From assembly GCF_005771675.1 (NCBI RefSeq), contig NZ_VAJM01000017.1:1-64000 (forward strand): DNA of 64,000 nucleotides, given 5' to 3'. A program made the position numbers and the translations under genes. The stretch comes from Hymenobacter jeollabukensis (lineage in GTDB: Bacteria > Bacteroidota > Bacteroidia > Cytophagales > Hymenobacteraceae). Below the pieces are notes generated by a model that saw only the letters and a program-made list of their open reading frames with translations, had not been told where the DNA came from and did not search any database. Below, piece by piece: positions 1 through 64,000 of the stretch (position 1 is its first letter; each line of letters opens with the position of its first letter).

Positions 1-110
1 GTGCCCGTTTATGGGCCCCCGCCGCCCCCCGGCCTGCCCCCACGCGCCGAGCACGTTTGGCGCCGATTACCGCTTTTTTAGATATTGCTTGCTGAGATGT
101 TGGGAAAGGC

Positions 111-134
111 TGAGGCGGTCTAGCGACGCCGGAC
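111..134 (+). repeat. IS3 left terminal inverted repeat
   Basis: These 24 bases match the reverse complement of 1205-1228 at 19 positions, including TGAGG at the outer tip and GCCGGAC at the inner end. Weaker similarity continues inward for roughly another 15 bases. Confidence 0.85.
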
Positions 135-161
135 GGATTTTGGACGTATTTTCCTTCCGTC

Positions 162-464
162 ATGGCTACGACTTTACAAGAAAAGAAGCGGGATAAACGG
201 CGCAAATATGACGAGGCATTCAAAGCCGAAGCCTTGCGCCTGGCTGGCGAAAGCTGCTCGACGCGGGCTGCCACCCGCGAATTATGCATCAACGAGAAGC
301 TGCTCTACTGTTGGCAGCAGCAACAAGCCGTTGTGGACGCGGGTAGCGTTGAGCAAGCCCGTAACCCGGAATGGCGGGCGCTGCGGGCCGAAAACCAACG
401 GCTGCAACGCGAACGGGCCGTTTTAAAAAAAGCCTCGGCCATCTTCCGCTGCGAGATGCCGTGA
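162..464 (+). CDS. IS3-family transposase OrfA
   Basis: A 100-residue HTH_Tnp_1-type protein that would bind the IS ends. The basic N-terminus (KKRDKRRKYDEAFKAEAL) followed by a helix-turn-helix and a C-terminal heptad-like segment ending AVLKKASAIF is typical of IS3 OrfA. The start ATG lies 28 bases inside the left inverted repeat. The frame is intact and ends in TGA at 462-464. An A7 run near its end allows a -1 shift into orfB. Alone it may act as a DNA-binding repressor of transposition, as known for the family. Its orfB partner is broken. Confidence 0.85.
   Translation: MATTLQEKKRDKRRKYDEAFKAEALRLAGESCSTRAATRELCINEKLLYCWQQQQAVVDAGSVEQARNPEWRALRAENQRLQRERAVLKKASAIFRCEMP
425..432 (+). promoter_or_regulatory. 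Programmed -1 frameshift site (A7G)
   Basis: Seven A residues followed by G sit 30 bases before the orfA stop. Slipping back one base moves the ribosome from the orfA frame into the orfB frame, joining AVLKK to SLGHLPLRDAVSRYRF. This is the standard IS3 mechanism for making the OrfAB transposase. Confidence 0.75.
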
Positions 465-1215
465 GCCGCTACCGCTTCATCGACCAGCACCGCGGGCAGG
501 GGCCAGTGCGGGCGCTGTGCACGGCGTTGCAGGGGGGCGAGCAGGTACTACGCCTGGGGCCAGCGGCGTCCGCCGCCGGCCCCAGGCGTGCCCTCGCCGC
601 GCATGGGCTGGGCGCCCAGCAGCCCCGCTCGTTTGTGCCGTGGACCACCGATTCCGCCCACGGCCGGCGCGTGACGCCCAAGCGCTTGCTGGACCGGCCG
701 GCCCCCAATGACCCCAGCCAGGTGTGGGTCGGTGACATCACGTGCCTGCCCAAACAGGGGGGGGCTTGCTCTACCTGGCCAGCTGGCAGGATGCCTGCTC
801 GCGCACAGCCGTCGGCTGGGACGTGCGCGAGTCCATGCCCGAAGACTTGGTCAGTGAGGCCCTGCGCCGGGCCGTAGCCGTGCGCCAGCCCGCGGCCGAG
901 TTAATCGTGCACTCCGACCAAGACCAGTACACGGCCACGCGCTTCCGCGACTTGCTGGCTACCCACGGCGCGCAGCAACGCATGAGCCGGCGCGGCAACT
1001 GCTACGGCAACGCCTAGGCCGGATCCTGTTGGAGCCGGCTCAAGACCGGACTGCTCGACGGCGGCGGTTTTCCCGGCGTGGAGGAGGCGGGCCTCGAACT
1101 CAGCCACGACATTGCCTGCTATAACGATGAGCGGCGCCACTCCGCCCTGGCTTATCGCTCACCCAACCACTTCGAAACCCATCTTCAAACAACGTCCCAA
1201 ATGTGTCCGGCTTAG
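432..1215 (+). pseudogene. Broken IS3-family transposase OrfB (DDE)
   Basis: Recognisable OrfB pieces run through two frames. The first gives VSRYRFIDQHRGQGPVRALC and then QPRSFVPWTTDSAHGRRV and VWVGDITCLP, with about 60 family residues missing in between. A run of G near 760-766 shifts the frame, after which the rve core continues (YLASWQDACSRTAVGWDV, ELIVHSDQDQY). An in-frame TAG at 1015-1017 interrupts it, and the reading resumes to a family-like C-terminus (CYNDERRHSALAYRSPNHF) ending at TAG 1213-1215. The catalytic Glu of the usual NAxAES motif is replaced (AGS). The enzyme is certainly inactive. Confidence 0.88.
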
Positions 1216-1228
1216 ATGGACCACCTCA
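1205..1228 (-). repeat. IS3 right terminal inverted repeat
   Basis: Partner of the left end at 111-134, with 19 of 24 positions identical in inverted orientation. It directly follows the decayed orfB stop and is flanked by the GGC duplication. Confidence 0.85.
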
Positions 1229-1231
1229 GGC

Positions 1232-1750
1232 CGCGTGTACTTCGTACGGTAGCGCGGCCAGCATATACTGAGTGTATTGTAATTCGGCAGCATATACCTT
1301 GCTGGTGTAATCGATGGTCACAAATCGGTAGACGCGGCTTGGTTCGGTATGCACTTCGGCGGAGTCCACATGCAACTAGCTAATGGGATACTTCTGTCTT
1401 ACTGGTTGGGCTTTTCCAGTATAGTGTAAGGGCAGGGAGCTAATATAGTGGCGCTGGAACAGACGGGGTAAGGCCAAGCGAATGAGCTGCGGAATCGTGT
1501 TCTGCAGCGCGTAACGGCAATCGTTGAGCGGCAATGGTGTGTGCTAGAGGCAGCTACTACACCAGCTTGTTTTTCCGCTGCAAGCACAATCAAGGGCGGT
1601 GCAGGACCCGTTTTGTATCCTGCGTGGTGAGGCGCTTGTGCCAATTGGCCACTGTTTATGGGGTGATACCATTGCGCTGGGCCAAACGTTGTAAGCTTTC
1701 TGAACTACACTGACTAGCGGCCCGCACGGCCGCCGTTGTGCAGGCGCTAT
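1232..1750 (-). pseudogene. IS481-type transposase fossil
   Basis: Read on the minus strand, this non-coding stretch contains IS481-like pieces in order. A helix-turn-helix (SLQRLAQRNGITP, then TVANWHKRLTTQD after a stop) comes first. A degraded middle follows. Then comes the first part of an rve/DDE domain (VDSAEVHTEPSRVYRFVTID, continuing to LPYEVHA). Stops and frame changes occur throughout, and the match ends where the IS3 element begins, before the second catalytic Asp. The bases left of the IS3 copy do not obviously continue it, so the truncation probably predates or accompanied that insertion. GC content looks lower than in the surrounding genes. Boundaries are approximate. Confidence 0.65.
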
Positions 1751-1826
1751 GACGCGTACCAGAAGGCGAATGGCAATACACTATCACACTTCTAGATTAT
1801 ACATCTAATTGGTGAACGGGCGAAAC

Positions 1827-1858
1827 AAAAGACGGCCGCTTTATAGCGGCCGTCTTTT
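1827..1858 (-). terminator. Intrinsic terminator after the M16-like gene
   Basis: A perfect 14-bp stem (AAAAGACGGCCGCT with its complement) closes a TTAT loop. It lies 26 bases beyond the stop of the minus-strand M16-like gene. Flanking A and T tracts mean it could stop transcription from either side. Confidence 0.85.
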
Positions 1859-1883
1859 CTATGGAGAGAGAGAAATAATACAA

Positions 1884-3158
1884 TTAAGCTGGACCAGCTG
1901 TTACATGTACAAAGTCAGCAGGATTGAAATACTGCTGGGCTAACCGTTGTAATTGGCTAGCTGGAACAGATTCGACTTCAGAGAGGAACGAGCTGTAGAA
2001 ATTGGCAGGTAAGTTCAAGAGAATAATTGAGCGGTATTTATCAGCTTGCTCAAACACAGTGCCTAGTTCATTGAGGAATTTGCCTTGGATATAATTTTTA
2101 ACGGTATTAAGCTCGTCCTCTGGAATTTCATGCTGTTGCAGAAGTATCAGCTCTTTATGGATTTCTCCAACAGCAACAGATGCGTTAGCAGCGTTGACGT
2201 CGGAACCGATTACGCACGAACTGGCGTGTTCTCGGTGGGAGATGCTGGCATAAATACCGTAGGTGAGGCCCTTATCTTCACGAATATTCTTCATCAGTCG
2301 GGAGCCGAAATACCCTCCCAGTACTTTTACTAGCAACTGCAGCTGGTGCGTGTTGGGATGCTGGGCGTCGGGCCACCGGCGGCCAATGCGGATAGAGGCC
2401 TGTAGGCTGTCGGCTACGGTGACGTGGTCGGCGGCAGCAACAGCGGGCGCTGCTGGAGCATGTACCGCTATACGCTGCGCGGTAGTAGTAGAGTAGGAAA
2501 ACAGATCAACGATCTGTTTGATATGGTCGTCCTCCAATGCGCCGCAGGCAAATATTTCGGCTTGGGATAAAGCGTAAGCTTGTTGATAAAATTGGTGCAC
2601 CGCTTCAGGCGTTATATCGCGGAACGCATTTTCGTCGAATACTACGCCGTAGGGGTGTTGGGAGCCGTAAAGGTTACGCGCGAACCGTTCGGACGCCTGG
2701 TAGCTGGTTTTCTGCCGCTCAACGCGGATATTCTGGGCGGTGCGCGTCTTGATCTGGTCCAGCTCAGCGGGGGGGAAGGTAGCGTTGAGCAGAACGTCCT
2801 GCACCAGCGGCAGCAGCTGACTGAAATGACGAGCTAGACAATACAGCGTCAGCGTCGCCCGATCAAAACCCTGTTCACAATCGAGCGAGGCACCATAGAA
2901 GGCTACTTCTGCGGCTATCTGGCGAGCCGAGCGGTTGCGCGTGCCTTCCAGCAGGGCCCGCGCGGTGAGCAAGGAAGTACCGGGTGAAGGATCGTACCAG
3001 CGGCCGGCGGGCAACACTACCTGCAGCCGTATTACAGGCTGGGCAGAGTGCGGCAGGATGTGGAGACGAGCGCCATTATCCAAGTACGACACTTGGGCTG
3101 AAGGCAAATCGACCCGGCCAAGTGGCCGGGTCGGTGGGGGAGCTAGACGATTGAGCAT
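1884..3158 (-). CDS. M16-family peptidase-like protein without the zinc motif
   Basis: A 424-residue protein of the insulinase/mitochondrial processing peptidase family. The second-half signature is present (SRLMKNIREDKGLTYGIYAS), which in the family shapes the substrate chamber. In the first half, where catalytic members have HxxEH, the sequence reads TARALLEGTRNRSARQI with no His pair. It therefore resembles the non-catalytic partner subunit of two-gene M16 proteases. No signal peptide is evident. The gene starts 6 bases after porV stops, so it is probably cotranscribed with porU-porV. No catalytic partner lies in the window. Confidence 0.8.
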   Translation of the reverse strand: MLNRLAPPPTRPLGRVDLPSAQVSYLDNGARLHILPHSAQPVIRLQVVLPAGRWYDPSPGTSLLTARALLEGTRNRSARQIAAEVAFYGASLDCEQGFDRATLTLYCLARHFSQLLPLVQDVLLNATFPPAELDQIKTRTAQNIRVERQKTSYQASERFARNLYGSQHPYGVVFDENAFRDITPEAVHQFYQQAYALSQAEIFACGALEDDHIKQIVDLFSYSTTTAQRIAVHAPAAPAVAAADHVTVADSLQASIRIGRRWPDAQHPNTHQLQLLVKVLGGYFGSRLMKNIREDKGLTYGIYASISHREHASSCVIGSDVNAANASVAVGEIHKELILLQQHEIPEDELNTVKNYIQGKFLNELGTVFEQADKYRSIILLNLPANFYSSFLSEVESVPASQLQRLAQQYFNPADFVHVTAGPA

Positions 3159-3164
3159 CCAGAA

Positions 3165-4370
3165 TTAATTTGAGGGAGTGTCCTCGCTGGGAGCGACTGA
3201 ACCGCCCTGATTGCCATTGAAATTGAAGTGCAGGGAAACCCGGATAGTATTGGCCAGCGGGTTGGCTTTGGAGTTCGGCACCAGATATGCGGCATCGGCT
3301 CCAAATACTTGATAGCGGAGCCCCAACCCGAGGCACAGGTATTGCCGGTCACCTTTCTTGGGGTTTTCGTAGAAATAGCCTACGCGAGCAGCCAAGAGGT
3401 CGTTGTACCAGTATTCGGCGCCGGCCGAGAGGTTGATTTCCCGCATTTCCTCCTTGAAGCCGCCCGGAGCGTCGCTGAAGGAGCTAAGCATGCCGCTGAC
3501 AATGCCCTTGTTGGCAATTTCTTGGTTACGCGCTACCACCGCCGGATCGTTGGGTGCAACCCCGTCGATGTAGTACGGCGTTGGGACTAGCAGCTTGTTG
3601 GCGTCGACGGTAAGCGTGATTTTGTTGTAAGCGTCCAGCTCGCGCGTGATGGCGGTACCAATCTTGAGGTTGGTCGGCAGGAAGTCGGCTTGGTCGGCTT
3701 TGGTGTAGTTGATCTTGTTGCCGATGTTGGCCACTGCCGCGCCAAACGACAGATTATAATCCGACGGACCGATGGTGACGTCGCGGGTGTAATAGGCGCC
3801 GAGGTCGACGGCGGCGGCGTTGCCGGGGCGGCTGTCCTGAATCTGGCTGCCGGTGAGGTTGGAGCGGATATAGCGGGCGGTGGCACCCAAGCCGAAGTAT
3901 TGGCTCAGCTGCTGCCCGTAGGATACGCTGATGGAGTATTCCTTCGGATTGAAAGTACCGTCGGGCTGGTTGGTAGCGCTGCGAAAGTCAATCTGGCCGA
4001 GGTCGAAATAGGTAATGGCGGCGGCCAGGGCGGAGCGCTGCCCAAACTTTTTATAGCCCGAGATAGAGGAAATGCTCATGTCATCGGTCACGTTGCGCAG
4101 CCAGGGCGAATACGAAGCCGACAGGCCATACGGATTGGTTTCGAACCCGAGCTTACCCGCGTTGTGGTAGGCAGCATTGGCATCGGGCGAAAGCGCCACG
4201 CCCGCATCACCCAGAGCAGCCGAACGCGAATCAGGGCTGATCGTCAGGAACGGAACGGCGGTAGTGATGGTGTTGGGGTCTTGCTGCGCGTGGGCGGCGG
4301 TTGCGCAGCCCAGCAGCAGGGCCGGGAGCAAATAGCGCGAAGCCGTCGGTTTCGGAAAAAGCATAAACAA
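3165..4370 (-). CDS. porV: T9SS outer-membrane protein PorV
   Basis: A 401-residue beta-barrel protein of the PorV/LptO family, the shuttle that carries T9SS cargo from the SprA translocon to the PorU sortase. A signal peptide ends near AHAQQ. The mature start (ITTAVPFLTISPDSRSAALGDAGVA) is characteristic of PorV, as is the early SPDANAAYHNAGKLGF segment. The remainder alternates like a FadL-type barrel. The start lies 45 bases downstream of the porU stop and the M16-like gene follows after 6 bases. The porU-porV pairing is conserved in this phylum and strengthens both calls. Confidence 0.92.
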   Translation of the reverse strand: MFMLFPKPTASRYLLPALLLGCATAAHAQQDPNTITTAVPFLTISPDSRSAALGDAGVALSPDANAAYHNAGKLGFETNPYGLSASYSPWLRNVTDDMSISSISGYKKFGQRSALAAAITYFDLGQIDFRSATNQPDGTFNPKEYSISVSYGQQLSQYFGLGATARYIRSNLTGSQIQDSRPGNAAAVDLGAYYTRDVTIGPSDYNLSFGAAVANIGNKINYTKADQADFLPTNLKIGTAITRELDAYNKITLTVDANKLLVPTPYYIDGVAPNDPAVVARNQEIANKGIVSGMLSSFSDAPGGFKEEMREINLSAGAEYWYNDLLAARVGYFYENPKKGDRQYLCLGLGLRYQVFGADAAYLVPNSKANPLANTIRVSLHFNFNGNQGGSVAPSEDTPSN

Positions 4371-4415
4371 AGGGGAAGAGTCGGGAAAAGCGGAGGTGAA
4401 GAAAGTAACCGGCGG

Positions 4416-7400
4416 CTAATTGAGCAGCACGAGCTTTTCGAATTTGCTGACCGTCGAACCGTCGTGCGGGGTGCGCACGCTGAGGCGGTACACGTAAACG
4501 CCGCGGGCCAGTTGGTCATTATAGTCGTCGCGGCCGTCCCACTGAATAGGGGCTGCGTGCGCTGCGCTGCTGGCCCCGGCAGGCACATACGCCGTCAGGG
4601 TACGCACAAGTTTGCCGGACACGGTGAAAATCTGCACCTGTACGTCGAGCGCGTCGCCGAAGCGGTTGTGGTCGAAGTGGAAAGTGGTGTGTCCAGCGAA
4701 GGGGTTCGGATAGTTCAGAATGTGGCTGAGGGCCAGCTTTTCGTCGTGCGCGACGATGAACTCGATTTCCTTCTCGGCGGAGTTGTTGTGCGTATCCCAC
4801 GCCTTGACGCGGAGCACGTGCGGACCCACCGCGAGGCTTTTGTAAGGGTAGCTGACGGTGCCGCTGGTGAACTTGTCGGTGTTGGCCGTGTAAAATTCGT
4901 TTAGCACGGTCACTTTGCTCGCGTCGTTATCAAGGGTAGCGGTCAGCTCGTGGCCAATGCCGGTGCCAGCGGTATTAATGCCGTTGGCGTCGCTGATGCG
5001 CGCCAGGAGCATGGTGTTGGGCTTGGTGAGGCCCCCGAAAACGAAGGTGGTATCGTCCATAGCCAACCGGATAACCGGCGGAATGGAATCGGCAAGGGCC
5101 GTGTTGCTGGCACCGCCGATGACGACGCGTGGGTTGGCTCCTTGGCCATCCACGTTGCGCGCAGAATCGGAGGCGTAGAAGCTGATTTTGCCGAAGCCGA
5201 AGCTGTAGTTGATATCCTTCGGCACGATAAACTGCACCTGGAAGCGGCCGTTGGTTACCGTGGCTTTGCCGTCGTACACCACGTCTTTCTGCACGGATAC
5301 CCGGGCCGTGTCGCTTTCGTTGCCAAGCGTGTATACCGTAGAGGGTTTCTCGTAAACCGTTACGTGTACTTTGCCATTGAATGAGGTTTGCAGCGCTGCC
5401 GTGACGGGGTGTACCACTTCCCCTTCGAGGCGTACCTGCTGCAAGGCGCGAATGGTATCGATAGGGGCGTGCGTGGGGTCTTGCGCATCGCTCATGCGGG
5501 TAGCGCGCACCGTGTAGTAGGGCATGGCCAGGCGCATGCTGGGGTCGCCAAGCAAGGTGAAGTTGCGGTTGTAAAGGTCAACGCCGTCTCCATTTTTGCC
5601 TGCCACTACCGCATCGCCCAGTCGGGGCCAGTTGCCGGTGCCAGCGGCCCGGGTAAACAGAGCCGAAAGGAAGACGTTGGCCAGCGCCTGGTTGTTAGAA
5701 GCGTACACCAAGCGCGTGGTGGTGAGCAGGCCAATGCCGCCGGCGCGGGTGTCGGTAAGCAACTGTTCGCCGGCGGAGGTGAAGCCCGGATCGTCGTACC
5801 AGGCGAAGTCACAGGTACCGGTGAACATGAACGTGGGACGCGTGGTGTTTTGAAGCGCGAGAACCGAACTATTCGTCAGGATCTTTTCGTCCATCCAGCC
5901 TCGGGGCCCGCCGTGGCCTGCGTACGATACCACCAGTGAGCCTTGCTCGATTGAGGCGTCGAGCGCGGCGTTGGCTTCGGGCGAAGACTGGCCCGCTGCG
6001 CTGCTTTGCTGGGGATACATATCCAAGTACACCTTGTTGACCTGGTAAGCCGGGCGCGTGTTCACGAGCAGATTGGCCGGCGCTTCGGCGTTGTTCTGGT
6101 GAATATTGGCGTCGCCGTCATCGGCGACGAACGTGATGCGGTTGCGCCATTTGCCTTGCGTAACAGGTTGGTCGTAAGCCAAGAGCTTATCGACCATAGT
6201 AACGGCTTCGGCAGCCGAGTTCGGCTGATTGACGGGGAAGCGAACGGGCAGGCGGCCCACGGCAACATCCATTAGATCATCGCCCTCAGATTCGGTCCAA
6301 GCGCCCTCGTCGTCGTCTAGAAAGCCGAAGTAGTCATCGGAGCAGAACGACGGCTGGAGGAGCACTTTGTCGAACGACGAGTACGACTCGTAAGTCGGGA
6401 CGAAGTTCTGGTTGTCGGCGTCGCGCACTTGGCGGTTGCGCCACCAGCTGGGCAACTGGGCAACGTCGTTCTGGTAGTCGGATTTGTAGTCGTAGGAGGC
6501 GTCGCCGAACAGCAGCAGGTAGAGACGCCCGGGCTGACCGGTACGACGGTCGTAGAGCATCTTCATGAAGTCACGAATGGCCGTGACGTCCTGCCCGCCG
6601 GAGCTGAATTCGTTGTAGATCTGCTGCGGCGTCACCACCAGGGTGCGGAGCTGGTCGTAGTCGCGGCGGTGGTCGGCCAGGCGCCGCGCTTGCTCCAGAA
6701 ACACGGGCGGTGCCACAATAACCAGGTCGATGGGCGTGGTGAGGCCGTTGGCGTGCAGGTTTTGGTTGGCCACCCGGCCAAACGCCCGCGGAGTATCGAA
6801 GCTGCCGTTGGGCGTGAAGGCCACATACTCGCGCAGACTGCTGGTCTGGGCCAGGAAGCGGCCGTTGGCGTGGGTCAAGCTCTGGGCCAAGCGAGGATTG
6901 GTGACATCCCACACCACCAGGTTGGCCGGGGCGCTCTGCACCTCAAATGCGCTAACGGCGTTGGGCAGCAGGTTATCGAGCGAGCGGAACTCCAGCGGCC
7001 GGCCGCTGAGCTGCAGACGGCGGCGGGCCTGCACTTCCAGGTAATCGAGGTAGCCGGCGGCCGAAGCGTCGGAAACCGAGCCACTGTACGTCATGCTGAC
7101 ACGCAGGTCGGAGCCGGAGGCGGGAGCCACCGTATTGTAGGTGGTCACGTCGGTGTTGGCCACTTCGGCGTAGCAGTTGCCCTGCGTCAGGTCGCAGGAT
7201 TGGCCGCGCACAGCCTGCGGAATGCCCACGGAGCTGCCGTTCAGCTGCAGCGTGAAGGTGGTGGTGCGCCCGGGCAACGAAGTCGCCGCTACCGACGAAG
7301 TGAGCTGCAAGGCAGAGCCCGGTACCAGATTGCTAACGCCGGCAAACGTAAATTCTTTCTGCGCGTCACGGTTGAAACCCTCGCCCAGCCACCGCCGGCC

Positions 7401-8387
7401 CGATTTGAGCAGGTTGGCCAGCTCCCGCTCGTAAAAGAAGTGGTCGGTATACTCGGTGATGGTAGCGGTAGGCGTGCCGCTTACGGCGGGCTGGGCCGCC
7501 ACTCGCCGGCCATTGACGCTGCCGACGGTGAGAAAATAATAAGTGGTATCGGTGTACGTGTTCAGCTCGTGGCTGAAGCGGCGGTCGGTAGTCGAGTACG
7601 ACCAGGTGTGCGGGCCCCGGGAGTAGAAAAGGAAATACTCGTCGTCGTCGAAGGTGGCGTTGTTGCTGCCGTTGTCGGCGAAGTAGATGGCGTTTTCCGC
7701 CAGGTCGTCGGGCCGGTCGATGTTGTTGGCCTGGGGCAGCATGCCGAGCCCGTAGCCAAACAGCTGCAGCCGGCGCGGGTCCAGAGTCTGCACGGGCAGG
7801 CCCAGGTTGCGCAGGTAGTTCTTGTCGAGCTTATAGACGCTGCCGGTGCCCAGGTCGGTGTTCGTCACCCCGATCTTAAACCAGTCGCCGGTGCGCAGCG
7901 CAGAATTGGCGGCGTAGTTGCGGCTGGTGGTACGGGCCTGCGGGGCAGTGCCCGCGCGGTAAGTATAGCCGAAGCTGAGAAGCTTTTCCAACTGCCCGGT
8001 CTGCGCGTTGCGGCGCACGGCCGGCATCTGGGCAATGGTGGCCGGCTGGCGGTTTTCGGTGCCGTGGCGCAGGCTAAACTGCTGCCCGGCATCGGTGGCG
8101 CCCGCAAAAGCCGCCGCTTCCTTAGCCGTGAACGGGGCATAGCGCGCGTCCAGCAGCTGCACCTCCGTCACGTAGCCGGGCAGGTAGAGGCTGACGGCGG
8201 GCAACCGCTGGCCGCCGGCAAAAACGGCGCCCTTAAACGAAGGTACGTAGATGCCCACCCCGCGCGTGGGGAAGATGAGTTCCTTGCTGTTCCAGTCGAG
8301 GGTGACCTGCTGAGTCGGGGCCTGCGCCTGCGCCTGCCAGCTCAGCCCGAGGAGCAGCCACAAAAGCAACGAAGTAGAAAACCGCAT
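4416..8387 (-). CDS. porU: T9SS sortase / C-terminal signal peptidase PorU
   Basis: A 1323-residue gingipain-like (C25) cysteine protease that removes the C-terminal sorting domain of T9SS clients and attaches them to the cell surface. An N-terminal signal peptide ends near WQAQAQA. The C25 core contains YLLLFGDASYDYKSD, the catalytic His in VVSYAGHGGPRGW (about residue 820) and the catalytic Cys in MFTGTCDFAWYDD (about residue 858). The C-terminus (YPNPFAGHTTFHFDHN to YVYRLSV) has the FlgD-like Ig fold seen in PorU. The next gene is porV. A 132-base leader upstream shows no confident promoter. Confidence 0.93.
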   Translation of the reverse strand: MRFSTSLLLWLLLGLSWQAQAQAPTQQVTLDWNSKELIFPTRGVGIYVPSFKGAVFAGGQRLPAVSLYLPGYVTEVQLLDARYAPFTAKEAAAFAGATDAGQQFSLRHGTENRQPATIAQMPAVRRNAQTGQLEKLLSFGYTYRAGTAPQARTTSRNYAANSALRTGDWFKIGVTNTDLGTGSVYKLDKNYLRNLGLPVQTLDPRRLQLFGYGLGMLPQANNIDRPDDLAENAIYFADNGSNNATFDDDEYFLFYSRGPHTWSYSTTDRRFSHELNTYTDTTYYFLTVGSVNGRRVAAQPAVSGTPTATITEYTDHFFYERELANLLKSGRRWLGEGFNRDAQKEFTFAGVSNLVPGSALQLTSSVAATSLPGRTTTFTLQLNGSSVGIPQAVRGQSCDLTQGNCYAEVANTDVTTYNTVAPASGSDLRVSMTYSGSVSDASAAGYLDYLEVQARRRLQLSGRPLEFRSLDNLLPNAVSAFEVQSAPANLVVWDVTNPRLAQSLTHANGRFLAQTSSLREYVAFTPNGSFDTPRAFGRVANQNLHANGLTTPIDLVIVAPPVFLEQARRLADHRRDYDQLRTLVVTPQQIYNEFSSGGQDVTAIRDFMKMLYDRRTGQPGRLYLLLFGDASYDYKSDYQNDVAQLPSWWRNRQVRDADNQNFVPTYESYSSFDKVLLQPSFCSDDYFGFLDDDEGAWTESEGDDLMDVAVGRLPVRFPVNQPNSAAEAVTMVDKLLAYDQPVTQGKWRNRITFVADDGDANIHQNNAEAPANLLVNTRPAYQVNKVYLDMYPQQSSAAGQSSPEANAALDASIEQGSLVVSYAGHGGPRGWMDEKILTNSSVLALQNTTRPTFMFTGTCDFAWYDDPGFTSAGEQLLTDTRAGGIGLLTTTRLVYASNNQALANVFLSALFTRAAGTGNWPRLGDAVVAGKNGDGVDLYNRNFTLLGDPSMRLAMPYYTVRATRMSDAQDPTHAPIDTIRALQQVRLEGEVVHPVTAALQTSFNGKVHVTVYEKPSTVYTLGNESDTARVSVQKDVVYDGKATVTNGRFQVQFIVPKDINYSFGFGKISFYASDSARNVDGQGANPRVVIGGASNTALADSIPPVIRLAMDDTTFVFGGLTKPNTMLLARISDANGINTAGTGIGHELTATLDNDASKVTVLNEFYTANTDKFTSGTVSYPYKSLAVGPHVLRVKAWDTHNNSAEKEIEFIVAHDEKLALSHILNYPNPFAGHTTFHFDHNRFGDALDVQVQIFTVSGKLVRTLTAYVPAGASSAAHAAPIQWDGRDDYNDQLARGVYVYRLSVRTPHDGSTVSKFEKLVLLN

Positions 8388-8519
8388 AAAAGCTAGATAA
8401 ACAGCGTGGTGTGATTTTGGCGGACGAAGCTTCCGGCGGACCCCTCAACAATCGTTCCGGCCGGTGCGTTCAGTTATCGGCCTATACAACTAGCTGAGTG
8501 GGAAAATATTGTGCGGCGC

Positions 8520-9257
8520 TTATCCTTTGGCCGGAAGCCGCACCACCGACAGCAGCACGTACAGCAGGATGATGAGCGGCACCGCCGCGGCCCGCAGCAC
8601 GGCCAGTAGCAGCACCGACAGCAGCAGGAACACGAAACGCAGCGAATTGTCCTGCCAGGTGAAGTTTTTAAACTTCAGGGCAAACAGCGGCAGCTCAGCC
8701 ACCAGCAGGCCCGACATCAGAAACGTGAGGCCCAGCAGCACCCAAGGATTCAGGATGAAGCCGCCCACGCCGAACGAGTCGAAGGCCAGAATCACCGGCA
8801 ACGAGGCAATCAACATGGTGTTGGCCGGCGTCGGCACCCCGATAAAGGAGTCGGACTGCCGGGTGTCGTTGTTGAACTTGGCCAGGCGCAGGGCCGAGAA
8901 GATGCTGACGGTGAAGGCCAGGTACGCCAGGCTTTCGGGCAGCGCGGTCAGCGGCAGCACGTGCTGCAGCAGCTTAAAGAGAATGGCGCCCGGCACCACG
9001 CCAAACGACACCATGTCGGCCAGCGAGTCGAGGTCCTTGCCGATGGGGGAGGACACGTGCAGCGCCCGCGCCACCAGGCCATCGAAGAAGTCGGCAACGG
9101 CGGCAATGCCGATTAAGTAAGCGGCCTGCACCAGCGGCTGCCAGTCGGGCGAGGCCGTTTGGCGCGGGTCGTAGGCCAGAATCAAACTCAGCGCCACGCA
9201 GCCGCAGAGCAGGTTCAGGCAGGTCAGGGCGTTGGGCAGGTGGTTTTTGATAGCCAT
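8520..9257 (-). CDS. pssA: CDP-diacylglycerol-serine O-phosphatidyltransferase
   Basis: A 245-residue integral membrane enzyme that makes phosphatidylserine, the precursor of phosphatidylethanolamine. The CDP-alcohol phosphatidyltransferase motif is complete (DFFDGLVARALHVSSPIGKD followed by LDSLAD), and hydrophobic segments fill the rest. The NHLPNALTCLNLLCGC start is typical of PssA in Bacteroidota. It begins 13 bases after the upstream MBL hydrolase gene, so the two probably share a transcript. Confidence 0.9.
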   Translation of the reverse strand: MAIKNHLPNALTCLNLLCGCVALSLILAYDPRQTASPDWQPLVQAAYLIGIAAVADFFDGLVARALHVSSPIGKDLDSLADMVSFGVVPGAILFKLLQHVLPLTALPESLAYLAFTVSIFSALRLAKFNNDTRQSDSFIGVPTPANTMLIASLPVILAFDSFGVGGFILNPWVLLGLTFLMSGLLVAELPLFALKFKNFTWQDNSLRFVFLLLSVLLLAVLRAAAVPLIILLYVLLSVVRLPAKG

Positions 9258-9270
9258 CAGGCGGGAATAA

Positions 9271-9909
9271 CTAGCGCAAAAAAGGATTGGACACGCGTTC
9301 GGCGCCCACCGTGGTGGCGGGGCCGTGGCCGGGGTACACGGTGGTGTCGTCGGGCAGGGTGAGCAGCTGCTCGCGGATGCTCCGGATCAGCGTGTCGTAG
9401 TCGCCGCCGGGCAAGTCGGTGCGGCCGATGCTGCCGCGGAAGAGCACGTCGCCGCCGATGACTGCCTTGGTTGGCGCATGGTAGAACACCACGTGGCCGG
9501 GCGCGTGGCCGGGGGCAAAGCGTACTTCCAGCTCAGTTTCACCAAAGCGCAGCGGCTCGCCGGGCGTCAGAAAGCCGGTGGGCTCGGCCGGGTTATACAG
9601 CGGGAAGCCGTAGTTGGGCGCGTACGTCGGTACGGCGCGCAGCGTGGCGAGGTCGGCCTGGTGAATGAGAAAGGGCGTGCCGGGCCAGGTGTCGAGCACG
9701 AACTGGTTGCCGAACACGTGGTCGATGTGGCAGTGGGTGTTCAGCAGCAGCTCCACGCGCAGGTTGTGGTCCTTGATGTACTGCTGCAAAGCCTGCTGCT
9801 CGGCCCGCTCGTAACAGCCGGGGTCGACGATGGCGCAGGCGCCCGAGGCGTCGTGGAGCAGGTAGGTATTTTCGGAAAAGGCGTTGAACGTAAAGCCCGA
9901 AACGGTCAT
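9271..9909 (-). CDS. MBL-fold metallo-hydrolase (glyoxalase II-like)
   Basis: A 212-residue metallo-beta-lactamase-fold protein. Zinc ligands are clear: THCHIDH, then FAPGHAPGHVVFY, then GDVLFRGSIGRTDLPGGD and VYPGHGPAT. The size and the GRTDLPGG segment match the small hydroxyacylglutathione hydrolase-like group whose substrate is seldom known. There is no signal peptide, so it is cytoplasmic. It is followed by pssA after 13 bases and diverges from the FAD oxidoreductase gene. Confidence 0.85.
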   Translation of the reverse strand: MTVSGFTFNAFSENTYLLHDASGACAIVDPGCYERAEQQALQQYIKDHNLRVELLLNTHCHIDHVFGNQFVLDTWPGTPFLIHQADLATLRAVPTYAPNYGFPLYNPAEPTGFLTPGEPLRFGETELEVRFAPGHAPGHVVFYHAPTKAVIGGDVLFRGSIGRTDLPGGDYDTLIRSIREQLLTLPDDTTVYPGHGPATTVGAERVSNPFLR

Positions 9910-9996
9910 GCAGAAAGGGAAAAGCCCGCCGCAGAGGCAGGCAGAGAACGGGAGGGTAAGTTACGCAATCGGCCGCGTACCGTCGGGCAAAGTGCG

Positions 9997-10004
9997 TATT
10001 TTGC
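9997..10004 (+). promoter_or_regulatory. Possible -7 box for the FAD oxidoreductase gene
   Basis: TATTTTGC fits the TAnnTTGC variant of the Bacteroidota -7 element. It lies so close to the ATG at 10010 that the transcript would be nearly leaderless. No convincing -33 box is seen. Confidence 0.4.
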
Positions 10005-10009
10005 CCGGA

Positions 10010-11107
10010 ATGCAAGCTCACGCCGACTACCTCATCATTGGCCACGGTCTCGCCGGGGCCACCCTGGCCCGCACCCTGCGCCAGCGCGGCCGCCGCGTGG
10101 TCGTGCTCGACGCCCAGCAGCCCGACTCGGCCACCCGGGTGGCGGCGGGCCTCATCAACCCCGTGGCCGGCAAGCGCTTCGCCCTGGCCTGGCGCATCAA
10201 CGACCTGCTGCCCGCCGCCCGGCAGTTCTACCAGCAGCTCGAAGCCGAGTCGGGCCGCCGGCTGTACTTCGAGATGCCCATTCTGAAGCTGTTCAGCTCG
10301 GTGCGCGAGCAGAACGACGTGCTGGTCCGCTCGGCCGGCCAGCCCTGGGGCGACTACGTGGCCGACCCCGCCCAGCCCCTGCCCGAAATACCCGGCCTCG
10401 AGCAGCCCTTCGGCGGCCTAGAGCTGCGCCACGGCGGCTGGGTCGACACGGCCGCGCTACTCGACGTGCTGGCCGACGACGCGCAGAAAAACGGGGAGCT
10501 GCGCGCCGAAACTTTTGTGCCGGAGCTGCTTGTTGCCGATGCATCCGGCGTCCGCTACGGCCCCGGCTTGCGCGTGGGGCGCGTGGTGTTCTGCGAAGGC
10601 GCCGCCGTCACCGCCAATCCGTGGTTCAGTTGGCTGCCGGTGACTCCCAACCAAGGCGAAGTGCTCGACGTGGAAGCTCCCGATCTGCCCACCGACTACG
10701 TGCTCAACCGCGGCGCCTACGTGGTGCCGCTCGGGGATGGGCGCGTGCGCGTGGGCGCCACGTACCGCTGGCCCCCGTTCAGCCCCGAGCCCACGGCCGA
10801 AGCTCGCGAGGAGCTCAGCCAGCGGCTGCGCGAGCTGACCACGGTGCCCTTCCGCATCACGGGCCAGCGCGCGGGCATCCGGCCGGCCGTGCGTGACCGG
10901 AAACCCTTGTTGGGCACGCACCCGGCGCATCCGGCGCTGGCCGTGTTCAATGGGTTGGGCTCGAAAGGCGTGCTGCTGGCGCCCCGCCTGGCGGAGCTGC
11001 TGGCCGAGGCCCTGGAAACCGGCGCGGAACTGTGGCCGGAAGTCAATATTATTCGTTATCAGGCGTTGTATCCGGTTACCTTGCCGCCGACTGCCACGCC
11101 CGCCTGA
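10010..11107 (+). CDS. FAD-dependent oxidoreductase (DAO family)
   Basis: A 365-residue flavoprotein. The N-terminal Rossmann motif is YLIIGHGLAGATLARTLRQ, followed by VVVLDAQ at the second strand and AAGLINPVAGKRF. The C-terminal FAD-binding segment reads LAVFNGLGSKGVLLAPRLAE with an upstream RAGIRPAVRDRKPLLG. This is the D-amino-acid oxidase/glycine oxidase fold, but the substrate cannot be read from sequence. The ATG at 10010 is chosen because the Rossmann strand starts five residues later; upstream in-frame codons would run into the divergent gene's promoter region. The PD40 gene follows after 34 bases. Confidence 0.85.
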   Translation: MQAHADYLIIGHGLAGATLARTLRQRGRRVVVLDAQQPDSATRVAAGLINPVAGKRFALAWRINDLLPAARQFYQQLEAESGRRLYFEMPILKLFSSVREQNDVLVRSAGQPWGDYVADPAQPLPEIPGLEQPFGGLELRHGGWVDTAALLDVLADDAQKNGELRAETFVPELLVADASGVRYGPGLRVGRVVFCEGAAVTANPWFSWLPVTPNQGEVLDVEAPDLPTDYVLNRGAYVVPLGDGRVRVGATYRWPPFSPEPTAEAREELSQRLRELTTVPFRITGQRAGIRPAVRDRKPLLGTHPAHPALAVFNGLGSKGVLLAPRLAELLAEALETGAELWPEVNIIRYQALYPVTLPPTATPA

Positions 11108-11141
11108 CCTTCTCTCTTCGACCTGCTTTTTTGCAGCCGTT

Positions 11142-14100
11142 ATGATGCACTTGTCCAATCTGACGCCCCGCCTGCGCTGGGGCATGCTGAGCCTGCCGGC
11201 CCTGGGGCTGGTATTTCTGACCTCGACGGAGGCAGTGCAGGCGCAAACGGCGCAGGAAAGCTTTGGCCGTACCCGCATCCAGTACAAGGATTTTGACTGG
11301 CAACTGCTGAGCACGGCCAACTTCAACGTGTACTACTACCAGGGCGGCGGAGCGGCGGCCCGGCGCGCGGCCGAGTACGCCGAGCAGGAGCTGCAGCGCA
11401 TCACCTCGCTGATCGGGTACTACCCGTACTCGAAAACCACCGTGATGCTCTATAACTCGGTGGGCGACCTGCGCCAGAGCAACATCGGGCTGAACGACGA
11501 CAAGTACCAGATGGGCGGCGAAACCTCGCTGCTGCGCATGACCAAGGTGCAACTGGCCTTCCAGGGCCAGCAGACCCTGTTTAAGCGCGACCTGAGCTAT
11601 CAGGTGACCAAGGTGCTGCTCAACGACATGATGTACGGCGGCTCGCTCAAGGAAGTCATCCAGAGCAGCTACCTGCTGCAATTGCCCGACTGGTTTGTGG
11701 GCGGGGCCTCGGCCTATGCCGCCGAAGGCTGGAGCGTGGAAATGGACGACTACATGCGTGACATGACGCAGAAGGTCGACAAGGACAAAGCCGCCCAGTT
11801 CTTCCTGCGCAACCCCGAGCTGGCCGGCCAGAGCGTATGGAACTACATTGCCGAGCGCTACGGCTACACCAGCATCCAGAACATTCTGAACCTGACGCGC
11901 ATCACGCGCGACGTGGAAACGGGCATCAGCTCCTCGCTGAACGTGCCCTACAAGCAGTTTCTGCGCGACTGGATGGGCTACTACCGCCAGCTGAACGCCC
12001 AGCCCGAAACGGCCTTCGTGCTGCCCGACGAGCAGCACCTGCTGCTGCGCCGCAACCGCCGGGGCCACTCCCTCAACGAGCCCGTCATCAGCCCCGACGG
12101 ACAGCGCCTGGCCTTCACCATCACCGACCGCGGACGCTACCGCGTGTACGTGGCCAATGTGGACGGCTCCAACAAGCACCTGGTATTTGCCGGCGGCTAC
12201 AAGTCGCCCGACCAGGAGGTGGACCGCCGCCTGCCGGTGCTCACCTGGCGCAACAGCGCGCAGCTGGCCATTGCCGAAGAGTCGCGTGGCAGGATGGTGC
12301 TGCGCCTGCGCTCGGCCGATAGCGGCCCGTTCGGGGCCGTGGTGCGGCTCAAGGAGTCGCTGCCGTTTATCGGCGACCGGGGCAGCAGCGTGTTCAACCC
12401 TTACTCGCAGGTGCTGAGCATGGGCTACTCGCCCGACGGCAAGGCCCTGGCTTTTAGCGGCGTGCGCAACGGGCAGGCCGACCTGTACTTGCTGCGCGCC
12501 GGTGCCCGGCAGCCCGAGCGCCTGACCAACGACGTGTTCGACGATGTGCAGCCGGTGTTTATGCCCGACGGCCAGTCGCTGGTGTTTAGCTCTAACCGCT
12601 GGCTGGACTCGGCCGGCACGGCCAAGGGCTCGTTTAAGGCCGTCGTCAACAATTACGACCTGTTCCGCTACCGCCTCGACGGCTCGCCCCAGCCGGTGGA
12701 GCAGCTGGTGGCTACCATCTCCAACGAGACCCGGCCGCGGGTGGTGTCGCAGAATGAAATCCTGTTTCTGAGCGAGGAAAGCGGCGTGCGCAGCGTGTAC
12801 CGCTACGACATGACCACCCGGCAGCGCAGCCCCGTCACCAGCTTCCTCAACAACGTCAAGAGCTTCGACTACAACCCGAAGTCCGGGGCGCTGGGCTTCG
12901 TGGCGGCCGACCGCGCCCGCGACTTCGTGTACGCGTACCCCAAATACGAGCTGCCCGAGTACCTGACGCTGAGCAAGACGGCTCGCCAGGAAATTCTGGA
13001 GGACCGCTCGGCCGCTGCCGCGCGGCCCCGGCCCAAGCCCCAGGCGGCCCCGGCCACCGGCGCGGGCGCAGCCGGCGGCAACCAGGCGGGCGGCAACGTG
13101 GGCACGGTGCAGCCGACGGTGCCCGCGCGCAAGGACCAGAACGTGAACGTGAGCGACTACCAGTTTGAGGAAGACGCGCCCCGGCCCCGGCAGCGCCGCG
13201 CCCCCACGGTGGTGCAGAAGCCAGCCGCCGTCACGCCGGGCGTGACCGGCCCGATGCGCTACGACACGCGCTTCAGCCTCGACAACGTGGTGTCGACCAT
13301 CTACAACGACCCGCTGCTGGGCTTCGGCTTTATCGGGCAGGCCACCATGTCGGACCTAATGGAGGACCACCGCATCCGCGCTGGCATCTTCGCCCTGACG
13401 GACCTGCGCACCAGCAGCATGTACGCGGAGTACACCAACCTGAAGCACCGCTACGACTGGAGCATCGGCTTCCAGAAGCAGAGCTACTACGTGGCCAACG
13501 ACCTCTCGCCCAACGTGTATATGGGCCGCTACGAGATTACGCCGGGCATTTCGTACCCGCTCTCGCACAACATCAGCGTGCGCGGCAACCTGCGCTACGT
13601 CAACAGCACCTACTCCAACTTGGACGATCTGGCCGGCACCGACCGGCGCGACCAGTTTGTGGGCGGCAGCGGCGAGCTGGTGTTCGATAACTCCATTGCC
13701 ACCGGCGTGAACATGCTGGAAGGCACCCGCATGAAGGTGGGCGTGATGAAGCTGGACCAGCTGCACAAAGCCGGGGGCGACTTCGGCAAGATTTACGTCG
13801 ACCTGCGCCACTACCAGAAGGTGCACCGGCAAATCATCTGGGCCAACCGGGCCAGCTACGGACAGTTTTTTGGCAACGACCCCAAGGTGTTCCGTCTCGG
13901 CGGCATGGACAATTGGTTGAACGCGCGCACCGACGACAGCCGGCAAGTGGAGCCGCAGGTGGGCAACTCGCCGGCCGATTTCTTCTACCAGCAGTTCGTG
14001 ACCAACCTGCGCGGCTTCAATTACAACGCCCGCTCGGGCCCGAAGTACGTGCTCTTCAACTCGGAGCTGCGGATTCCCATCATCCAGTATTTCTCGCGCA

Positions 14101-14408
14101 AGCCGATTTACTCGGGCTTCTTCCGCAACCTGCAGCTGACGGCCTTCGGCGACGCCGGCACGGCCTACCGCGGGGCTAATCCGTTCAATTTCAACAACTC
14201 CGTAAATACCGTTGCGTTTGAGCCGAGCGGCCTCAATCCCTTTTCCGGTACGGTAACCAACTTTCAGAATCCCTTCCTGATTGGCTACGGCGGCGGAATG
14301 CGCACGACCATGCTGGGCTTCTACACCAAGCTGGACGTGGCCTGGGCCCGCGAAAACGGCAAGGAAAAAGGACCGAAGTTCTACCTCTCGCTCGGCTACG
14401 ACTTCTAA
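11142..14408 (+). CDS. PD40 (TolB-like) / surface-antigen beta-barrel protein
   Basis: A 1088-residue exported protein. After a signal peptide (cleavage near AVQAQTA) comes a segment resembling peptidase MA-like folds (FNVYYYQGG, LPDWFVGGASAYAAEGWSVE). A WD40-like PD40 propeller follows (SLNEPVISPDGQRLAFT, MGYSPDGKALAFSG, QPVFMPDGQSLVFSSN). A low-complexity Pro/Ala/Gly linker lies around residues 620-710. The C-terminal third looks like an Omp85/surface-antigen barrel ending in aromatic FYLSLGYDF. It is probably anchored in the outer membrane with the propeller in the periplasm. The double ATG leaves the start uncertain by one codon. Confidence 0.78.
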   Translation: MMHLSNLTPRLRWGMLSLPALGLVFLTSTEAVQAQTAQESFGRTRIQYKDFDWQLLSTANFNVYYYQGGGAAARRAAEYAEQELQRITSLIGYYPYSKTTVMLYNSVGDLRQSNIGLNDDKYQMGGETSLLRMTKVQLAFQGQQTLFKRDLSYQVTKVLLNDMMYGGSLKEVIQSSYLLQLPDWFVGGASAYAAEGWSVEMDDYMRDMTQKVDKDKAAQFFLRNPELAGQSVWNYIAERYGYTSIQNILNLTRITRDVETGISSSLNVPYKQFLRDWMGYYRQLNAQPETAFVLPDEQHLLLRRNRRGHSLNEPVISPDGQRLAFTITDRGRYRVYVANVDGSNKHLVFAGGYKSPDQEVDRRLPVLTWRNSAQLAIAEESRGRMVLRLRSADSGPFGAVVRLKESLPFIGDRGSSVFNPYSQVLSMGYSPDGKALAFSGVRNGQADLYLLRAGARQPERLTNDVFDDVQPVFMPDGQSLVFSSNRWLDSAGTAKGSFKAVVNNYDLFRYRLDGSPQPVEQLVATISNETRPRVVSQNEILFLSEESGVRSVYRYDMTTRQRSPVTSFLNNVKSFDYNPKSGALGFVAADRARDFVYAYPKYELPEYLTLSKTARQEILEDRSAAAARPRPKPQAAPATGAGAAGGNQAGGNVGTVQPTVPARKDQNVNVSDYQFEEDAPRPRQRRAPTVVQKPAAVTPGVTGPMRYDTRFSLDNVVSTIYNDPLLGFGFIGQATMSDLMEDHRIRAGIFALTDLRTSSMYAEYTNLKHRYDWSIGFQKQSYYVANDLSPNVYMGRYEITPGISYPLSHNISVRGNLRYVNSTYSNLDDLAGTDRRDQFVGGSGELVFDNSIATGVNMLEGTRMKVGVMKLDQLHKAGGDFGKIYVDLRHYQKVHRQIIWANRASYGQFFGNDPKVFRLGGMDNWLNARTDDSRQVEPQVGNSPADFFYQQFVTNLRGFNYNARSGPKYVLFNSELRIPIIQYFSRKPIYSGFFRNLQLTAFGDAGTAYRGANPFNFNNSVNTVAFEPSGLNPFSGTVTNFQNPFLIGYGGGMRTTMLGFYTKLDVAWARENGKEKGPKFYLSLGYDF

Positions 14409-14451
14409 CGGCTGAAGCCAACTGGCGGGCGAATAGTATCAAGACACCCGT

Positions 14452-14485
14452 ACCGGCCCCGGTAGCTTCGGCTGCCGGGGCCGGT
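14452..14485 (+). terminator. Terminator-like hairpin
   Basis: A 15-bp stem with 14 matched positions closes a TTCG loop 43 bases after the PD40 gene stop. A strong U run is missing, so it may act with a factor or only protect the 3' end. Confidence 0.6.
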
Positions 14486-14537
14486 GGCGTTTGGGCCGGA
14501 AAAATCGTGGTAACCTGCGGCGTGCCGGGCGGTTGTG

Positions 14538-14545
14538 TTTCTTTG
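14538..14545 (+). promoter_or_regulatory. Possible -7 box
   Basis: TTTCTTTG differs from TAnnTTTG at one position and lies 27 bases before the ATG of the beta-helix gene. Confidence 0.4.
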
Positions 14546-14572
14546 CAACTCACCCAACACACCTCTGTTGCT

Positions 14573-16117
14573 ATGAAACGACTCCTACTGTGCGCCCTGG
14601 CGTTGCTGCTGACCGTGGCGGCGCAGGCCCAATTTCAGACCGCCGGCACCGGCCGCCGCTACACCCTGGCGCAGCTGAGCACGGCCGCCGGCGCGGCCTA
14701 CCTGGCCCCGTCGGGCACCGAGTGGCGCCTGAACGACACCATCCGGCTGGCCGCCACCGACACGCTGAGCATCACCACCAACGAAACCATCCGGGCGGCG
14801 GCGCTGGCCCTGGTGTACGTCGACGGCACGCTGCTCATCACCCCGCCCGACTCGGTGAAATTCACGGCCCAAAATACGGCCGCGCCCTGGCACGGCTTCT
14901 CGTTTTCGAATACCAGCAGCAACTCGCGCCTGCGCCGCACGGTGGTGGAATATTGCGCCGGCCTGCGCACCATCGGCTCCAATCTGCAGCTGATCGACTG
15001 CACCTTCCGGCGCAACGTGGCCACGCTCAACGGCCGCCTCATCGGCAGCGGGGCGTTGAGCTTGTCGGGCAACCGGGCGCTGGTGCAGGGCTGCCGCTTC
15101 GAGCGCAACGCCCGCTCGGGCATCATTTCGCCGGCCAACGGCGGGGCCTCGCCCATCATCCGCGACTGCCGCTTTCTGGCCAACAGCACCGAAAACGGCA
15201 ACTACCCGCAGATCAACCTGGGGCCCGGCATTCCCACCGATACGATTTTCATTGAGCGCTGCCTCGTGGTGGGCGGCGGCACGGCCACCAACATGGCCGG
15301 CGGCATCAGCCTCTCCAACCTGCTGGGCGGCAGCAGCGTGAGCAAGGCAGTGATACGGCGCAACATCATCCGCAACAACCGCTACGGCGTGGGCATCACG
15401 GCCACTAGCTACGCGGTCTACATCACCCAGAACCTTGTCGAGAACAACAACACCAATCCCAACGCCCTGACCGGCGGCAGCGGGCTGAACTTCACCGGCA
15501 CCCAGTCGCAAACCGGGGTGGTGTCGCGCAACATTATCCGCGGCAACCTCTGGGGCGTGACGATTCTGCGTTCGGGCTCCGGTACGGGCGTTACGGGCGG
15601 GCCGCGCATCAGCTTCGGCAACCTGGCCAGCGCCGATACCACCAACCGCGGCTTCAACGTGATTCTGGGCAACGGCAACGGCGGCACGGTGGCCGACCTC
15701 TACAACAACAACGTGACCACCGACACCATCCGGGCCGAAAACAACTGGTGGGGCACGGCCGTGGTGGCCGATATCGAAGCGCACATCACCCACAAAACCG
15801 ACGACAACACCCTGGGCTTCGTCGATTACCTGCCCTTCCGCGTGAGCGGGCCGCTGGCCATTCGCACGGCCCGGCCGCTGGCGCTGGAAGTGTACCCCAA
15901 CCCCGCCCGCGACGCCGTGACGCTGCAAGCCCCGGCCCCTGGCCGGGTGCAGGTGTCGCTGCTGGATGCAGCCGGGCGCGTGGTGCAGCAGCGTACCCTC
16001 ACCGCCACCCCCGACGGCCGGGCGGCCCTGCCGCTGACGAACCTGAAAGCGGGCTTGTACCTGTACCGGGCCGAGCAGGGCGGGCACACCGCTACGGGGC
16101 GGCTGCTGGTAGAGTAA
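14573..16117 (+). CDS. Secreted parallel beta-helix protein with T9SS sorting domain
   Basis: A 514-residue exported protein. A signal peptide ends near AAQAQFQ. The body is a right-handed beta-helix (pectate lyase-like repeats such as AVIRRNIIRNNRYGVGI, VVSRNIIRGNLWGVTI, DTIRAENNWWGTAV). The C-terminal roughly 80 residues form a type A T9SS sorting domain (LEVYPNPARDAVTLQ, GLYLYRAEQGG). It should be exported by the T9SS, with the tail removed by PorU. No catalytic residues could be picked out, so polysaccharide binding or cleavage is only a guess. Confidence 0.85.
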   Translation: MKRLLLCALALLLTVAAQAQFQTAGTGRRYTLAQLSTAAGAAYLAPSGTEWRLNDTIRLAATDTLSITTNETIRAAALALVYVDGTLLITPPDSVKFTAQNTAAPWHGFSFSNTSSNSRLRRTVVEYCAGLRTIGSNLQLIDCTFRRNVATLNGRLIGSGALSLSGNRALVQGCRFERNARSGIISPANGGASPIIRDCRFLANSTENGNYPQINLGPGIPTDTIFIERCLVVGGGTATNMAGGISLSNLLGGSSVSKAVIRRNIIRNNRYGVGITATSYAVYITQNLVENNNTNPNALTGGSGLNFTGTQSQTGVVSRNIIRGNLWGVTILRSGSGTGVTGGPRISFGNLASADTTNRGFNVILGNGNGGTVADLYNNNVTTDTIRAENNWWGTAVVADIEAHITHKTDDNTLGFVDYLPFRVSGPLAIRTARPLALEVYPNPARDAVTLQAPAPGRVQVSLLDAAGRVVQQRTLTATPDGRAALPLTNLKAGLYLYRAEQGGHTATGRLLVE

Positions 16118-16256
16118 CGCCGGCCAGGGCCGGTAACGACGAGGAAACCGGCTTACGATTTTCAGGGCATCTGGAATCCCGGTAAGCCAGGAAAAACACG
16201 GCAAATAACCCGGACTGTACGGGTAGGCATTAGCCTTCAGCATCTAACATCATTGA

Positions 16257-16294
16257 GCGAGCCGACCCCGTTGGGGGCCGGCTCGCGGCTTTTT
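16257..16294 (+). terminator. Intrinsic terminator
   Basis: A 13-bp stem with one A-C mismatch closes a GTTG loop and is followed by GGCTTTTTT. It lies 139 bases after the beta-helix gene and separates it from the ccm operon. Confidence 0.8.
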
Positions 16295-16352
16295 TAGAGC
16301 GCTCAGTATCACATATTCAAGCGGCAACACCCCCTTTCCGGGAGTTGGGTTG

Positions 16353-16360
16353 TATCTTTG
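16353..16360 (+). promoter_or_regulatory. -7 promoter box of the ccm operon
   Basis: TATCTTTG is a perfect match to TAnnTTTG. It lies 26 bases before the GTG start of ccmB, just after the upstream terminator. No clear -33 box was found. Confidence 0.7.
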
Positions 16361-16386
16361 CCGTCCCGCAAACCACCCGACCGGCC

Positions 16387-17049
16387 GTGCAGCTGCTTAG
16401 CGAGATTTGGTACCTGATGCAGAAGGACTTCCGCCTGGAATGGCGGCAGCGCGCCGCCCTCAACGGCATGCTGCTCTACGTGGGCAGTACGGTGTACGTG
16501 TGCTACCTGAGCTTCGTGCGCGGCGGGCAGCTGCCGGCCCCGGCCTGGAACGCGCTGCTGTGGGTGATTCTGCTGTTTGCGGCCATCAACGCGGTGGGCA
16601 AGAGCTTCCTGCAGGAAAGCCGGGGGCGCCTGCTCTACTACTACACGCTGGTGCGGCCCGAGGCCATGATTCTGGCCAAAATTGCCTACAACGTGCTGCT
16701 GCTGCTGGGCCTGAGTTTGCTGGCCTTCGGGGCCTACGCGGTGGTGCTCGGCAACCCGGTGCAGGACGTGCCCCGCTTCGTGCTGGTGGTGGCCCTGGGC
16801 GCGGTGGGCTTTGCCACGGCGCTGACCCTGATTTCGGGTATTGCCGCCAAGGCCGCCAACAGCAACACGCTGATGCCGATTCTGGGCTTTCCGGTGGTCA
16901 TTCCCATTCTGCTCCAGCTCATCAAAGCCGCCAAGAATGCCCTCGACGGCCTCGATGCCTCCCCGCAGCCGCTCTACATGCTCGGCGGCCTGAGCCTGCT
17001 GGTGGTGGCCGTATCGTACCTGTTGTACCCCTTTTTGTGGCGGACTTAG
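16387..17049 (+). CDS. ccmB: Heme exporter subunit CcmB
   Basis: A 220-residue ABC-type permease of cytochrome c maturation. It contains KDFRLEWRQRAALNGMLLYVGSTVYVCYLSF, a typical CcmB N-terminus given here in continuous reading but recognised chiefly by RLEWRQR and LLYVGST. The LQESRGRLLYYYTLVRP loop and six predicted membrane segments follow. GTG at 16387 is chosen because upstream in-frame codons would overlap the -7 box. CcmB works with the ATPase CcmA to release heme-loaded CcmE, but no ccmA lies in the window. The ccmC gene follows after a palindromic spacer. Confidence 0.88.
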   Translation: MQLLSEIWYLMQKDFRLEWRQRAALNGMLLYVGSTVYVCYLSFVRGGQLPAPAWNALLWVILLFAAINAVGKSFLQESRGRLLYYYTLVRPEAMILAKIAYNVLLLLGLSLLAFGAYAVVLGNPVQDVPRFVLVVALGAVGFATALTLISGIAAKAANSNTLMPILGFPVVIPILLQLIKAAKNALDGLDASPQPLYMLGGLSLLVVAVSYLLYPFLWRT

Positions 17050-17135
17050 GGTAACAGGTAACAGGTGACACGTGACAAGTCCGGCACGACACCCGTTACC
17101 CCAAACCTGTCACTTGTCACTTGTTACCTGTCACC
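17050..17135. repeat. Low-complexity inverted repeat between ccmB and ccmC
   Basis: Two 31-base arms (17050-17080 and 17105-17135) match in inverted orientation at 27 positions. Each arm is a run of heptads of the form RGTRACA. The left arm begins one base after the ccmB stop and the right arm ends 9 bases before the ccmC ATG. Confidence 0.85.
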
Positions 17136-17144
17136 TCAAAAAGA

Positions 17145-17816
17145 ATGAAAAACGCCTGGTGGAAAGTGTTGACGGTGGTGCTTTTGCTCTACACCGTGGT
17201 GATGGGCCTGCTGGGCCACGCGCCGCGGCTGGCCATCCTCAACGAAACCATCCGTAACCTGTACTTCCACGTGCCGATGTGGTTCGGCATGACCATCATC
17301 CTGTTTGCCTCGGTGGTGTATTCGGTGCGCTACCTGCGCAAGCCCTCCGACCGCCTCGATGTGCTGGCCCACCACACCGCCGTCACCGGTATTCTGATGG
17401 CGGTGCTCGGGCTGGCTACCGGCAGCATCTGGGCGCGCTACACCTGGGGCACTTGGTGGACGGCCGACCCGCGCCTGAACGGGGCCGCCGTGGCCGTGAT
17501 GATTTACGGCGCCTACCTGGTGCTGCGCTCCTCCATCACCGACGAGCAGCAGCGGGCCCGCATTTCGGCCGTCTACAACATCTTCGCTTTCTGCGCCGCC
17601 ATTCCCCTGCTGTTCATCCTGCCCCGCCTCACCGACTCGCTGCACCCCGGCGCCGGCGGCAACCCGGGCTTCAGCAAGTACGACCTCGACAACAACATGC
17701 GCCTGGTGTTTTACCCCGCCATCATTGCCTGGACGCTGCTCGGCGTCTGGATTACCAACGTGTCGGTGCGCCTGGCCTTCGTCAAACACAAGCTGTATGA
17801 AAAACAACTGGCTTAA
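17145..17816 (+). CDS. ccmC: Cytochrome c maturation protein CcmC
   Basis: A 223-residue membrane protein of the heme-handling CcmC/CcsA family that delivers heme to CcmE. The tryptophan-rich motif is YTWGTWWTADPRLNGAAV, preceded by a membrane-embedded His in NLYFHVPMWF; a later conserved region is YDLDNNMRLVFYP. Six hydrophobic segments are visible. The ATG follows the ccmB-ccmC palindrome by 9 bases. Its last 20 bases overlap the small downstream ccmD-like gene, indicating translational coupling. Confidence 0.88.
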   Translation: MKNAWWKVLTVVLLLYTVVMGLLGHAPRLAILNETIRNLYFHVPMWFGMTIILFASVVYSVRYLRKPSDRLDVLAHHTAVTGILMAVLGLATGSIWARYTWGTWWTADPRLNGAAVAVMIYGAYLVLRSSITDEQQRARISAVYNIFAFCAAIPLLFILPRLTDSLHPGAGGNPGFSKYDLDNNMRLVFYPAIIAWTLLGVWITNVSVRLAFVKHKLYEKQLA

Positions 17817-18045
17817 CCAGTTCTCGCGCCGCGCCCTGCTGGCGCTGGCCGCCGTGCTGCTGCCGCTGTACTCGGCCCTGGCCCAAGCGCCCGAAGCCGG
17901 CCCCGAAATGGCCGACCAGCTGCGCCAGGACGGCAAAATCTACGTGGTGGTGGCCGTCATCGTGGTCATCGTGGTGGGTTTGCTGGCTTACCTGGTCAGC
18001 ATCGACCGGAAGGTCAGCCGCCTGGAGAAGGAGCTGCGCGACTAG
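17797..18045 (+). CDS. ccmD: CcmD-like small membrane protein
   Basis: An 82-residue protein with a signal-like N-terminal hydrophobic stretch (ALLALAAVLLPLYSALAQA), a short polar linker and one strong membrane segment (IYVVVAVIVVIVVGLLAYLV) followed by a basic tail (DRKVSRLEKELRD). Size, single anchor, charged tail and position directly after ccmC fit the CcmD role of stabilising the CcmC-CcmE heme complex. Sequence identity in this family is always weak, so the name rests mainly on context. It overlaps ccmC by 20 bases. Confidence 0.7.
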   Translation: MKNNWLNQFSRRALLALAAVLLPLYSALAQAPEAGPEMADQLRQDGKIYVVVAVIVVIVVGLLAYLVSIDRKVSRLEKELRD

Positions 18046-18160
18046 GTGGTGAAATGGTGAGCTGGTGAAATGGTGAGTGTCGTGCTGCTGGTTCAACGCA
18101 GGAGGCTGATATCCATCATGGTTTCACAAGTTTACCCTTCCCAACTTCACCTTTGAATTT
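18046..18160. repeat. Direct and weak inverted repeat between ccmD and ccmE
   Basis: GGTGAAATGGTGAG occurs twice (18048-18061 and 18064-18077) right after the ccmD-like stop. A degraded inverted counterpart lies around 18117-18157. The word closely resembles the arm at 48813-48842, so this may be an eroded copy of the same kind of hairpin. Confidence 0.55.
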
Positions 18161-18240
18161 TTCCGCCCCTGGCGGTTGTTTCAACGGGCTGGCTGCCGAG
18201 TGGCCGGTCCTATTTCCCGGCTGCTGTTGTCTTAAGCACC

Positions 18241-18666
18241 ATGAAAAAAACTCACTTACTGGCCCTCGTGGTCATTGCCATTGCCATCAGCATCGTCATG
18301 GCCACCGCCGGCGACGCGTCGGTGTACGTCTCGTTCAAGGAAGCCAAGGAGCTGGCCGCCGACGGCGACCTGCGCAAGGTGCACGTGGTGGGCCGCCTGC
18401 CCCACGACGCGCAGAAAAACATCGTCGGGATGCAGTACAACCCCACGCTGGACCCGAACTACTTCGCCTTCATGCTGGTGGACACCAACCACGTGCAGCA
18501 GCAGGTGGTGTACTACAACCCCAAGCCCCAGGACTTCGACAAGTCGGAGCAGGTGGTCATCACCGGCAACATGCGCAACGACATCTTCGTGGCCGACAAA
18601 ATCCTGCTGAAGTGCCCGTCGAAGTACGTGGAGAAGGAAGTGAAAGGCGCCACCGCTTCGCGGTAA
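18241..18666 (+). CDS. ccmE: Heme chaperone CcmE, CxxxY variant
   Basis: A 141-residue periplasmic OB-fold heme chaperone held by an N-terminal anchor (LLALVVIAIAISIVM). Family features are the VHVVGRLP strand, the FMLVDTN region and VVITGNMRNDIFVADKILLKCPSKY. In classic CcmE a His in HxxxY binds heme covalently. Here the residues are CPSKY, the Cys (CxxxY) form known from some archaeal and other Ccm systems. It lies between the ccmD-like gene and ccmF, and an AT-rich palindrome follows its stop. Confidence 0.85.
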   Translation: MKKTHLLALVVIAIAISIVMATAGDASVYVSFKEAKELAADGDLRKVHVVGRLPHDAQKNIVGMQYNPTLDPNYFAFMLVDTNHVQQQVVYYNPKPQDFDKSEQVVITGNMRNDIFVADKILLKCPSKYVEKEVKGATASR

Positions 18667-18670
18667 TGAA

Positions 18671-18783
18671 TAATTAATAATTAAGAATTAATAATTGGGG
18701 CTGATGCTCCAGTTGTAGCGCAAAACGGGCCATGACAGGCGCGGCAGCGGCAATTCTTAATTATTAATTCTTAATTATTAATT
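18671..18783. repeat. AT-only inverted repeat between ccmE and ccmF
   Basis: Two perfect 25-base arms (18672-18696 and 18759-18783) are built from AATTAATAATTAAG-like words with almost no G or C, in a locus that is otherwise GC-rich. The left arm starts 5 bases after the ccmE stop and the right arm ends 7 bases before the ccmF ATG. Confidence 0.9.
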
Positions 18784-18790
18784 GGAAAAC

Positions 18791-21370
18791 ATGAACATAG
18801 GCGACTGGGGACATTTGGGCGTTATCGTGGCCTTCGTGGCGGCGGTAGTGTCGGCGTTGGGGTATTTTATGGCGGCGCGCGGCCGGGCCCTGGGCGAGGT
18901 AGATGCCTCGTGGCAGCGGCTGGGGCGCGGCGCTTTTCTGGTGCACGGCGTGGCCGTCTTCGGCGTCATCGTGGCGCTGTTCGGCATCATTCACGGGCAC
19001 CGCTACGAGTACTACTACGCCTGGTCGCACAGCAGCAACCACCTGCCGGTGTACTACATGATTTCTTGCTTCTGGGAAGGCCAGGAGGGCTCGTTCCTGC
19101 TCTGGATTTTCTGGCACGTGCTCATCGGCTTCTGGCTGATTCGCTCGGCCAAGCAGTGGGAAGCCCCGGTTATGGCCGTATTTGCCTTCGTGCAGCTCTT
19201 CCTCACCTCCATGATTCTGGGCGTGATGCTGGGCGGCATCAAGCTGGGCTCCTCGCCCTTCATTCTGATGAAGGAGTTTATGCCCGACCTGCCGGTCTAC
19301 AAGCTCAACCCCGATTTCGTGCCCCAGGACGGCACCGGCCTGAACCCGCTGCTGCAGAACTACTGGATGGTGATTCACCCGCCCACGTTGTTCCTGGGCT
19401 TCGCCCTCACGCTGGTGCCCTTCGCTTACGCGGTGGCCGGCCTCTGGAAAAACCAGCTCACCAACTGGGTGCAGCCGGCCATCCGCTGGAGCCTCGTCGG
19501 GGGCGGCGTGCTGGGCGTGGGCGTGATGATGGGCGCCTACTGGGCCTACGAGACGCTGAACTTCGGCGGCTACTGGAACTGGGACCCGGTGGAAAACGCC
19601 GTGTACATTCCCTGGCTGGTGCTGGTGGCAGCTCTGCACGCCCTGGTGCTCTGGCAGCGCGGCAAAACCGGCCTGCGCACCGCCTTTAGCCTGGTGGTAG
19701 CCACCTTCCTGCTCGTGCTCTACGCTACGTTCCTCACGCGCTCGGGCGTGCTGGGCAACGCCTCCGTCCACTCCTTCACCGACCTGGGCCTGTCGGGCCA
19801 GCTGCTGCTGTACCTGATGGCCTTCGTGGTGCTCAGCATCGGGCTGCTGGTGTGGCGCTGGAAGCAGATTCCGGTGTCGGAGAAAGAGCTGACCATGTAC
19901 CACCCCGAGCTGTGGGTGTTCATCGGCGCGACGGTGCTCTGCCTGGGCGCCTTCCAGGTGCTCGTGACGACCAGCATTCCGGTCTACAACGCCATTGTGG
20001 GCTTCTTCGGCGTGAAGTCGAACCTGGCGCTGCCGGCCGACCAGATTGCCCACTACACCAAGATTCAGCTGTGGATGGGCGTGTTCGTGGCCCTGCTTTC
20101 GGGCATTGCCCAGCTGCTGTGGTGGCAGCGCAACGACAAGGAAACCGTCAGCGCCACCTTCACCATCCCGGCCATTCTGACCCTGCTCGGGGCCAGCCTC
20201 GTCATCCTGCTGGTGCGCCAGAACGGCGACCATCAGATGTCCCTGCCCTACATTGCCCTGCTGACCACCGGCCTGTTCGGGCTGCTGGCCAACGTGAGCA
20301 TGCTGATTCAGCTGCTGCGCCGCGGGGTGCGCCTCTCGGGCGGGGCCGTGTCGCACATCGGCATTGCGCTGATGCTGCTGGGCATCCTGGCTTCGGCCGG
20401 CTACTCCAAGATTATTTCGCAGAACACCTCCGGCCTGCTCTACTCGCGTGAATTCTCCGAGGAGCTGAACCGCGACAACGTGCTGCTCTGGCGCAACGAC
20501 GCGGCCAAAATGGGCAAGTACGAGCTGACCTACACCGGCCAGTACTTCGACGTGCCCGGCGTGCCGGAGTACGTGAACAAGGAGCTGCTCTTCCCCGTCG
20601 CCAACGATGAGTACAAGGCTATTGCCCGGGGCGAAATCAAGGTAGGGGAGAAGACCTACTACAAGGCCGGCGACACGCTGACCATTCGCCCCGAGGACAC
20701 CTACTACCGCGTGGCCTACAAGCAGCCGAAGACCGGCGAGGAGTTCGTGCTCTTCCCGCGCGCCCAGGCCAACGAGGAAATGGGCGGCCTGCTCGCCTCG
20801 CCCGATATCAAGCTGTTCTGGGACCACGACATCTACTCGCACATCTCGTCGGTGCCCGATCCGAACAAGGAAAAGGACTGGTCGGAGGCCAAGCAGTTCA
20901 CCGTGGCCATGAACGACACCTTGTTCCTGAACGACTACTTCGCCGTGTTCAAGAACGCCGAGCCGGCGCATAACACCGCTGGCCTGGGCCTCGCCAAAGA
21001 CGACATTGCCGTGCAGGGCGACATCATCGTCTACGGCGAGAAAGGCCGCCAGTACCACGTGCACCCCATTTTCCTGGTGAAGAACGGCCTGGTAGGCCGC
21101 GTGGCCGACGAGGTGGAAGACCTCGGCCTACGCATCACCCTCGACAACATCGACCCGCAGAAGGGCAAGTTTACCTTCGGCGTGGCCACCACCCAGAAGG
21201 ACTACGTCATCCTGAAGGCTATGGAAAAGCCCTTCATCAACCTGCTCTGGAGCGGTACCCTGCTCATGGGCCTGGGCTTCGGCATTGCGGTGGTGCAGCG
21301 CGGGCGCAAGCCCCGCCCGGTGCCGGCCAGCAAAGCCCCGCGCTCCGCCAAGCAGCCGCAGGCCGCTTAA
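18791..21370 (+). CDS. ccmF: Cytochrome c heme lyase component CcmF (CcsA family)
   Basis: An 859-residue polytopic membrane protein that attaches heme to apocytochromes c. The WWD-type heme-handling motif is GGYWNWDPVENAVYIPW, with FLTRSGVLGNASVHSF and WEGQEGSFLLWIFWH nearby, all diagnostic of CcmF. About fifteen membrane segments are apparent. A periplasmic domain lies around residues 550-820, then one last membrane segment and a basic tail. ATG 18791 is preferred over an upstream TTG at 18782 that lies inside the palindrome. It is the last gene of the operon and is followed by a strong terminator. Confidence 0.92.
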   Translation: MNIGDWGHLGVIVAFVAAVVSALGYFMAARGRALGEVDASWQRLGRGAFLVHGVAVFGVIVALFGIIHGHRYEYYYAWSHSSNHLPVYYMISCFWEGQEGSFLLWIFWHVLIGFWLIRSAKQWEAPVMAVFAFVQLFLTSMILGVMLGGIKLGSSPFILMKEFMPDLPVYKLNPDFVPQDGTGLNPLLQNYWMVIHPPTLFLGFALTLVPFAYAVAGLWKNQLTNWVQPAIRWSLVGGGVLGVGVMMGAYWAYETLNFGGYWNWDPVENAVYIPWLVLVAALHALVLWQRGKTGLRTAFSLVVATFLLVLYATFLTRSGVLGNASVHSFTDLGLSGQLLLYLMAFVVLSIGLLVWRWKQIPVSEKELTMYHPELWVFIGATVLCLGAFQVLVTTSIPVYNAIVGFFGVKSNLALPADQIAHYTKIQLWMGVFVALLSGIAQLLWWQRNDKETVSATFTIPAILTLLGASLVILLVRQNGDHQMSLPYIALLTTGLFGLLANVSMLIQLLRRGVRLSGGAVSHIGIALMLLGILASAGYSKIISQNTSGLLYSREFSEELNRDNVLLWRNDAAKMGKYELTYTGQYFDVPGVPEYVNKELLFPVANDEYKAIARGEIKVGEKTYYKAGDTLTIRPEDTYYRVAYKQPKTGEEFVLFPRAQANEEMGGLLASPDIKLFWDHDIYSHISSVPDPNKEKDWSEAKQFTVAMNDTLFLNDYFAVFKNAEPAHNTAGLGLAKDDIAVQGDIIVYGEKGRQYHVHPIFLVKNGLVGRVADEVEDLGLRITLDNIDPQKGKFTFGVATTQKDYVILKAMEKPFINLLWSGTLLMGLGFGIAVVQRGRKPRPVPASKAPRSAKQPQAA

Positions 21371-21384
21371 GACCAGTCTCCCAC

Positions 21385-21430
21385 AACGCGCAACGGGCGG
21401 TCCGACGATTCGGGCCGCCCGTTGCGCGTT
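21385..21430 (+). terminator. Intrinsic terminator of the ccm operon
   Basis: A perfect 16-bp stem (21385-21400 with 21415-21430) is followed by TTT, 14 bases after the ccmF stop. Confidence 0.85.
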
Positions 21431-21437
21431 TTATGCC

Positions 21438-21547
21438 GAACCGGAGTGTGCGGTATTTTTGACCAGAGCCATAATACCGCACACTGTTGCGGCAAAAGTT
21501 GTGCGGTATTTGGCCTCGTTCTGCCGATACCGCACAACATCCGGTTC
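21438..21547. repeat. Branched palindromic element with four TGTGCGGTAT words
   Basis: An 8-bp outer stem (GAACCGGA at 21438-21445 with 21540-21547) encloses two perfect 12-bp hairpins: 21446-21457 with 21473-21484, and 21498-21509 with 21527-21538. The inner arms share TGTGCGGTAT. No gene is seen in 21371-21689; apart from this element and two terminators the stretch holds nothing recognised. Confidence 0.8.
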
Positions 21548-21630
21548 TGGATGGCTGCTGGCAATGCGGGTTGCCGGCTCGGTAATCGAAAGCTGGATAC
21601 GGCGCGAGGCGCTGCATCAAGTACAAAAAC

Positions 21631-21662
21631 AACGGGCGGCCCGCCAATGCGAGCCGCCCGTT
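21631..21662 (-). terminator. Intrinsic terminator of the minus-strand secreted protein gene
   Basis: A perfect 10-bp stem (AACGGGCGGC with its complement) is followed on the minus strand by GTTTTTG, 28 bases beyond the stop codon. Confidence 0.8.
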
Positions 21663-21689
21663 GCCGTTAATCGACAAGCCAGAGTATCC

Positions 21690-23642
21690 TTACTTGCTGA
21701 TGCTGATGGTGCGCATCGTGTACTGGCCGCCGTCGTTCACTTTAAGGGTGTAGAGGCCGTTGGCCAGGTGCGAGAGGTTGAGCTTGTTCTCGAAGTTGTC
21801 GCGCACCGAGCTGGTGTACACGCGCTGGCCGAGCAGGTTGGTCACTTCCACTTGCAGGCCGCTGATGGCATTAGCCCCGCGCACTGCCAGCGTAAACTCG
21901 CCGTTCGAGGGGTTCGGGTACACGCTGATGGCCGATTCCAGGGCCTTCGATACGCCCGTAGTGGTGTTCAGCACCGCATCCATCAGCAGGATGCCGTAGT
22001 TCTGAGCGGACAGGTCGGAGGGCGCATTAGCCCCCGTGGCGTTCAACGGCGCAACGATGTAGAAGGTACCCGTGCGGGTCGGGTTTTCGGGCTGGAACGA
22101 GGCCGGGTAGAAGATGGCGCTGCCGGTGGGGTTCACCACCCCGATGCCCACGTAGAAGCTGCCCGCAGTTACGCTGACCGGCGTCGTGAACGTGAACGGC
22201 TTGTAGGCGTCGACGTCCGTTGCCTGAATCACGTAATCGGCTGAGCGCGCAATGACGGTGCCCGTGCTGTTGAGAGCCACGGCGAAAACCGTGCGGCCCA
22301 CCGACGTATTCGCCGGCGTGGTGCTGCTGCCCAGGAAGATGTTGGCCCCGGTCAGGGTGCGGGTAGCCGTGGTGTTGTACTTGGTCAGGAAGGCGCCGGT
22401 GGCGTTGGCCGGCTGAATGCCCACCAGGCTCGTAGCCGTGTTGCTGTTGGCGTAGCTGAGCAGGTTGTCCGTTACCTGTTGCGTCACCGTTTTGGTGTTG
22501 TTCGACCCGTTGTCATCCGAGAGCAGGCTCACCGTAACGGTGTTGGTGCCGAGGGCCGTCGGCGTGTACGGGTCAAACGTAACCGTGGCCGAAGCACCGG
22601 CAGCCAGCGTGCCAATGGACTTGAGGTTGGAGTAAGTATTGGCGCCTGACACGTTCAGCGTGACCGGAATCAGCGTTTGCGTGGCCGTGCCCACGTTGCG
22701 GAAGATGGCCGATACCACTTGGCCGCCGCCGCCGCTGAGCGGAATCTTGGTCATCGAGTACACCAGTTGCACCTCGATGTCGTTGGCGTACTGCGGCACG
22801 AAGCGCAGGGTGCGGCCGGCATCGGGCAAAACGGTGCTGCGGAAGTTCAGAGCGTTGTCCCCGTTGGCCGTAGAGGTGGTGGGCACGTAGGGCTCGTTCT
22901 TGTAAGTCATCGTGCTCCACGGGTTCACGGAAGCGTGGCTGACCAGCAGCAGTTGCCCCGCGAGCGGGCCGCTGCCCTTCAGGCCCGCCGTGGCCCAGTG
23001 CGGAGCCGCCGACGCCGGAGCGGTGGTGGCCGTGGCCGTGCCGTACACGAACTCGATGACGCTGGTGGTTTCGTACAGCTTCACCTGGAACGAGAAGTTG
23101 GCATAGTGCTTGGGCGTGGCGCCGGCTTTGTCGCTGACGTTTTTCCACTGAATGGTGCAGACGCGGTTGGGCGCGGTACCGGTAGTGGCTACGCGGTATT
23201 CAGCGCCGCCCGTACCATTGCCGGCTTCCAGGTCGAAGTTGAACGGCATCAGCAGGTTCACGTCGGCCGCATTGATGCTGTTGGCGGGCCCGTCCAGGGA
23301 AGGCTGGTTTTCGGTGCTGTAGAGGGCCGCGCTGCTCGGTGCCGTAGTGCCCAGTTTCAGGGCGCCGTTCGTATTCAGGATGAATTGCTGGAACGACTGG
23401 CCGTTGTAGCTGAACGTGAACCCGATATTTTGGGCCGCCGAGTTGGCGTCGTCGGTGCTGGTGGTGCTGATGGCGGTGCCGGTGGCGGCCAGGTCGGTGT
23501 AGGTGCCCGGTACGTTCTGTACCAGCGGCACGGTGTAGCTAAGCGTTTGGGCCGAGGCGGCGGTGCCGGTTAGCGCCAAAAGGCCCAACAGGGCCAGACC
23601 GCGCCAGGCGCCCCGGCGGGTGATGCGGTTGGAGGACAGCAT
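21690..23642 (-). CDS. Secreted protein with T9SS C-terminal sorting domain
   Basis: A 650-residue exported protein. A signal peptide ends near GTAASAQTLS. The first part has a jelly-roll-like region (NIGFTFSYNGQSFQQFILN, YANFSFQVKLYETTSVIEFVYG). A CARDB-like segment follows (VVSAIFRNVGTATQTLIPVTLN, TVSLLSDDNGSNN). The C-terminus is a type A sorting domain (SVYPNPSNGEFTLAVRG, GLYTLKVNDGG). It is a predicted T9SS client of unknown function. It stands alone, divergent from the DUF2520 gene. Confidence 0.85.
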   Translation of the reverse strand: MLSSNRITRRGAWRGLALLGLLALTGTAASAQTLSYTVPLVQNVPGTYTDLAATGTAISTTSTDDANSAAQNIGFTFSYNGQSFQQFILNTNGALKLGTTAPSSAALYSTENQPSLDGPANSINAADVNLLMPFNFDLEAGNGTGGAEYRVATTGTAPNRVCTIQWKNVSDKAGATPKHYANFSFQVKLYETTSVIEFVYGTATATTAPASAAPHWATAGLKGSGPLAGQLLLVSHASVNPWSTMTYKNEPYVPTTSTANGDNALNFRSTVLPDAGRTLRFVPQYANDIEVQLVYSMTKIPLSGGGGQVVSAIFRNVGTATQTLIPVTLNVSGANTYSNLKSIGTLAAGASATVTFDPYTPTALGTNTVTVSLLSDDNGSNNTKTVTQQVTDNLLSYANSNTATSLVGIQPANATGAFLTKYNTTATRTLTGANIFLGSSTTPANTSVGRTVFAVALNSTGTVIARSADYVIQATDVDAYKPFTFTTPVSVTAGSFYVGIGVVNPTGSAIFYPASFQPENPTRTGTFYIVAPLNATGANAPSDLSAQNYGILLMDAVLNTTTGVSKALESAISVYPNPSNGEFTLAVRGANAISGLQVEVTNLLGQRVYTSSVRDNFENKLNLSHLANGLYTLKVNDGGQYTMRTISISK

Positions 23643-23732
23643 GGGGGTGAGTAGGGGTGAGTGAATAAGAAAGAGGAAAAAGTGAGTCAGATGCTCCGCC
23701 AGGCAGCCCTAAAGCAGCAATGGCGCTACAAA

Positions 23733-24587
23733 ATGCGAAATTTCGGCGTCCTTTCAGCATTTCAGCCTTCGCTCTTGCCTGTTTCCATCAAAATAGCCCT
23801 GCTGGGCGCGGGCCGCGTAGCCGCGCAGCTGGCCCCCGCTCTGGCCCGCGCCGGCCACCGGGTAGTGGCCGTCTGGAGCCGCCAAGCCGCCACGGCCCAA
23901 GCCGTGGCCGGGCCCCTGGGCGCCGTGGCGCTGCACGGCCCCGCCCCCGATCTGCGCCTCGCCCCCGCCGCCGACCTCTACCTGCTGGCCGTACCCGACG
24001 ATGCGGCGGCCCAGGTGCTAGCCGCGGCCCAATGGCCCGCCGGCGCGCTGGTGGCCCACACTTCCGGCGCCCTGCCCCTGGCCGTGTTTGCGACCCAGCC
24101 CGCGGTACGCGGCGGCGTGTTTTATCCGCTGCAGACCTTCAGCCCCGGCCGCGCCATCGAGTGGCCGCAGCTGCCGCTGTGCCTGGAGGCGGCCGATGCG
24201 GCCGGGCTGGCCGTGCTGCGGCAGGTGGCGGCCTCGCTCAGCCAGCGGGTGCTGCTGGTGGCCACCGCCCAGCGCCAGCAGCTGCACGTGGCAGCCGTGT
24301 TTGCCAGCAACTTCACCAACCACCTGCTCGGCCTGGCCGACGCCCTGCTCGCCGAAGCCCACCTGCCCGCCGACCTGCTGAATCCGCTGGTGCGCGAAAC
24401 CGTCGATAAAGCCCTGCACAACCCGCCCTTTCGGGTGCAGACCGGCCCGGCCATCCGCCATGACGCGGCTACCATTGCCACGCACACGGCGGCGCTGGCG
24501 GCGCACCCGCGCTGGCAGGCGCTGTACGCGCAGCTTACGGCCAGCATTCAGGCCACTGCGCCCGCGCCCGGGGCCAAGGAAGACTGA
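23733..24587 (+). CDS. Rossmann-like DUF2520 protein
   Basis: A 284-residue cytoplasmic protein with an N-terminal NAD(P)-binding fold (IKIALLGAGRVAAQLAPALA, LYLLAVPDDAAAQVLA, VAHTSGALPL) and the helical DUF2520 C-terminal domain (HVAAVFASNFTNHLLGLADALL, NPLVRETVDKAL, GPAIRHDAATI). The arrangement resembles ketopantoate or pyrroline-5-carboxylate reductases, but the substrate is unknown. The true start could instead be TTG 23775, since family members begin just before the first strand. In Bacteroidota this gene commonly neighbours kdsC and a UbiA-type prenyltransferase, as here. Confidence 0.82.
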   Translation: MRNFGVLSAFQPSLLPVSIKIALLGAGRVAAQLAPALARAGHRVVAVWSRQAATAQAVAGPLGAVALHGPAPDLRLAPAADLYLLAVPDDAAAQVLAAAQWPAGALVAHTSGALPLAVFATQPAVRGGVFYPLQTFSPGRAIEWPQLPLCLEAADAAGLAVLRQVAASLSQRVLLVATAQRQQLHVAAVFASNFTNHLLGLADALLAEAHLPADLLNPLVRETVDKALHNPPFRVQTGPAIRHDAATIATHTAALAAHPRWQALYAQLTASIQATAPAPGAKED

Positions 24588-24636
24588 GCCGGGCCAAACA
24601 TCAGGCCGGGGTTCCGACTTTATGCAGCGGCCTGCG

Positions 24637-24644
24637 TACCTTTG
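24637..24644 (+). promoter_or_regulatory. -7 promoter box of the ferredoxin gene
   Basis: TACCTTTG is a perfect TAnnTTTG match 33 bases before the GTG start at 24678. An in-frame ATG-like start at 24642 would lie inside this box and is therefore unlikely. Confidence 0.7.
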
Positions 24645-24677
24645 CGGCCTTATTTTCACCTCGCAAGCACCTTACGC

Positions 24678-25010
24678 GTGAAAGCCGTCAATATCACCTT
24701 CAAGTTTTCGGACGGGCAGCCCGAGCAAACCCACGTGGCCGCGGAAGGCGAGTCGGTGCTGGATGTAGCGCTGAACAACGGCATCCAGCTGCAGCACAAC
24801 TGCGGCGGGGTGTGCGGCTGCAGCACCTGCCACGTGTACGTGCTGCAGGGCGGCGACGAGCTGCCGGAAATCAGCGACAAGGAAGAAGACTTCATCGACC
24901 GCGCCGTCAACCCGCGCCTCAGCTCCCGCCTGGCCTGCCAGTGCGTGGTGCAATCCGCCAGCGAAAACCTCGTCATCGAAATTCCCAAACAGGACTTCCT
25001 GGGCCACTAA
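24678..25010 (+). CDS. [2Fe-2S] ferredoxin, adrenodoxin type
   Basis: A 110-residue electron carrier. Cluster ligands are in HNCGGVCGCSTCHVY and LACQCVV, with the spacing of ISC-type (Fdx/adrenodoxin) ferredoxins. An acidic interaction helix (DELPEISDKEEDFID) precedes the last ligand. It probably feeds electrons to iron-sulfur cluster assembly, which fits the iscX gene directly downstream. GTG 24678 is chosen from the promoter position and because the domain begins at KAVNITFKFSDG. Confidence 0.88.
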   Translation: MKAVNITFKFSDGQPEQTHVAAEGESVLDVALNNGIQLQHNCGGVCGCSTCHVYVLQGGDELPEISDKEEDFIDRAVNPRLSSRLACQCVVQSASENLVIEIPKQDFLGH

Positions 25011-25017
25011 TTCCGAA

Positions 25018-25093
25018 GTTGTCAGTTGCGGGTTGTCAGTTGACAGTTCGTGCTGATGCCTAGCCTGACAACTGATAACTAGCAACTGACAAC
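25018..25093. repeat. Low-complexity inverted repeat between ferredoxin and iscX
   Basis: Two 29-base arms (25018-25046 and 25065-25093) match in inverted orientation at 25 positions. Each is built from the word GTTGTCAGTTG. The arms start 8 bases after the ferredoxin stop and end 6 bases before the iscX ATG. Confidence 0.85.
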
Positions 25094-25099
25094 CGCACT

Positions 25100-25336
25100 A
25101 TGACTCACTTCGAGCCGCCGATGCACTGGCAAGACCACGAGGACATTGCCATGGCCCTCTACGAAAAGTTCGGCGACGACTTCACCGAGGCCAAAATCTA
25201 CCGCATCCGCTTCACCGACCTGCTGGACTGGGTGCTGAGCCTGCCCAACTTCGAGGGCACCCGCGAACAGGCCAACGAAGGCCACCTGGAGCAGATCCAG
25301 GCCAAGTGGGTGTACGAGTGGCGCGACAACCAATAG
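25100..25336 (+). CDS. iscX: IscX-like iron-sulfur cluster assembly protein
   Basis: A 78-residue acidic protein matching the IscX (YfhJ) fold: MHWQDHEDIAMALYEKF, then IRFTDLLDWVLSLPNFEGT and NEGHLEQIQAKWVYEW. IscX binds IscS and iron and tunes cluster assembly. Family members are about 66 residues; this one has a slightly longer N-terminus. The neighbouring ferredoxin supports the role. A hairpin precedes its start and a CGTCAT-type palindrome follows its stop. Confidence 0.87.
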   Translation: MTHFEPPMHWQDHEDIAMALYEKFGDDFTEAKIYRIRFTDLLDWVLSLPNFEGTREQANEGHLEQIQAKWVYEWRDNQ

Positions 25337-25362
25337 GTTGTTTAAGGTCTGATACTCCCGAG

Positions 25363-25477
25363 CGTCATTCCGAGCGGAGCCGAGGAATCTCGCGTGCTGA
25401 TGCTGGATAGTAACCTAAATCAGGAAAATACTATCTGGCCAAACACGCGAGGTTCCTCGGCTTCGCTCGCAATGACG
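25363..25477. repeat. CGTCAT-family palindromic element, solo copy
   Basis: This 115-bp hairpin lies between iscX and kdsC. Outer arms (25362-25396 and 25444-25478) agree at about 32 of 35 positions. Inside them CTGGATAGTA faces TACTATCTGG. Its arm words CGAGCGNAGCCGAGGAA and CTCGCGTG recur at 38853-38964 and in the GIY-YIG element at 41005-41427. Confidence 0.85.
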
Positions 25478-25503
25478 GCCCATTTCCGACGCTTCCGTCA
25501 GCT

Positions 25504-25992
25504 ATGTCCACAATTTCTAACCCCGATTTTTCCGCCATCGAGGCCTTCGTGTTCGACGTCGACGGCGTGCTGACCGACGGCACGCTGCTGGCCTTGAGCA
25601 CCGGCGAGCAGGCCCGCACCTTCCACATCCGCGACGGCTACGCCATCCGGCACGCGCTGCGCCGCGGCTACCGGGTGGTTATCATTTCGGGCCGCCAGGA
25701 GGAAGGCGTGCGCCGCCGCCTGGAGTCCTTGGACGTGACGGAAATCTACCTCGGCGTCGACGACAAGGTGCAGGTGTTCGGCGCCTGCGGCCTCGACGCG
25801 GCCCGAGTGGCCTACATGGGCGACGACATGCCCGACCTCGACGTGATGCAGCGCTGCCACCTAGCCGCCTGCCCCGCCGATGCCGCCGCCGACGTGCGCG
25901 CCATCAGCCAGTACGTGGCCCAGCTGCCCGGCGGGCGCGGCGCCGTGCGCGAATTGATTGAGGCCGTGATGAAGGCGCAGGGCCGTTGGTAG
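25504..25992 (+). CDS. kdsC: KDO 8-phosphate phosphatase (HAD family)
   Basis: A 162-residue HAD-superfamily C0 phosphatase that dephosphorylates 3-deoxy-D-manno-octulosonate 8-phosphate for lipopolysaccharide core synthesis. Motif I is FDVDGVLTDG, motif II VVIISGR, and motif IV YMGDDMPDLDVM. HIRDGYAIRHALRRG is a KdsC signature. The length is that of the tetrameric KdsC group without a cap domain. It is separated from iscX by a palindromic element and followed by a cold-shock gene. Confidence 0.9.
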   Translation: MSTISNPDFSAIEAFVFDVDGVLTDGTLLALSTGEQARTFHIRDGYAIRHALRRGYRVVIISGRQEEGVRRRLESLDVTEIYLGVDDKVQVFGACGLDAARVAYMGDDMPDLDVMQRCHLAACPADAAADVRAISQYVAQLPGGRGAVRELIEAVMKAQGRW

Positions 25993-26110
25993 CATCCAAC
26001 GAAGCTTCACGATTTATTCACAACGGGCTGGTAAGGGCAGAGTTGCAAGTGTGCGATATTCCGATACATTTACCGGACATTTTGTTCACCTTTCTCCTTT
26101 TCGCTTACCA

Positions 26111-26305
26111 ATGAAAACAGGAACCGTCAAATTCTTTAATGAGTCGAAGGGCTACGGCTTCATTACGGACGAGGCAACTAAAGAAGACTTCTTCGTGCAC
26201 ATCACCGGCCTCAACGGGGTACAGGTGCAGCAGCACGACCGCGTCGAGTTCGACACGCGCGAAGGTCGCAAGGGCATCAACGCCGTTAACGTGAAGAAAG
26301 TCTGA
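26111..26305 (+). CDS. cspA: Cold-shock domain protein (CspA family)
   Basis: A 64-residue single cold-shock domain. RNP1 is SKGYGFITDE and RNP2 is DFFVHITGL, starting KTGTVKFFNE. It binds single-stranded RNA or DNA and probably destabilises RNA structure. The region from the kdsC stop to the ATG gives a leader of up to about 115 bases without another gene, long enough for the structured leaders common in csp genes. A terminator follows 36 bases after the stop, so it is probably monocistronic. Confidence 0.92.
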   Translation: MKTGTVKFFNESKGYGFITDEATKEDFFVHITGLNGVQVQQHDRVEFDTREGRKGINAVNVKKV

Positions 26306-26341
26306 TAACACTTCTACGCTCCCCGACACTTCTCGCATGAG

Positions 26342-26377
26342 AAAAGCCCCTGCTGCGTCGCGGCGGGGGCTTTTTTC
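26342..26377 (+). terminator. Intrinsic terminator of cspA
   Basis: A 15-bp stem including two G-U pairs closes a GTC loop and runs into TTTTTT. Confidence 0.88.
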
Positions 26378-26408
26378 TGCCATTTGGCTGAGCGGCGGCC
26401 GGCGGGCG

Positions 26409-26416
26409 TAGCTTTG
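26409..26416 (+). promoter_or_regulatory. -7 promoter box of the prenyltransferase gene
   Basis: TAGCTTTG matches TAnnTTTG perfectly, 36 bases before the ATG at 26453 and just after the cspA terminator. Confidence 0.7.
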
Positions 26417-26452
26417 CGTTCTGCGGCCGCTTTTCTCCGTTTTTTTACGCTT

Positions 26453-27358
26453 ATGCCCGTGAATCATCCCGTTGTGCCGGCGCCGGCTGGCCTGCTCACC
26501 CGCTGGGCGCAGCTGGCCCGGCTGGTGCGCCTGCCCAACCTGCTCATTATCGTGCTGACCATGGCCCTGACCCAGGCCTGCCTGCTGGCACCCGAGCAGC
26601 CCCTGGCGGCCCTGCTCGACGTGCGCTTCGGGCTGGTGGTGCTGGCCACGGTGTGCGTGGCCGCCGCCGGCTACATCATCAACGACTACTACGACGTGAA
26701 AATCGACGCCATCAACCGGCCCGGCACGCTGGTGGTAGGGCAGGCCGTGGGGCGCCGCTCGGCCATGATGGCGCACCTGGTGCTGTCGTTCGAGGGCGTG
26801 GTGGTGGCCGGGGCCATGAGCCGGGTGGTGGGGCTGGTGACGGCGGGCGCGGCCCTGCTGCTGTGGGGCTACTCGGCCCGCTTCAAGCGGCTGGCCTTGC
26901 TCGGCAACCTCAGCATCGCTGCCCTCACGGCGGCCTCGGTGCTGCTGCCCGAGCTGCTGCGCCGCACCGGCAACAGCGCGGTGTGGGCTTACGCGCTGGC
27001 GGCCTTTCTGCTGACGGTGGTACGCGAAATCATCAAAGACATCGAAGACATGCGCGGCGACGCCCAGCACGGCTGCCGCACGCTGCCCATCGTGGCCGGC
27101 GTGGCGCGCAGCAAGTGGGTGGCGGGGCTGTTTCTGCTGCTGATGATGGCCCTGGTAGGCGGCGCCGTGCTGGCGGCCTTCGGGCAGGGCGAATGGCGAA
27201 TGGCGCTGTGGCTGCTGGGTACGGTGCTCGGCCCCGGCGCCATGCTGGGCCGGCAGCTGCTGCGCGCCGACCGCCGCCGCGACTTTGCCCGCTTGAGCCT
27301 GCTGTGCAAGCTGGTCATGCTCGGCGGCGTGCTCTCGATGCTGGTGCTGGGGCGCTAG
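26453..27358 (+). CDS. UbiA-family prenyltransferase (GGGP geranylgeranyltransferase-like)
   Basis: A 301-residue membrane enzyme of the UbiA superfamily. The first Asp-rich motif is INDYYDVKIDAINRP and the second is KDIEDMRGD, both needed for Mg-prenyl-diphosphate binding. About eight membrane helices are apparent. Bacteroidota members of this group are usually annotated as geranylgeranylglycerol-phosphate geranylgeranyltransferases, but the true acceptor is not established from sequence. It sits after kdsC and cspA, with its own promoter. Confidence 0.85.
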   Translation: MPVNHPVVPAPAGLLTRWAQLARLVRLPNLLIIVLTMALTQACLLAPEQPLAALLDVRFGLVVLATVCVAAAGYIINDYYDVKIDAINRPGTLVVGQAVGRRSAMMAHLVLSFEGVVVAGAMSRVVGLVTAGAALLLWGYSARFKRLALLGNLSIAALTAASVLLPELLRRTGNSAVWAYALAAFLLTVVREIIKDIEDMRGDAQHGCRTLPIVAGVARSKWVAGLFLLLMMALVGGAVLAAFGQGEWRMALWLLGTVLGPGAMLGRQLLRADRRRDFARLSLLCKLVMLGGVLSMLVLGR

Positions 27359-27502
27359 ATAGGAACTAGGCAAGACGCCGCGTTGCACTGTTACGGCAAC
27401 CGCGGAGGCAGCCGGGCCGTTAGCGGAGCGTTGCCCACACCCCGGCGGCTGGCTTGAAGGCTGGCGCCGGCCGTTGTTGGCAGAGGCCACACCTGCCCGT
27501 TT

Positions 27503-28678
27503 ATGACCACTCGCTACGTTTCCCTGCTCGGCTGCGGCTTGCTGATGGCCCCGATTTGGGCCCAGGCCCAGGACACCCTCACCACGCCGCCCCCCAGCAT
27601 CAACCCCACCGACCGAGCCACCCTCGACCCGCGCCCGCCCAAGGACCCGGCCGATAAGCCCAGCTTTATTCCCGCGCCGGTGCTCTTCTACGAGCCCGAA
27701 ACCGGGGCGGCGGCCGGCGTCACTTTCCTGCCCACCTGGCGCCACGGCCGCGACACCACCGTGCGCAAGTCCAACGGGCGCTTTGGGGGCTGGTACTCGC
27801 AGAAAAAGCAGCTCAACCTGCAGCTCTCCCACACCATCTTCACCCGGCAGGAGCGCTACCTCGTCAGCGGCGACATTCTGTACTACGACTACCCGATTTT
27901 CTTCTACGGCATCGGCAACGACACCGACAAGAACAACGAAAGCGAAATCAGCTACAAGCTGCTGATCCTGCAGCAGCGCGGCTTGAAGAGTTTCCGGCGT
28001 CACTGGTTTGCGGGCCTGACCTACCGCCTCACCGACGCCCGCAGCATCAAGGCCGACAAGCCGCTTGACAACAAGGACGACGGCGTCAACCAGCTGCTTC
28101 TGCTCGACGAGCGGCAGCGCCAGCACACCACCGTGTCGGGCCTGGGCCCGGCCTTGGTGCACGACGGCCGCGACAACATCCTGAGCACCTTCCATGGGCA
28201 CTACCTCGATCTGCAGGCGCTGTTCAACGTGAAGGGCCTCGGCAGCGACTATACCTTCACCCGCTACACCCTCGATGCCCGCCACTTTCAGCCGGTGGGC
28301 TCGAACCGCACCATCTGGGCCTCGCAGCTTTTCGGGCAGTTTCACAACGGCACCGTGCCCTTCCGCGAGCTGGGCAACCTGGGGGGCGTGAGCTTGCTGC
28401 GCGGCATTTACGAAGGCCGTTTCCGCGACCGGCAGCTCATTGCGCTGCAGACCGAGCTGCGCCACCACCTGTTCTGGCGCATCAACGTAGCCGGGTTCGT
28501 GGGGGCGGGGCAGGTAGCGCAGCACGTGAATGACTTCGGCTCCAAATTCAACGTGGCCGGAGGGGCTGGGGTGCGTTTTCAGTTCAACCGCCGCGACCGG
28601 ATCAACATTCGCCTCGACTACGGCGTGGGCTCGGGCGGCAGCTCCGGGCTGTACTTCGGCGTGAACGAGGCGTTCTAG
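27503..28678 (+). CDS. Outer-membrane surface-antigen (Omp85 C-domain) protein, copy 1
   Basis: A 391-residue exported protein. A signal peptide ends near IWAQAQD, followed by a Pro-rich stretch. A 16-strand-like barrel then shows FYEPETGAAAGVTFLPTW, IFFYGIGNDTDKN, PFRELGNLGGVSLLRGIYEGRFRDRQ and a final LYFGVNEAF. The LRGIYEGRFRDR segment corresponds to the RGY/F region of Omp85 barrels. There are no POTRA domains. It is a tandem paralogue of the next gene. The 144 bases before it contain no clear promoter. Confidence 0.8.
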   Translation: MTTRYVSLLGCGLLMAPIWAQAQDTLTTPPPSINPTDRATLDPRPPKDPADKPSFIPAPVLFYEPETGAAAGVTFLPTWRHGRDTTVRKSNGRFGGWYSQKKQLNLQLSHTIFTRQERYLVSGDILYYDYPIFFYGIGNDTDKNNESEISYKLLILQQRGLKSFRRHWFAGLTYRLTDARSIKADKPLDNKDDGVNQLLLLDERQRQHTTVSGLGPALVHDGRDNILSTFHGHYLDLQALFNVKGLGSDYTFTRYTLDARHFQPVGSNRTIWASQLFGQFHNGTVPFRELGNLGGVSLLRGIYEGRFRDRQLIALQTELRHHLFWRINVAGFVGAGQVAQHVNDFGSKFNVAGGAGVRFQFNRRDRINIRLDYGVGSGGSSGLYFGVNEAF

Positions 28679-28815
28679 CGTAAAATCGGGCGGGTACGGC
28701 CGGAACAGCTTGCTTTGTGCCTGAAACGTTAATCTAATCCCGTCTGAAAAGTCAGATTACCCGCGCAATTGGCGGCTTCTGATTGGATAATCCGAGCAAG
28801 AAGCTGGTACATTTA

Positions 28816-28844
28816 GCAGCCGTCCGTGTTGGGCGGCTGCTTTT
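28816..28844 (+). terminator. Hairpin with T run just upstream of the second barrel gene
   Basis: A 10-bp stem with one mismatch closes a GTGTT loop and is followed by TTTTG. It could end transcription of copy 1, but it lies only 8 bases before the ATG of copy 2, so an attenuator or start-site hairpin is also possible. Confidence 0.6.
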
Positions 28845-28852
28845 GTTTACCG

Positions 28853-30031
28853 ATGCCTAGCCGGTTTTTTATTCTCGCCACGGCGGGGCTGCTACTGACG
28901 GCCGCGCCCTGCGCCTACGCCCAGACCACCCCGCCCGCCACCGCCGCCGAAACGCCCGCCGACGTACCCGCGCCCAAGCCCCCGCGCAAACCGCGGCGGG
29001 TGAAAGTAGCGGCCCTGCCCATCGTGTTTTCGCAGCCCGAAACCGGCATTGCCTACGGCGCGGCCGTGCTGCCGGTGTGGCGCTTCGGGCCGGACACGCT
29101 CACGCGCAGCTCCAACGCCCGCCTGCTGGGCTACTACACCCAGCGCAAGCAGTCGAGCATGTCGCTGACTTACAATATCTTCACTCCGCGAGAGAAATTC
29201 ATCCTGGGTGGCGAGGCCTTCTACTTCAATTTTCCCTACTACTACTACGGCACCGGCAACGACACTCGCAAAGCCGAGAAAAGCGACATTTCCTACAAGG
29301 TCGTCATCGTCACCCAGCGGGTGCTGAAGAAGATCGGGCCGCACACCTTCGCCGGCCTGGGCTTCCGCCTCACCGACCTGCACCACATCCGCCTCGACGA
29401 CGACTCCACCGACGACCGGACCCGGCCCAACCTGCTGCTGCTGCGCGACCCGCGCGAGCGGCAAACCACCATTACGTCCGGCCTCGGCCCCACCTTCCTC
29501 TACGACAGCCGCGACAACGTGCTCAGCACCTATCGCGGCAGCTACCTCGAAACCAGCGCCCTAGTGATGGGCCCCTACCTCGGCAGCGACTACCGCTTCA
29601 CCCGCCTGCTGCTCGACGCCCGCCATTTCCGCTCCCTGCGCAAGACGGACAACCGTACCGTCCTGGCGGGGCAGCTGCTGGCGCAGTTTAATACCGGCGG
29701 CCAAGTGCCCTTCCGCGAGTTGGCCAACCTGGGCGGCGAGAAAATGCTGCGCGGCATCTACGAAGGCCGTTTCCGCGACCGGCAGATGGTGGCCGCGCAG
29801 TTGGAGTTGCGCCAGCAGCTGTTCTGGCGCCTCGGTGGGGTGGTATTCGGGGCCGCCGGTCAGGTGCACGACCGGCTCGGCCAGTTCCGCCCCAACGACT
29901 TCAACGTGGCCGCGGGCGCGGGCCTGCGCATCGCCGTCAACCGCACTGACCGCCTCGGCATCCGCATCGATTACGCCGTGGGCTCGGGCCAGTCGAGTGG
30001 GCTGTATTTTGCCTTCAACGAAGCGTTTTAG
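28853..30031 (+). CDS. Outer-membrane surface-antigen (Omp85 C-domain) protein, copy 2
   Basis: A 392-residue exported protein paralogous to its upstream neighbour. Shared features include FSQPETGIAYGAAVLPVW, YYGTGNDTRKAEKSDISYK, PFRELANLGGEKMLRGIYEG and the aromatic end LYFAFNEAF. A signal peptide ends near CAYAQTT, then a Pro/Ala-rich linker (PADVPAPKPPRKPRR). The pair evidently arose by tandem duplication. The start at 28853 is the first Met giving a proper signal peptide. Confidence 0.8.
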   Translation: MPSRFFILATAGLLLTAAPCAYAQTTPPATAAETPADVPAPKPPRKPRRVKVAALPIVFSQPETGIAYGAAVLPVWRFGPDTLTRSSNARLLGYYTQRKQSSMSLTYNIFTPREKFILGGEAFYFNFPYYYYGTGNDTRKAEKSDISYKVVIVTQRVLKKIGPHTFAGLGFRLTDLHHIRLDDDSTDDRTRPNLLLLRDPRERQTTITSGLGPTFLYDSRDNVLSTYRGSYLETSALVMGPYLGSDYRFTRLLLDARHFRSLRKTDNRTVLAGQLLAQFNTGGQVPFRELANLGGEKMLRGIYEGRFRDRQMVAAQLELRQQLFWRLGGVVFGAAGQVHDRLGQFRPNDFNVAAGAGLRIAVNRTDRLGIRIDYAVGSGQSSGLYFAFNEAF

Positions 30032-30071
30032 CGCGGAGAGCGGGCGGCAAAGTGACTGTGTTTAGCAAGGC

Positions 30072-30264
30072 CGTCATCCTGAGCAACGCGAAGGACCTTG
30101 CTCGTACCTTGCACTGCCGCCGACTACGAAGTGCTGACGCTTTTATCAACTGAAATTGATGCCAAAGCGCAGCCATCGAGCCCAGACAATTGGGCGTCGG
30201 TGGCTGCGTTTTCCAGTCAGTGCGAGGTTCGAGGAAGGTCCTTCAGCTACGCCTCAGGATGACG
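30072..30264. repeat. CGTCAT-family palindromic element, composite hairpin
   Basis: This 193-bp element fills most of the 349-base gap between the barrel gene and the glycosyltransferase. Outer arms share GCCGTCATCCTGAG and GAAGGACCTT in inverted orientation. A second hairpin of about 20 bp sits inside (CAGCCATCGAGCCCA facing TGGGCGTCGGTGGCTG). It begins CGTCAT and ends ATGACG like the copies at 25363, 38853 and 41012. Confidence 0.8.
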
Positions 30265-30380
30265 GCTGTATTGACGCCGCTTAATGCCAACCCCTCGACC
30301 AGATTCGGCGGCAAATACTGATTTCCGGCCTTCGGCGGCGGCAAACGTACCCCAACGCAGCGCCGGTGCGTACCGGCGGT

Positions 30381-32141
30381 ATGGCATTACCGTTACCCTA
30401 TCGTTTTCATGGTGGCCCCGGGCAGGCCGGACTGGTAGTCGGCCCTGCTCAGGTGACGGCCGCGCCCACGTCGGAGCTGGAAATCTGCGTGATTATTCCG
30501 GCCAAGGACGAGGCCGACGCCCTGCCCACGACGCTGGCCGCGCTGGCCGCCCAGCTCGATGCCGAGGGGCAACCGCTGAGCGGCGCCAGCTACGAAGTCA
30601 TCGTGCTGGCCAACAACTGCACCGATGCCACTGCCGCCGTGGCGCGGGCTGCCGGCCAGCGGCACCCGCACCTGCGCCTACACGTGCTCGAAATCAGCCT
30701 GCCCCGGGCCGAAGCGCACGTGGGCCGGGCCCGCCGCCTGCTGATGGACGAAGCCGCCCGCCGCCTGGAGCTGGCCGGCCGCCCCCGCGGCATCATTGCC
30801 TCCACCGACGCCGATACCCGCGTGGCGCCCGACTGGCTAACCGCCCTGCAGCGCGAGTTTGCCGCCGGCGCCGACGCGGTGGGCGGCCGCATCCTGCCCG
30901 ATGCCCCGACCACGGCCGGCTGCCCCGCCCGCCGCCTGCACCTGCACGACGCCGCTTACCGGCTGGGCCTGGCCCGGTTGGAGCACCTGCTCGACCCCAG
31001 CGCCGCCGACCCCTGGCCGCGCCACCACCAGCACTTCGGCGGCAGCCTGGCCCTGACGGTGGCGGCCTACCGCCAGGTGGGCGGCCTGCCCGTGGTGCCC
31101 TACCTCGAAGACGAAGCCCTCTGCCAGCTGCTGCTGCGCCACGAGTTGCGCCTGCGCCACAGCCCGCTGGTGCGCGTGCACACCTCGGCGCGGCAGCAGG
31201 GGCGGGTGGCGGTGGGCCTGTCGTGGCAGCTGCGCGTGTGGGCCGACGATGCCGCCGCAGGGCGCGAGCCATGGGCTGAGCACCCCCAGCGCCTGGCCGC
31301 CGAATGGCAGCTGCGGCGGCAGCTGCGCCGGGCGTGGCAGCAAGGCCAAGCCGGCCTGCCCATTGCCCCCGCCGATCTGCGGGCCCTGGCCGCCGAGTTG
31401 GCCACCACGCCCGGCCGCCTGCGGCAGTTGCTGCGCACGGCCAGCTTTGGAACGACCTGGGACGCGCTGCGGCCGGCCGCCATCCGGCGGTGGCAGGCGC
31501 AGTGGTCCCCACTGCCGCTGACGGCAGCCCGGGCGTCCTTGCGGCAGCTGCTGCGGGCGGCCGAAGCCTCAGCGGCGGGCCAGCAGATCGAGCCGGTACG
31601 TTTCCGCCCGGTGGCCGTGCAGGTGGCGCAGCGGGCCGGTTTCGGTGGCTGGGCTCAGAAAATGTTCGTGCACTTCGTCGCCGGTCAGCGGGTAATCGTG
31701 TACTGCGGGCGTCCAGTGCACCAGCAGCAGCTGCCCGCCCGCCGGCAGGGCTGCGACGATCAGGTCGGCGGCGCGCTGCAGCGTGGGCATATCCCAGTAG
31801 TAGCCCACTTCCGACAGCATAACCAAGTCGAACTGCCCGGCCGGAAACTCCTCCGGCACGGCCATGCGGCGCAGCTCCACCTGCGGCAGGCTGGCGCAGC
31901 GCTGCCGGGCTTTGGCCAGGGCCGCCTCCGCCACGTCGACGCTGAGCAGGTGGCCGCAGCGCGGAGCCAGCTGCGCCGTCAGCACGCCCAGGGAGCAGCC
32001 GATTTCGAAGGCGCGGGCGTAGTGCGGCTCCGGCAGGGCGGCCAGCGTGTCGGCGTACTTGGCGTGCTCGTAGGGGCTGGTTTCGAAGTGCCAGGGGTCG
32101 TCGTTGGCGCGGTACACGTGGTCGAAATAGTCGGCACATAG
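30381..32141 (+). CDS. Family 2 glycosyltransferase with anomalous antisense C-terminal extension
   Basis: A GT-A fold transferase. The N-terminal core reads LEICVIIPAKDEADALPTTL, then YEVIVLANNCTDATAAVA. The metal-binding DxD is in IIASTDADTRVAPDW and the acceptor region is HQHFGGSLALTVAAYRQVGG followed by YLEDEALC. The recognisable protein is about 396 residues and ends near 31568. No stop occurs there, and the frame runs another 573 bases antisense to the methyltransferase gene, giving 586 residues. The tail is probably not a real domain. Substrates are unknown. ATG 30381 is preferred over GTG 30366. Confidence 0.75.
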   Translation: MALPLPYRFHGGPGQAGLVVGPAQVTAAPTSELEICVIIPAKDEADALPTTLAALAAQLDAEGQPLSGASYEVIVLANNCTDATAAVARAAGQRHPHLRLHVLEISLPRAEAHVGRARRLLMDEAARRLELAGRPRGIIASTDADTRVAPDWLTALQREFAAGADAVGGRILPDAPTTAGCPARRLHLHDAAYRLGLARLEHLLDPSAADPWPRHHQHFGGSLALTVAAYRQVGGLPVVPYLEDEALCQLLLRHELRLRHSPLVRVHTSARQQGRVAVGLSWQLRVWADDAAAGREPWAEHPQRLAAEWQLRRQLRRAWQQGQAGLPIAPADLRALAAELATTPGRLRQLLRTASFGTTWDALRPAAIRRWQAQWSPLPLTAARASLRQLLRAAEASAAGQQIEPVRFRPVAVQVAQRAGFGGWAQKMFVHFVAGQRVIVYCGRPVHQQQLPARRQGCDDQVGGALQRGHIPVVAHFRQHNQVELPGRKLLRHGHAAQLHLRQAGAALPGFGQGRLRHVDAEQVAAARSQLRRQHAQGAADFEGAGVVRLRQGGQRVGVLGVLVGAGFEVPGVVVGAVHVVEIVGT

Positions 32142-32165
32142 CGTATGGGGCTGGTTGGGGTTCAT
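31569..32165 (-). CDS. NodS-like SAM-dependent methyltransferase
   Basis: A 198-residue class I methyltransferase. Motif I is FEIGCSLGVLTAQLAP, with LLSVDVAEAAL for the adenine-side strand and FDLVMLSEVGYYW at motif IV. The N-terminus (YFDHVYRANDDPWHFETSPYE) is typical of the nodulation S group. ATG 32165 is chosen because that block starts a few residues later. It converges on the glycosyltransferase gene and follows the PIG-L and acyl-CoA dehydrogenase genes on the minus strand, a grouping that suggests modification of an amino sugar or glycolipid. The substrate is unknown. Confidence 0.85.
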   Translation of the reverse strand: MNPNQPHTLCADYFDHVYRANDDPWHFETSPYEHAKYADTLAALPEPHYARAFEIGCSLGVLTAQLAPRCGHLLSVDVAEAALAKARQRCASLPQVELRRMAVPEEFPAGQFDLVMLSEVGYYWDMPTLQRAADLIVAALPAGGQLLLVHWTPAVHDYPLTGDEVHEHFLSPATETGPLRHLHGHRAETYRLDLLARR

Positions 32166-32315
32166 AACGGCGTTGAAACCTGAGTTAAGAGGAATGCTGC
32201 GGGTTTTTACGCGGGCGGCCAAACTCGTAGTAGGTGCGCCCGCTCCCTGTTCGACAACCGGAAGAAAATCCGTAGCAGCCTAACTGCCCGATGACCGCGG
32301 TCAAGAGCGCGTAGT

Positions 32316-33089
32316 TCAGGCCGACGTCGTTTCGAAATACGTTTCGAAGGGCTGAGCGAAATGCGCCAGCATATCGGGGCTGAGCTGGAAGCCGCTCGGG
32401 TCGTCGTCAATAAGGATCGTGAGCTGGGAGCGGTGCGCTTCGATGGCCCGCTGCTTCTGGGCCAGCACCGGGCTGATGTCGAGCCGCCAGCCCTGCACTT
32501 CGTCCGGCTGGGGCAAATCGGCGGCCGCAGCGCGCTGCCAGGCCCACACCACGTACTCCAGCAGCCGCGGCGGCCGGGCTAGCGTCGCCAGCGCGGCCTG
32601 AGCCAGGGCGTAGGTGGCGCGGTGGTCAGGGTGCGGGTCGCGGCGCCAAGGCAGCAGCAGCGTCTGCGGCTGCTGTTCCTGCAGCCAGAGGCGCAAGGTT
32701 GCCACAGCCCCATCGAAGCCGGGCTGCCCGGGGTGCTGGGGAGCGGCGCCGTCGGGCAGGTTCAGGGTCAGCAGCCTATCATCAGCTACGTCCAGCTCCC
32801 GTAGCGCCTTCTGCAGCTCCTGTTCCCGCAGCTGCTGCCGGGCGGCCGGCGGGAAGCGCACCGAGTTTGGGTGCGACATGCTGCCATCCGTAACCAGTGC
32901 CACGCTGACCGGCTGGCCCGCCTGCCGCAGCAGCGCCAGCAGCCCGCCGCAGCCCAGCGACTCGTCGTCGGGGTGGGGGACCAGGATGGCGGTGGGGCCG
33001 AGGGTGGCGGCGTAGCTGGCGGGGCGCAGGGGGAGGTCGAGCAGGGCGGATGGGCGTTCGGGCATAGTTCGTTTGGCAGGGCGGGGCAT
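32316..33089 (-). CDS. PIG-L (LmbE-like) deacetylase
   Basis: A 257-residue zinc-dependent N-deacetylase fold. The metal motif is LVPHPDDESLGCGG with the second ligand block WRRDPHPDHRATY. Family members remove acetyl groups from N-acetylglucosaminyl lipids or conjugates. The start may be ATG 33065 instead, eight codons in. It lies 51 bases after the acyl-CoA dehydrogenase-like gene and 150 bases before the methyltransferase start, all on the same strand. No signal peptide is visible. Confidence 0.85.
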   Translation of the reverse strand: MPRPAKRTMPERPSALLDLPLRPASYAATLGPTAILVPHPDDESLGCGGLLALLRQAGQPVSVALVTDGSMSHPNSVRFPPAARQQLREQELQKALRELDVADDRLLTLNLPDGAAPQHPGQPGFDGAVATLRLWLQEQQPQTLLLPWRRDPHPDHRATYALAQAALATLARPPRLLEYVVWAWQRAAAADLPQPDEVQGWRLDISPVLAQKQRAIEAHRSQLTILIDDDPSGFQLSPDMLAHFAQPFETYFETTSA

Positions 33090-33102
33090 GCGGTTTTTAG
33101 CC

Positions 33103-33140
33103 CGCGGAGGGCGCAGAGGGTTACGCGGAGGACGCAGGGG
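33103..33140. repeat. Short direct repeat upstream of the PIG-L gene
   Basis: Two copies of CGCGGAGG followed by a CGCAG-rich word lie 21 bases apart (33103 and 33124), between the acyl-CoA dehydrogenase-like stop and the PIG-L start. It has the low-complexity look of the palindrome arms elsewhere in the window, but no inverted partner is present. Confidence 0.45.
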
Positions 33141-34328
33141 TTATTCCGGCTGCCAGAGCTGGGCGGCGGGCGCGTCGTGGGTGAGGGCGAAGCGGCCCAC
33201 GTCGGCCAGGGCGGCATCGGGGGCGGGCTGGCGCAGGTAGTGCGTCAGGTCGCGGTGCAGGCGCTCCAGCGGGTGCGGGCGCAGCAGGCCCCGGGCGCCC
33301 ACGCTGCGCTCGGCCAGCTGCAGCACGCGCAGGCAGATATCCTCGATGGCCGTGCGCACCATGTTGGCGTAGGCCACGATGCCTTCGGCCTGAGCTTCCT
33401 CCTGCTCGGGCGCAGGGTAACGCGCCGCGGCGCCCGTGAGCCAGAGCTGCCCGCTTTCCACCAGCAAGGTCATTTCGCCCAGGCGCTGGCGCTGATAAGG
33501 GTCGTCGGTGCGGCCCAGGCCGCGCAAAAAGCCGCGGGTGGCGTCGAGCACGGCGGCGGCCCCGCCGAGCTGCACGGCCGCGAAGCGCACTGCCCCGCCG
33601 CTAAACCAGGGCTGGCGGTAATAGTCGCCGGGCGGGCCGATGAGGTCGGCGGGCCCGATTTCCAGCCCCGTCACCTCGACGCGGAAGCTGGCGGTGGCGC
33701 GCATGCCCAGCGGCTGCCAGAACGTGGGGTCGAGCCGGGGCGGCTGCGCGTCGGTGGGCAGCACGAACAGCTGCCAGCCGCCATCGGGCCGGGCGCCGGT
33801 GAGAAGCGGACGGGTGAGCTGCCCCGCGCCCGAGCCGAAGGTTTTGCTGCCGCGCAGGCGGAAACGGCCGTCCGGCAGCGGCTCCAGGTGCACGCCGTCC
33901 TGGGCCTCGGTGTTCCACACGCCGAACAGGTGGCCGGCCTGGGCATCGGCCGCGTAGCGCCGCAGCTGCTCCCCGGTGCCAAACCGCTCGATGAGCTGCA
34001 GGGCGTTCAGGTGCCCCTCGTACACCCGCCCCACCGCCAGGTTGCCGGCCCCGATGTGCTGCAGCACCCGCAACTGCTCGGCCAGGTGGCCCGGTTGGTT
34101 GAGACCCGCGCCGCCGAGTGCAGCCGGCAGCCCCGCCGTCAGCAGGCCCGCCTCGTGCAGCCAATGAAACTCCTCCCGTGGAAAGCCGCCTTCGTGGTCG
34201 GACTGCGGGGCGTGGGCAAACAGCCGGGGCGTGAGGTGCGCGGCGGCGGCTACAGCCGCGGCGGGTAGTAGAGAGCTGGACGTTTTATCGATAGCAGAAG
34301 CGGAGGCGTGCGTAGTGGTCGGATTCAT
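33141..34328 (-). CDS. Acyl-CoA dehydrogenase-like flavoprotein
   Basis: A 395-residue protein of the acyl-CoA dehydrogenase family. N-terminal helical domain: EFHWLHEAGLLTAGLPAALGG. Middle beta domain: GHLFGVWNTEAQDGVHL and FRLRGSKTFGSGAGQLTRP, the flavin-facing strands. C-terminal helical bundle: GIVAYANMVRTAIEDICLRV and SVGARGLLRPHPLERLHRDL. No clear catalytic Glu could be assigned, so it may act on something other than a CoA thioester. It heads the minus-strand set with PIG-L and the methyltransferase. Confidence 0.82.
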   Translation of the reverse strand: MNPTTTHASASAIDKTSSSLLPAAAVAAAAHLTPRLFAHAPQSDHEGGFPREEFHWLHEAGLLTAGLPAALGGAGLNQPGHLAEQLRVLQHIGAGNLAVGRVYEGHLNALQLIERFGTGEQLRRYAADAQAGHLFGVWNTEAQDGVHLEPLPDGRFRLRGSKTFGSGAGQLTRPLLTGARPDGGWQLFVLPTDAQPPRLDPTFWQPLGMRATASFRVEVTGLEIGPADLIGPPGDYYRQPWFSGGAVRFAAVQLGGAAAVLDATRGFLRGLGRTDDPYQRQRLGEMTLLVESGQLWLTGAAARYPAPEQEEAQAEGIVAYANMVRTAIEDICLRVLQLAERSVGARGLLRPHPLERLHRDLTHYLRQPAPDAALADVGRFALTHDAPAAQLWQPE

Positions 34329-34477
34329 CGGGTTGATTGGTCGGGGCGGTAGGAGACGCTACCGGGCAGTACGGCGGCGCGGCGGAAAGGGCTATATCGG
34401 TCGGGCTTCGGGCCCGACAAGCCGTTGCGTAACAATTCGGTAACATAGCTCGGGCCGCCGCTCCCGGCGGCAGGGGC

Positions 34478-34485
34478 TACCTTCG
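34478..34485 (+). promoter_or_regulatory. -7 promoter box of purH
   Basis: TACCTTCG differs from TAnnTTTG at one position and lies 33 bases before the purH ATG. Confidence 0.6.
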
Positions 34486-34518
34486 CGGCGCGTTTCACCC
34501 CCAAACCTTTCGTTTGCT

Positions 34519-36096
<1,578 letters not shown>

Positions 36097-36120
36097 ATTT
36101 TCAGTAACTTAGCCAAATCC

Positions 36121-36150
36121 GGACCCGGCCGTATACCAGCGGCCGGGTCC
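36121..36150 (+). terminator. Terminator-like hairpin after purH
   Basis: A perfect 11-bp stem (GGACCCGGCCG with its complement) lies 24 bases after the purH stop. Only a weak T-rich tract (GCTTCGTTTA) follows. Confidence 0.65.
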
Positions 36151-36217
36151 GCTTCGTTTAGGGCACCCTTCTTTCCGCAGTACAAAACGAAAGGGTTGGC
36201 CTTCGAAGAAGGTTGCT

Positions 36218-36225
36218 TACCTTTG
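36218..36225 (+). promoter_or_regulatory. Promoter of the mre-mrd operon
   Basis: TACCTTTG is a perfect -7 box. TTG at 36196-36198 lies 19 bases upstream, the correct spacing for the -33 element. The mreB ATG is 55 bases downstream of the box. Confidence 0.75.
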
Positions 36226-36280
36226 CGCACCTTTTTGCAACGCCAGAACCGGCGCTGTTTCTTTCACTTGCCGCTACTCC

Positions 36281-37303
36281 ATGGGGTTCTTCAATTTCAC
36301 CAGCGACATTGCCATCGACTTGGGTACGGCCAATACGCTGATCATCCACAACGATAAAATCGTGGTCGATGAGCCCAGCATTATTGCCAAAGACCGTACG
36401 ACCAACAAGGTCATTGCCGTGGGCCGGCAAGCGCAGCAAATGCACGAGAAGACCCACGATAACATCAAAACCATCCGCCCGCTGAAGGACGGCGTCATTG
36501 CCGACTTCCACGCCGCCGAGGAAATGCTCAAGGGCCTGATCCGGATGGTCAACACCGGCACGCGGCTGTTTCAGCCCTCGCACCGCATGGTTATCTGCAT
36601 TCCCTCGGGCATCACGGAGGTAGAGAAGCGCGCCGTGCGCGACTCCGCCGAGCACTCCGGGGCCAAGGAAGTGTGGATGATTCAGGAGCCCATGGCCGCC
36701 GCCATCGGCATCGGCATCGACGTGGAGCAGCCCGTGGGCTCGATGATCATCGACATCGGCGGGGGCACCACCGAAATTGCGGTTATCGCGCTGTCGGGCA
36801 TCGTCTGCGACCAGTCCATCAAGACGGCTGGGGACGTGTTCAACCAGGACATCCTCGACTACATGCGTCGGCAGCACAACCTGCTCATTGGTGAGCGGAG
36901 CGCGGAGCGCATCAAAATCGAAGTGGGCGCGGCCCTGACCGAGCTGGAAAACACCCCGCCCGACTACGAAGTGCGCGGCCGCGACCTGATGACCGGCATT
37001 CCGAAGGTTATCAAGGTGACTTCGGCTGAAATTGCCATTGCCCTGGATAAATCGGTGGCCAAAATCGAGGAAGCCGTGCTCAAGGCCCTGGAAATTGCCC
37101 CGCCCGAGCTGTCGGCCGACATCTACGACAACGGCATTCACCTGACGGGCGGCGGCGCCCTGCTGCGCGGCCTCGACCGGCGCCTGGCGGCCAAAACCAA
37201 GCTGCCCGTGCACGTGCCCGAAGACCCGCTGCGCGCCGTGGTGCGCGGCACCGGCGCCGCTATCAAGAACATTACCGGTTTCCGCAGCGTGCTGCTGAGC
37301 TAA
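36281..37303 (+). CDS. mreB: Rod-shape actin homologue MreB
   Basis: A 340-residue actin-fold ATPase that organises lateral wall synthesis on the inner membrane. Signatures: SDIAIDLGTANTLIIHND (phosphate 1), VICIPSGITEVEKRAV, GSMIIDIGGGTTEIAVI (phosphate 2) and IHLTGGGALLRGLDRRL (adenosine). The N-terminal MGFFNF is a likely membrane-touching helix. It is the first gene of mreB-mreC-mreD-mrdA-rodA. A low-complexity palindrome begins within a few bases of its stop. Confidence 0.96.
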   Translation: MGFFNFTSDIAIDLGTANTLIIHNDKIVVDEPSIIAKDRTTNKVIAVGRQAQQMHEKTHDNIKTIRPLKDGVIADFHAAEEMLKGLIRMVNTGTRLFQPSHRMVICIPSGITEVEKRAVRDSAEHSGAKEVWMIQEPMAAAIGIGIDVEQPVGSMIIDIGGGTTEIAVIALSGIVCDQSIKTAGDVFNQDILDYMRRQHNLLIGERSAERIKIEVGAALTELENTPPDYEVRGRDLMTGIPKVIKVTSAEIAIALDKSVAKIEEAVLKALEIAPPELSADIYDNGIHLTGGGALLRGLDRRLAAKTKLPVHVPEDPLRAVVRGTGAAIKNITGFRSVLLS

Positions 37304-37308
37304 TGGCT

Positions 37309-37374
37309 GAATGGCTGAATGGTTAAATGGCTGATTGTTCTTGAACGACCAGCCATTTAACCATTCAGCCATTT
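37309..37374. repeat. Low-complexity inverted repeat between mreB and mreC
   Basis: Two 25-base arms (37309-37333 and 37350-37374) match at 24 positions and are made of AATGGCTG and AATGGTTA words. It starts 5 bases after the mreB stop and ends 14 bases before the mreC ATG. Confidence 0.88.
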
Positions 37375-37388
37375 AACTAATGTAATCC

Positions 37389-38309
37389 ATGCGTAATCTG
37401 CTCGATTTTCTGTACCGCTACCGGGGCGTCCTGGTATTCGTGCTGCTGGAAGTCGTGAGCATGGTGCTGTTTATCCGCAACAGCGCCTACCAGCGGGCGG
37501 CGTTCTTCAATTCCTCCAACGCTTATATCGGCCGGGTGCTGGAAGTGCGCACGCAGATTTACGACTACTTCAGCCTGGCCGACAAAAACCGGGCGCTGGC
37601 CACCGAAAACGCCCAGCTGCGCCAGCGCCTCTACCGCGCCGACCTGGCCGCCCGCATGCCCGACAGCCTCGCTACTCCCGGCGACACCACCGGCCTGCGC
37701 CTGCGGGCCGATACGCTGCAACTGGCCCTGCGCCCCATGCCCACGCGCCTGGTGGGCAGCCCGCTGATTCCGGCCCGCGTCATCAACCAGACCCTGCGCC
37801 GCGTGGACAACTACCTGACCCTGAACGTGGGCGCCCAGCAGGGCGTGCTGCCGGGCATGGGCGTGTTGTCGGCGGCCGGGGTGGTGGGCCGGGTGCGGCA
37901 GGTGAGCGAGCATTACGCCACTGTCACCTCAGTGCTGCACTCCAAGACCAACCTCTCGGCCAAAATCCGGCGCGACGGTACCTTCGGCACCATCAAGTGG
38001 CTGGGAGAAGACCCCACCCACGCCCTGCTCGACTACATTCCGCGCCAGAACAAGCTGGTGCCGGGCGACACCATCGTCACCTCGGGCTACAACCAGGTGT
38101 TTCCGGAGGGCGTGCTCATCGGCACGGTGGACAACTTCACCAAGGAGCCGGACAAGAACTTCTGGACGGTGCGCGTGAAGCTGGCCGCCAATTTCTCGAA
38201 CCTGACCTTCGTGTACGTGGTGGGTACCCCGCCCCGCGCCGCCGAGCGCGACACGCTGGAAACCCGCTCGGGGCTGCGCGCCACCGAGCAGGAAGGAGGC
38301 CGGCCTTAA
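37389..38309 (+). CDS. mreC: Rod-shape-determining protein MreC
   Basis: A 306-residue bitopic protein that links MreB to periplasmic PBP2. One N-terminal membrane helix (GVLVFVLLEVVSMVLFI) is followed by a coiled coil (LADKNRALATENAQLRQRLYRA) and the two beta domains with NVGAQQGVLPGMGVLSAAGVV and VPGDTIVTSGYNQVFPEGVL, both diagnostic of MreC. Its stop overlaps the mreD start (TAATG), which couples translation. Confidence 0.94.
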   Translation: MRNLLDFLYRYRGVLVFVLLEVVSMVLFIRNSAYQRAAFFNSSNAYIGRVLEVRTQIYDYFSLADKNRALATENAQLRQRLYRADLAARMPDSLATPGDTTGLRLRADTLQLALRPMPTRLVGSPLIPARVINQTLRRVDNYLTLNVGAQQGVLPGMGVLSAAGVVGRVRQVSEHYATVTSVLHSKTNLSAKIRRDGTFGTIKWLGEDPTHALLDYIPRQNKLVPGDTIVTSGYNQVFPEGVLIGTVDNFTKEPDKNFWTVRVKLAANFSNLTFVYVVGTPPRAAERDTLETRSGLRATEQEGGRP

Positions 38310-38833
38310 TGGGTAACGCGCTGCAACTGCTGCTCCAGGCCGGGCGCTTTCTGCTCTACGCCGCCGTGCACGTGCTGCTCATCAGCCGCCTGCAGCTCTT
38401 CGACGTGGGCTGGTGCTTTTTCTATCTGGGCTTCCTGCTGTTCCTGCCCATTGCCACGCCCATCGTGGTGATGCTGGGGGTGAGCTTCCTGATGGGCTTC
38501 TCCATGGATCTGTTCTACGACACCGGCGGCCTGCACGCGGCGGCGGCGGTGCTGCTGGGCTACCTGCGGCCCTGGGTGCTGCGCATCCTCACCCCCCGCG
38601 ACGGCTACGACGCGCAGGACGCGGTGAACATTCACCAGATGGGCTGGCAGTGGTTCGGGGTGTACCTGGGCCTGCTGGTGACCATTCACCACTTCGTGTT
38701 CTTCTTCCTGGAGCTGGGCTCGTTCTCCGCCATCGGCCTGACCTTCCTGAAGATTCTGGCCAGCACGCTGTTTACGGGCGTGACCATGCTCATCGTGCAG
38801 CTGCTGCTGTTCCCGGCCCGGCGCCGGCGGTAG
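38309..38833 (+). CDS. mreD: Rod-shape-determining membrane protein MreD
   Basis: A 174-residue inner-membrane protein with about five hydrophobic segments (LLISRLQLF, FYLGFLLFLPI, MLGVSFLMGFSMDLFYDTGG). The GFSMDLFYDTGGLHAAAAVL block is the MreD core. The ATG shares its A with the mreC stop. Downstream, a CGTCAT-family palindrome and a separate promoter precede mrdA. Confidence 0.92.
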   Translation: MGNALQLLLQAGRFLLYAAVHVLLISRLQLFDVGWCFFYLGFLLFLPIATPIVVMLGVSFLMGFSMDLFYDTGGLHAAAAVLLGYLRPWVLRILTPRDGYDAQDAVNIHQMGWQWFGVYLGLLVTIHHFVFFFLELGSFSAIGLTFLKILASTLFTGVTMLIVQLLLFPARRRR

Positions 38834-38852
38834 AGGAGTAGGTAAGTTAGAA

Positions 38853-38964
38853 CGTCATTCAGAGCGCAGCGAAGAATCTCGCTGGATAGTATTCTTCTCG
38901 TTGAACGAGGTCATTACTACCTGCCATCAGCACGCGAGATGTCTCGACTTCGCTCGACATGACG
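38853..38964. repeat. CGTCAT-family palindromic element between mreD and mrdA
   Basis: A 112-bp hairpin starts CGTCATTC 20 bases after mreD and ends ATGACG. The right arm (CGAGATGTCTCGACTTCGC and on) is nearly the same as the right arm of the GIY-YIG element at 41391-41427. The centre folds further (GGATAGTATTCTTCTCGTT facing its near complement). The rest of 38834-39144 holds only the mrdA promoter. Confidence 0.85.
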
Positions 38965-39085
38965 GGCTTTTTCTTCTGCCAAACCTGTTTGACCCCGGGC
39001 GGGAGCAAAATGCCTTCTCGCGTTGTTACGGGGGCGACGGACGGGTGAATCGGTTGGGAACGTAGGGATAACGCCACGGTGGTGG

Positions 39086-39093
39086 TACCTTTG
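39086..39093 (+). promoter_or_regulatory. -7 promoter box of mrdA
   Basis: TACCTTTG is a perfect match 52 bases before the TTG start of mrdA and lies downstream of the palindromic element. It would let mrdA be expressed apart from mreBCD. Confidence 0.65.
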
Positions 39094-39144
39094 CGGGCTG
39101 ATTGCACCCGGGGCAGTCAACTCACCTTCAGTTCGTAACGCGCT

Positions 39145-40992
39145 TTGCAGTACTTAGAAGGCCGCAAATTTGTTGTGCTGGGCATTTTCCTGGCGGTGGC
39201 GGTGGTGTTTGCGGTGCGGCTCTTCCACATTCAGGTGCTCGACGGCAGCTACAAGCTGGCCGCCGACCGGAACACGCTTCAGCGCATCGTGCAGATGCCC
39301 TACCGCGGCGTCATTTATGACCGCAACGGCAAAATCCTGGTGCAGAACACGCCGGTGTACGACCTGATGGTGGTGCCGCGCGAAGTGAAAAAGCTCGACA
39401 CGGCCCGTTTCTGCCAGCTGTTGCAGATGCCGGTGCAGGAGCTGCGCGACGGGCTGCGGGCCGCCAAAATCTACTCCCGCGTCAAGGCTTCGCCCTTGGT
39501 GCAGAACCTGAGCACGCCGGAGCTGGCGGCCATTCAGGACAACCTCATCGACTTTCCGGGTTTCAGCGTGAAGCCGCGCATGGCCCGCTCGTACCTGACG
39601 CAGAACATGGCCCACGCCCTCGGGTACGTGGGGCCGGTGTCGCCCACGATGCTGGAGAAGCCCAAGTACGCCAAGTACGTGCCCGGCGACTTCCTCGGCA
39701 TCAGCGGCATCGAGTCTTACTACGAGAAGGAGCTGATGGGGCGGCGCGGGGTGCAGTACCGCATGGTCAACGTGCGCGGCATCGAAAAGGGCGCGTTTCG
39801 CGACGGGGAGTTTGATACGCTCTCGGTAGCGGGGCAGGATCTGCACCTGAGTATCGACCCGGAGCTGCAGAAGTACGGCGAGTACCTGATGCAAGGCAAA
39901 AAAGGCTCGGTGGTGGCCATCGACCCGAAGACGGGCGAAATCCTGGCCTTCGTCTCGGCCCCGTCGTTTGATCCGGCCATGCTCACCGGCAAGGGCTCGG
40001 GCAACCGCTACATGGAGCTGCTGCGCGACACGGCCCGCCCCTTGTTCGACCGCCCGCTGGCGGCGGCCTACTCGCCGGGCTCGGTGTTTAAGCTCGTGAA
40101 CGAGGCCATTGCCCTGCAGGAGCACGTGGTGACGCCCTATACCGGCTTTCCGTGCAACTGGAAGCTGGTGCGCTGCACCCACCGCCACGAGTACCCGGCC
40201 AACCTCACCATTGCCACCAAGAACAGCTGCAACCCCTACTTCTACCAGGTGATGTTTGCCACCGTGCGCCAGGGCCGCTCACCCAGCAAGTATGAGGACG
40301 TAGCCCTGGGCCTGGCCGACTGGCGCAAGCACGTCACCTCCTTCGGGCTGGCCCAGCACCTGGAAGTAGATTTGCCCGGGGAGCGGATGGGGCTGATTCC
40401 CTCGCCCGCCTTCTACGACAAGCGCTACGGCCACCACCGCTGGACCTACAAGACCATCTACTCGCTGAGCATCGGGCAGGGCGAAATCCAGGTGACGCCG
40501 CTGCAGATGGCCAACCTGATGTGCATTTTCGCCAACCGCGGCTACTACTACGCCCCGCACTTCGTGCGCAGCATCGGCAACCGCGGGCCCCTCTCGCGCT
40601 ACCGGCAGCGGCACTACACCTCGGTCGACAGCAGCCACTTCAACGCCATCGTGCCGGGCATGGTGGCGGTGGTCGACGGCCGCGGCGGCACCGGCGAACA
40701 TGCCTCCCTGCTCGACGTGGGCATTTCGGTGGCGGGCAAGACGGGCACCGTGCAGAACTACCACGGCATCGACCATGCCACCTTCGGGGGCTTCGCCCCG
40801 GCCAACGACCCGAAAATTGCCATTTCCGTGTTCATTGAAAATGCCGGCTTCGGCGGCTCTTCGGCCGCCCCGCTGGCGGGCCTGATGATGGAAAAGTACC
40901 TGCGCGGCAAAGTGGCGCCCTGGCGCCACCGCTGGGAAGAATGGCTGCCCGGCTCGGCCGATAGGTTCGTGAGCAAGCGCAACCGCCGGTGA
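39145..40992 (+). CDS. mrdA: Penicillin-binding protein 2 (elongation transpeptidase)
   Basis: A 615-residue class B PBP that cross-links lateral peptidoglycan. One N-terminal membrane helix (VVLGIFLAVAVVFAVRLF) is followed by the dimerisation domain (MPYRGVIYDRNGKILVQN) and the transpeptidase. Active-site motifs are SxxK in YSPGSVFKLVNEA (Ser near residue 310), SxN in TKNSCNPYF and KTG in VAGKTGTVQNYHG. No ATG gives the helix, so TTG 39145 is taken as the start. Its partner rodA follows, but a GIY-YIG element lies between them. Confidence 0.94.
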   Translation: MQYLEGRKFVVLGIFLAVAVVFAVRLFHIQVLDGSYKLAADRNTLQRIVQMPYRGVIYDRNGKILVQNTPVYDLMVVPREVKKLDTARFCQLLQMPVQELRDGLRAAKIYSRVKASPLVQNLSTPELAAIQDNLIDFPGFSVKPRMARSYLTQNMAHALGYVGPVSPTMLEKPKYAKYVPGDFLGISGIESYYEKELMGRRGVQYRMVNVRGIEKGAFRDGEFDTLSVAGQDLHLSIDPELQKYGEYLMQGKKGSVVAIDPKTGEILAFVSAPSFDPAMLTGKGSGNRYMELLRDTARPLFDRPLAAAYSPGSVFKLVNEAIALQEHVVTPYTGFPCNWKLVRCTHRHEYPANLTIATKNSCNPYFYQVMFATVRQGRSPSKYEDVALGLADWRKHVTSFGLAQHLEVDLPGERMGLIPSPAFYDKRYGHHRWTYKTIYSLSIGQGEIQVTPLQMANLMCIFANRGYYYAPHFVRSIGNRGPLSRYRQRHYTSVDSSHFNAIVPGMVAVVDGRGGTGEHASLLDVGISVAGKTGTVQNYHGIDHATFGGFAPANDPKIAISVFIENAGFGGSSAAPLAGLMMEKYLRGKVAPWRHRWEEWLPGSADRFVSKRNRR

Positions 40993-41004
40993 AACAAGGA
41001 AAGT

Positions 41005-41427
41005 AAAAGAACGTCATGTCGAGCTTGTCGAGACATCTCGCGTGCCGATGCCAGCTAGTAATTTTCTGTAATGGGCTTCTTCGTCTACATCCTCCCCAAT
41101 CAGGCCCGAACGGTGCTGTATATCGGCGTGACGAACGACCTGGAGCGGCGCTTACATGAGCATAGTCAGGGGCTGGGAGACGCCGGAAAGTTTACGGGGC
41201 GTTATCAGTGCAATCTGCTAATCTACTTTGAGAGCAGCCCGGATGCCACGCAGGCCATTGCCCGCGAAAAGCAACTCAAAAAGTGGAGTAGGGCCAAGAA
41301 AGAGGCCCTGATTACCGCGCTGAACCCAGGCTGGACGCCAATTGATTTACATACGTGGGCAGGATGAAATTACTTACCCGACGTCAGCATGCGAGATGTC
41401 TCGACAAGCTCGACATGACGTTCTTTT
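41005..41427 (+). mobile_element. Palindrome-bounded element carrying a GIY-YIG nuclease gene
   Basis: A 423-bp unit between mrdA and rodA. The outer 37 bases at each end (41005-41041 and 41391-41427) are perfect inverted repeats, and weaker inverted similarity continues about 20 bases inward. The only gene inside is the 98-codon GIY-YIG gene. The arm words (CGTCATGTCGAGC, GAGACATCTCGC) also make up the solo hairpin at 38853-38964 and, more divergently, those at 25363 and 30072. No target duplication is obvious. Calling it mobile is inference from this structure. Confidence 0.7.
41071..41367 (+). CDS. Small GIY-YIG nuclease family protein
   Basis: A 98-residue stand-alone GIY-YIG domain. The first strand pair is FFVYILPNQARTVLYIGVT (the GIY...YIG equivalent is VYIL...LYIG). 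NDLERRLHEH supplies the catalytic Arg and His region, and REKQLKKWSRAKKEALI holds the later Glu-containing helix. It is the UvrC/YhbQ-like single-domain type, often called UPF0213 or excinuclease-like, whose cellular role is unknown. The ATG lies 29 bases inside the left 37-bp arm and the stop lies 23 bases before the right arm, so the gene precisely fills the element. Confidence 0.88.
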   Translation: MGFFVYILPNQARTVLYIGVTNDLERRLHEHSQGLGDAGKFTGRYQCNLLIYFESSPDATQAIAREKQLKKWSRAKKEALITALNPGWTPIDLHTWAG

Positions 41428-41452
41428 TGGTCGCCAATTCACTCCCTACCCC

Positions 41453-42742
41453 TTGAACCAAGTTCGTTACAGCCGCAGCATCGACTGGGTCACCCTGCTC
41501 ATCTACCTGACGATGGTGGGGGTGGGGCTGCTCAACGTGTACGCCGCCTCGTATTCGGCCGACGTGCCGTTTGAGCGCGTGTTTTCGGCCGACTGGAGCG
41601 GGCTGATGGCCTTCAACTGGTTTAAGCAGCTGGTCTGGATCGGGGTGAGCGTGCTGCTCATCATGGTGCTGCTCGTCATCGACCACAAGGCCTACGACAC
41701 CTTCGCCTACGTGCTCTACGGGGGCATGATTGTGCTGTTGCTGGTCACGCTGGTCATTGCCCGGCCCATTGCGGGCTCCCGCTCCTGGCTGGAGCTGGGG
41801 CCGATGCGCCTGCAGCCGGCCGAGTTTGCCAAGTTCACCACCGCGCTGGCGGCCTCGCGCTTCATGGCGGGCATCAACCTGCGCCAGCAGGCTTTCAAGC
41901 AGCAGCTGGTATTGGCGGGCATTACGCTGCTGCCGCCGCTGCTCATCATTGCCTCCAACGAAACGGGGCAGGCGCTGGTGTTCGGGGCCTTCCTGCTGGC
42001 CTACTTCCGCGAGGGCATGTCGCCGCTGATTCTGCTGGTGCTGGCCGCCGCGGGGCTGGTGCTCATCCTCTCGCTGCTGGTGCCCAAGCTGTGGCTGGTG
42101 GGCGCTTTCACGGTGATTCTGGCCCTGGTGCTGGTGCTGAACCCCCGGGTGCTGCGCCACCATTTGCCGCTGGCGGCGGGCGTGTACGCGGTGGTGCTGG
42201 GCATGGTGTTCGGGGTGGATTTCTTTTACAACAACGTGCTGCAGCCCCACCAGCAGAAGCGCATCGAGGTGCTGCTGAACCCCTCGGCCGACCCGCTGGG
42301 TGTGGGCTGGAACGTGACGCAGTCCAAAATTGCCATTGGCTCAGGCGGCCTGGCCGGCAAGGGCTTCCTCGAAGGCACCCAGACGCGCTTCGACTTCGTG
42401 CCCGAGCAGAGCACCGACTTCATCTTCTGTACGGTGGGGGAGGAGTGGGGCTGGCTGGGCACCATGACGGTCATCGGGCTCTTCATGGCCCTGATCTTCC
42501 GCGTCATCTTCGTGGCCGAGCGGCAGAAATCGGTGTTTGGGCGCACCTACGGCTACTGCGTGGCCAGCATCATCTTCTTCCACTTCTGCGTCAACATCGG
42601 CATGACCATCGGGCTGGCGCCGGTGGTGGGCATTCCGCTGCCGTTCTTCTCCTACGGCGGCTCGTCCCTGTGGTCGTTCACCATCCTGCTCTTCATCCTG
42701 CTGGCCATCGATGCCTACCGCAAGCAGGACCTGGTGCGGTAG
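41453..42742 (+). CDS. rodA: SEDS peptidoglycan glycosyltransferase RodA
   Basis: A 429-residue polytopic protein that polymerises glycan strands with PBP2. SEDS features: ARPIAGSRSWLELGPMRLQPAE with EFAKFTTALAAS, IASNETGQALVFGAF, NVTQSKIAIGSGGLAGKGF, FVPEQSTDFIFCTVGEEWGW and PLPFFSYGGSSLWSF. TTG 41453 is taken as the start. The reading frame stays open further upstream only because it passes through the right arm of the GIY-YIG element, so a longer N-terminus would be an artefact of that insertion. Confidence 0.93.
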   Translation: MNQVRYSRSIDWVTLLIYLTMVGVGLLNVYAASYSADVPFERVFSADWSGLMAFNWFKQLVWIGVSVLLIMVLLVIDHKAYDTFAYVLYGGMIVLLLVTLVIARPIAGSRSWLELGPMRLQPAEFAKFTTALAASRFMAGINLRQQAFKQQLVLAGITLLPPLLIIASNETGQALVFGAFLLAYFREGMSPLILLVLAAAGLVLILSLLVPKLWLVGAFTVILALVLVLNPRVLRHHLPLAAGVYAVVLGMVFGVDFFYNNVLQPHQQKRIEVLLNPSADPLGVGWNVTQSKIAIGSGGLAGKGFLEGTQTRFDFVPEQSTDFIFCTVGEEWGWLGTMTVIGLFMALIFRVIFVAERQKSVFGRTYGYCVASIIFFHFCVNIGMTIGLAPVVGIPLPFFSYGGSSLWSFTILLFILLAIDAYRKQDLVR

Positions 42743-42822
42743 ACGGGGCCCGAATCGGCCCCACGCGCCGGTACCTGCTCCCGCCCGGCTCGTCCCCGAT
42801 TGCGGATCGGCCGGGTAGAACT

Positions 42823-42920
42823 CCTCCCAAGGCAAACGCAATTAAGAACGGCTCCGGCGGGTCCCTCCCGAGCCATTCCCAATTGAGTTTGCCTTGGGAG
42901 GGGCCCGCCGGAGCCGTTCT
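42823..42920. repeat. Interleaved inverted repeats downstream of rodA
   Basis: Arm L1 (42823-42843) pairs with R1 (42881-42901) at 20 of 21 positions, and L2 (42845-42869) pairs with R2 (42896-42920) at 24 of 25. The order L1-L2-R1-R2 is crossed rather than nested, and R1 and R2 share six bases. A further partial copy (CCCTCCCAAGCCATT) lies at about 42986-43000. No gene is seen in 42743-43058. Confidence 0.8.
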
Positions 42921-43045
42921 CAGTCGTTGACAAGCTAAGAAGACCCATTCGAAGCCGTTCTTAATCGGGCGGGAGCCGGGAGGAACCCTCCCAAGCCATT
43001 TTCAAAAGGGAATTCCCCGGTAGGGCTTCTGCCGCTGCCCGCGCA

Positions 43046-43053
43046 TATCTTGC
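43046..43053 (+). promoter_or_regulatory. Possible -7 box
   Basis: TATCTTGC, the TAnnTTGC variant, ends 5 bases before the ATG at 43059, which would make the transcript nearly leaderless. Confidence 0.4.
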
Positions 43054-43058
43054 GGCCG

Positions 43059-44573
43059 ATGTTTTCCGCCGCGCGCCGCGAATGGGCGCTGATTCTGCTG
43101 CTAACCTTGCTCGCGCTGCTGCTGCCCACCCGCAACAGCACCGCCGACGCCTGGTACTACGCCGCCTGCGTGCGCTACGGCCACGATTTGCTGCTGCCCC
43201 ACCACCTGCTGCACAACGTGGTGGGCTGGCTGTGGCTGCTGCTGCTGCGGCCCCTGCACCCCGAGGTCATCAGCGCCCTGCTGGCGCTCAATGCCCTGGC
43301 CTACGGCGGGGTGCTGCTGGGTTTGCGCCGGCTGCTGCACCGGCTCACCGGCTCCGAGGGCCTGCGCCTGGCCCTGCTGGCCGCGGCCGGCAGCAGCTTC
43401 GGGCTGCTGCGCTTCGCCACCGAAAACGAAACCTACATCCTGCCCCTGTTGCTTTCGGTGTGGGCTAGCGTGGCCTGGCTGCGCCACCTGCGCACCGGCG
43501 CGCTGCCCGCGCTGCTGCTGGCCGGCCTGCTGGCGGCCGGGGCCTGCCTGCTCCACCAGCTACAGGCCTGCTGGTGGCTGGGCCTGCTGCTCGGGACGGC
43601 CTTGTTCAGCCCCCGGCGCGGGGCCGCGGCGTGGTTTGCCGCGCCGGCCTTGCTGGTGCCGCTGGCCTATTGGCTGGCGCTGGACTACTGGCACCTGCCC
43701 CGCACCGCCGAGTCCTTGGTGCGCTTCGCCCTGCACGATTTCCTGAGCGGCTCGGCCGGCGCGCCCGCCTCGCTGGCCAAAGCCGCGCTGCTGACGGTGG
43801 CCAACGTGGTGCGCACCTTCGCGCAGGTGCACGGCTCCACGCTGGCCCTGTTACGGCGCCTGCCCTGGCTGGCCGTGGTGCCGGTGCTCGGGCTGGTGGG
43901 GGTGGTGGGGTCCTGGCTGCGCCGTGCGCGCCTTCCCGAAACCCTACGTAGTACCGGCCTGCCGCCCGCGCTACGGCAGGCCGTGCGGCGCACCCACGGG
44001 CTGATTTTGCTGCTGCACCTGGGGTTTGCGGCCTGGGCCTCGGGCAATGCCGAGTTTATGGTGATGCTGCCGGTACTGCTGGCCGTGCTGCTCACGGCCG
44101 CTTCGCCCGCCCTGGCCCGGCCGCTGCTGGCCGCCGCCGCCGCCCTGCTGGCCTGGAACCTGGCCTTCGGCCTCGTGCCCAATCACCAGCTCGATTTCAC
44201 CAACCTGCCCCCGCTGCTGCGGCGCGTGCGGCAAGAGCCGAATACCTGGTTTCTGCTCGACAACCACAACTTGGCCCTCAACCAGCTGCACTACCTCACC
44301 GGCCGCGACGGGGCCCCCAACGTGTTGCCCGCCCCCGATGTGCTGCTGCAAAAACGCCACTGGACGCCCGCCCAGCTGCGGCAGTGGCTGCGCGCCCAGC
44401 AGCAGGCCGGCCGCCGCCTCAGCACCGATGCCCTCGGCGGCCCCCAGCTGCTCGACCGCGCCAGCCTGCTGCGCGGGGCCGGGGCCGCCGAGCTGCTGCG
44501 CGGCTTCCGCCCCGCGGTGCGCGACACGTTCCCTACCTTCTTCGGCCCCCGCTACCTCACCGACCTGCGCTGA
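43059..44573 (+). CDS. Polytopic membrane protein, glycosyltransferase-39/83-like
   Basis: A 504-residue membrane protein with about ten hydrophobic segments and a C-terminal soluble region. The early loop NSTADAWYYAACVRYGHDLLLPHHL has the acidic residue after the first helix that is typical of GT-C (dolichyl-phosphate-mannose mannosyltransferase-like) enzymes. The C-terminal part (EPNTWFLLDNHNLALNQLHYLTG) lacks obvious motifs. It is translationally coupled to a second membrane protein (TGATG overlap). Function as a lipid-linked sugar transferase is inferred from topology only. Confidence 0.65.
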   Translation: MFSAARREWALILLLTLLALLLPTRNSTADAWYYAACVRYGHDLLLPHHLLHNVVGWLWLLLLRPLHPEVISALLALNALAYGGVLLGLRRLLHRLTGSEGLRLALLAAAGSSFGLLRFATENETYILPLLLSVWASVAWLRHLRTGALPALLLAGLLAAGACLLHQLQACWWLGLLLGTALFSPRRGAAAWFAAPALLVPLAYWLALDYWHLPRTAESLVRFALHDFLSGSAGAPASLAKAALLTVANVVRTFAQVHGSTLALLRRLPWLAVVPVLGLVGVVGSWLRRARLPETLRSTGLPPALRQAVRRTHGLILLLHLGFAAWASGNAEFMVMLPVLLAVLLTAASPALARPLLAAAAALLAWNLAFGLVPNHQLDFTNLPPLLRRVRQEPNTWFLLDNHNLALNQLHYLTGRDGAPNVLPAPDVLLQKRHWTPAQLRQWLRAQQQAGRRLSTDALGGPQLLDRASLLRGAGAAELLRGFRPAVRDTFPTFFGPRYLTDLR

Positions 44574-46021
44574 TGCCCGCTTCCCACCGCCTGCTGCTGC
44601 TTGTGCTGGCCCTCGGCAGCGTGTTGCTGACCGCCCTGGCCGCCCACCACGGCTTTTTCTGGGATGCCGTGCTGCAGGCCTCGCGCCACGCGCAGTGGTA
44701 TTACGACACGCGCTTCACCCACCTGCTGGTGCCCGAAGCCCTCGATGCCGGCCACCCCACCCTGTTCGCGGCGGCGCTGGCCGGGGTCTGGCGGCTATTC
44801 GGCCAAACCCTGCCCGCCGGCCACTGGGCCATGCTGCCGCTGGTGCTCGGCACGCTCTGGCAGGTCTACTGCCTGGTCCGGCGCTTCGTGCCCCGCGCCT
44901 GGGTGGGGCCCGCCGTGCTGCTGCTCTGGCTCGACGCGACCTGGCTCACCCAAAGCACCCTAGTGTCGTCCGATGTGGCGCTGCTGTTCTGCTACCTGCT
45001 GGCCCTGAACGGCCTTACCGCCCGCCGCCCCGTCCTCACCCTGGCCGGCTCGCTGCCGCTGGTGCTCCTCAGCACCCGCGGCATGATCCTGTGGGCCGCC
45101 CTGGCCCTGACCGCCGCCCTGCTCGGCTGGCTCGATGAAAACCCACTGCGGGCGCCGCACGGCCGCTTTTCAGCCGCCGCCCGGCTGCTGGGGCGCCGCA
45201 TCTGGCCGCTGCTGCCGGCTTTGCTGCTGGCCGGGCTCTGGCTGGGGCTGCACTACCAGTTACGGGGCTGGGTGGGCTACAACGCCCGCTCGCAGTGGTC
45301 GGGCAACTACGCGCTGCTCGGGCCGCTAGGCATCTTGCGCAACGTGGCCCTCATCGGCTGGCGCCTGCTCGACCAGGGCCGGCTGCTGCTGTGGCTGAGC
45401 GGGGCGGCGGCGCTGCTGGCGCTCTGGCGCGGCGGCTGGCGCCCAGGCCCGACTACCTGGCGGCTGCTGGTGCTGTGGCTGGCGCCCGCGCTGGCATTGT
45501 CGGGCGCGATGGTGTGGTACGCCAACCCCATCGGGCACCGCTACTACCTGCCGGTACTGCTGCTCTTCGCCCTGCTGGTGGCCCACCTGCTGAGCGAGCT
45601 GCCTGCCCGCGGCCTGGCCCGCATGCTTACCGGCGTAGCGCTGCTGGGCCTGCTCAGCGGCCATTTCTGGGTGTATCCCGACCACATGGCCAACGGCTGG
45701 GACGCCACCCTGGCCCACTGGCCCTACTACCGCCTGCGCCACCGCTTCATCGATTGGCTCGACGCCCGCCGCATTCCGCTGGCCGACGTCGGCAGCAACT
45801 TTCCCAACCTCTACCCCCTCCACCAGGTCGACCTCAACGGCGACCCGCGCCGCTTTGCTCCGGTGGATTTGCGCCGCAACCGCTACGTGCTGCAGTCCAA
45901 CACCATGAACTTCGGCGACGCCGTGCTCGATTCGCTGCAGCAACGGTGGCCGCTGCTGCACGAGGAACGGGTCGGGCAGGTGTACTTCCGCCTCTACCAG
46001 CGGCCGTCGGACGGGCCGTAA
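44573..46021 (+). CDS. Polytopic membrane protein, GT-C-like partner
   Basis: A 482-residue membrane protein with about ten hydrophobic segments. The first loop (AHHGFFWDAVLQASRHAQWYYDT) again carries an Asp after helix 1. FLGYHRYYLP-type residues near the end (ANPIGHRYYLPVLLLFALL) recall GT-C glycosyltransferases. The soluble tail includes WPYYRLRHRFIDWLDARRIP. The start ATG overlaps the upstream stop. The pair may act together on a surface glycan, but no substrate can be named. Confidence 0.65.
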   Translation: MPASHRLLLLVLALGSVLLTALAAHHGFFWDAVLQASRHAQWYYDTRFTHLLVPEALDAGHPTLFAAALAGVWRLFGQTLPAGHWAMLPLVLGTLWQVYCLVRRFVPRAWVGPAVLLLWLDATWLTQSTLVSSDVALLFCYLLALNGLTARRPVLTLAGSLPLVLLSTRGMILWAALALTAALLGWLDENPLRAPHGRFSAAARLLGRRIWPLLPALLLAGLWLGLHYQLRGWVGYNARSQWSGNYALLGPLGILRNVALIGWRLLDQGRLLLWLSGAAALLALWRGGWRPGPTTWRLLVLWLAPALALSGAMVWYANPIGHRYYLPVLLLFALLVAHLLSELPARGLARMLTGVALLGLLSGHFWVYPDHMANGWDATLAHWPYYRLRHRFIDWLDARRIPLADVGSNFPNLYPLHQVDLNGDPRRFAPVDLRRNRYVLQSNTMNFGDAVLDSLQQRWPLLHEERVGQVYFRLYQRPSDGP

Positions 46022-46064
46022 GCAATGGTTCGAGCCGTTGCGGACGAGCAACCCAGGCGCCTTT

Positions 46065-46106
46065 AACGCCACCGGCCCGGTTTGTCTAAACCGGGCCGGT
46101 GGCGTT
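46065..46106. terminator. Bidirectional terminator-like hairpin
   Basis: A perfect 19-bp GC-rich stem closes a GTCT loop between the convergent membrane-protein gene (+) and the Ala/Pro-rich protein gene (-). Confidence 0.75.
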
Positions 46107-46125
46107 ATTGATCAGCAGGCAGTGC

Positions 46126-47478
46126 TCAGGTGAATTTCCGTTCTACCAGGCGCAGCAGCTTGTTCACGTGCTCGTCCTTGCGCACCCACTGGTAGCGCTG
46201 GGCCAGCTCCTCGTTGATGTAGCGCCGGGCCGCCTCGGCGGTGGGCAGCGCGTCGAGGTGCTCGATGGCGGTGTGATACTCCATGTTTTCGCCATTGAAC
46301 AGCTCGTTGATAAAGCTGAAGCGCTGGTTGATGGAAATAGCACCGCGCAACGATTCCACCTTGGGCTGCGCTTCGGCCAACGTGGGGGCCGTCCCGCCGC
46401 TGCTCGAGGCCAGCTTATCGGCCAGGGTGCTGGTGCGCACGTTGGCGGCCAGCTTATCGGCCAGGGTATTGGTGGGGGCCACGGTTTCGGCCAGCGGCTT
46501 GAGCCGTTCGGCCGAAGCCGGCTGCGGCGCTACGGGTTCGGCCGCATCGGCGGGCGGGGCTGCGGCAGGCTCACTCGTAACCGGTGCGGCTTCGAGGGCC
46601 GGCGCGGCGGGTGCTTCAGCTGCGGCGGGCGCGGGCTGAACCACCGCAGGTGCCGGGGCTTCTGCCGCCGCGGGGCTGGGCGCTGGCGCGACGGGCACGT
46701 CAGCTGCTGCCGGAGCAATGGGGGCTTCTGCCACCAAAATTTCAGCAGCCGGGGCGGCGGGTTCGGCGGGCACTTCTGCGGCTGGAGCCAATGGAGCGGG
46801 AGCCGGCACGGCCGGGGCAGGCTCAGGCGCGGCCGGAGCGGCTTTGGCGCGTAGCTCGGCCTCCGTCACCGGCACCACCGCGCTTAGCTCCCCGAGCAAC
46901 GCGCCCAGCGGCTGCTGCTCCTTGTAGTGGGCGTCGCGGTAGAGGCGGAAGCGGCTCAGCAGAAACTCCCGGTCCTGCGGCAAGTCGGCCGGCAGGCTGT
47001 CGATGAAGTCCTGGTACAGAGGCTTGTTCACGTCCACGTAGCGCAGCGCGTCGCGCAGCTGGGTGGGCGTGGCCGAGGGCTGGTCGGCGGGCAGCAGCTT
47101 GGCTTCGAAGGCCGCCAGCGGGTCCAGGGCCGTCAGCAGGGTATCGGCGGCGGCCTGGGCCAGCAGGGGCTCGTAGCTGGTGCGCGTGAGCCGGATGCGC
47201 CGGGAGAGCAGGTTCATGAGCTGCGTCAGGGCCTGGCGCACGGCCGGGTCCTCGTAGTCGAAATAGGGGCTGCGCAGCCGGGCCATTTCCCCCGTCCACT
47301 GCGCGAGCAGCTGCTGCACCACGTAGAGGTTGAGTTGGCGCACCGGCGCGAGCCGCAGCACGGCGGGGCCGTCCAGACTGGTACCCACGGGTTGGGTGGC
47401 GAAGTACTGGTCGCAAAGGCGAGCGGCAAGCCGCTTGCCGTAAGCCTGCAGCTGGTCGTTGCTATACGTATCTTGCAT
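46126..47478 (-). CDS. Ala/Pro-rich linker protein with conserved ends, function unknown
   Basis: A 450-residue protein in three parts. The N-terminal 220 residues are helical (YSNDQLQAYGKRLAARLCD, LNLYVVQQLLAQWTGEM). A roughly 110-residue linker is almost entirely Ala, Pro, Glu and Val. The C-terminal 90 residues are compact (AISINQRFSFINELFNGENM, HTAIEHLDALP, YQWVRKDEHVNKLLRLVERK). No signal peptide or membrane segment is present. The C-terminal block looks like a conserved domain of Cytophagales proteins, but I cannot name a function. It diverges from the ferredoxin gene by 40 bases. Confidence 0.75.
   Translation of the reverse strand: MQDTYSNDQLQAYGKRLAARLCDQYFATQPVGTSLDGPAVLRLAPVRQLNLYVVQQLLAQWTGEMARLRSPYFDYEDPAVRQALTQLMNLLSRRIRLTRTSYEPLLAQAAADTLLTALDPLAAFEAKLLPADQPSATPTQLRDALRYVDVNKPLYQDFIDSLPADLPQDREFLLSRFRLYRDAHYKEQQPLGALLGELSAVVPVTEAELRAKAAPAAPEPAPAVPAPAPLAPAAEVPAEPAAPAAEILVAEAPIAPAAADVPVAPAPSPAAAEAPAPAVVQPAPAAAEAPAAPALEAAPVTSEPAAAPPADAAEPVAPQPASAERLKPLAETVAPTNTLADKLAANVRTSTLADKLASSSGGTAPTLAEAQPKVESLRGAISINQRFSFINELFNGENMEYHTAIEHLDALPTAEAARRYINEELAQRYQWVRKDEHVNKLLRLVERKFT
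47469..47476 (+). promoter_or_regulatory. -7 box of the second ferredoxin gene
   Basis: TATCTTGC lies 43 bases before the ferredoxin ATG and overlaps the first codon of the divergent Ala/Pro-rich protein gene. Confidence 0.5.
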
Positions 47479-47504
47479 CCTCAGAAAAAGCCTGCTTCAA
47501 GCGG

Positions 47505-47512
47505 GCAAGTTA
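47505..47512 (-). promoter_or_regulatory. -7 box of the Ala/Pro-rich protein gene
   Basis: On the minus strand this reads TAACTTGC, 26 bases before the start at 47478. The two divergent promoters therefore overlap. Confidence 0.5.
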
Positions 47513-47518
47513 GCCAAA

Positions 47519-47842
47519 ATGCCTACACTAACCGTGCAAAACCTGCCCGGCGGCCCTATCAACGTACAACCCGGCCAGACGTTGCTTCGGGCCCTGCACG
47601 ACGCCGGCCACGACTGGATGCACGCCTGCGGGGGTCGGGGGCGCTGCACCACCTGCCGCATCGAGCTGCTCAGCGGCGCCGACTGCCTGGCCCCGCCCAC
47701 CGCCCACGAGCTGCGCTACCTCACCACCGGCCGCCTCGCCGCCACTGCCCGCCTCACCTGCCAGGCCCAACTCCTTGAGGGCGAAGTCGTCGGGCGGGTG
47801 CCCGAGGCCACCAAGCTGCCGCACGTGCAATACGTGGAGTGA
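47519..47842 (+). CDS. [2Fe-2S] ferredoxin-like protein
   Basis: A 107-residue plant-type ferredoxin domain. The ligand loop is HACGGRGRCTTCRIELL and the fourth Cys is in LTCQAQL. It differs from the ISC-type ferredoxin at 24678 in loop spacing and lacks that protein's acidic helix. Its redox partner is unknown. ATG 47519 is the first Met of the fold (MPTLTVQNLPGG). A terminator hairpin lies 130 bases downstream. Confidence 0.85.
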   Translation: MPTLTVQNLPGGPINVQPGQTLLRALHDAGHDWMHACGGRGRCTTCRIELLSGADCLAPPTAHELRYLTTGRLAATARLTCQAQLLEGEVVGRVPEATKLPHVQYVE

Positions 47843-47857
47843 AACGATAACGCTGGC

Positions 47858-48066
47858 CGTCATTGCGAGGACAAAGGACGAAGCAACCCCAAGAAGGCGT
47901 AGCCAATCCTTCCTCCAGTAGCACCGCCGCCGCAACACCCACAGACCAAAAGCGCGTTGGCCCAAAAGCAGCACCGCCCGAAACTGTTCAACGACGGTTT
48001 CGGGCGGTGCTTATTTTAGGGTCGGCACCTCGGCAGTCATTGCGAGGCGCAGCCGAAGCAATGACT
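47858..48066. repeat. CGTCAT-type repeats flanking a hairpin
   Basis: GTCATTGCGAGG occurs at 47859-47870 and again at 48036-48047 in the same orientation. Both copies are followed by GAAGCAA. The second copy is itself a palindrome: GCAGTCATTGC (48033-48043) faces GCAATGACTGC (48056-48066). It resembles the CGTCAT family less closely than the other copies. Confidence 0.6.
47971..48010. terminator. Bidirectional terminator between ferredoxin and recO
   Basis: A perfect 14-bp stem (GCACCGCCCGAAAC with its complement) is followed by TTATTTTA on the plus strand. The minus-strand exit reads TGCTTTT. It separates two convergent genes. Confidence 0.8.
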
Positions 48067-48089
48067 GCTAGTGCTGCCGTTTTCGCGGG

Positions 48090-48809
48090 CTACAGTTCCG
48101 CCAGCACGTCCGACAGCACGTCGAGGGAGCGGACGTCGCCCATGTTTTCGACGTGCAGCTGGTAGTAGCGCAGCAGAATGGTGAGCAGCTCGCGGCGCAC
48201 GCGGCCGTTGGGCACGGTGGCCGGGCCCTCGTCGCGCAGCAGCTCGTCGAAGAAATGCTCGAACTCCTGGAAGCGCAGCACCGTGGGGCGGGAGGTGGCG
48301 GGCAGGTTGGCGTCGGTGGCGAAGGCTACCTGCTCGGTTATCTGCCGGCCCGAATCCGGCCCGAAGCCGAGGTAATGGCTCAAATGCAGCAGAAACGACA
48401 GCGCGAAGTTCTCGAAGCCCTCTTCCTGCTCGTCGAAGGCCACGATGGACTGGTAGAGGTACTCAAACAGGGCCACGTTTTCCTCTTCCTCGCGCAGCAC
48501 CCGGCTCACCACTTCCGAGAGAAACAGCACCACGCTGCTCTTGCGCACGTCGTAGGGCAGGCTGCGGAAGGGGCGCAGGCAGCGAAACTCCGAGAGGCGC
48601 GTGAGCCCCCCGCGCGGCGACACGTAGGCCACCAGATCGAGCAGGGTGAAGGGCTGAAACAGCGCGATGCGCCCCGGCGGCTTGGCCTTGCGCACCCCGT
48701 TGACGATGTAGGACTGCACCCCGCGCTGCTCGGTGTACACGCGCGCAATGATGCTCGTCTCGCGGTATTTAAGATAGTTGAGGACGATGCCCCGGGTCTT
48801 AATCAGCAT
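48090..48809 (-). CDS. recO: DNA repair protein RecO
   Basis: A 239-residue RecF-pathway mediator that loads RecA with RecR. The N-terminal OB fold begins MLIKTRGIVLNYLKYRETSI with YTEQRGVQSYIVNGVRK. The helical C-terminal part (ALFEYLYQSIVAFDEQEEGFENFALSF and HYLGFGPDSG in order) is typical of Bacteroidota RecO. ATG 48809 is chosen because the OB fold starts there; upstream codons lie inside a palindrome. It follows porZ. Confidence 0.92.
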   Translation of the reverse strand: MLIKTRGIVLNYLKYRETSIIARVYTEQRGVQSYIVNGVRKAKPPGRIALFQPFTLLDLVAYVSPRGGLTRLSEFRCLRPFRSLPYDVRKSSVVLFLSEVVSRVLREEEENVALFEYLYQSIVAFDEQEEGFENFALSFLLHLSHYLGFGPDSGRQITEQVAFATDANLPATSRPTVLRFQEFEHFFDELLRDEGPATVPNGRVRRELLTILLRYYQLHVENMGDVRSLDVLSDVLAEL

Positions 48810-48812
48810 AGG

Positions 48813-48897
48813 GTGAACTGGTGAGGTGGTGAACTGGTGAGTTTGACGTTCGGGAGGCCAGAACGGCACTCGCCAGTTCACCGCCTCACCAGTTCAC
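48813..48897. repeat. Low-complexity inverted repeat between porZ and recO
   Basis: Two 30-base arms (48813-48842 and 48868-48897) match at 28 positions and are made of GTGAACTGGTGAG words. One arm ends 3 bases before the recO start and the other touches the porZ stop codon. Confidence 0.9.
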
Positions 48898-51233
48898 TAT
48901 TTCGTCAATACGGCCACTTTCGAGATGCAGCCGTTCTTGCCGTCCGAGTCGGCCGTCAGCACCAGGTACACGCCCGATTGCACGCGGCGGCCGTTGTAGT
49001 CGGCCAGGTTCCAGACCACCGTGCCGCCGGTGGCGCGCGTCTGGTACACCAGCGTGCCGGTGATGTCGGTGATTTTCACTTCGGCGTTGTTGGCCAGGCC
49101 CGAAATGCCTACCTGCCCGCTGAAATCCTGGCGCACCGGGTTCGGGAAGACCTTGGCGCAGCTCGGCGCGCCCTCGGTCACCGTGGCCGAGCCGCGGTAC
49201 GACACCACGCCCGCTTCGGTGGCCACCCACACCTCGCCGGTGCGGTCGTCCACGGCCACGTCCACGATGCGGTTGGAGGGCAGCGGGCTGTTTTCGACGG
49301 TGAAATGCTGCAGGGCCTCGTCGCCGTCTTCATTGAACAGCCAGAGCCCGTTGTCGGTGCCAAACCATTTGCGGTTGCCCCCGTCCACGGCTATGCACTT
49401 AACCACCTCCGTCCAGAGCGTGCGGAAGCCCGTGCCCGCGCCGCGCCGGACAATGGGCGTGCGGAAGCCCGTCGCGCCGGGCTCAAATGCCAGGCTGGGG
49501 TCGTCGTACACGGCCGCGCCCTCGCTGGTAGCGGCCCAGATGGCGCCGCGCCGGTCCTTGACCAAGTCCCACACGGTGCCGTTGGGCAGCCCATCGCTCA
49601 CCGCGAAGCTGCGCAGGGCGTTGGTTTCGGGGTTATAGGCCACCAGGCCCGATAACGCCCGCCGCGCCCGTCCCAGCCAGAGGTGGCCCAGGTCGTCAAG
49701 GCAAAGGCGTTCCAGGTTTTCGGCGCCGGTAAACCACGGGATGCTCTGCCATTGCCCGGTGCTCGGCGTAAAGCGGAATACGCCCGGCTGCTGCTCCACC
49801 TGGTGGCGGTTGACTAGCCACACGTCGCCGTTGGGCGCCGCAGCCACGTCAGTCACGCGTACGAATCGGGGGTAGTTGGGGTCTTGCAAGTCTCTAATAG
49901 CTGACCGCAGCGGGCTGTTGTCGACGCCAAACACCCGAAACTGGCCGGGCCCTTTCCATTCCAGCAGGCCCTGGGCGTAGCTGGCCACGTACAAGGTGCC
50001 GTCGGGGGTGCGGGCGCCCCGGCTAACATCCTGCAAGTTGGGGTACTCGGCGCTGGTGTAATTCTGCGCATTGACGTTCGTCCAACGGCCATCAGCATCA
50101 TAGACGTAAAAGCCCAGCTTGTTTTCCAGCTGCACATAGCCTTCGGCGTAGCCGCCCGAAAGCACAGTTGCCGTCTTGCTGACGGGGTCGGTTACGATGT
50201 TGAACGCGTTGGTTGTGGCCGGCGCGTTGGTGACAAAGCTGGTGGCGTTCTGCCCGTTTGCCTCCACCCGAATCAGGCCGTTGCGGAAATCCGCAATGTA
50301 GAGGGGGCCGCTGTTGGGTCGGATGGCGTCGCGGCCGGCCGTAAGGCTAGGCAGCTGAATGCGGTTGCGCACCTGATTGGTGCGCGTATCGATCAGACCG
50401 ATACGCTCATCCTCGCTCACCAGCAGGCCAGCTGCCGAGGAGCGCAGAGCCCAGCAGGTGCGCACCGGGTAATTAAGGCTCACCCAGCCCGCGCCCACGG
50501 CCCGGTACAGGTTGTCGTCGTTGATGCCCGCGTACACCTTGCCCCGGTGGGTGACCAACGTGCGGTACGGGTCGCCGTTGCGGGCGCCGAAGCCGGCAGT
50601 GCTGCGCCAGTTGTTGTAGTTGAGCAGGTTGGTGTTCAGGTTGCCGCGCAGCAGGCCCGCGCTGGTGGCGGCGTACAGGGTGTCGCCCTGCACGGCCGTG
50701 CCGTACACCTGCGGCGCCGTGCCCCCGGGCCCGAAGTTGCTGTACGTGTCCTTGACTTCGAAGCGCTGCAGATCCAGCACTACGATGCCGAAATTGGTGC
50801 TGACGTAGGCCAGGCGGCGGGCCACGTCCACGCGGTTGATGGTTTTGCCGCCGGCCAGGCTTTTGCGCTTGATGTCGGAGAGCGAAGCCGTCACCCGGCC
50901 CTTGTTGTTGAGAATATCAACTTGCCCGCTGCGGTACACCACCACCACTTGCTGGGTGAGCGAGTCGTAGGCCAGGGCGCGCACGCTCACGTCGCTCAGC
51001 CCGTCGCGGCGCGAGAGGAGCTGCACGCTGCTGGTTTCCTTGTCGAACACGAAGAAGGCGTCTTCGGCGGCGGCGTATACGCGCGGGCCGGCGTCGGCCA
51101 GTACGTGGGTGCGGTTGGTGGGCAGGTGCAGCTGCCAGTCGCCGTAGCCGGCGGTGCGTTGGGCCAGGGCCGAAGAAGCCGCCGCCACGAGGCCGAGGCC
51201 GGCCAGCAGCGCGGTGCGTAGCGCTTTAGTCAT
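48897..51233 (-). CDS. porZ: T9SS component PorZ (double propeller, sorting domain)
   Basis: A 778-residue exported protein close in length to characterised PorZ. A signal peptide ends near SSALAQRTAG. Two beta-propellers follow (VYAAEDAFFVFDKETSSVQL, VDVARRLAYVSTNFGIVVLD, GTVWDLVKDRRGAIWAATSE, GEVWVATEAGVVSYRG). A C-terminal sorting domain is present (KVFPNPVRQDFSGQVGI, SGVYLVLTADSDG). PorZ sits on the surface with PorU, PorV and PorQ and is thought to hand anionic LPS to the sortase. Lone two-component-type propeller proteins are the alternative. Confidence 0.82.
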   Translation of the reverse strand: MTKALRTALLAGLGLVAAASSALAQRTAGYGDWQLHLPTNRTHVLADAGPRVYAAAEDAFFVFDKETSSVQLLSRRDGLSDVSVRALAYDSLTQQVVVVYRSGQVDILNNKGRVTASLSDIKRKSLAGGKTINRVDVARRLAYVSTNFGIVVLDLQRFEVKDTYSNFGPGGTAPQVYGTAVQGDTLYAATSAGLLRGNLNTNLLNYNNWRSTAGFGARNGDPYRTLVTHRGKVYAGINDDNLYRAVGAGWVSLNYPVRTCWALRSSAAGLLVSEDERIGLIDTRTNQVRNRIQLPSLTAGRDAIRPNSGPLYIADFRNGLIRVEANGQNATSFVTNAPATTNAFNIVTDPVSKTATVLSGGYAEGYVQLENKLGFYVYDADGRWTNVNAQNYTSAEYPNLQDVSRGARTPDGTLYVASYAQGLLEWKGPGQFRVFGVDNSPLRSAIRDLQDPNYPRFVRVTDVAAAPNGDVWLVNRHQVEQQPGVFRFTPSTGQWQSIPWFTGAENLERLCLDDLGHLWLGRARRALSGLVAYNPETNALRSFAVSDGLPNGTVWDLVKDRRGAIWAATSEGAAVYDDPSLAFEPGATGFRTPIVRRGAGTGFRTLWTEVVKCIAVDGGNRKWFGTDNGLWLFNEDGDEALQHFTVENSPLPSNRIVDVAVDDRTGEVWVATEAGVVSYRGSATVTEGAPSCAKVFPNPVRQDFSGQVGISGLANNAEVKITDITGTLVYQTRATGGTVVWNLADYNGRRVQSGVYLVLTADSDGKNGCISKVAVLTK

Positions 51234-51286
51234 ACGGGGTGGTAATCACAGATTAGACGTGCGCCGATAACGCACCGGCCGGCCAA

Positions 51287-51916
51287 TTAGTGCTTCGCCG
51301 CTTCGGCTACGGCGGTGCCGAGGCTCGTGCGCTCCTGCTGACCTTCCAAAAAACAGTGGCGGCAGCGGGCTTCGTAAGTGTCGGTTTCGCCCAGTAGCAC
51401 CTGCTCGGCCGAAGGCGTTTTGCGGAAGGAATAGGTGGCAATGTCGCCGCAGCGCACGCACACGGCGTGCACCTTGGTCACGTACTCGGCCACGGCCAGC
51501 AGCGCCGGCATGGGCCCGAAGGGCCGGCCCTGGTAGTCCATGTCGAGGCCGGCCACGATGACGCGCACGCCGTGGTCGGCCAGCTGGTTGCACACTTCCA
51601 CCAGGGAGTGGTCGAAGAACTGCGCCTCGTCGATGCCCACCACGTCGCAGCTGCTGGCGGGCAGCAGCATTTCCTGCGGAAAAGCAATGGGCGTGGAGCG
51701 GATGCTGGTGGCGTTGTGCGACACCACGTCCTCGGCGTGGTAGCGGGTATCGAGGGCGGGCTTGAAGATTTCCACGCGCTGGCGGGCAATCTTGGCCCGG
51801 TTCAGGCGCCGGATCAGCTCCTCGGTTTTACCCGAAAACATCGAGCCGACCACCACCTCAATCCAGCCCCGGCGGGGCAACTCGCGGCCATTGCCGACTC
51901 GGGGTTCAATAAACAT
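51287..51916 (-). CDS. tdk: Thymidine kinase
   Basis: A 209-residue type II thymidine kinase of the salvage pathway. P-loop: [18 protein letters not shown]. Walker B-like: [17 protein letters not shown]. Lasso and zinc-binding Cys pairs: [10 protein letters not shown] and RCRHCFLEG. The [16 protein letters not shown] segment is diagnostic. A TAnnTTCG box lies upstream. The gene precedes porZ by 53 bases on the same strand. Confidence 0.95.
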
Positions 51917-51949
51917 GCGGGAGGTGAAAAAGCGGGCAGATTGGAAATC

Positions 51950-51957
51950 CGAAGTTA
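51950..51957 (-). promoter_or_regulatory. Possible -7 box of tdk
   Basis: On the minus strand this reads TAACTTCG, 33 bases before the tdk ATG. Confidence 0.5.
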
Positions 51958-52047
51958 CAGCGTCGCGGCCGGCTTTTTCAAGCGACCAAGCGGCCGGACC
52001 TTAAAACCTGGGCAAACCCGCTGACTTTTAACACCTCGCGCGCCCAA

Positions 52048-52473
52048 TCAATTCACCCGCACGATTTCCAGCTCGAACACCAGATCCGTATCGGGCGGAA
52101 TGCGGTACTTGGTCGTGTCGTCCGGGTCGCGCTGCCCTTCCGCGCCGTAGGCCAGCCGCGCCGGAATGCGCGTCCAGACGCGGGCACCCTGCGGCAGCAG
52201 CGGCAGCAGCTCGTCCCACCCCGGAATGACCTCGCCGCGCCCCAACCGCACCCGCAGCGGCCGCCGGTCGGTGGCCGATGTTTCAAAAAACTTGCCGTTG
52301 GGTAAAAAACCGGTGTAGTGCACGCGCACCACGGCCCGGGGCCCGGCGGGGGCACCCTGCCCAGGCGCGCGTAGCACGTACTGCACGCCGCCGGGCGTGC
52401 GCAGGGTGTCGGGGGGCGCCGGTAGGGCAACCCCGCTGGTCGTCAGGGCCAGCAGCAAAACCGTGGGTAGCAT
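52048..52473 (-). CDS. FKBP-type peptidyl-prolyl isomerase, exported
   Basis: A 141-residue protein with a short N-terminal hydrophobic signal (TVLLLALTTSGVALP) and one FKBP domain: VRVHYTGFLPNGKFFETS, EVIPGWDELLPLLPQGARV and LAYGAEGQRDPDD, ending FELEIVRVN. These carry most of the proline-binding pocket residues (Tyr, Phe, Trp, Tyr). It should accelerate prolyl isomerisation in the periplasm. It is the last of three consecutive FKBP genes on this strand. Confidence 0.88.
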   Translation of the reverse strand: MLPTVLLLALTTSGVALPAPPDTLRTPGGVQYVLRAPGQGAPAGPRAVVRVHYTGFLPNGKFFETSATDRRPLRVRLGRGEVIPGWDELLPLLPQGARVWTRIPARLAYGAEGQRDPDDTTKYRIPPDTDLVFELEIVRVN

Positions 52474-52523
52474 CGGGGCTAAAGTAAGCCAGGCAACGCG
52501 AACAGCCTATGCGTCAAAAACAA

Positions 52524-52550
52524 AACGCAGGCCCGGGCAGGGCCTGCGTT
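52524..52550 (-). terminator. Intrinsic terminator of the FKBP lipoprotein gene
   Basis: A perfect 11-bp stem (AACGCAGGCCC with its complement) is followed on the minus strand by TTTTGTTTTTG, 36 bases beyond the stop. Confidence 0.82.
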
Positions 52551-52585
52551 TATCGGATAAGTACGGCCGTGGCCAGCCAGAGGCG

Positions 52586-53143
52586 TTAGGGAGTCGTGAA
52601 ATCCACCAGCTCCATTTCGAACTTCAGCGGGGTAAACGAGCCAATGGTCGGCGGATTGCCGCCGGGTCCGTAAGCCAGGTGCGAGGGCACCAGAATGATG
52701 ACTTTATCCCCCTTGCGCATCAGCTTGAGCGTTTCGACCCACCCCTGAATGACGCCGCCCGTGCCCGCGGCAACCGTAAACGAGGAGCACCCACACAGGC
52801 TGCCGTTATCCACCGAGGCATCGAAGCGCAAATCGTTGCTGATGAAGCGGCCGATGTAGCGCACTCGGGCCTGGGCCCCGTCGGTGGGCATGGCGCCGGT
52901 AGTGGCCCGGTTCTGCCAGATGATGTAGAGGCCGGATTCGCGCTGCTCGGCATTGGTGATGTTGTTCTTGGCCAAGTAGGCTTTGATGGTCGCGTCGTCC
53001 TCGATTTTGTGCTGCTCGATGAGCTTGGTCAGCTCCTTGGCCGCTTTGTCAGAATCGTTTTTGCAGCCCGCCAGCAGAAGCATCAGCGGCAGCAGGGCCC
53101 ACAGCATAGCGCGGACCTGGGCAGGGAAAGAAAATGTACGCAT
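52586..53143 (-). CDS. FKBP-type peptidyl-prolyl isomerase, lipoprotein
   Basis: A 185-residue lipoprotein. The signal ends with the lipobox LLAGC followed by KNDSDKA. A helical spacer (ELTKLIEQHKIEDDATIKAYL) precedes the FKBP domain (VRYIGRFISNDLRFDAS, GGVIQGWVETLKLMRKGDKV, SHLAYGPGG). The insertion SLCGCSSFTV in the loop after the first strands is unusual, giving a nearby Cys pair. It is flanked by terminators on both sides, so it is probably transcribed alone. Confidence 0.88.
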   Translation of the reverse strand: MRTFSFPAQVRAMLWALLPLMLLLAGCKNDSDKAAKELTKLIEQHKIEDDATIKAYLAKNNITNAEQRESGLYIIWQNRATTGAMPTDGAQARVRYIGRFISNDLRFDASVDNGSLCGCSSFTVAAGTGGVIQGWVETLKLMRKGDKVIILVPSHLAYGPGGNPPTIGSFTPLKFEMELVDFTTP

Positions 53144-53155
53144 GGCAATGAGCTT

Positions 53156-53200
53156 AAAAAAACGGCGGGCGGCCGGCTACCTGAAGAGTCGGCCGCCCGT
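53156..53200 (-). terminator. Intrinsic terminator of the large FKBP gene
   Basis: A 10- to 11-bp GC-rich stem (53165-53175 with 53190-53200) is followed on the minus strand by GTTTTTTT, about 40 bases beyond the stop at 53241. Confidence 0.78.
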
Positions 53201-53240
53201 CGGCGGGTTGCATCAGCTTCGCAACACCAAAGATAATACC

Positions 53241-54263
53241 TTATCGGCCCTGCGGAGCACCTTGGGGGGCACCGCCGCCGGGCATCATGCCCATAGGCTG
53301 TTGGGGCGGAGCGGCTTTCACGTCCACCAGCTCCACGTCGAAGCGCAGCACGGCATCGGCCGGAATGTCGGCGCCGGCACCGCGCTGGCCGTAGGCCAGG
53401 CTCGACGGAATCAGCAGGATGGCCTTGCTGCCCTTGTTGAGCAGCGGAATGCCCTCGTCCCAGCCCGGAATTACCTGGCCCACGCCGATGGGGAATTCAA
53501 TCGGGCGGCCCTGCTTGGCCGAAGAGTCAAACTCCTTGCCGCTGAGTAGCTTGCCGCTGTAGTTCACCGACACGATCTGGCCCGGGGTAGGCTTAGGGCC
53601 CGAACCCGGCTGGGTGATGACGTAGTAAATGCCCGAAGCCGTTTTCTGGGTCTGCAGGTTATTTTTCTGCGCGTACTCCTGAATGGTCTTGTCGTCCAGG
53701 GGCTTCTGCTTGTCTTCGTGCGCCTTCGCCTTGGCCTGCATGTCCTGCATAGCCTTCTGCTGAGCAGCCATGGCGTCGGCCTGGTTCTGGATGGCATCGA
53801 CCTTCACGAACAGGGTCATCGTGTTGCCGTGCTTCTTGATCTGGGGCGGGGCCGGCTGGCCGGTGGTCTTGATGGAGAGCGAGTCGGCGTTGAAGCGGAA
53901 CACGCCCGAGTCGCCGGGCTGCAGCAGCGAAATAGCCTCTTCCAGGCCGCCCTTGCGGGCTACTTCCTGCAGCGGCACGCGCACCGGGAAGCCCATCTGC
54001 TGCTTGCGCGACTGGAACAGCACCGAGTCCTTGGCCGTGCGGTACTCCACGTGCAGGGCAATGATCTGGCCGACGTTCTTCTTGTAGGCTGCCTCCGCCG
54101 TTTCGGGCTTGATTTCCTTGGCCTTGCCGTCTTTGCCGAAGACTTTGTATTCGATGCCAGACTTGGTCTTGGCGAATTTGGCGTCAGCCGGGTTGCAGGC
54201 ATTCAGCGCAATGGCGCCAGCTACCAGCGCGGCCGGCCACAGAAGAAGAGAGTTACGGAGCAT
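53241..54263 (-). CDS. FKBP-type peptidyl-prolyl isomerase, long lipoprotein form
   Basis: A 340-residue protein with a lipobox-like LNAC after the signal helix. The N-terminal half resembles a second, degenerate FKBP-like region (GIEYKVFGKDGKAKEI, VGQIIALHVEYRTAKDSVLF). A charged coiled-coil stretch follows (MAAQQKAMQDMQAKAKAHED). The C-terminal FKBP domain is complete (VSVNYSGKLLSGKEFDSS, GVGQVIPGWDEGIPLL, SSLAYGQRGAG). A Met/Gly/Pro tail ends the protein. ATG 54263 is chosen because the signal peptide starts there. A TACCTTCG box lies upstream. Confidence 0.88.
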   Translation of the reverse strand: MLRNSLLLWPAALVAGAIALNACNPADAKFAKTKSGIEYKVFGKDGKAKEIKPETAEAAYKKNVGQIIALHVEYRTAKDSVLFQSRKQQMGFPVRVPLQEVARKGGLEEAISLLQPGDSGVFRFNADSLSIKTTGQPAPPQIKKHGNTMTLFVKVDAIQNQADAMAAQQKAMQDMQAKAKAHEDKQKPLDDKTIQEYAQKNNLQTQKTASGIYYVITQPGSGPKPTPGQIVSVNYSGKLLSGKEFDSSAKQGRPIEFPIGVGQVIPGWDEGIPLLNKGSKAILLIPSSLAYGQRGAGADIPADAVLRFDVELVDVKAAPPQQPMGMMPGGGAPQGAPQGR

Positions 54264-54291
54264 GAAAGAAGAAAAGAGAGAAAATGCGGGG

Positions 54292-54299
54292 CGAAGGTA
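54292..54299 (-). promoter_or_regulatory. -7 box of the long FKBP gene
   Basis: On the minus strand this reads TACCTTCG, 28 bases before the ATG and adjacent to the palindrome at 54307-54398. Confidence 0.55.
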
Positions 54300-54306
54300 A
54301 TAGGGT

Positions 54307-54398
54307 AGAAGTGAGACTGTGAGACCTGAGAAGTTAGACGGACATCGTTGAACGATGACGCTTTGTCTCACTTCTCAGGTCTTACCGTCTCATATCTG
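54307..54398. repeat. Low-complexity inverted repeat between nrnA and FKBP
   Basis: Arms of about 35 bases (54307-54339 and 54364-54398) match at roughly 28 positions and are built from GTGAGAC and CTGAGAAG words. A small internal dyad (CATCGTT facing AACGATG) sits at the tip. It ends 2 bases from the DHH gene stop. Confidence 0.75.
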
Positions 54399-54400
54399 AT

Positions 54401-55429
54401 TTACACGGTCAGCGGGGCCGTCACCAGCTGCGCCTGGTAATCGGGCAGCAGGCTCAGGAAGCGCTGCACGGTGGGCTCCAGCGGCTCGTAGCTGATGCCG
54501 CCGGCGGCGTTGTGGTGGCCGCCGCCGTTGAAGTGCCGACGCGAAAACTCGCTGACCGAAAACTCGCCTACCGAGCGGAAGGAAATCTTCACGGCGTTGA
54601 CGCGGTCGATGAGAATGGCGGCAAACACGATGCCCTCGATGCTCAGGGCAAAGTTGACCAGGCCCTCGGTGTCGCCGGTTTTGGAGTGGTACTGCTTCAG
54701 CTCGTCGGCCGTAATGGCAATGTAGGCCGTGTTGTACTCGCGCAGCACCCGCAGCTTGTCCTTGAGCACGAAGCCCAGGAAGCGCAGGCGCTCCTCCGAG
54801 TGCGAGTCGTAGATGCGCCGGTGCACGGCCGAGAGGTTAATGCCCGCGTCGAGCAGTTCGGCAATGATCATGTGCACGTTGCGCGAGGTGCTCGGATGCC
54901 GGAACGAGCCCGTATCAGTCATGATGCCCGCGTAGAGGCACTCCCCGATTTCGGGCGTAATCAGCGCCTGGTCGCCCAGGTCGCGGATGATTTCGAACAC
55001 CAGTTCGGCCGTAGCCGCCGCCGACGGGAAGGAAAACGCAATGTCGGCGAAGGGCTCGGGCTGCTCATGGTGGTCGATGAGCACCTTGGTGGCGTGGGAG
55101 GCGCGCACGTACTCGCCCAGCTCGTGGATGCGGCTCAGGGCCGAGAAATCCAGGCAGAACAGCACGTCCGACTCCCGCAGGATGTCCTGGATGCGCCGGT
55201 CGTTGCGGCCGGGCTCGAATACCACCACGTCCTCGTTGCCGGGCATCCAGCTCAGGAAGTCGGGGTAGTCCGATGGGGTAACCACCGTCACGTGGTGGCC
55301 CTTTTTGCGCAGGTAGCCCGCCAGGCCCAGCGACGAGCCCAGGGCGTCGGCGTCGGGTTTGTGGTGGGTGGTGATGAAAATGCGCCGAGGCTCCCGTAGA
55401 AGCTCTTTCAGCGCCGTGACGTCGTGCAT
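54401..55429 (-). CDS. nrnA: DHH-family phosphoesterase, NrnA-like
   Basis: A 342-residue DHH/DHHA1 protein. Metal-binding motifs: FITTHHKPDADALGSSLGL, LFCLDFSALSRI, VLIDHHEQPEPFA and GIMTDTGSFRH. The DHHA1 domain ends SEFSRRHFNGGGHHNAAGG. Such proteins degrade nanoRNAs, and some also hydrolyse pAp or cyclic dinucleotide products. Which activity applies here is not decidable. ATG 55429 is chosen over 55483 because the fold begins just after MHDVTALKELL. Confidence 0.9.
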   Translation of the reverse strand: MHDVTALKELLREPRRIFITTHHKPDADALGSSLGLAGYLRKKGHHVTVVTPSDYPDFLSWMPGNEDVVVFEPGRNDRRIQDILRESDVLFCLDFSALSRIHELGEYVRASHATKVLIDHHEQPEPFADIAFSFPSAAATAELVFEIIRDLGDQALITPEIGECLYAGIMTDTGSFRHPSTSRNVHMIIAELLDAGINLSAVHRRIYDSHSEERLRFLGFVLKDKLRVLREYNTAYIAITADELKQYHSKTGDTEGLVNFALSIEGIVFAAILIDRVNAVKISFRSVGEFSVSEFSRRHFNGGGHHNAAGGISYEPLEPTVQRFLSLLPDYQAQLVTAPLTV

Positions 55430-55603
55430 TGTCGGCTGATAGGTGACTGACTTTGCGGCCCTTACCGGGATGCAAGGGGGCAAATTTCGCGAACAATTCC
55501 CAAACTTGTTCTCGGGCTCAACATCGGGGCGCGGCTTTTCGGTTCGTCAATGCCGCAATACGTGCCCACTACCCCTTTCTGCTCGTGCCAAGGGAGTAAT
55601 AAA

Positions 55604-55632
55604 AAGCCCGGCCACTACCAGCGGCCGGGCTT
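55604..55632 (-). terminator. Intrinsic terminator of the NAD(P)-binding protein gene
   Basis: A perfect 10-bp stem (AAGCCCGGCC with its complement) is followed by CTTTTTATT on the minus strand, 22 bases beyond the stop. Nothing else is recognised in 55430-55654. Confidence 0.82.
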
Positions 55633-55654
55633 GTACAAGGCACCCCCCGGCGCG

Positions 55655-56308
55655 CTACGCGCCGCCGCTGGCAACAAACGGCGCCTGCCGGCTGTAGGCG
55701 GCGCTGTCCAGCTGCCCGACGAGAAAATCGGCCAGGTCGACGGCCGTAATCTGCGGCCCCGGCAACTGGGTCAGGCTAACGCCCACGTGGCCGGTCGGCG
55801 GCGCGTCCACGACGCGCGGTAACCGTATGCAGGTCCAATTCAGCGAGGAACTGCTCGTCAGTAATTCCCGCTCCCGGCGCCGGTCGGCCACGAAGGCGGG
55901 AAACTGGTCCGCCATATACGCTGCCGCTTGCCGCGTAGCCGGGTCGGGCTGCGCTTGGCCGGTATCGTAGAGCGAAGTCACCGTCACGTAGCGTCCGATG
56001 CGCTGCTCGTGGAGCAGCGGCAGCAGCAACGCCGTCACGGCGCCGATGATGGGGGTGGGCGCCTCGCGCGGGGTGCCCAGCGTGCTGATGAGGGCCTGAC
56101 TGCCCCGCAGCAACTGCCGAAGGGCCGCCGGGTCGCGGGCGTCGCCGGCCACCACCGCAAGCCGTTCGTGGGTGAGGGAAAATTGGTCGGGGTGGCGGAG
56201 CAGGGCCTGGACGTGGTAGCCCAGGTGCAGAGCCCGCTCGACGACGGGCCGGCCGATACGGCCGGCACCACCCAGCACGGCCACGGTAAAAATTGAATAG
56301 GGAAGCAT
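55655..56308 (-). CDS. NAD(P)-binding NmrA/SDR-like protein
   Basis: A 217-residue Rossmann-fold protein of the atypical SDR type. The dinucleotide motif is VAVLGGAGRIGRPVVERAL, then VQALLRHPDQFSL, AVVAGDARDPAALRQLL and ALISTLGTPREAP. The later RYVTVTSLYDTGQAQ lacks the classic YxxxK. It may bind NADPH for reduction or sensing; no substrate is evident. ATG 56308 starts directly before the first beta strand. Confidence 0.8.
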   Translation of the reverse strand: MLPYSIFTVAVLGGAGRIGRPVVERALHLGYHVQALLRHPDQFSLTHERLAVVAGDARDPAALRQLLRGSQALISTLGTPREAPTPIIGAVTALLLPLLHEQRIGRYVTVTSLYDTGQAQPDPATRQAAAYMADQFPAFVADRRRERELLTSSSSLNWTCIRLPRVVDAPPTGHVGVSLTQLPGPQITAVDLADFLVGQLDSAAYSRQAPFVASGGA

Positions 56309-56592
56309 GACAAACTCGGGAATGAGCCGGGCAGCGAGGCCAGGCCGGCTGCCAACGGCGTTGGCCAGAAAGAAAAGGGAGGGGCATAGCAAGGCCCAGC
56401 GCCGGATGATGGCCGGCGCAAACTGTTCGGGCCGGACGGCTGCAAAAGGGCCGGGCGAACAGCGTGGAGAATATGGCTACCCGAGTTTGATAAGGGCAAT
56501 ATAGCGGCCAACCAGATTACTTGCGGCATTCCTTCGGGCGCGGCACGGGCTGATTATCTACTACTCACCCGCTTATTCCCGGCATAAACTTC

Positions 56593-56600
56593 TACTTTTG
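56593..56600 (+). promoter_or_regulatory. -7 promoter box of ndk
   Basis: TACTTTTG matches TAnnTTTG perfectly, 68 bases before the ATG. The 360-base divergent gap 56309-56668 otherwise shows no gene. Confidence 0.65.
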
Positions 56601-56668
56601 CGCCCGCAAAACGACATTCTTCCCGCCGGCGGCTCGGCCACCGGCTTAACCCTAATTTTTCCCCAGAC

Positions 56669-57088
56669 ATGGCAACGAACCGCACGTTCACGATGATCAA
56701 GCCCGACGCGACCCAGGAAAACCACATCGGTGGCATCCTGAACATGATCGAGGCCGGTGGCTTCCGCATCGTAGCGCTGAAGAAAACCCTGCTGACGGCC
56801 GAGCGCGCCGGCGAATTCTACGCCGTGCACAAGGAGCGCCCCTTCTACGGCGACCTGGTGAAGTACATGTCGTCGGGCCCCATCGTGGCGGCCATCCTGG
56901 AGAAGGACAACGCCGTGGCTGACTTCCGCACCCTGATCGGCGCTACCAACCCGACCCAGGCTGAGGAAGGCACCATCCGCAAAAAGTACGCGAAGAGCAT
57001 CGAAGCCAACGCCGTGCACGGCTCCGACTCCGACGAAAACGCCCAGATCGAAGGCAACTTCTTCTTCGGCGCGAACGAGCAGTTCTAG
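56669..57088 (+). CDS. ndk: Nucleoside diphosphate kinase
   Basis: A 139-residue NDK that transfers phosphate between NTPs and NDPs. Signatures: [57 protein letters not shown] and the catalytic His in [13 protein letters not shown]. Length and the C-terminal FFFGANEQF match Bacteroidota enzymes. It is transcribed alone, between its own promoter and a strong terminator. Confidence 0.97.
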
Positions 57089-57147
57089 TTTCCAGAAGCT
57101 AGATCATCAAGCGCTGGAATTTCTGACGCTGATTTCCTAAATTCGGC

Positions 57148-57184
57148 AAAAAAGCCGCTCTGCCTGGTGCAGAGCGGCTTTTTT
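57148..57184. terminator. Intrinsic terminator of ndk, possibly bidirectional
   Basis: A perfect 16-bp stem with A and T tracts on either side closes a CTGGT loop, between ndk (+) and the convergent AAA ATPase gene (-). Confidence 0.92.
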
Positions 57185-57232
57185 GTTGTGCTGGTTTTAT
57201 ACTGAAAATATACCAGGTTTATACTGCAGAGT

Positions 57233-58357
57233 TTAGCCCTTGGTGCCAAAACCGATACGTTTGGGTGCCTTGCCTACCTCAAATTCTTGCTCCTCGCGGT
57301 TGTAGATATCGGCCAGGGCGGTGGGCTCGTCCAGCGGATTGGTGTGGCCGAGGCTGGTGGCCAGGGCCTGGGCCTTGGGCTGGGTGAGCGGCTCAAAGTG
57401 GTAGGCCGCAATCAGCCGGCCCTTGCGCAGCAGCGCGCTGTCGATGCGGGAGAGGTCGGTGTTGAAGGTGCACACGATCTGGATGTGGAAGCAGTCGGCC
57501 AGCAGCCCGTCGGACAGATTCAGCAGGTTGCTAACGGCGCTGGGGCCGCCGCCAGAGGCGTCGCGCTTGGTTAGCAACGCTTCCGCGTCCTCGATGATGA
57601 GGATGGAGTTGGTGTTGTCGTGGAGCAGGTTGATAAACTCCGGGTCGGCAATGCGGGCCGCCAGGTTGGGCGGAATGAAGAGCTTGGGCTTGTCGGTCTG
57701 CCCGCAGAGGTGGCGGATGTAGCTGGTTTTGCCGGTGCCGGGGGGGCCGTGCAGAATGACGATGCCCTTGTCCTGGGGCTGCTGCAGGCGCCGCACGATG
57801 GTGTCGTGGGCCGGCAGCAGGTCATCGTTGTAGTGCGTGCTCAGGTCCAACTCGGGAATGTTGATGTCGAGCGGGGTAAACTCCAGGTCATTGAAGGCCA
57901 GGCGCAGCACGTGGATGCGCTGCCGCTCCTGCTGCCCGGTTTCGAGGTGGGTGGTGAGCAGCTCTTGCAGCGCGGCCAGCTCGGCGGCCTCGGTGGCGGG
58001 CGAGTAAAACACCTGCACGCCCCGCTCGGCGTAGGGGCCGTGGTCGGTGAGCAGGATCAGCAGGTGCGGGGCCAGCAGCAGGGCCCAGAGGTTCAGCTCG
58101 GGCTCCTTGCCTACTTTCTCCACGTACACCGAGTGCGCCACGGTGGCCCGTTCCAGGTCGTAGCGGGCGGCCAGGGCGGTGAGCACGGCGGTGCGCGCCT
58201 CGAGGTTGGAAAGCTGGTACATCAGCTTGCGCGGCACCACCCCGAAGGTCTGGTGAAACCAGGCCACGGGCAGGAAGTAGTGCGTCTTGTCGTAGGTGCT
58301 CGACAGGTCGGGAGCGGATGATAAGGCCGTAGGAATGGTGGGTACGGGTGGCATCAT
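57233..58357 (-). CDS. AAA-family ATPase with unknown N-terminal domain
   Basis: A 374-residue single-AAA protein. The N-terminal 180 residues carry no motif I recognise (YFLPVAWFHQTFGVVPRKLM, LFLLAPHLLILLTDHGPYAE-like). The AAA domain has Walker A VILHGPPGTGKTSYIRHLC (about residue 203), Walker B ILIIEDAEALLTKRD (about 252), sensor 1 IVCTFNTDLSRID and the arginine region LLRKGRLIAAYHFEPL. The AAA core recalls BCS1/ClpX-like remodelers. It has no operon partner except possibly the MFS gene upstream, from which a terminator separates it. Confidence 0.8.
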   Translation of the reverse strand: MMPPVPTIPTALSSAPDLSSTYDKTHYFLPVAWFHQTFGVVPRKLMYQLSNLEARTAVLTALAARYDLERATVAHSVYVEKVGKEPELNLWALLLAPHLLILLTDHGPYAERGVQVFYSPATEAAELAALQELLTTHLETGQQERQRIHVLRLAFNDLEFTPLDINIPELDLSTHYNDDLLPAHDTIVRRLQQPQDKGIVILHGPPGTGKTSYIRHLCGQTDKPKLFIPPNLAARIADPEFINLLHDNTNSILIIEDAEALLTKRDASGGGPSAVSNLLNLSDGLLADCFHIQIVCTFNTDLSRIDSALLRKGRLIAAYHFEPLTQPKAQALATSLGHTNPLDEPTALADIYNREEQEFEVGKAPKRIGFGTKG

Positions 58358-58381
58358 AGGCTATAAAGAAACGGAAAAAAC

Positions 58382-58430
58382 GGCCGCGCCGCCGGCTGCC
58401 GCGCGTTTGGCGGCAACCGGCGGCGCGGTT
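58382..58430 (-). terminator. Intrinsic terminator of the MFS gene
   Basis: A 19-base GC-rich stem (58382-58400 with 58412-58430, about 16 matched) is followed on the minus strand by CCGTTTTTTCC, 24 bases beyond the stop. It partly overlaps the leader of the AAA ATPase gene. Confidence 0.82.
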
Positions 58431-58453
58431 GAGGTTGGGGTTCAGGTGGGCGT

Positions 58454-59743
58454 TTAGGCCTGCTCCACCGACAGCAGCGGCTCGGGGTGCTCGGCCTGCG
58501 CCACTTCCTGCGGGGTGTGCTTGTGGCGGAACAGGATGACGAAGAGCACGGCAATAACCAGCGCGTAGGCGGCAAAGGCCAGCCAGATGCCGTGCCAGTC
58601 CTTGGTCACGCCATCGGCGGCGGTGAAGTACCGCTCGATGACCAGGCCGCTGATGGAGCTGCCGAGCACGGCGCCGAAGCCGTTGGTCATCATCATGAAC
58701 AAACCCTGGGCCGAGGCGCGGATGCTGGGGGCCGTCTGCGTCTCCACGAACAGGGAGCCGGAGATGTTGAAGAAGTCGAACGCCATGCCGTAGACGATGC
58801 AGGAAAGGATGATCATCCACAGCCCGCCGCCGGGGTTGCCGTAGGCGAACAGGCCGAAGCGCAGCACCCAGGCAATCATGCTGAAGAGCATCACCTGCTT
58901 GATGCCGAAGCGGCGCAGGAAGAAGGGGATGGCCAGGATGAACAGCGTCTCGGAAATCTGCGAGATGGACATGATGATGGCCGGGTATTGCACGGCCAGC
59001 GTGTCCTGGTAAGCCGGCACGTTGGCAAAATCGTGCAGGAAAGTGTCGCCGTAGGCATTGGTGAGCTGCAGGGCGGCGCCGAGCAGCAGGGCGAACAGGA
59101 AGAAGGTCAGCATCTTCGTGTCGCGCAGCAGGGCGAAGGACTTCAGGCCCAGCACGTCGACCAGGGAGCGGCTGGGCGTGTCGCGCGCGGTGGGCGGGCA
59201 CTTGGGCAGGGTGAAGGAGTAGAAGCCCAGCAGGAAGGCCGCGCCGGCCGCCACGTAGAACTGGCTGGCCGATTTCTCGATGCCCAGCAGGCTCACCGTC
59301 CACATGGCCACGATGAAGCCGATGGTGCCCCATACGCGGATGGGCGGGTAATCCTTGACCACGTCGAGGCCCTCGCGCTTGAGCACCGAGTACGACACGG
59401 CAATGCTGAGGGCCAGAGTGGGCATGTAGAAAATCATGTTCAGCAGAATCACCCAGAAGAACATGCTCGGGTCGTTGACCAGCGGGATGGTCAGCAGCAC
59501 GATGCCGCCCAGGATGTGCAGCGCGCCGTAGAGCTTCTCGGCATTCACCCACTTATCGGCCACGATGCCCATGAGCGAGGGCATGAAGATGGACGCAATG
59601 CCCATGGTGGAGAAGATGGCCCCGAACTGCGCCCCCGACCACTGCTTGGTCTGAAACCAGTACGCGCCGATGGTTATCAGCCACGAGCCCCAGATGAAAA
59701 ACTGAAGGAAGCTCAGGATGGTAAGACGCAGCTTAGTACTCAT
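58454..59743 (-). CDS. MFS transporter, nucleoside permease (NupG/XapB)-like
   Basis: A 429-residue twelve-helix transporter. MSTKLRLTILSFLQFFIWGSW, with WLITIGAYWF and FMPSLMGIVADKWVNAEKL, matches the nucleoside:H+ symporter subfamily. VRVWGTIGFIVAMW-like (PPIRVWGTIGFIVAMW) and FFNISGSLFVETQ are also typical. It probably imports nucleosides, which would feed salvage enzymes such as Tdk, though no neighbour confirms it. A promoter-like box lies upstream. Confidence 0.83.
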   Translation of the reverse strand: MSTKLRLTILSFLQFFIWGSWLITIGAYWFQTKQWSGAQFGAIFSTMGIASIFMPSLMGIVADKWVNAEKLYGALHILGGIVLLTIPLVNDPSMFFWVILLNMIFYMPTLALSIAVSYSVLKREGLDVVKDYPPIRVWGTIGFIVAMWTVSLLGIEKSASQFYVAAGAAFLLGFYSFTLPKCPPTARDTPSRSLVDVLGLKSFALLRDTKMLTFFLFALLLGAALQLTNAYGDTFLHDFANVPAYQDTLAVQYPAIIMSISQISETLFILAIPFFLRRFGIKQVMLFSMIAWVLRFGLFAYGNPGGGLWMIILSCIVYGMAFDFFNISGSLFVETQTAPSIRASAQGLFMMMTNGFGAVLGSSISGLVIERYFTAADGVTKDWHGIWLAFAAYALVIAVLFVILFRHKHTPQEVAQAEHPEPLLSVEQA

Positions 59744-59783
59744 GCAAGTGGGAGGGAAAGGGGGAAGGGAACAGTTTAGCCCC

Positions 59784-59791
59784 TAAAGATA
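59784..59791 (-). promoter_or_regulatory. Promoter of the MFS gene
   Basis: On the minus strand, TATCTTTA (one mismatch from TAnnTTTG) is preceded by TTTG at a spacing of 17 bases. The ATG is 40 bases downstream. Confidence 0.55.
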
Positions 59792-59914
59792 CAAGAAATC
59801 CGACGTGGCAAACGGGCGGTGATGCAGCCTGCCGCCGCCGGAAAAAAGGCACTGACGGGGCGTAGAGGATGATTGCCCTGCCGTACTTTCACTGCCTCCC
59901 AACTCCCTGCGCCC

Positions 59915-60754
59915 ATGAGCCCCCTCGCTGCCGCCAGCCACCCGGCCCCCGCCACCGCCCCCGGCCAGTCGCTCGGGCGCACCATCCTCACGGCGCTGTG
60001 CGCCTACACCGCGGCCTTCCTGCTCACCACGCTACTGCACGAGCTGGCCCACGCCGTGGTGGGCAAGCTGCTGGGCACGATGCCGGTGCTCTACAACTCC
60101 CACGTGGATGGCCGCAACGAGCAGGTGCCGGCCGCCACCACGCTGGCGGTGGCCCTGGCCGGGCCGCTGTTCAGCCTACTGCAGGGCGCGGTGCTGCTGG
60201 CCCTGGCCCGCCGCGACCGGGGCAGCGGCTTTGGCAGCCTCACGCTGCTGTTTCTGGCCGTGTTCGGGCTGATCAACTTCCTGGGCTACGTGATGACCAG
60301 CCCCTTCGTGCCCTACGGCGACCTGGGCAAGGCCGTGGTGCTGCTGGGCCTGCCCCAGTGGGCGGCGCTGGTGGCGGCGGTGGTTTCGGCGGCGCTGCTG
60401 GCCTGGGTGATTCGGGGCACCGGGCCGCTGTTTCTGCGCTTCGTGCCGGCGGCGGCGCAGCCGGTGCTGGCCGAGCGGGGCCGCTACGTGCGCGGCCTGC
60501 TGCTCTGGCCCTGGCTGCTGGGCTCGATTATCATCACCGCCCTGGCCTGGCCGCTGCCCACGCTGCTGAGCCTGATTTATCCGCCCATGAGCAGCATGGT
60601 GCTGGGAGCGGCCTGGGGCGGGGCCATGCGGGCCGCCACGTCGCCCCAGGCGGCCACGGCGCCGCTGCTGCCCCGGCAGCTGGGCCTGGCCCTCGGGGCG
60701 CTGCTGGTGACGGCGGCCGTGTTCTGGGGCCTGCGCTGGGGCGTGGCGCTGTAG
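59915..60754 (+). CDS. Membrane protein with HELAH metalloprotease-like motif
   Basis: A 279-residue polytopic protein. After a polar, Ala/Pro-rich start, the first helix contains TTLLHELAHAVVGKLLGTMP, an HExxH motif in a membrane setting as in M50 peptidases and their relatives. Further helices include LAGPLFSLLQGAVLLALA and FLAVFGLINFLGYVM. A partner NPDG/LDG motif is not evident, so the protein may bind metal without site-2 protease activity. ATG 59915 is the first Met giving this topology. Confidence 0.72.
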   Translation: MSPLAAASHPAPATAPGQSLGRTILTALCAYTAAFLLTTLLHELAHAVVGKLLGTMPVLYNSHVDGRNEQVPAATTLAVALAGPLFSLLQGAVLLALARRDRGSGFGSLTLLFLAVFGLINFLGYVMTSPFVPYGDLGKAVVLLGLPQWAALVAAVVSAALLAWVIRGTGPLFLRFVPAAAQPVLAERGRYVRGLLLWPWLLGSIIITALAWPLPTLLSLIYPPMSSMVLGAAWGGAMRAATSPQAATAPLLPRQLGLALGALLVTAAVFWGLRWGVAL

Positions 60755-60768
60755 CGGCGGGCACAAAA

Positions 60769-60796
60769 AAGCCCCGCACGGTGTCGTGCGGGGCTT
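60769..60796. terminator. Bidirectional terminator
   Basis: A perfect 12-bp stem (AAGCCCCGCACG with its complement) closes a GTGT loop. An A6 tract on the left and CTT on the right make it stronger for the minus-strand superoxide dismutase gene. Confidence 0.82.
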
Positions 60797-60819
60797 CTGT
60801 AGATGGCGTGGTCCGGAGC

Positions 60820-61434
60820 CTAGGCGGCCGAGGTGCCGGCGAAGCGGCGGTTCACTTCGTCCCAGTTGATCAGGTTGTAGAAAGCCTGAATGTAGTCGGG
60901 GCGGCGGTTCTGGTAGTGCAGGTAGTAGGCGTGCTCCCACACGTCGAGGCCCAGCAGCGGGGTGCCTTTGCAGCCCGAGTCGGGCATCAGCGGGTTGTCC
61001 TGGTTGGGGGTGGAGCAGATCTGCAGGTTGCCGTCCGACATCTTGCACAGCCAGGCCCAGCCCGAGCCGAAGCGGGTGGTGGCGGCCTTGGTGAATTCTT
61101 CCTTGAATTTGTCGTAGCCGCCGAAGGTCTTCTGGATGGCCTCGGCTACGGCGCCGGTGGGCTCCCCGCCGCCGTTGGGCGAGAGGATGGTCCAGAACAG
61201 GGAGTGGTTCCAGTGGCCGCCGCCGTTGTTGCGCACGGCGGGGGGCGCCGTGGCCACCAGCAGCATGATTTCTTCCAGCGACTTGCCTTCCAGGTCGGTG
61301 CCGGCAATGGCGTTGTTGAGGTTGGTCACGTACGCCTGGTGGTGCTTGGTGTGGTGGATTTCCATCGTCTTCGCGTCGATGTGGGGCTCCAGGGCGTCGT
61401 AGGCGTAAGGCAGGGCTGGCAGTTCGAAGGCCAT
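60820..61434 (-). CDS. Superoxide dismutase, Fe/Mn family
   Basis: A 204-residue cytoplasmic SOD. Metal ligands are the His in [13 protein letters not shown], the His in [10 protein letters not shown], and the Asp and His in [14 protein letters not shown]. The [16 protein letters not shown] and [10 protein letters not shown] blocks confirm the family. Fe versus Mn use cannot be assigned safely. ATG 61434 is chosen because the mature fold begins [18 protein letters not shown] -7 box 141 bases upstream implies a long leader. Confidence 0.94.
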
Positions 61435-61575
61435 AGTGTGAGGGGGTGAGGAAGGGTGATAAGATGGTTGGCAAGCCCGCCGGACCACCGGTATTGGTCC
61501 GTGGGGTGTGCGGGCCCGCCGAGATGCTAACCGGCGAAGCCCGGCGCGGGTTACAAAATAATCCTACGCCGGCGC

Positions 61576-61583
61576 CAAAAGTA
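61576..61583 (-). promoter_or_regulatory. -7 box upstream of superoxide dismutase
   Basis: On the minus strand this reads TACTTTTG, a perfect TAnnTTTG match just beyond the tadA stop. It would give a leader of about 135 bases. Confidence 0.55.
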
Positions 61584-61584
61584 G

Positions 61585-62043
61585 CTATTTCCGCCGCTCG
61601 GCAAAGAAGCGCTGCATCAGGGCGGCGCATTCGGCGGCCAGCACGCCCTGCACCACCTGGCAGCGCGGGTGCAGCAGCTGGCCGTGGCGGGAGTAGCCCA
61701 CCTTGGGCTCGGGCGTGCCGTACACCACCCGCGGCACCTGGGCCCAGGCCGCGGCCCCGGCGCACATCACGCAGGGCTCCACCGTCACGTACAGGGTGCA
61801 GTCGTGCAGGTACTTGTTGCCGACGAAGTTGGCCGCCGCCGTCAGGGCCAGCATTTCGGCGTGGGCCGTCACGTCGCGCAGCTGCTCGGTCTGATTGTGT
61901 CCCCGCCCGATGATCTGGCCCGTGGCCGTGAAGGCCACCACCGCCCCGATGGGAATTTCGCCGGCCGCGTAGGCCCGCTCGGCCTCGCGCAGGGCCTGGC
62001 GCATGAGTTGTTCGTGGATGGCGGAAGGAGTAGAGCGCTGCAC
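61585..62043 (-). CDS. tadA: Nucleoside/tRNA adenosine deaminase (TadA-like)
   Basis: A 152-residue zinc deaminase. The catalytic motif is VTAHAEMLALTAAAN with the ligand pair VTVEPCVMCAGAAA. DEVPVGAV-type residues appear as GEIPIGAVVAF and the substrate-facing HNQTEQLRD is present, as in TadA, which converts A34 to inosine in tRNA-Arg. Guanine deaminase-like relatives are the alternative. Its promoter lies next to the 42-bp repeat array. Confidence 0.86.
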   Translation of the reverse strand: MQRSTPSAIHEQLMRQALREAERAYAAGEIPIGAVVAFTATGQIIGRGHNQTEQLRDVTAHAEMLALTAAANFVGNKYLHDCTLYVTVEPCVMCAGAAAWAQVPRVVYGTPEPKVGYSRHGQLLHPRCQVVQGVLAAECAALMQRFFAERRK

Positions 62044-62065
62044 GGAAAGGCGGTGGTACCGGCCA

Positions 62066-62073
62066 CAAAGATA
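62066..62073 (-). promoter_or_regulatory. -7 promoter box of tadA
   Basis: On the minus strand this reads TATCTTTG, a perfect match 22 bases before the ATG. The repeat array begins 33 bases further upstream. Confidence 0.7.
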
Positions 62074-62105
62074 CGGCCGGGTGCCGCGACGGAGACATGA
62101 AAGCT

Positions 62106-62375
62106 ACTGCCAGCGGTTGAGAAAGTACCCAAAGACTTCAGCGGCTATTGCCACCGGTGGCAACGCTATCCAAAGGACTTCAGAGGCTGTTGCCACCGGT
62201 GGCGGTATCGTCCGAAGGGCTCCGGATGCCATTGCCACCGGTGGCAATGCTATCCAAAGGGCTCCGCAGCCTATTGCCACCGGTGGCAGTGCTATCCAAA
62301 GGGCTTCGCAGCCTATTGCCACTGGTTGGGAAATCATTCAAAGCCCATGGGGGGCCTTCCCAACGGGTGAGAAAA
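62106..62375. repeat. 42-bp tandem repeat array with GCCACCGGTGGC dyads
   Basis: About six and a half units begin at 62106, 62148, 62190, 62232, 62274, 62316 and 62357. Units 2 to 5 are exactly 42 bases apart and each opens with the dyad TTGCCACCGGTGGCAA or a near form. The outer units are degraded. A second conserved word, CTATCCAAAGGGCT, follows each dyad. It occupies the 412-base gap between tadA and the M1 peptidase, where no convincing gene is seen. Confidence 0.92.
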
Positions 62376-62400
62376 ACCGGTTACGGGCATCGGAGCATAC

Positions 62401-62434
62401 AAAAAGCCCCCACCGGCCAGGGTGAGGGCTTTTT
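62401..62434 (-). terminator. Intrinsic terminator of the M1 peptidase gene
   Basis: A 14-bp stem with 13 matched positions (AAAAAGCCC... with ...GGGCTTTTT) lies 21 bases beyond the stop, with a T tract on the minus-strand exit. Confidence 0.88.
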
Positions 62435-62455
62435 GATCGGGGAGTGAGCGGCGCG

Positions 62456-64000
62456 CTAGGCCTTTTTCTCCTCCGGAATCTTCACGTTGTCGTCCGGGTT
62501 GCGGTCGATGAGCTTGTTGAAGGGGTCGATGCCGACGCGCTCGGGCTTGGTGGGCACGGTCAGCTCGATGCGGTTGCGGCCGGGCTGCAGGCGGCGCTTC
62601 TGCACCAGCAACGGCACGTCGTGCCACTTGCCGGCCTTGTCCTTGCGGCGGCCCATCACGCCCACGTCGACGAAATCCTGGGTTTTGGCGGCCGTTTCGT
62701 TGCCCAGGGAGTCGGCGTAGAACTTTTTGGTATCCACGGTGAACTGCACCCGGTACTGGCCGTTGGGCAGCTTGCGGTAGGAGGCCGAGTCCACCTTGTT
62801 CTCGTAGAGCGTAATCTTCTCGAACATGTCCGTGACCAGGTACTGCAAGGAGTCGGGCGTGTGCTTGCGCAGGTAGCCGATGAATTCCACCGAGTTGGTG
62901 AACGGGGGGCGCTGGAAGGCCACCTTGTCGCGGTATTCCTGGATGGCGGCATTCACCGCGTCCTCGCCGATGTAGTCCTGCAGGGCATACATCACCAGGG
63001 AGCCTTTGCGGTAGTGGATGTAGGGCTGGTTTTCGACCAGGTACAGCGGCACTTCCTTTTTCTGCTCGAAGCCGCGGCCCTGCAGGTAGTCGTCGAGCTC
63101 GAAGCGCAGGAACTTCTTCATCTTGTCGGCGCCGTAGAGGTGCTTCATCACCATCAGGGCCCCGTACTGGCTCAGGGTTTCGGCCATCAGGGTCGAGCCC
63201 TGCACGTTGCCGCCGATGATCTGGTGGGCAAACCACTGGTGGGCCACCTCGTGGGCCGTCACGTAGAGCGGGTAGTCGATGTCCTTGGGGTCGGTCGAGT
63301 CCACGTCGGCCACGAAGCCGATGCTTTCGGAGAAGGGAATCGTGTTCGGGAATGACTGCGCGAACGAGCTATAGCCCGGAAACTCCAGGATGCGCACCTG
63401 CCGGTGCTGGTAGGGGCCGAAGTGCGTGGTGTAGTAGCTCAGCCCTTCCTTCACGCCCCGCACCATGCGCTGCAGGTTGTACTCGTGCCCCGGGTGGTAG
63501 TAGATTTCAATCGGCACGTTGTTCCACTTATCCTTATAGACCTGGTAGCGGGCCGAGAGGAAGGAGTAGAAGTTCAGGATGGGCGCGTCCATCTTGTAGT
63601 GGAAGTAGCGGCGCCCGTCCTGGGTCCATTCCTTCTGCAGGTAGCCCGGGGCCACGGCCACCTGGTCGGGCGAGGTACTCACCGTCGTCTCGAAACGAAT
63701 CCAGTCGGCGTCGTTGCTGATGTAGGTATTCATGCGCGCCAGCGAGTCAGTCACTGCGGCCATGCGCGGCTTGGGCTTCAGGCCCTGCTCCTTGCGGGTG
63801 TCGTCGTCGCCCAGCTCCCAATCGGACTGGTAGCCGATGTGGGGCAGCATTTGGGAGTTGACGAAGGTGCCGTTGTAGACGATGCTGGTGTTGGAGCCGC
63901 GGTTCTGGAAACCGGGGTTGGTGTAGGCCAAATCGAAGTTCAGCTGCACAGAGTCGCCGGGCTGCAGGGGCTGCGCGAGGCGCAGGATGCGGTAGTCGGC
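62456..64000 (-). CDS. M1-family aminopeptidase, C-terminal part (runs off the window)
   Basis: At least 515 residues are visible; the N-terminus lies beyond 64000. The zinc site is TAHEVAHQWFAHQIIGG with the downstream Glu in STLMAETLSQYGAL, so the catalytic residues are intact. QLNFDLAYTNPGFQNRG is an M1 N-domain-like segment. After the catalytic domain come HYRKGSLVMYALQDYIGED and a beta-rich end with KVDSASYRKLPNGQYRVQF. Bacteroidota relatives are often fused to an N-terminal ABC-2-type membrane region, which cannot be checked here. Confidence 0.9.
   Translation of the reverse strand, partial: ADYRILRLAQPLQPGDSVQLNFDLAYTNPGFQNRGSNTSIVYNGTFVNSQMLPHIGYQSDWELGDDDTRKEQGLKPKPRMAAVTDSLARMNTYISNDADWIRFETTVSTSPDQVAVAPGYLQKEWTQDGRRYFHYKMDAPILNFYSFLSARYQVYKDKWNNVPIEIYYHPGHEYNLQRMVRGVKEGLSYYTTHFGPYQHRQVRILEFPGYSSFAQSFPNTIPFSESIGFVADVDSTDPKDIDYPLYVTAHEVAHQWFAHQIIGGNVQGSTLMAETLSQYGALMVMKHLYGADKMKKFLRFELDDYLQGRGFEQKKEVPLYLVENQPYIHYRKGSLVMYALQDYIGEDAVNAAIQEYRDKVAFQRPPFTNSVEFIGYLRKHTPDSLQYLVTDMFEKITLYENKVDSASYRKLPNGQYRVQFTVDTKKFYADSLGNETAAKTQDFVDVGVMGRRKDKAGKWHDVPLLVQKRRLQPGRNRIELTVPTKPERVGIDPFNKLIDRNPDDNVKIPEEKKA

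Follow-up and report, generated by a model that had tools for sequence, protein, structure and literature searches.

A 42-bp phased palindrome array beside tadA in Hymenobacter jeollabukensis and its probable membership of a protein-linked array class

Between the start of a tadA-like deaminase gene and the terminator-like hairpin behind the 3' end of an M1-peptidase-like gene, both on the minus strand, the Hymenobacter jeollabukensis contig NZ_VAJM01000017.1 carries a row of short palindromes at a strictly regular pitch. The contig segment analysed here (positions 1 to 64,000 of the forward strand; the window) raises the question of what such an array is for and whether it belongs to the gene that it precedes. 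A preliminary description of the sequence had suggested a multi-site operator for a cooperative regulator or a variable tandem repeat acting as a spacer.

Geometry of the array and its relation to tadA

Four perfect copies of GCCACCGGTGGC (0 mismatches; Table 1) follow one another at steps of exactly 42 bp across 62150-62287, as had been described. TRF reports one repeat at 62129-62326 (period 42, 4.7 copies, 80% matches, 0 indels), and the self-identity of 62100-62380 reaches 0.64 at a lag of 42 and 0.58 at a lag of 84, where lags 10-99 average 0.26 (sd 0.08). Four in-phase palindromes in a row (at least 6 of 8 pairs) occur once in the whole window, and period 42 is the only one among periods 20-63 to give them. 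A weaker second dyad (e.g., TCCGAAGGGCTCCGGA) lies midway between the main dyads, so that dyads alternate every 21 bp. The outer units had been called degraded, which holds on the right: a half-decayed dyad there retains 4 of 8 pairs, as does a further, sixth position centred on 62365. On the left, the presumed unit (ACTGCCAGCGGTTGAG, centred on 62113) is not a dyad, pairing at chance level (2 of 8), and the array proper thus begins near 62135. The distance of about 33 bases given for the tadA -7 box is right solely to this false left unit. The box itself (TATCTTTG, minus strand) lies at 62066-62073, on the tadA side of the array, and fits the Bacteroidota -7 consensus. Elsewhere in the window, AT-rich repeats of 7 and 14 bp (TAATTAA, AATTATT) occupy 18664-18783.

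Table 1. Parts of the array and its flanking features (window coordinates)
Feature	Position	Strand	Remark or basis
Phased palindrome array, gene-less class member	62135..62345	.	Period 42 bp, dyads every 21 bp
Main (A) dyad 1	62150..62161	.	GCCACCGGTGGC
Main (A) dyad 2	62192..62203	.	GCCACCGGTGGC
Main (A) dyad 3	62234..62245	.	GCCACCGGTGGC; imperfect symmetry across whole unit, 16/21 pairs
Main (A) dyad 4	62276..62287	.	GCCACCGGTGGC
Decayed A dyad 5 (right outer unit)	62318..62329	.	GCCACTGGTTGG
Secondary (B) dyad 1	62169..62184	.	TCCAAAGGACTTCAGA
Secondary (B) dyad 2	62211..62226	.	TCCGAAGGGCTCCGGA
Secondary (B) dyad 3	62253..62268	.	TCCAAAGGGCTCCGCA; TATCC[AG]AAGG motif common to C12, C23 and C22 arrays of the same genome
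Terminator-like hairpin between M1-peptidase-like gene and array	62400..62434	-	AAAAAGCCCCCACC...GGTGAGGGCTTTTT; read from sequence
M1-peptidase-like gene, 3' part; array behind its stop codon and terminator	62456..64000	-	ORF, named from sequence features
tadA-like deaminase gene, opposite side of array	61585..62043	-	ORF and genus-wide orthologues

An operator at the tadA promoter, bound by a cooperative repressor or activator as had been proposed, would be in keeping with the -7-like box on the tadA side and with the phased dyads, which are typical of cooperative operators. The gene was found in all seven other genomes of the genus (protein 85-96% identical), but its spacer contains the array in none of them (0/7), so the site is not conserved with the gene. 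Moreover, many genes unrelated to one another, among them those for Lon, WG-repeat, GNAT-like and amino-acid permease proteins, have arrays of the same class near their 3' ends, and the M1-peptidase 3' end adjoins the window array too. The operator reading is therefore one to which we give almost no credence.

The dyad is also confined to its array. A search of the whole 6.2-Mb genome for TGCCACCGGTGGCA with at most one mismatch, which the preliminary description had called for, recovered the four array sites and none outside them, and a global regulator with a genome-scattered dyad was rejected on the same ground. The reversed control pattern has 16 sites, and the lack of TGCCACCGGTGGCA (one mismatch) outside the array may reflect avoidance. 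Other palindromic elements occupy the tadA spacer in related genomes: a lone GCCACCGGTGGC dyad in G006 (L060/L080), possibly a relic or seed of an array, a long inverted repeat (TAGCGCGGACTTTGTAGTCCGCG...CGCGGACTACAAAGTCCGCGCTA) in G004 (L063) and further hairpins in G001 and G006, such that different palindromic elements gather there in different species.

The array class and an adjoining orphan protein family

The architecture recurs across the Hymenobacteraceae, where palindromes of ~14 bp every 42 bp, with a weaker one midway, remain constant while their sequences differ, each array holding 4-10 perfect or near-perfect palindromes. The H. jeollabukensis genome has two further arrays whose period is again exactly 42 bp but whose arms differ (CTTCACCGGTGAAG), and a core-relaxed search returned arrays with CACGCGTG, CACACGTG and CACATGTG cores. 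With spacing left free (28-58 bp) in 150 genomes of the family, 42 bp was found nearly throughout and 43 bp in one genome; one apparently coding repeat was among the results. A sequence-blind scan, which takes in-phase palindromes only, covered 464 kb of the same genome and 400 kb of another; it yielded further arrays with unrelated dyads (TTCCAACGCATTGGAA; CCCGGCAGAGCTCTGCCGGG), ranked the window array near the top of the list for its own genome and had no prominent period other than 42. Numbers of arrays per genome are estimates from these 864 kb of stretches. At the strictest setting (10 bp half-sites, 18 of 20 pairs) the window array alone was recovered from its genome, at periods 42 and 84, and nothing from shuffled sequence (0); looser settings give scattered chance matches at other periods in real and shuffled sequence alike. 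The window array and the class alike comprise at least four in-phase palindromes at 41-43 bp with an array-specific sequence.

A coding repeat, 42 bp being 14 codons, was considered and rejected: arrays linked to the protein family described below follow stop codons, some arrays have a period of 43 or 41 bp, and the reading frames of several arrays, judged by eye, contain stops. A candidate that looks like a coding glycine-rich repeat (G143:C1:869177) was discarded, and pattern matches in G093:C4 and G170:C33, which resemble other repeats, were left out of the counts. Two denser repeats were noted separately. The L097 locus (G093 C4, 104745-104983) has 21-bp repeats of CACCCGTGCCCACGTGCTGCC, which may encode protein or be related to the arrays. 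The other (L112:14796-15050; H. jeollabukensis C22, ~74.8 kb) consists of TTCCAACGC[A/T]TTGGAA palindromes every 21 bp between CusA-like and CusB-like genes, and begins directly after a stop codon with no gene of the protein family nearby in the stretch read.

When genes were called in the surroundings of the arrays, the same protein of ~235 aa turned up beside nine of them, with the array behind its stop codon. It belongs to an orphan family of probably helical proteins (~230 aa) whose C-terminal tail is basic, with medians of +4 for net charge and 9.2 for pI; the family is present in 41 of 204 Hymenobacteraceae genomes in up to 9 copies; named carriers include Hymenobacter nitidus, H. metallicola, H. 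lucidus, H. guriensis and H. persicinus. Homologues were gathered by protein similarity alone to 27% identity and beyond that by profile. A phylum-wide profile search of 395 sampled Bacteroidota genomes gave, outside the Hymenobacteraceae, one weak partial match without an array. Comparison with Pfam, NCBIfam, PHROGs and PDB sequences returned nothing significant (chance matches alone in PDB), the PADLOC defence models gave no match, and no known DNA-binding domain was found in the libraries searched. An AlphaFold model built from five usable sequences is all-helical at low confidence (pLDDT 58), and a fold search with this model gave no match. The basic tail would fit nucleic-acid binding.

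Protein and array are closely linked. In 46 of the 50 family members analysed, the stop codon is followed by an array, with a pitch of 42 bp in 40 of them, 43 bp in five and 41 bp in one; the median gap from stop to first dyad is ~25 bp, and a single member exceeds 119 bp. Two further members, the H. jeollabukensis C2 gene and the L130 gene, have the array upstream. At a strict score of at least 23, arrays were detected in 42/50 family flanks compared with 3/1880 control windows, in stretches themselves known to contain arrays. Genes chosen by protein similarity alone and added later (L184-L198) have arrays there too. When spacing is measured free of any period, 54 of 104 steps between successive strong palindromes behind the genes are 42 bp, the remainder being mostly 84, 63, 21 or 43 bp, and the upstream flanks contain about one tenth as many strong palindromes. 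A gene's own dyad was not found upstream clearly above the dyads of other genes, so promoter autoregulation is not indicated.

Which spacing an array has (42, 43 or 41 bp) goes with the place of its protein in the family tree: among 50 members, a single 100/100 clade contains the five measured 43-bp arrays and a separate clade the 41-bp ones, such that variable unit length, which had been named as evidence against phasing, is absent save for two departures that each mark one protein clade. Two divergent family members (L181 and L193) have 41-bp arrays, and L181 has inverted neighbouring half-units. Dyad sequences change far more freely: the five paralogues of G016 have five different dyads, and at one orthologous locus, with flanking genes conserved in up to ten genomes, the dyads are TTCCGGAGCTCCGGAA, TTGCAACCGGTTGCAA and TGGTACGCGCGTACCA with 42 bp and symmetry unchanged. 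Sequence turnover at constant spacing is what selection on the architecture together with a co-evolving specificity would give. A variable tandem repeat acting as a spacer, another of the earlier suggestions, leaves unexplained how both the palindromes and the 42-bp pitch persist at orthologous loci whose sequence has turned over completely.

Gene-less arrays and a proposed two-part system

Of the gene-less arrays examined, which stand near the 3' ends of the unrelated genes listed above, none lies in a divergent intergenic (promoter) region. The orthologous GNAT-like 3' end carries an array in 4 of the 9 genomes that have the family gene, with a solo dyad in a fifth, and in 0 of the 21 that lack it; these genomes are related, so the counts are not independent. 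In three genomes (G175, G139 and G189) the dyad at this site is that of the genome's own gene-linked array. Gene-less CACNNGTG arrays occur in 12 genomes, 11 of which have the family gene, compared with 41/204 overall. As exceptions, G149 has a gene-less array but no family gene, and the dyads differ from those of the genome's own gene-linked arrays in the lon arrays of G109 and G097 and in some gene-less arrays of G016 and G099. At one locus (L068:1250-1400; G093 C6), an intact array directly follows what is left of a family gene, 41 C-terminal residues, the gene having been lost and the array kept.

The H. jeollabukensis genome has four family genes (C22:497420, C22:443360, C22:431999 and C2:1347). 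The first is broken, with GTG where ATG is usual and an early TAG, and two dyads are left behind it, CCTGCACCGGTGCAGG and a decayed one; the dyads of C22:443360 and C22:431999 are CCCCGCCTAGGCGGGG and TCATGAGTACTCGTGA, respectively, and C2:1347 is the gene with its array upstream. The window contains no family ORF, so its array is filed as a gene-less member of the class, tied to it by the CACCGGTG core and the TATCC[AG]AAGG half-way motif. Because the window array has both in common with the C12 and C23 arrays and with that of the broken C22 gene, it is most likely a site of the subfamily of C22:497420. With that gene now broken, it may no longer be served and is perhaps an orphaned site.

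We consider, with moderate confidence, that the window array belongs, as a gene-less copy, to an undescribed Hymenobacteraceae protein-plus-array system, in which the protein would bind double-stranded palindromes as a putative dimer and form a cooperative rod. On balance we also lean towards a categorically new kind of two-part system, composed of an orphan putative DNA-binding protein and arrays, self-linked and in trans, that combine a spacing rule with palindrome specificity, with fast co-evolution and a frozen geometry. As far as searched, the array class and its link to the orphan family are undescribed in the libraries and open-access papers covered, and no open-access paper was found linking Hymenobacter with such arrays. 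The linkage, the clade-specific pitch and the co-variation of protein and dyad suggest that the family protein probably binds its own palindromes as DNA. With sites four helical turns apart (two to the half-way dyad), dimers would be placed on one face of the DNA and could contact one another, giving a cooperative nucleoprotein rod whose pitch the protein would set. Protein and palindromes would co-evolve, which would account for sequence turnover within a constant architecture. Gene-less arrays would then be extra sites for the protein acting in trans at gene ends, as boundaries or anchors and not as promoters, and the window array would be one such trans site, for the subfamily of the broken gene.

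Cooperative binding of a dimer to each palindrome appears the most economical reading of these sequence patterns, and its main rival is a selfish role like that of REP/RAYT elements, in which the protein, as a nuclease or recombinase not yet characterised, would move or amplify the palindromes and the gene-less arrays (the window's included) would be non-autonomous copies. Such a role would suit the patchy distribution and copy number of the family, the broken or truncated genes (C22:497420 and the remnant beside the G093 array), the restriction of gene-less arrays largely to genomes with the gene and the presence of the window array in one of eight genus genomes, in this species alone. Yet the protein matches no family of transposases or nucleases, vertical inheritance with neighbours conserved on both sides is seen at several gene loci, the arrays within a genome do not repeat a single sequence (the window dyad having no other copy), and the two queries tried found no plasmid or phage homologues; we regard the selfish element as unlikely, though as the alternative deserving most attention. 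A passive by-product of tandem duplication and templated quasi-palindrome repair, devoid of function, would be in keeping with the homogeneity within arrays, which resembles tandem amplification, and palindrome correction is a known mutational process. It leaves unexplained, however, the link to one protein family and the recurrence of the same 42-bp period in unrelated sequences with clade-specific 43 and 41 bp, and the sequence-blind survey had no other prominent period, so that we judge it very improbable.

The arrays could instead act as RNA, as a transcribed row of 3' untranslated hairpins recognised by the family protein or an RNase, given that they stand directly behind stop codons, that a terminator-like hairpin is near both arrays checked for one (the window array and L009) and that every unit could form a hairpin. 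A hairpin would tolerate G.U but not A.C on the sense strand, whereas both are about equally frequent. With the sense strand set by the gene whose 3' end the array abuts, G.T and A.C mismatches numbered 264:307 in the first array set; in the gene-linked arrays they were 119:90 in the main dyads (p=0.05, a marginal G.T excess), 130:121 in the half-way dyads and 274:294 outside, with no consistent RNA-strand signal overall. Bases 2-6 from the centre are paired in 86-96% of cases in the gene-linked arrays; pairing declines towards background at 9-13 and recovers at the half-way dyad. An RNA tetraloop would leave the second pair from the centre open, yet 88-93% of units preserve it. The RNA reading also gives no reason for the exact 42-bp spacing, and Rfam returned 0 matches on ten loci, ribozymes and CRISPR included. 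We therefore think an RNA role improbable. The earlier proposal of helically phased dyads at the level of DNA is borne out by spacing and symmetry kept in dozens of sequence-unrelated arrays and by the lack of a consistent G.U preference.

Significance and comparison with known systems

A feature that is blind to sequence and consists of palindromy and helical pitch can be inherited as a genetic part linked to a single orphan protein family, and such a part escapes sequence search and annotation. The approximately 50 natural pairs of protein and array, with their differing dyads, constitute a data set on how DNA-binding specificity changes, and the arrays at gene ends offer a test of an organising or insulating role in the bacterial chromosome.

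Among known systems, CRISPR arrays likewise have short palindromic repeats at a fixed pitch beside a protein gene, but the intervening DNA here is itself repeated and partly palindromic instead of consisting of unrelated spacers, with no CRISPR match in Rfam and no Cas-type protein match in Pfam, NCBIfam or PADLOC. REP/BIME elements and their RAYT genes resemble the present class in dispersed intergenic palindromes near gene ends, in patchy copies and in a protein gene adjoining the repeats, an adjacency found here for the 46 of 50 genes with a 3' array. The spacing of REP partners varies from 1 to 100 bp (PMC3733652), whereas spacing here is fixed at 42, 43 or 41 bp. The Y1/HUH transposase (PF01797) that stands beside REP repeats has no counterpart, the family protein having no Pfam and no significant NCBIfam or PHROGs match, and no GTAG or CGTC tag was noted in the arrays. 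In place of many dispersed, near-identical palindromes, dyads differ between paralogues and between arrays, with no single high-copy family. Multi-site cooperative operators have phased dyads and DNA-level symmetry in common with the arrays, which differ in standing at gene 3' ends, none of those examined being in a divergent promoter region, and in having different sequences at the sites of one genome.

In ParR/parC, TubR/tubC and plasmid iterons, a small gene lies beside helically phased sites for its own product, which assembles on them into a cooperative nucleoprotein array. No homology to these centromere-like and iteron systems was found, and here the array is usually 3' of the gene, several arrays occur per chromosome, some of them gene-less, and the palindromic units lie at four helical turns; common to both is a small gene adjoining helically phased, here putative, binding sites.
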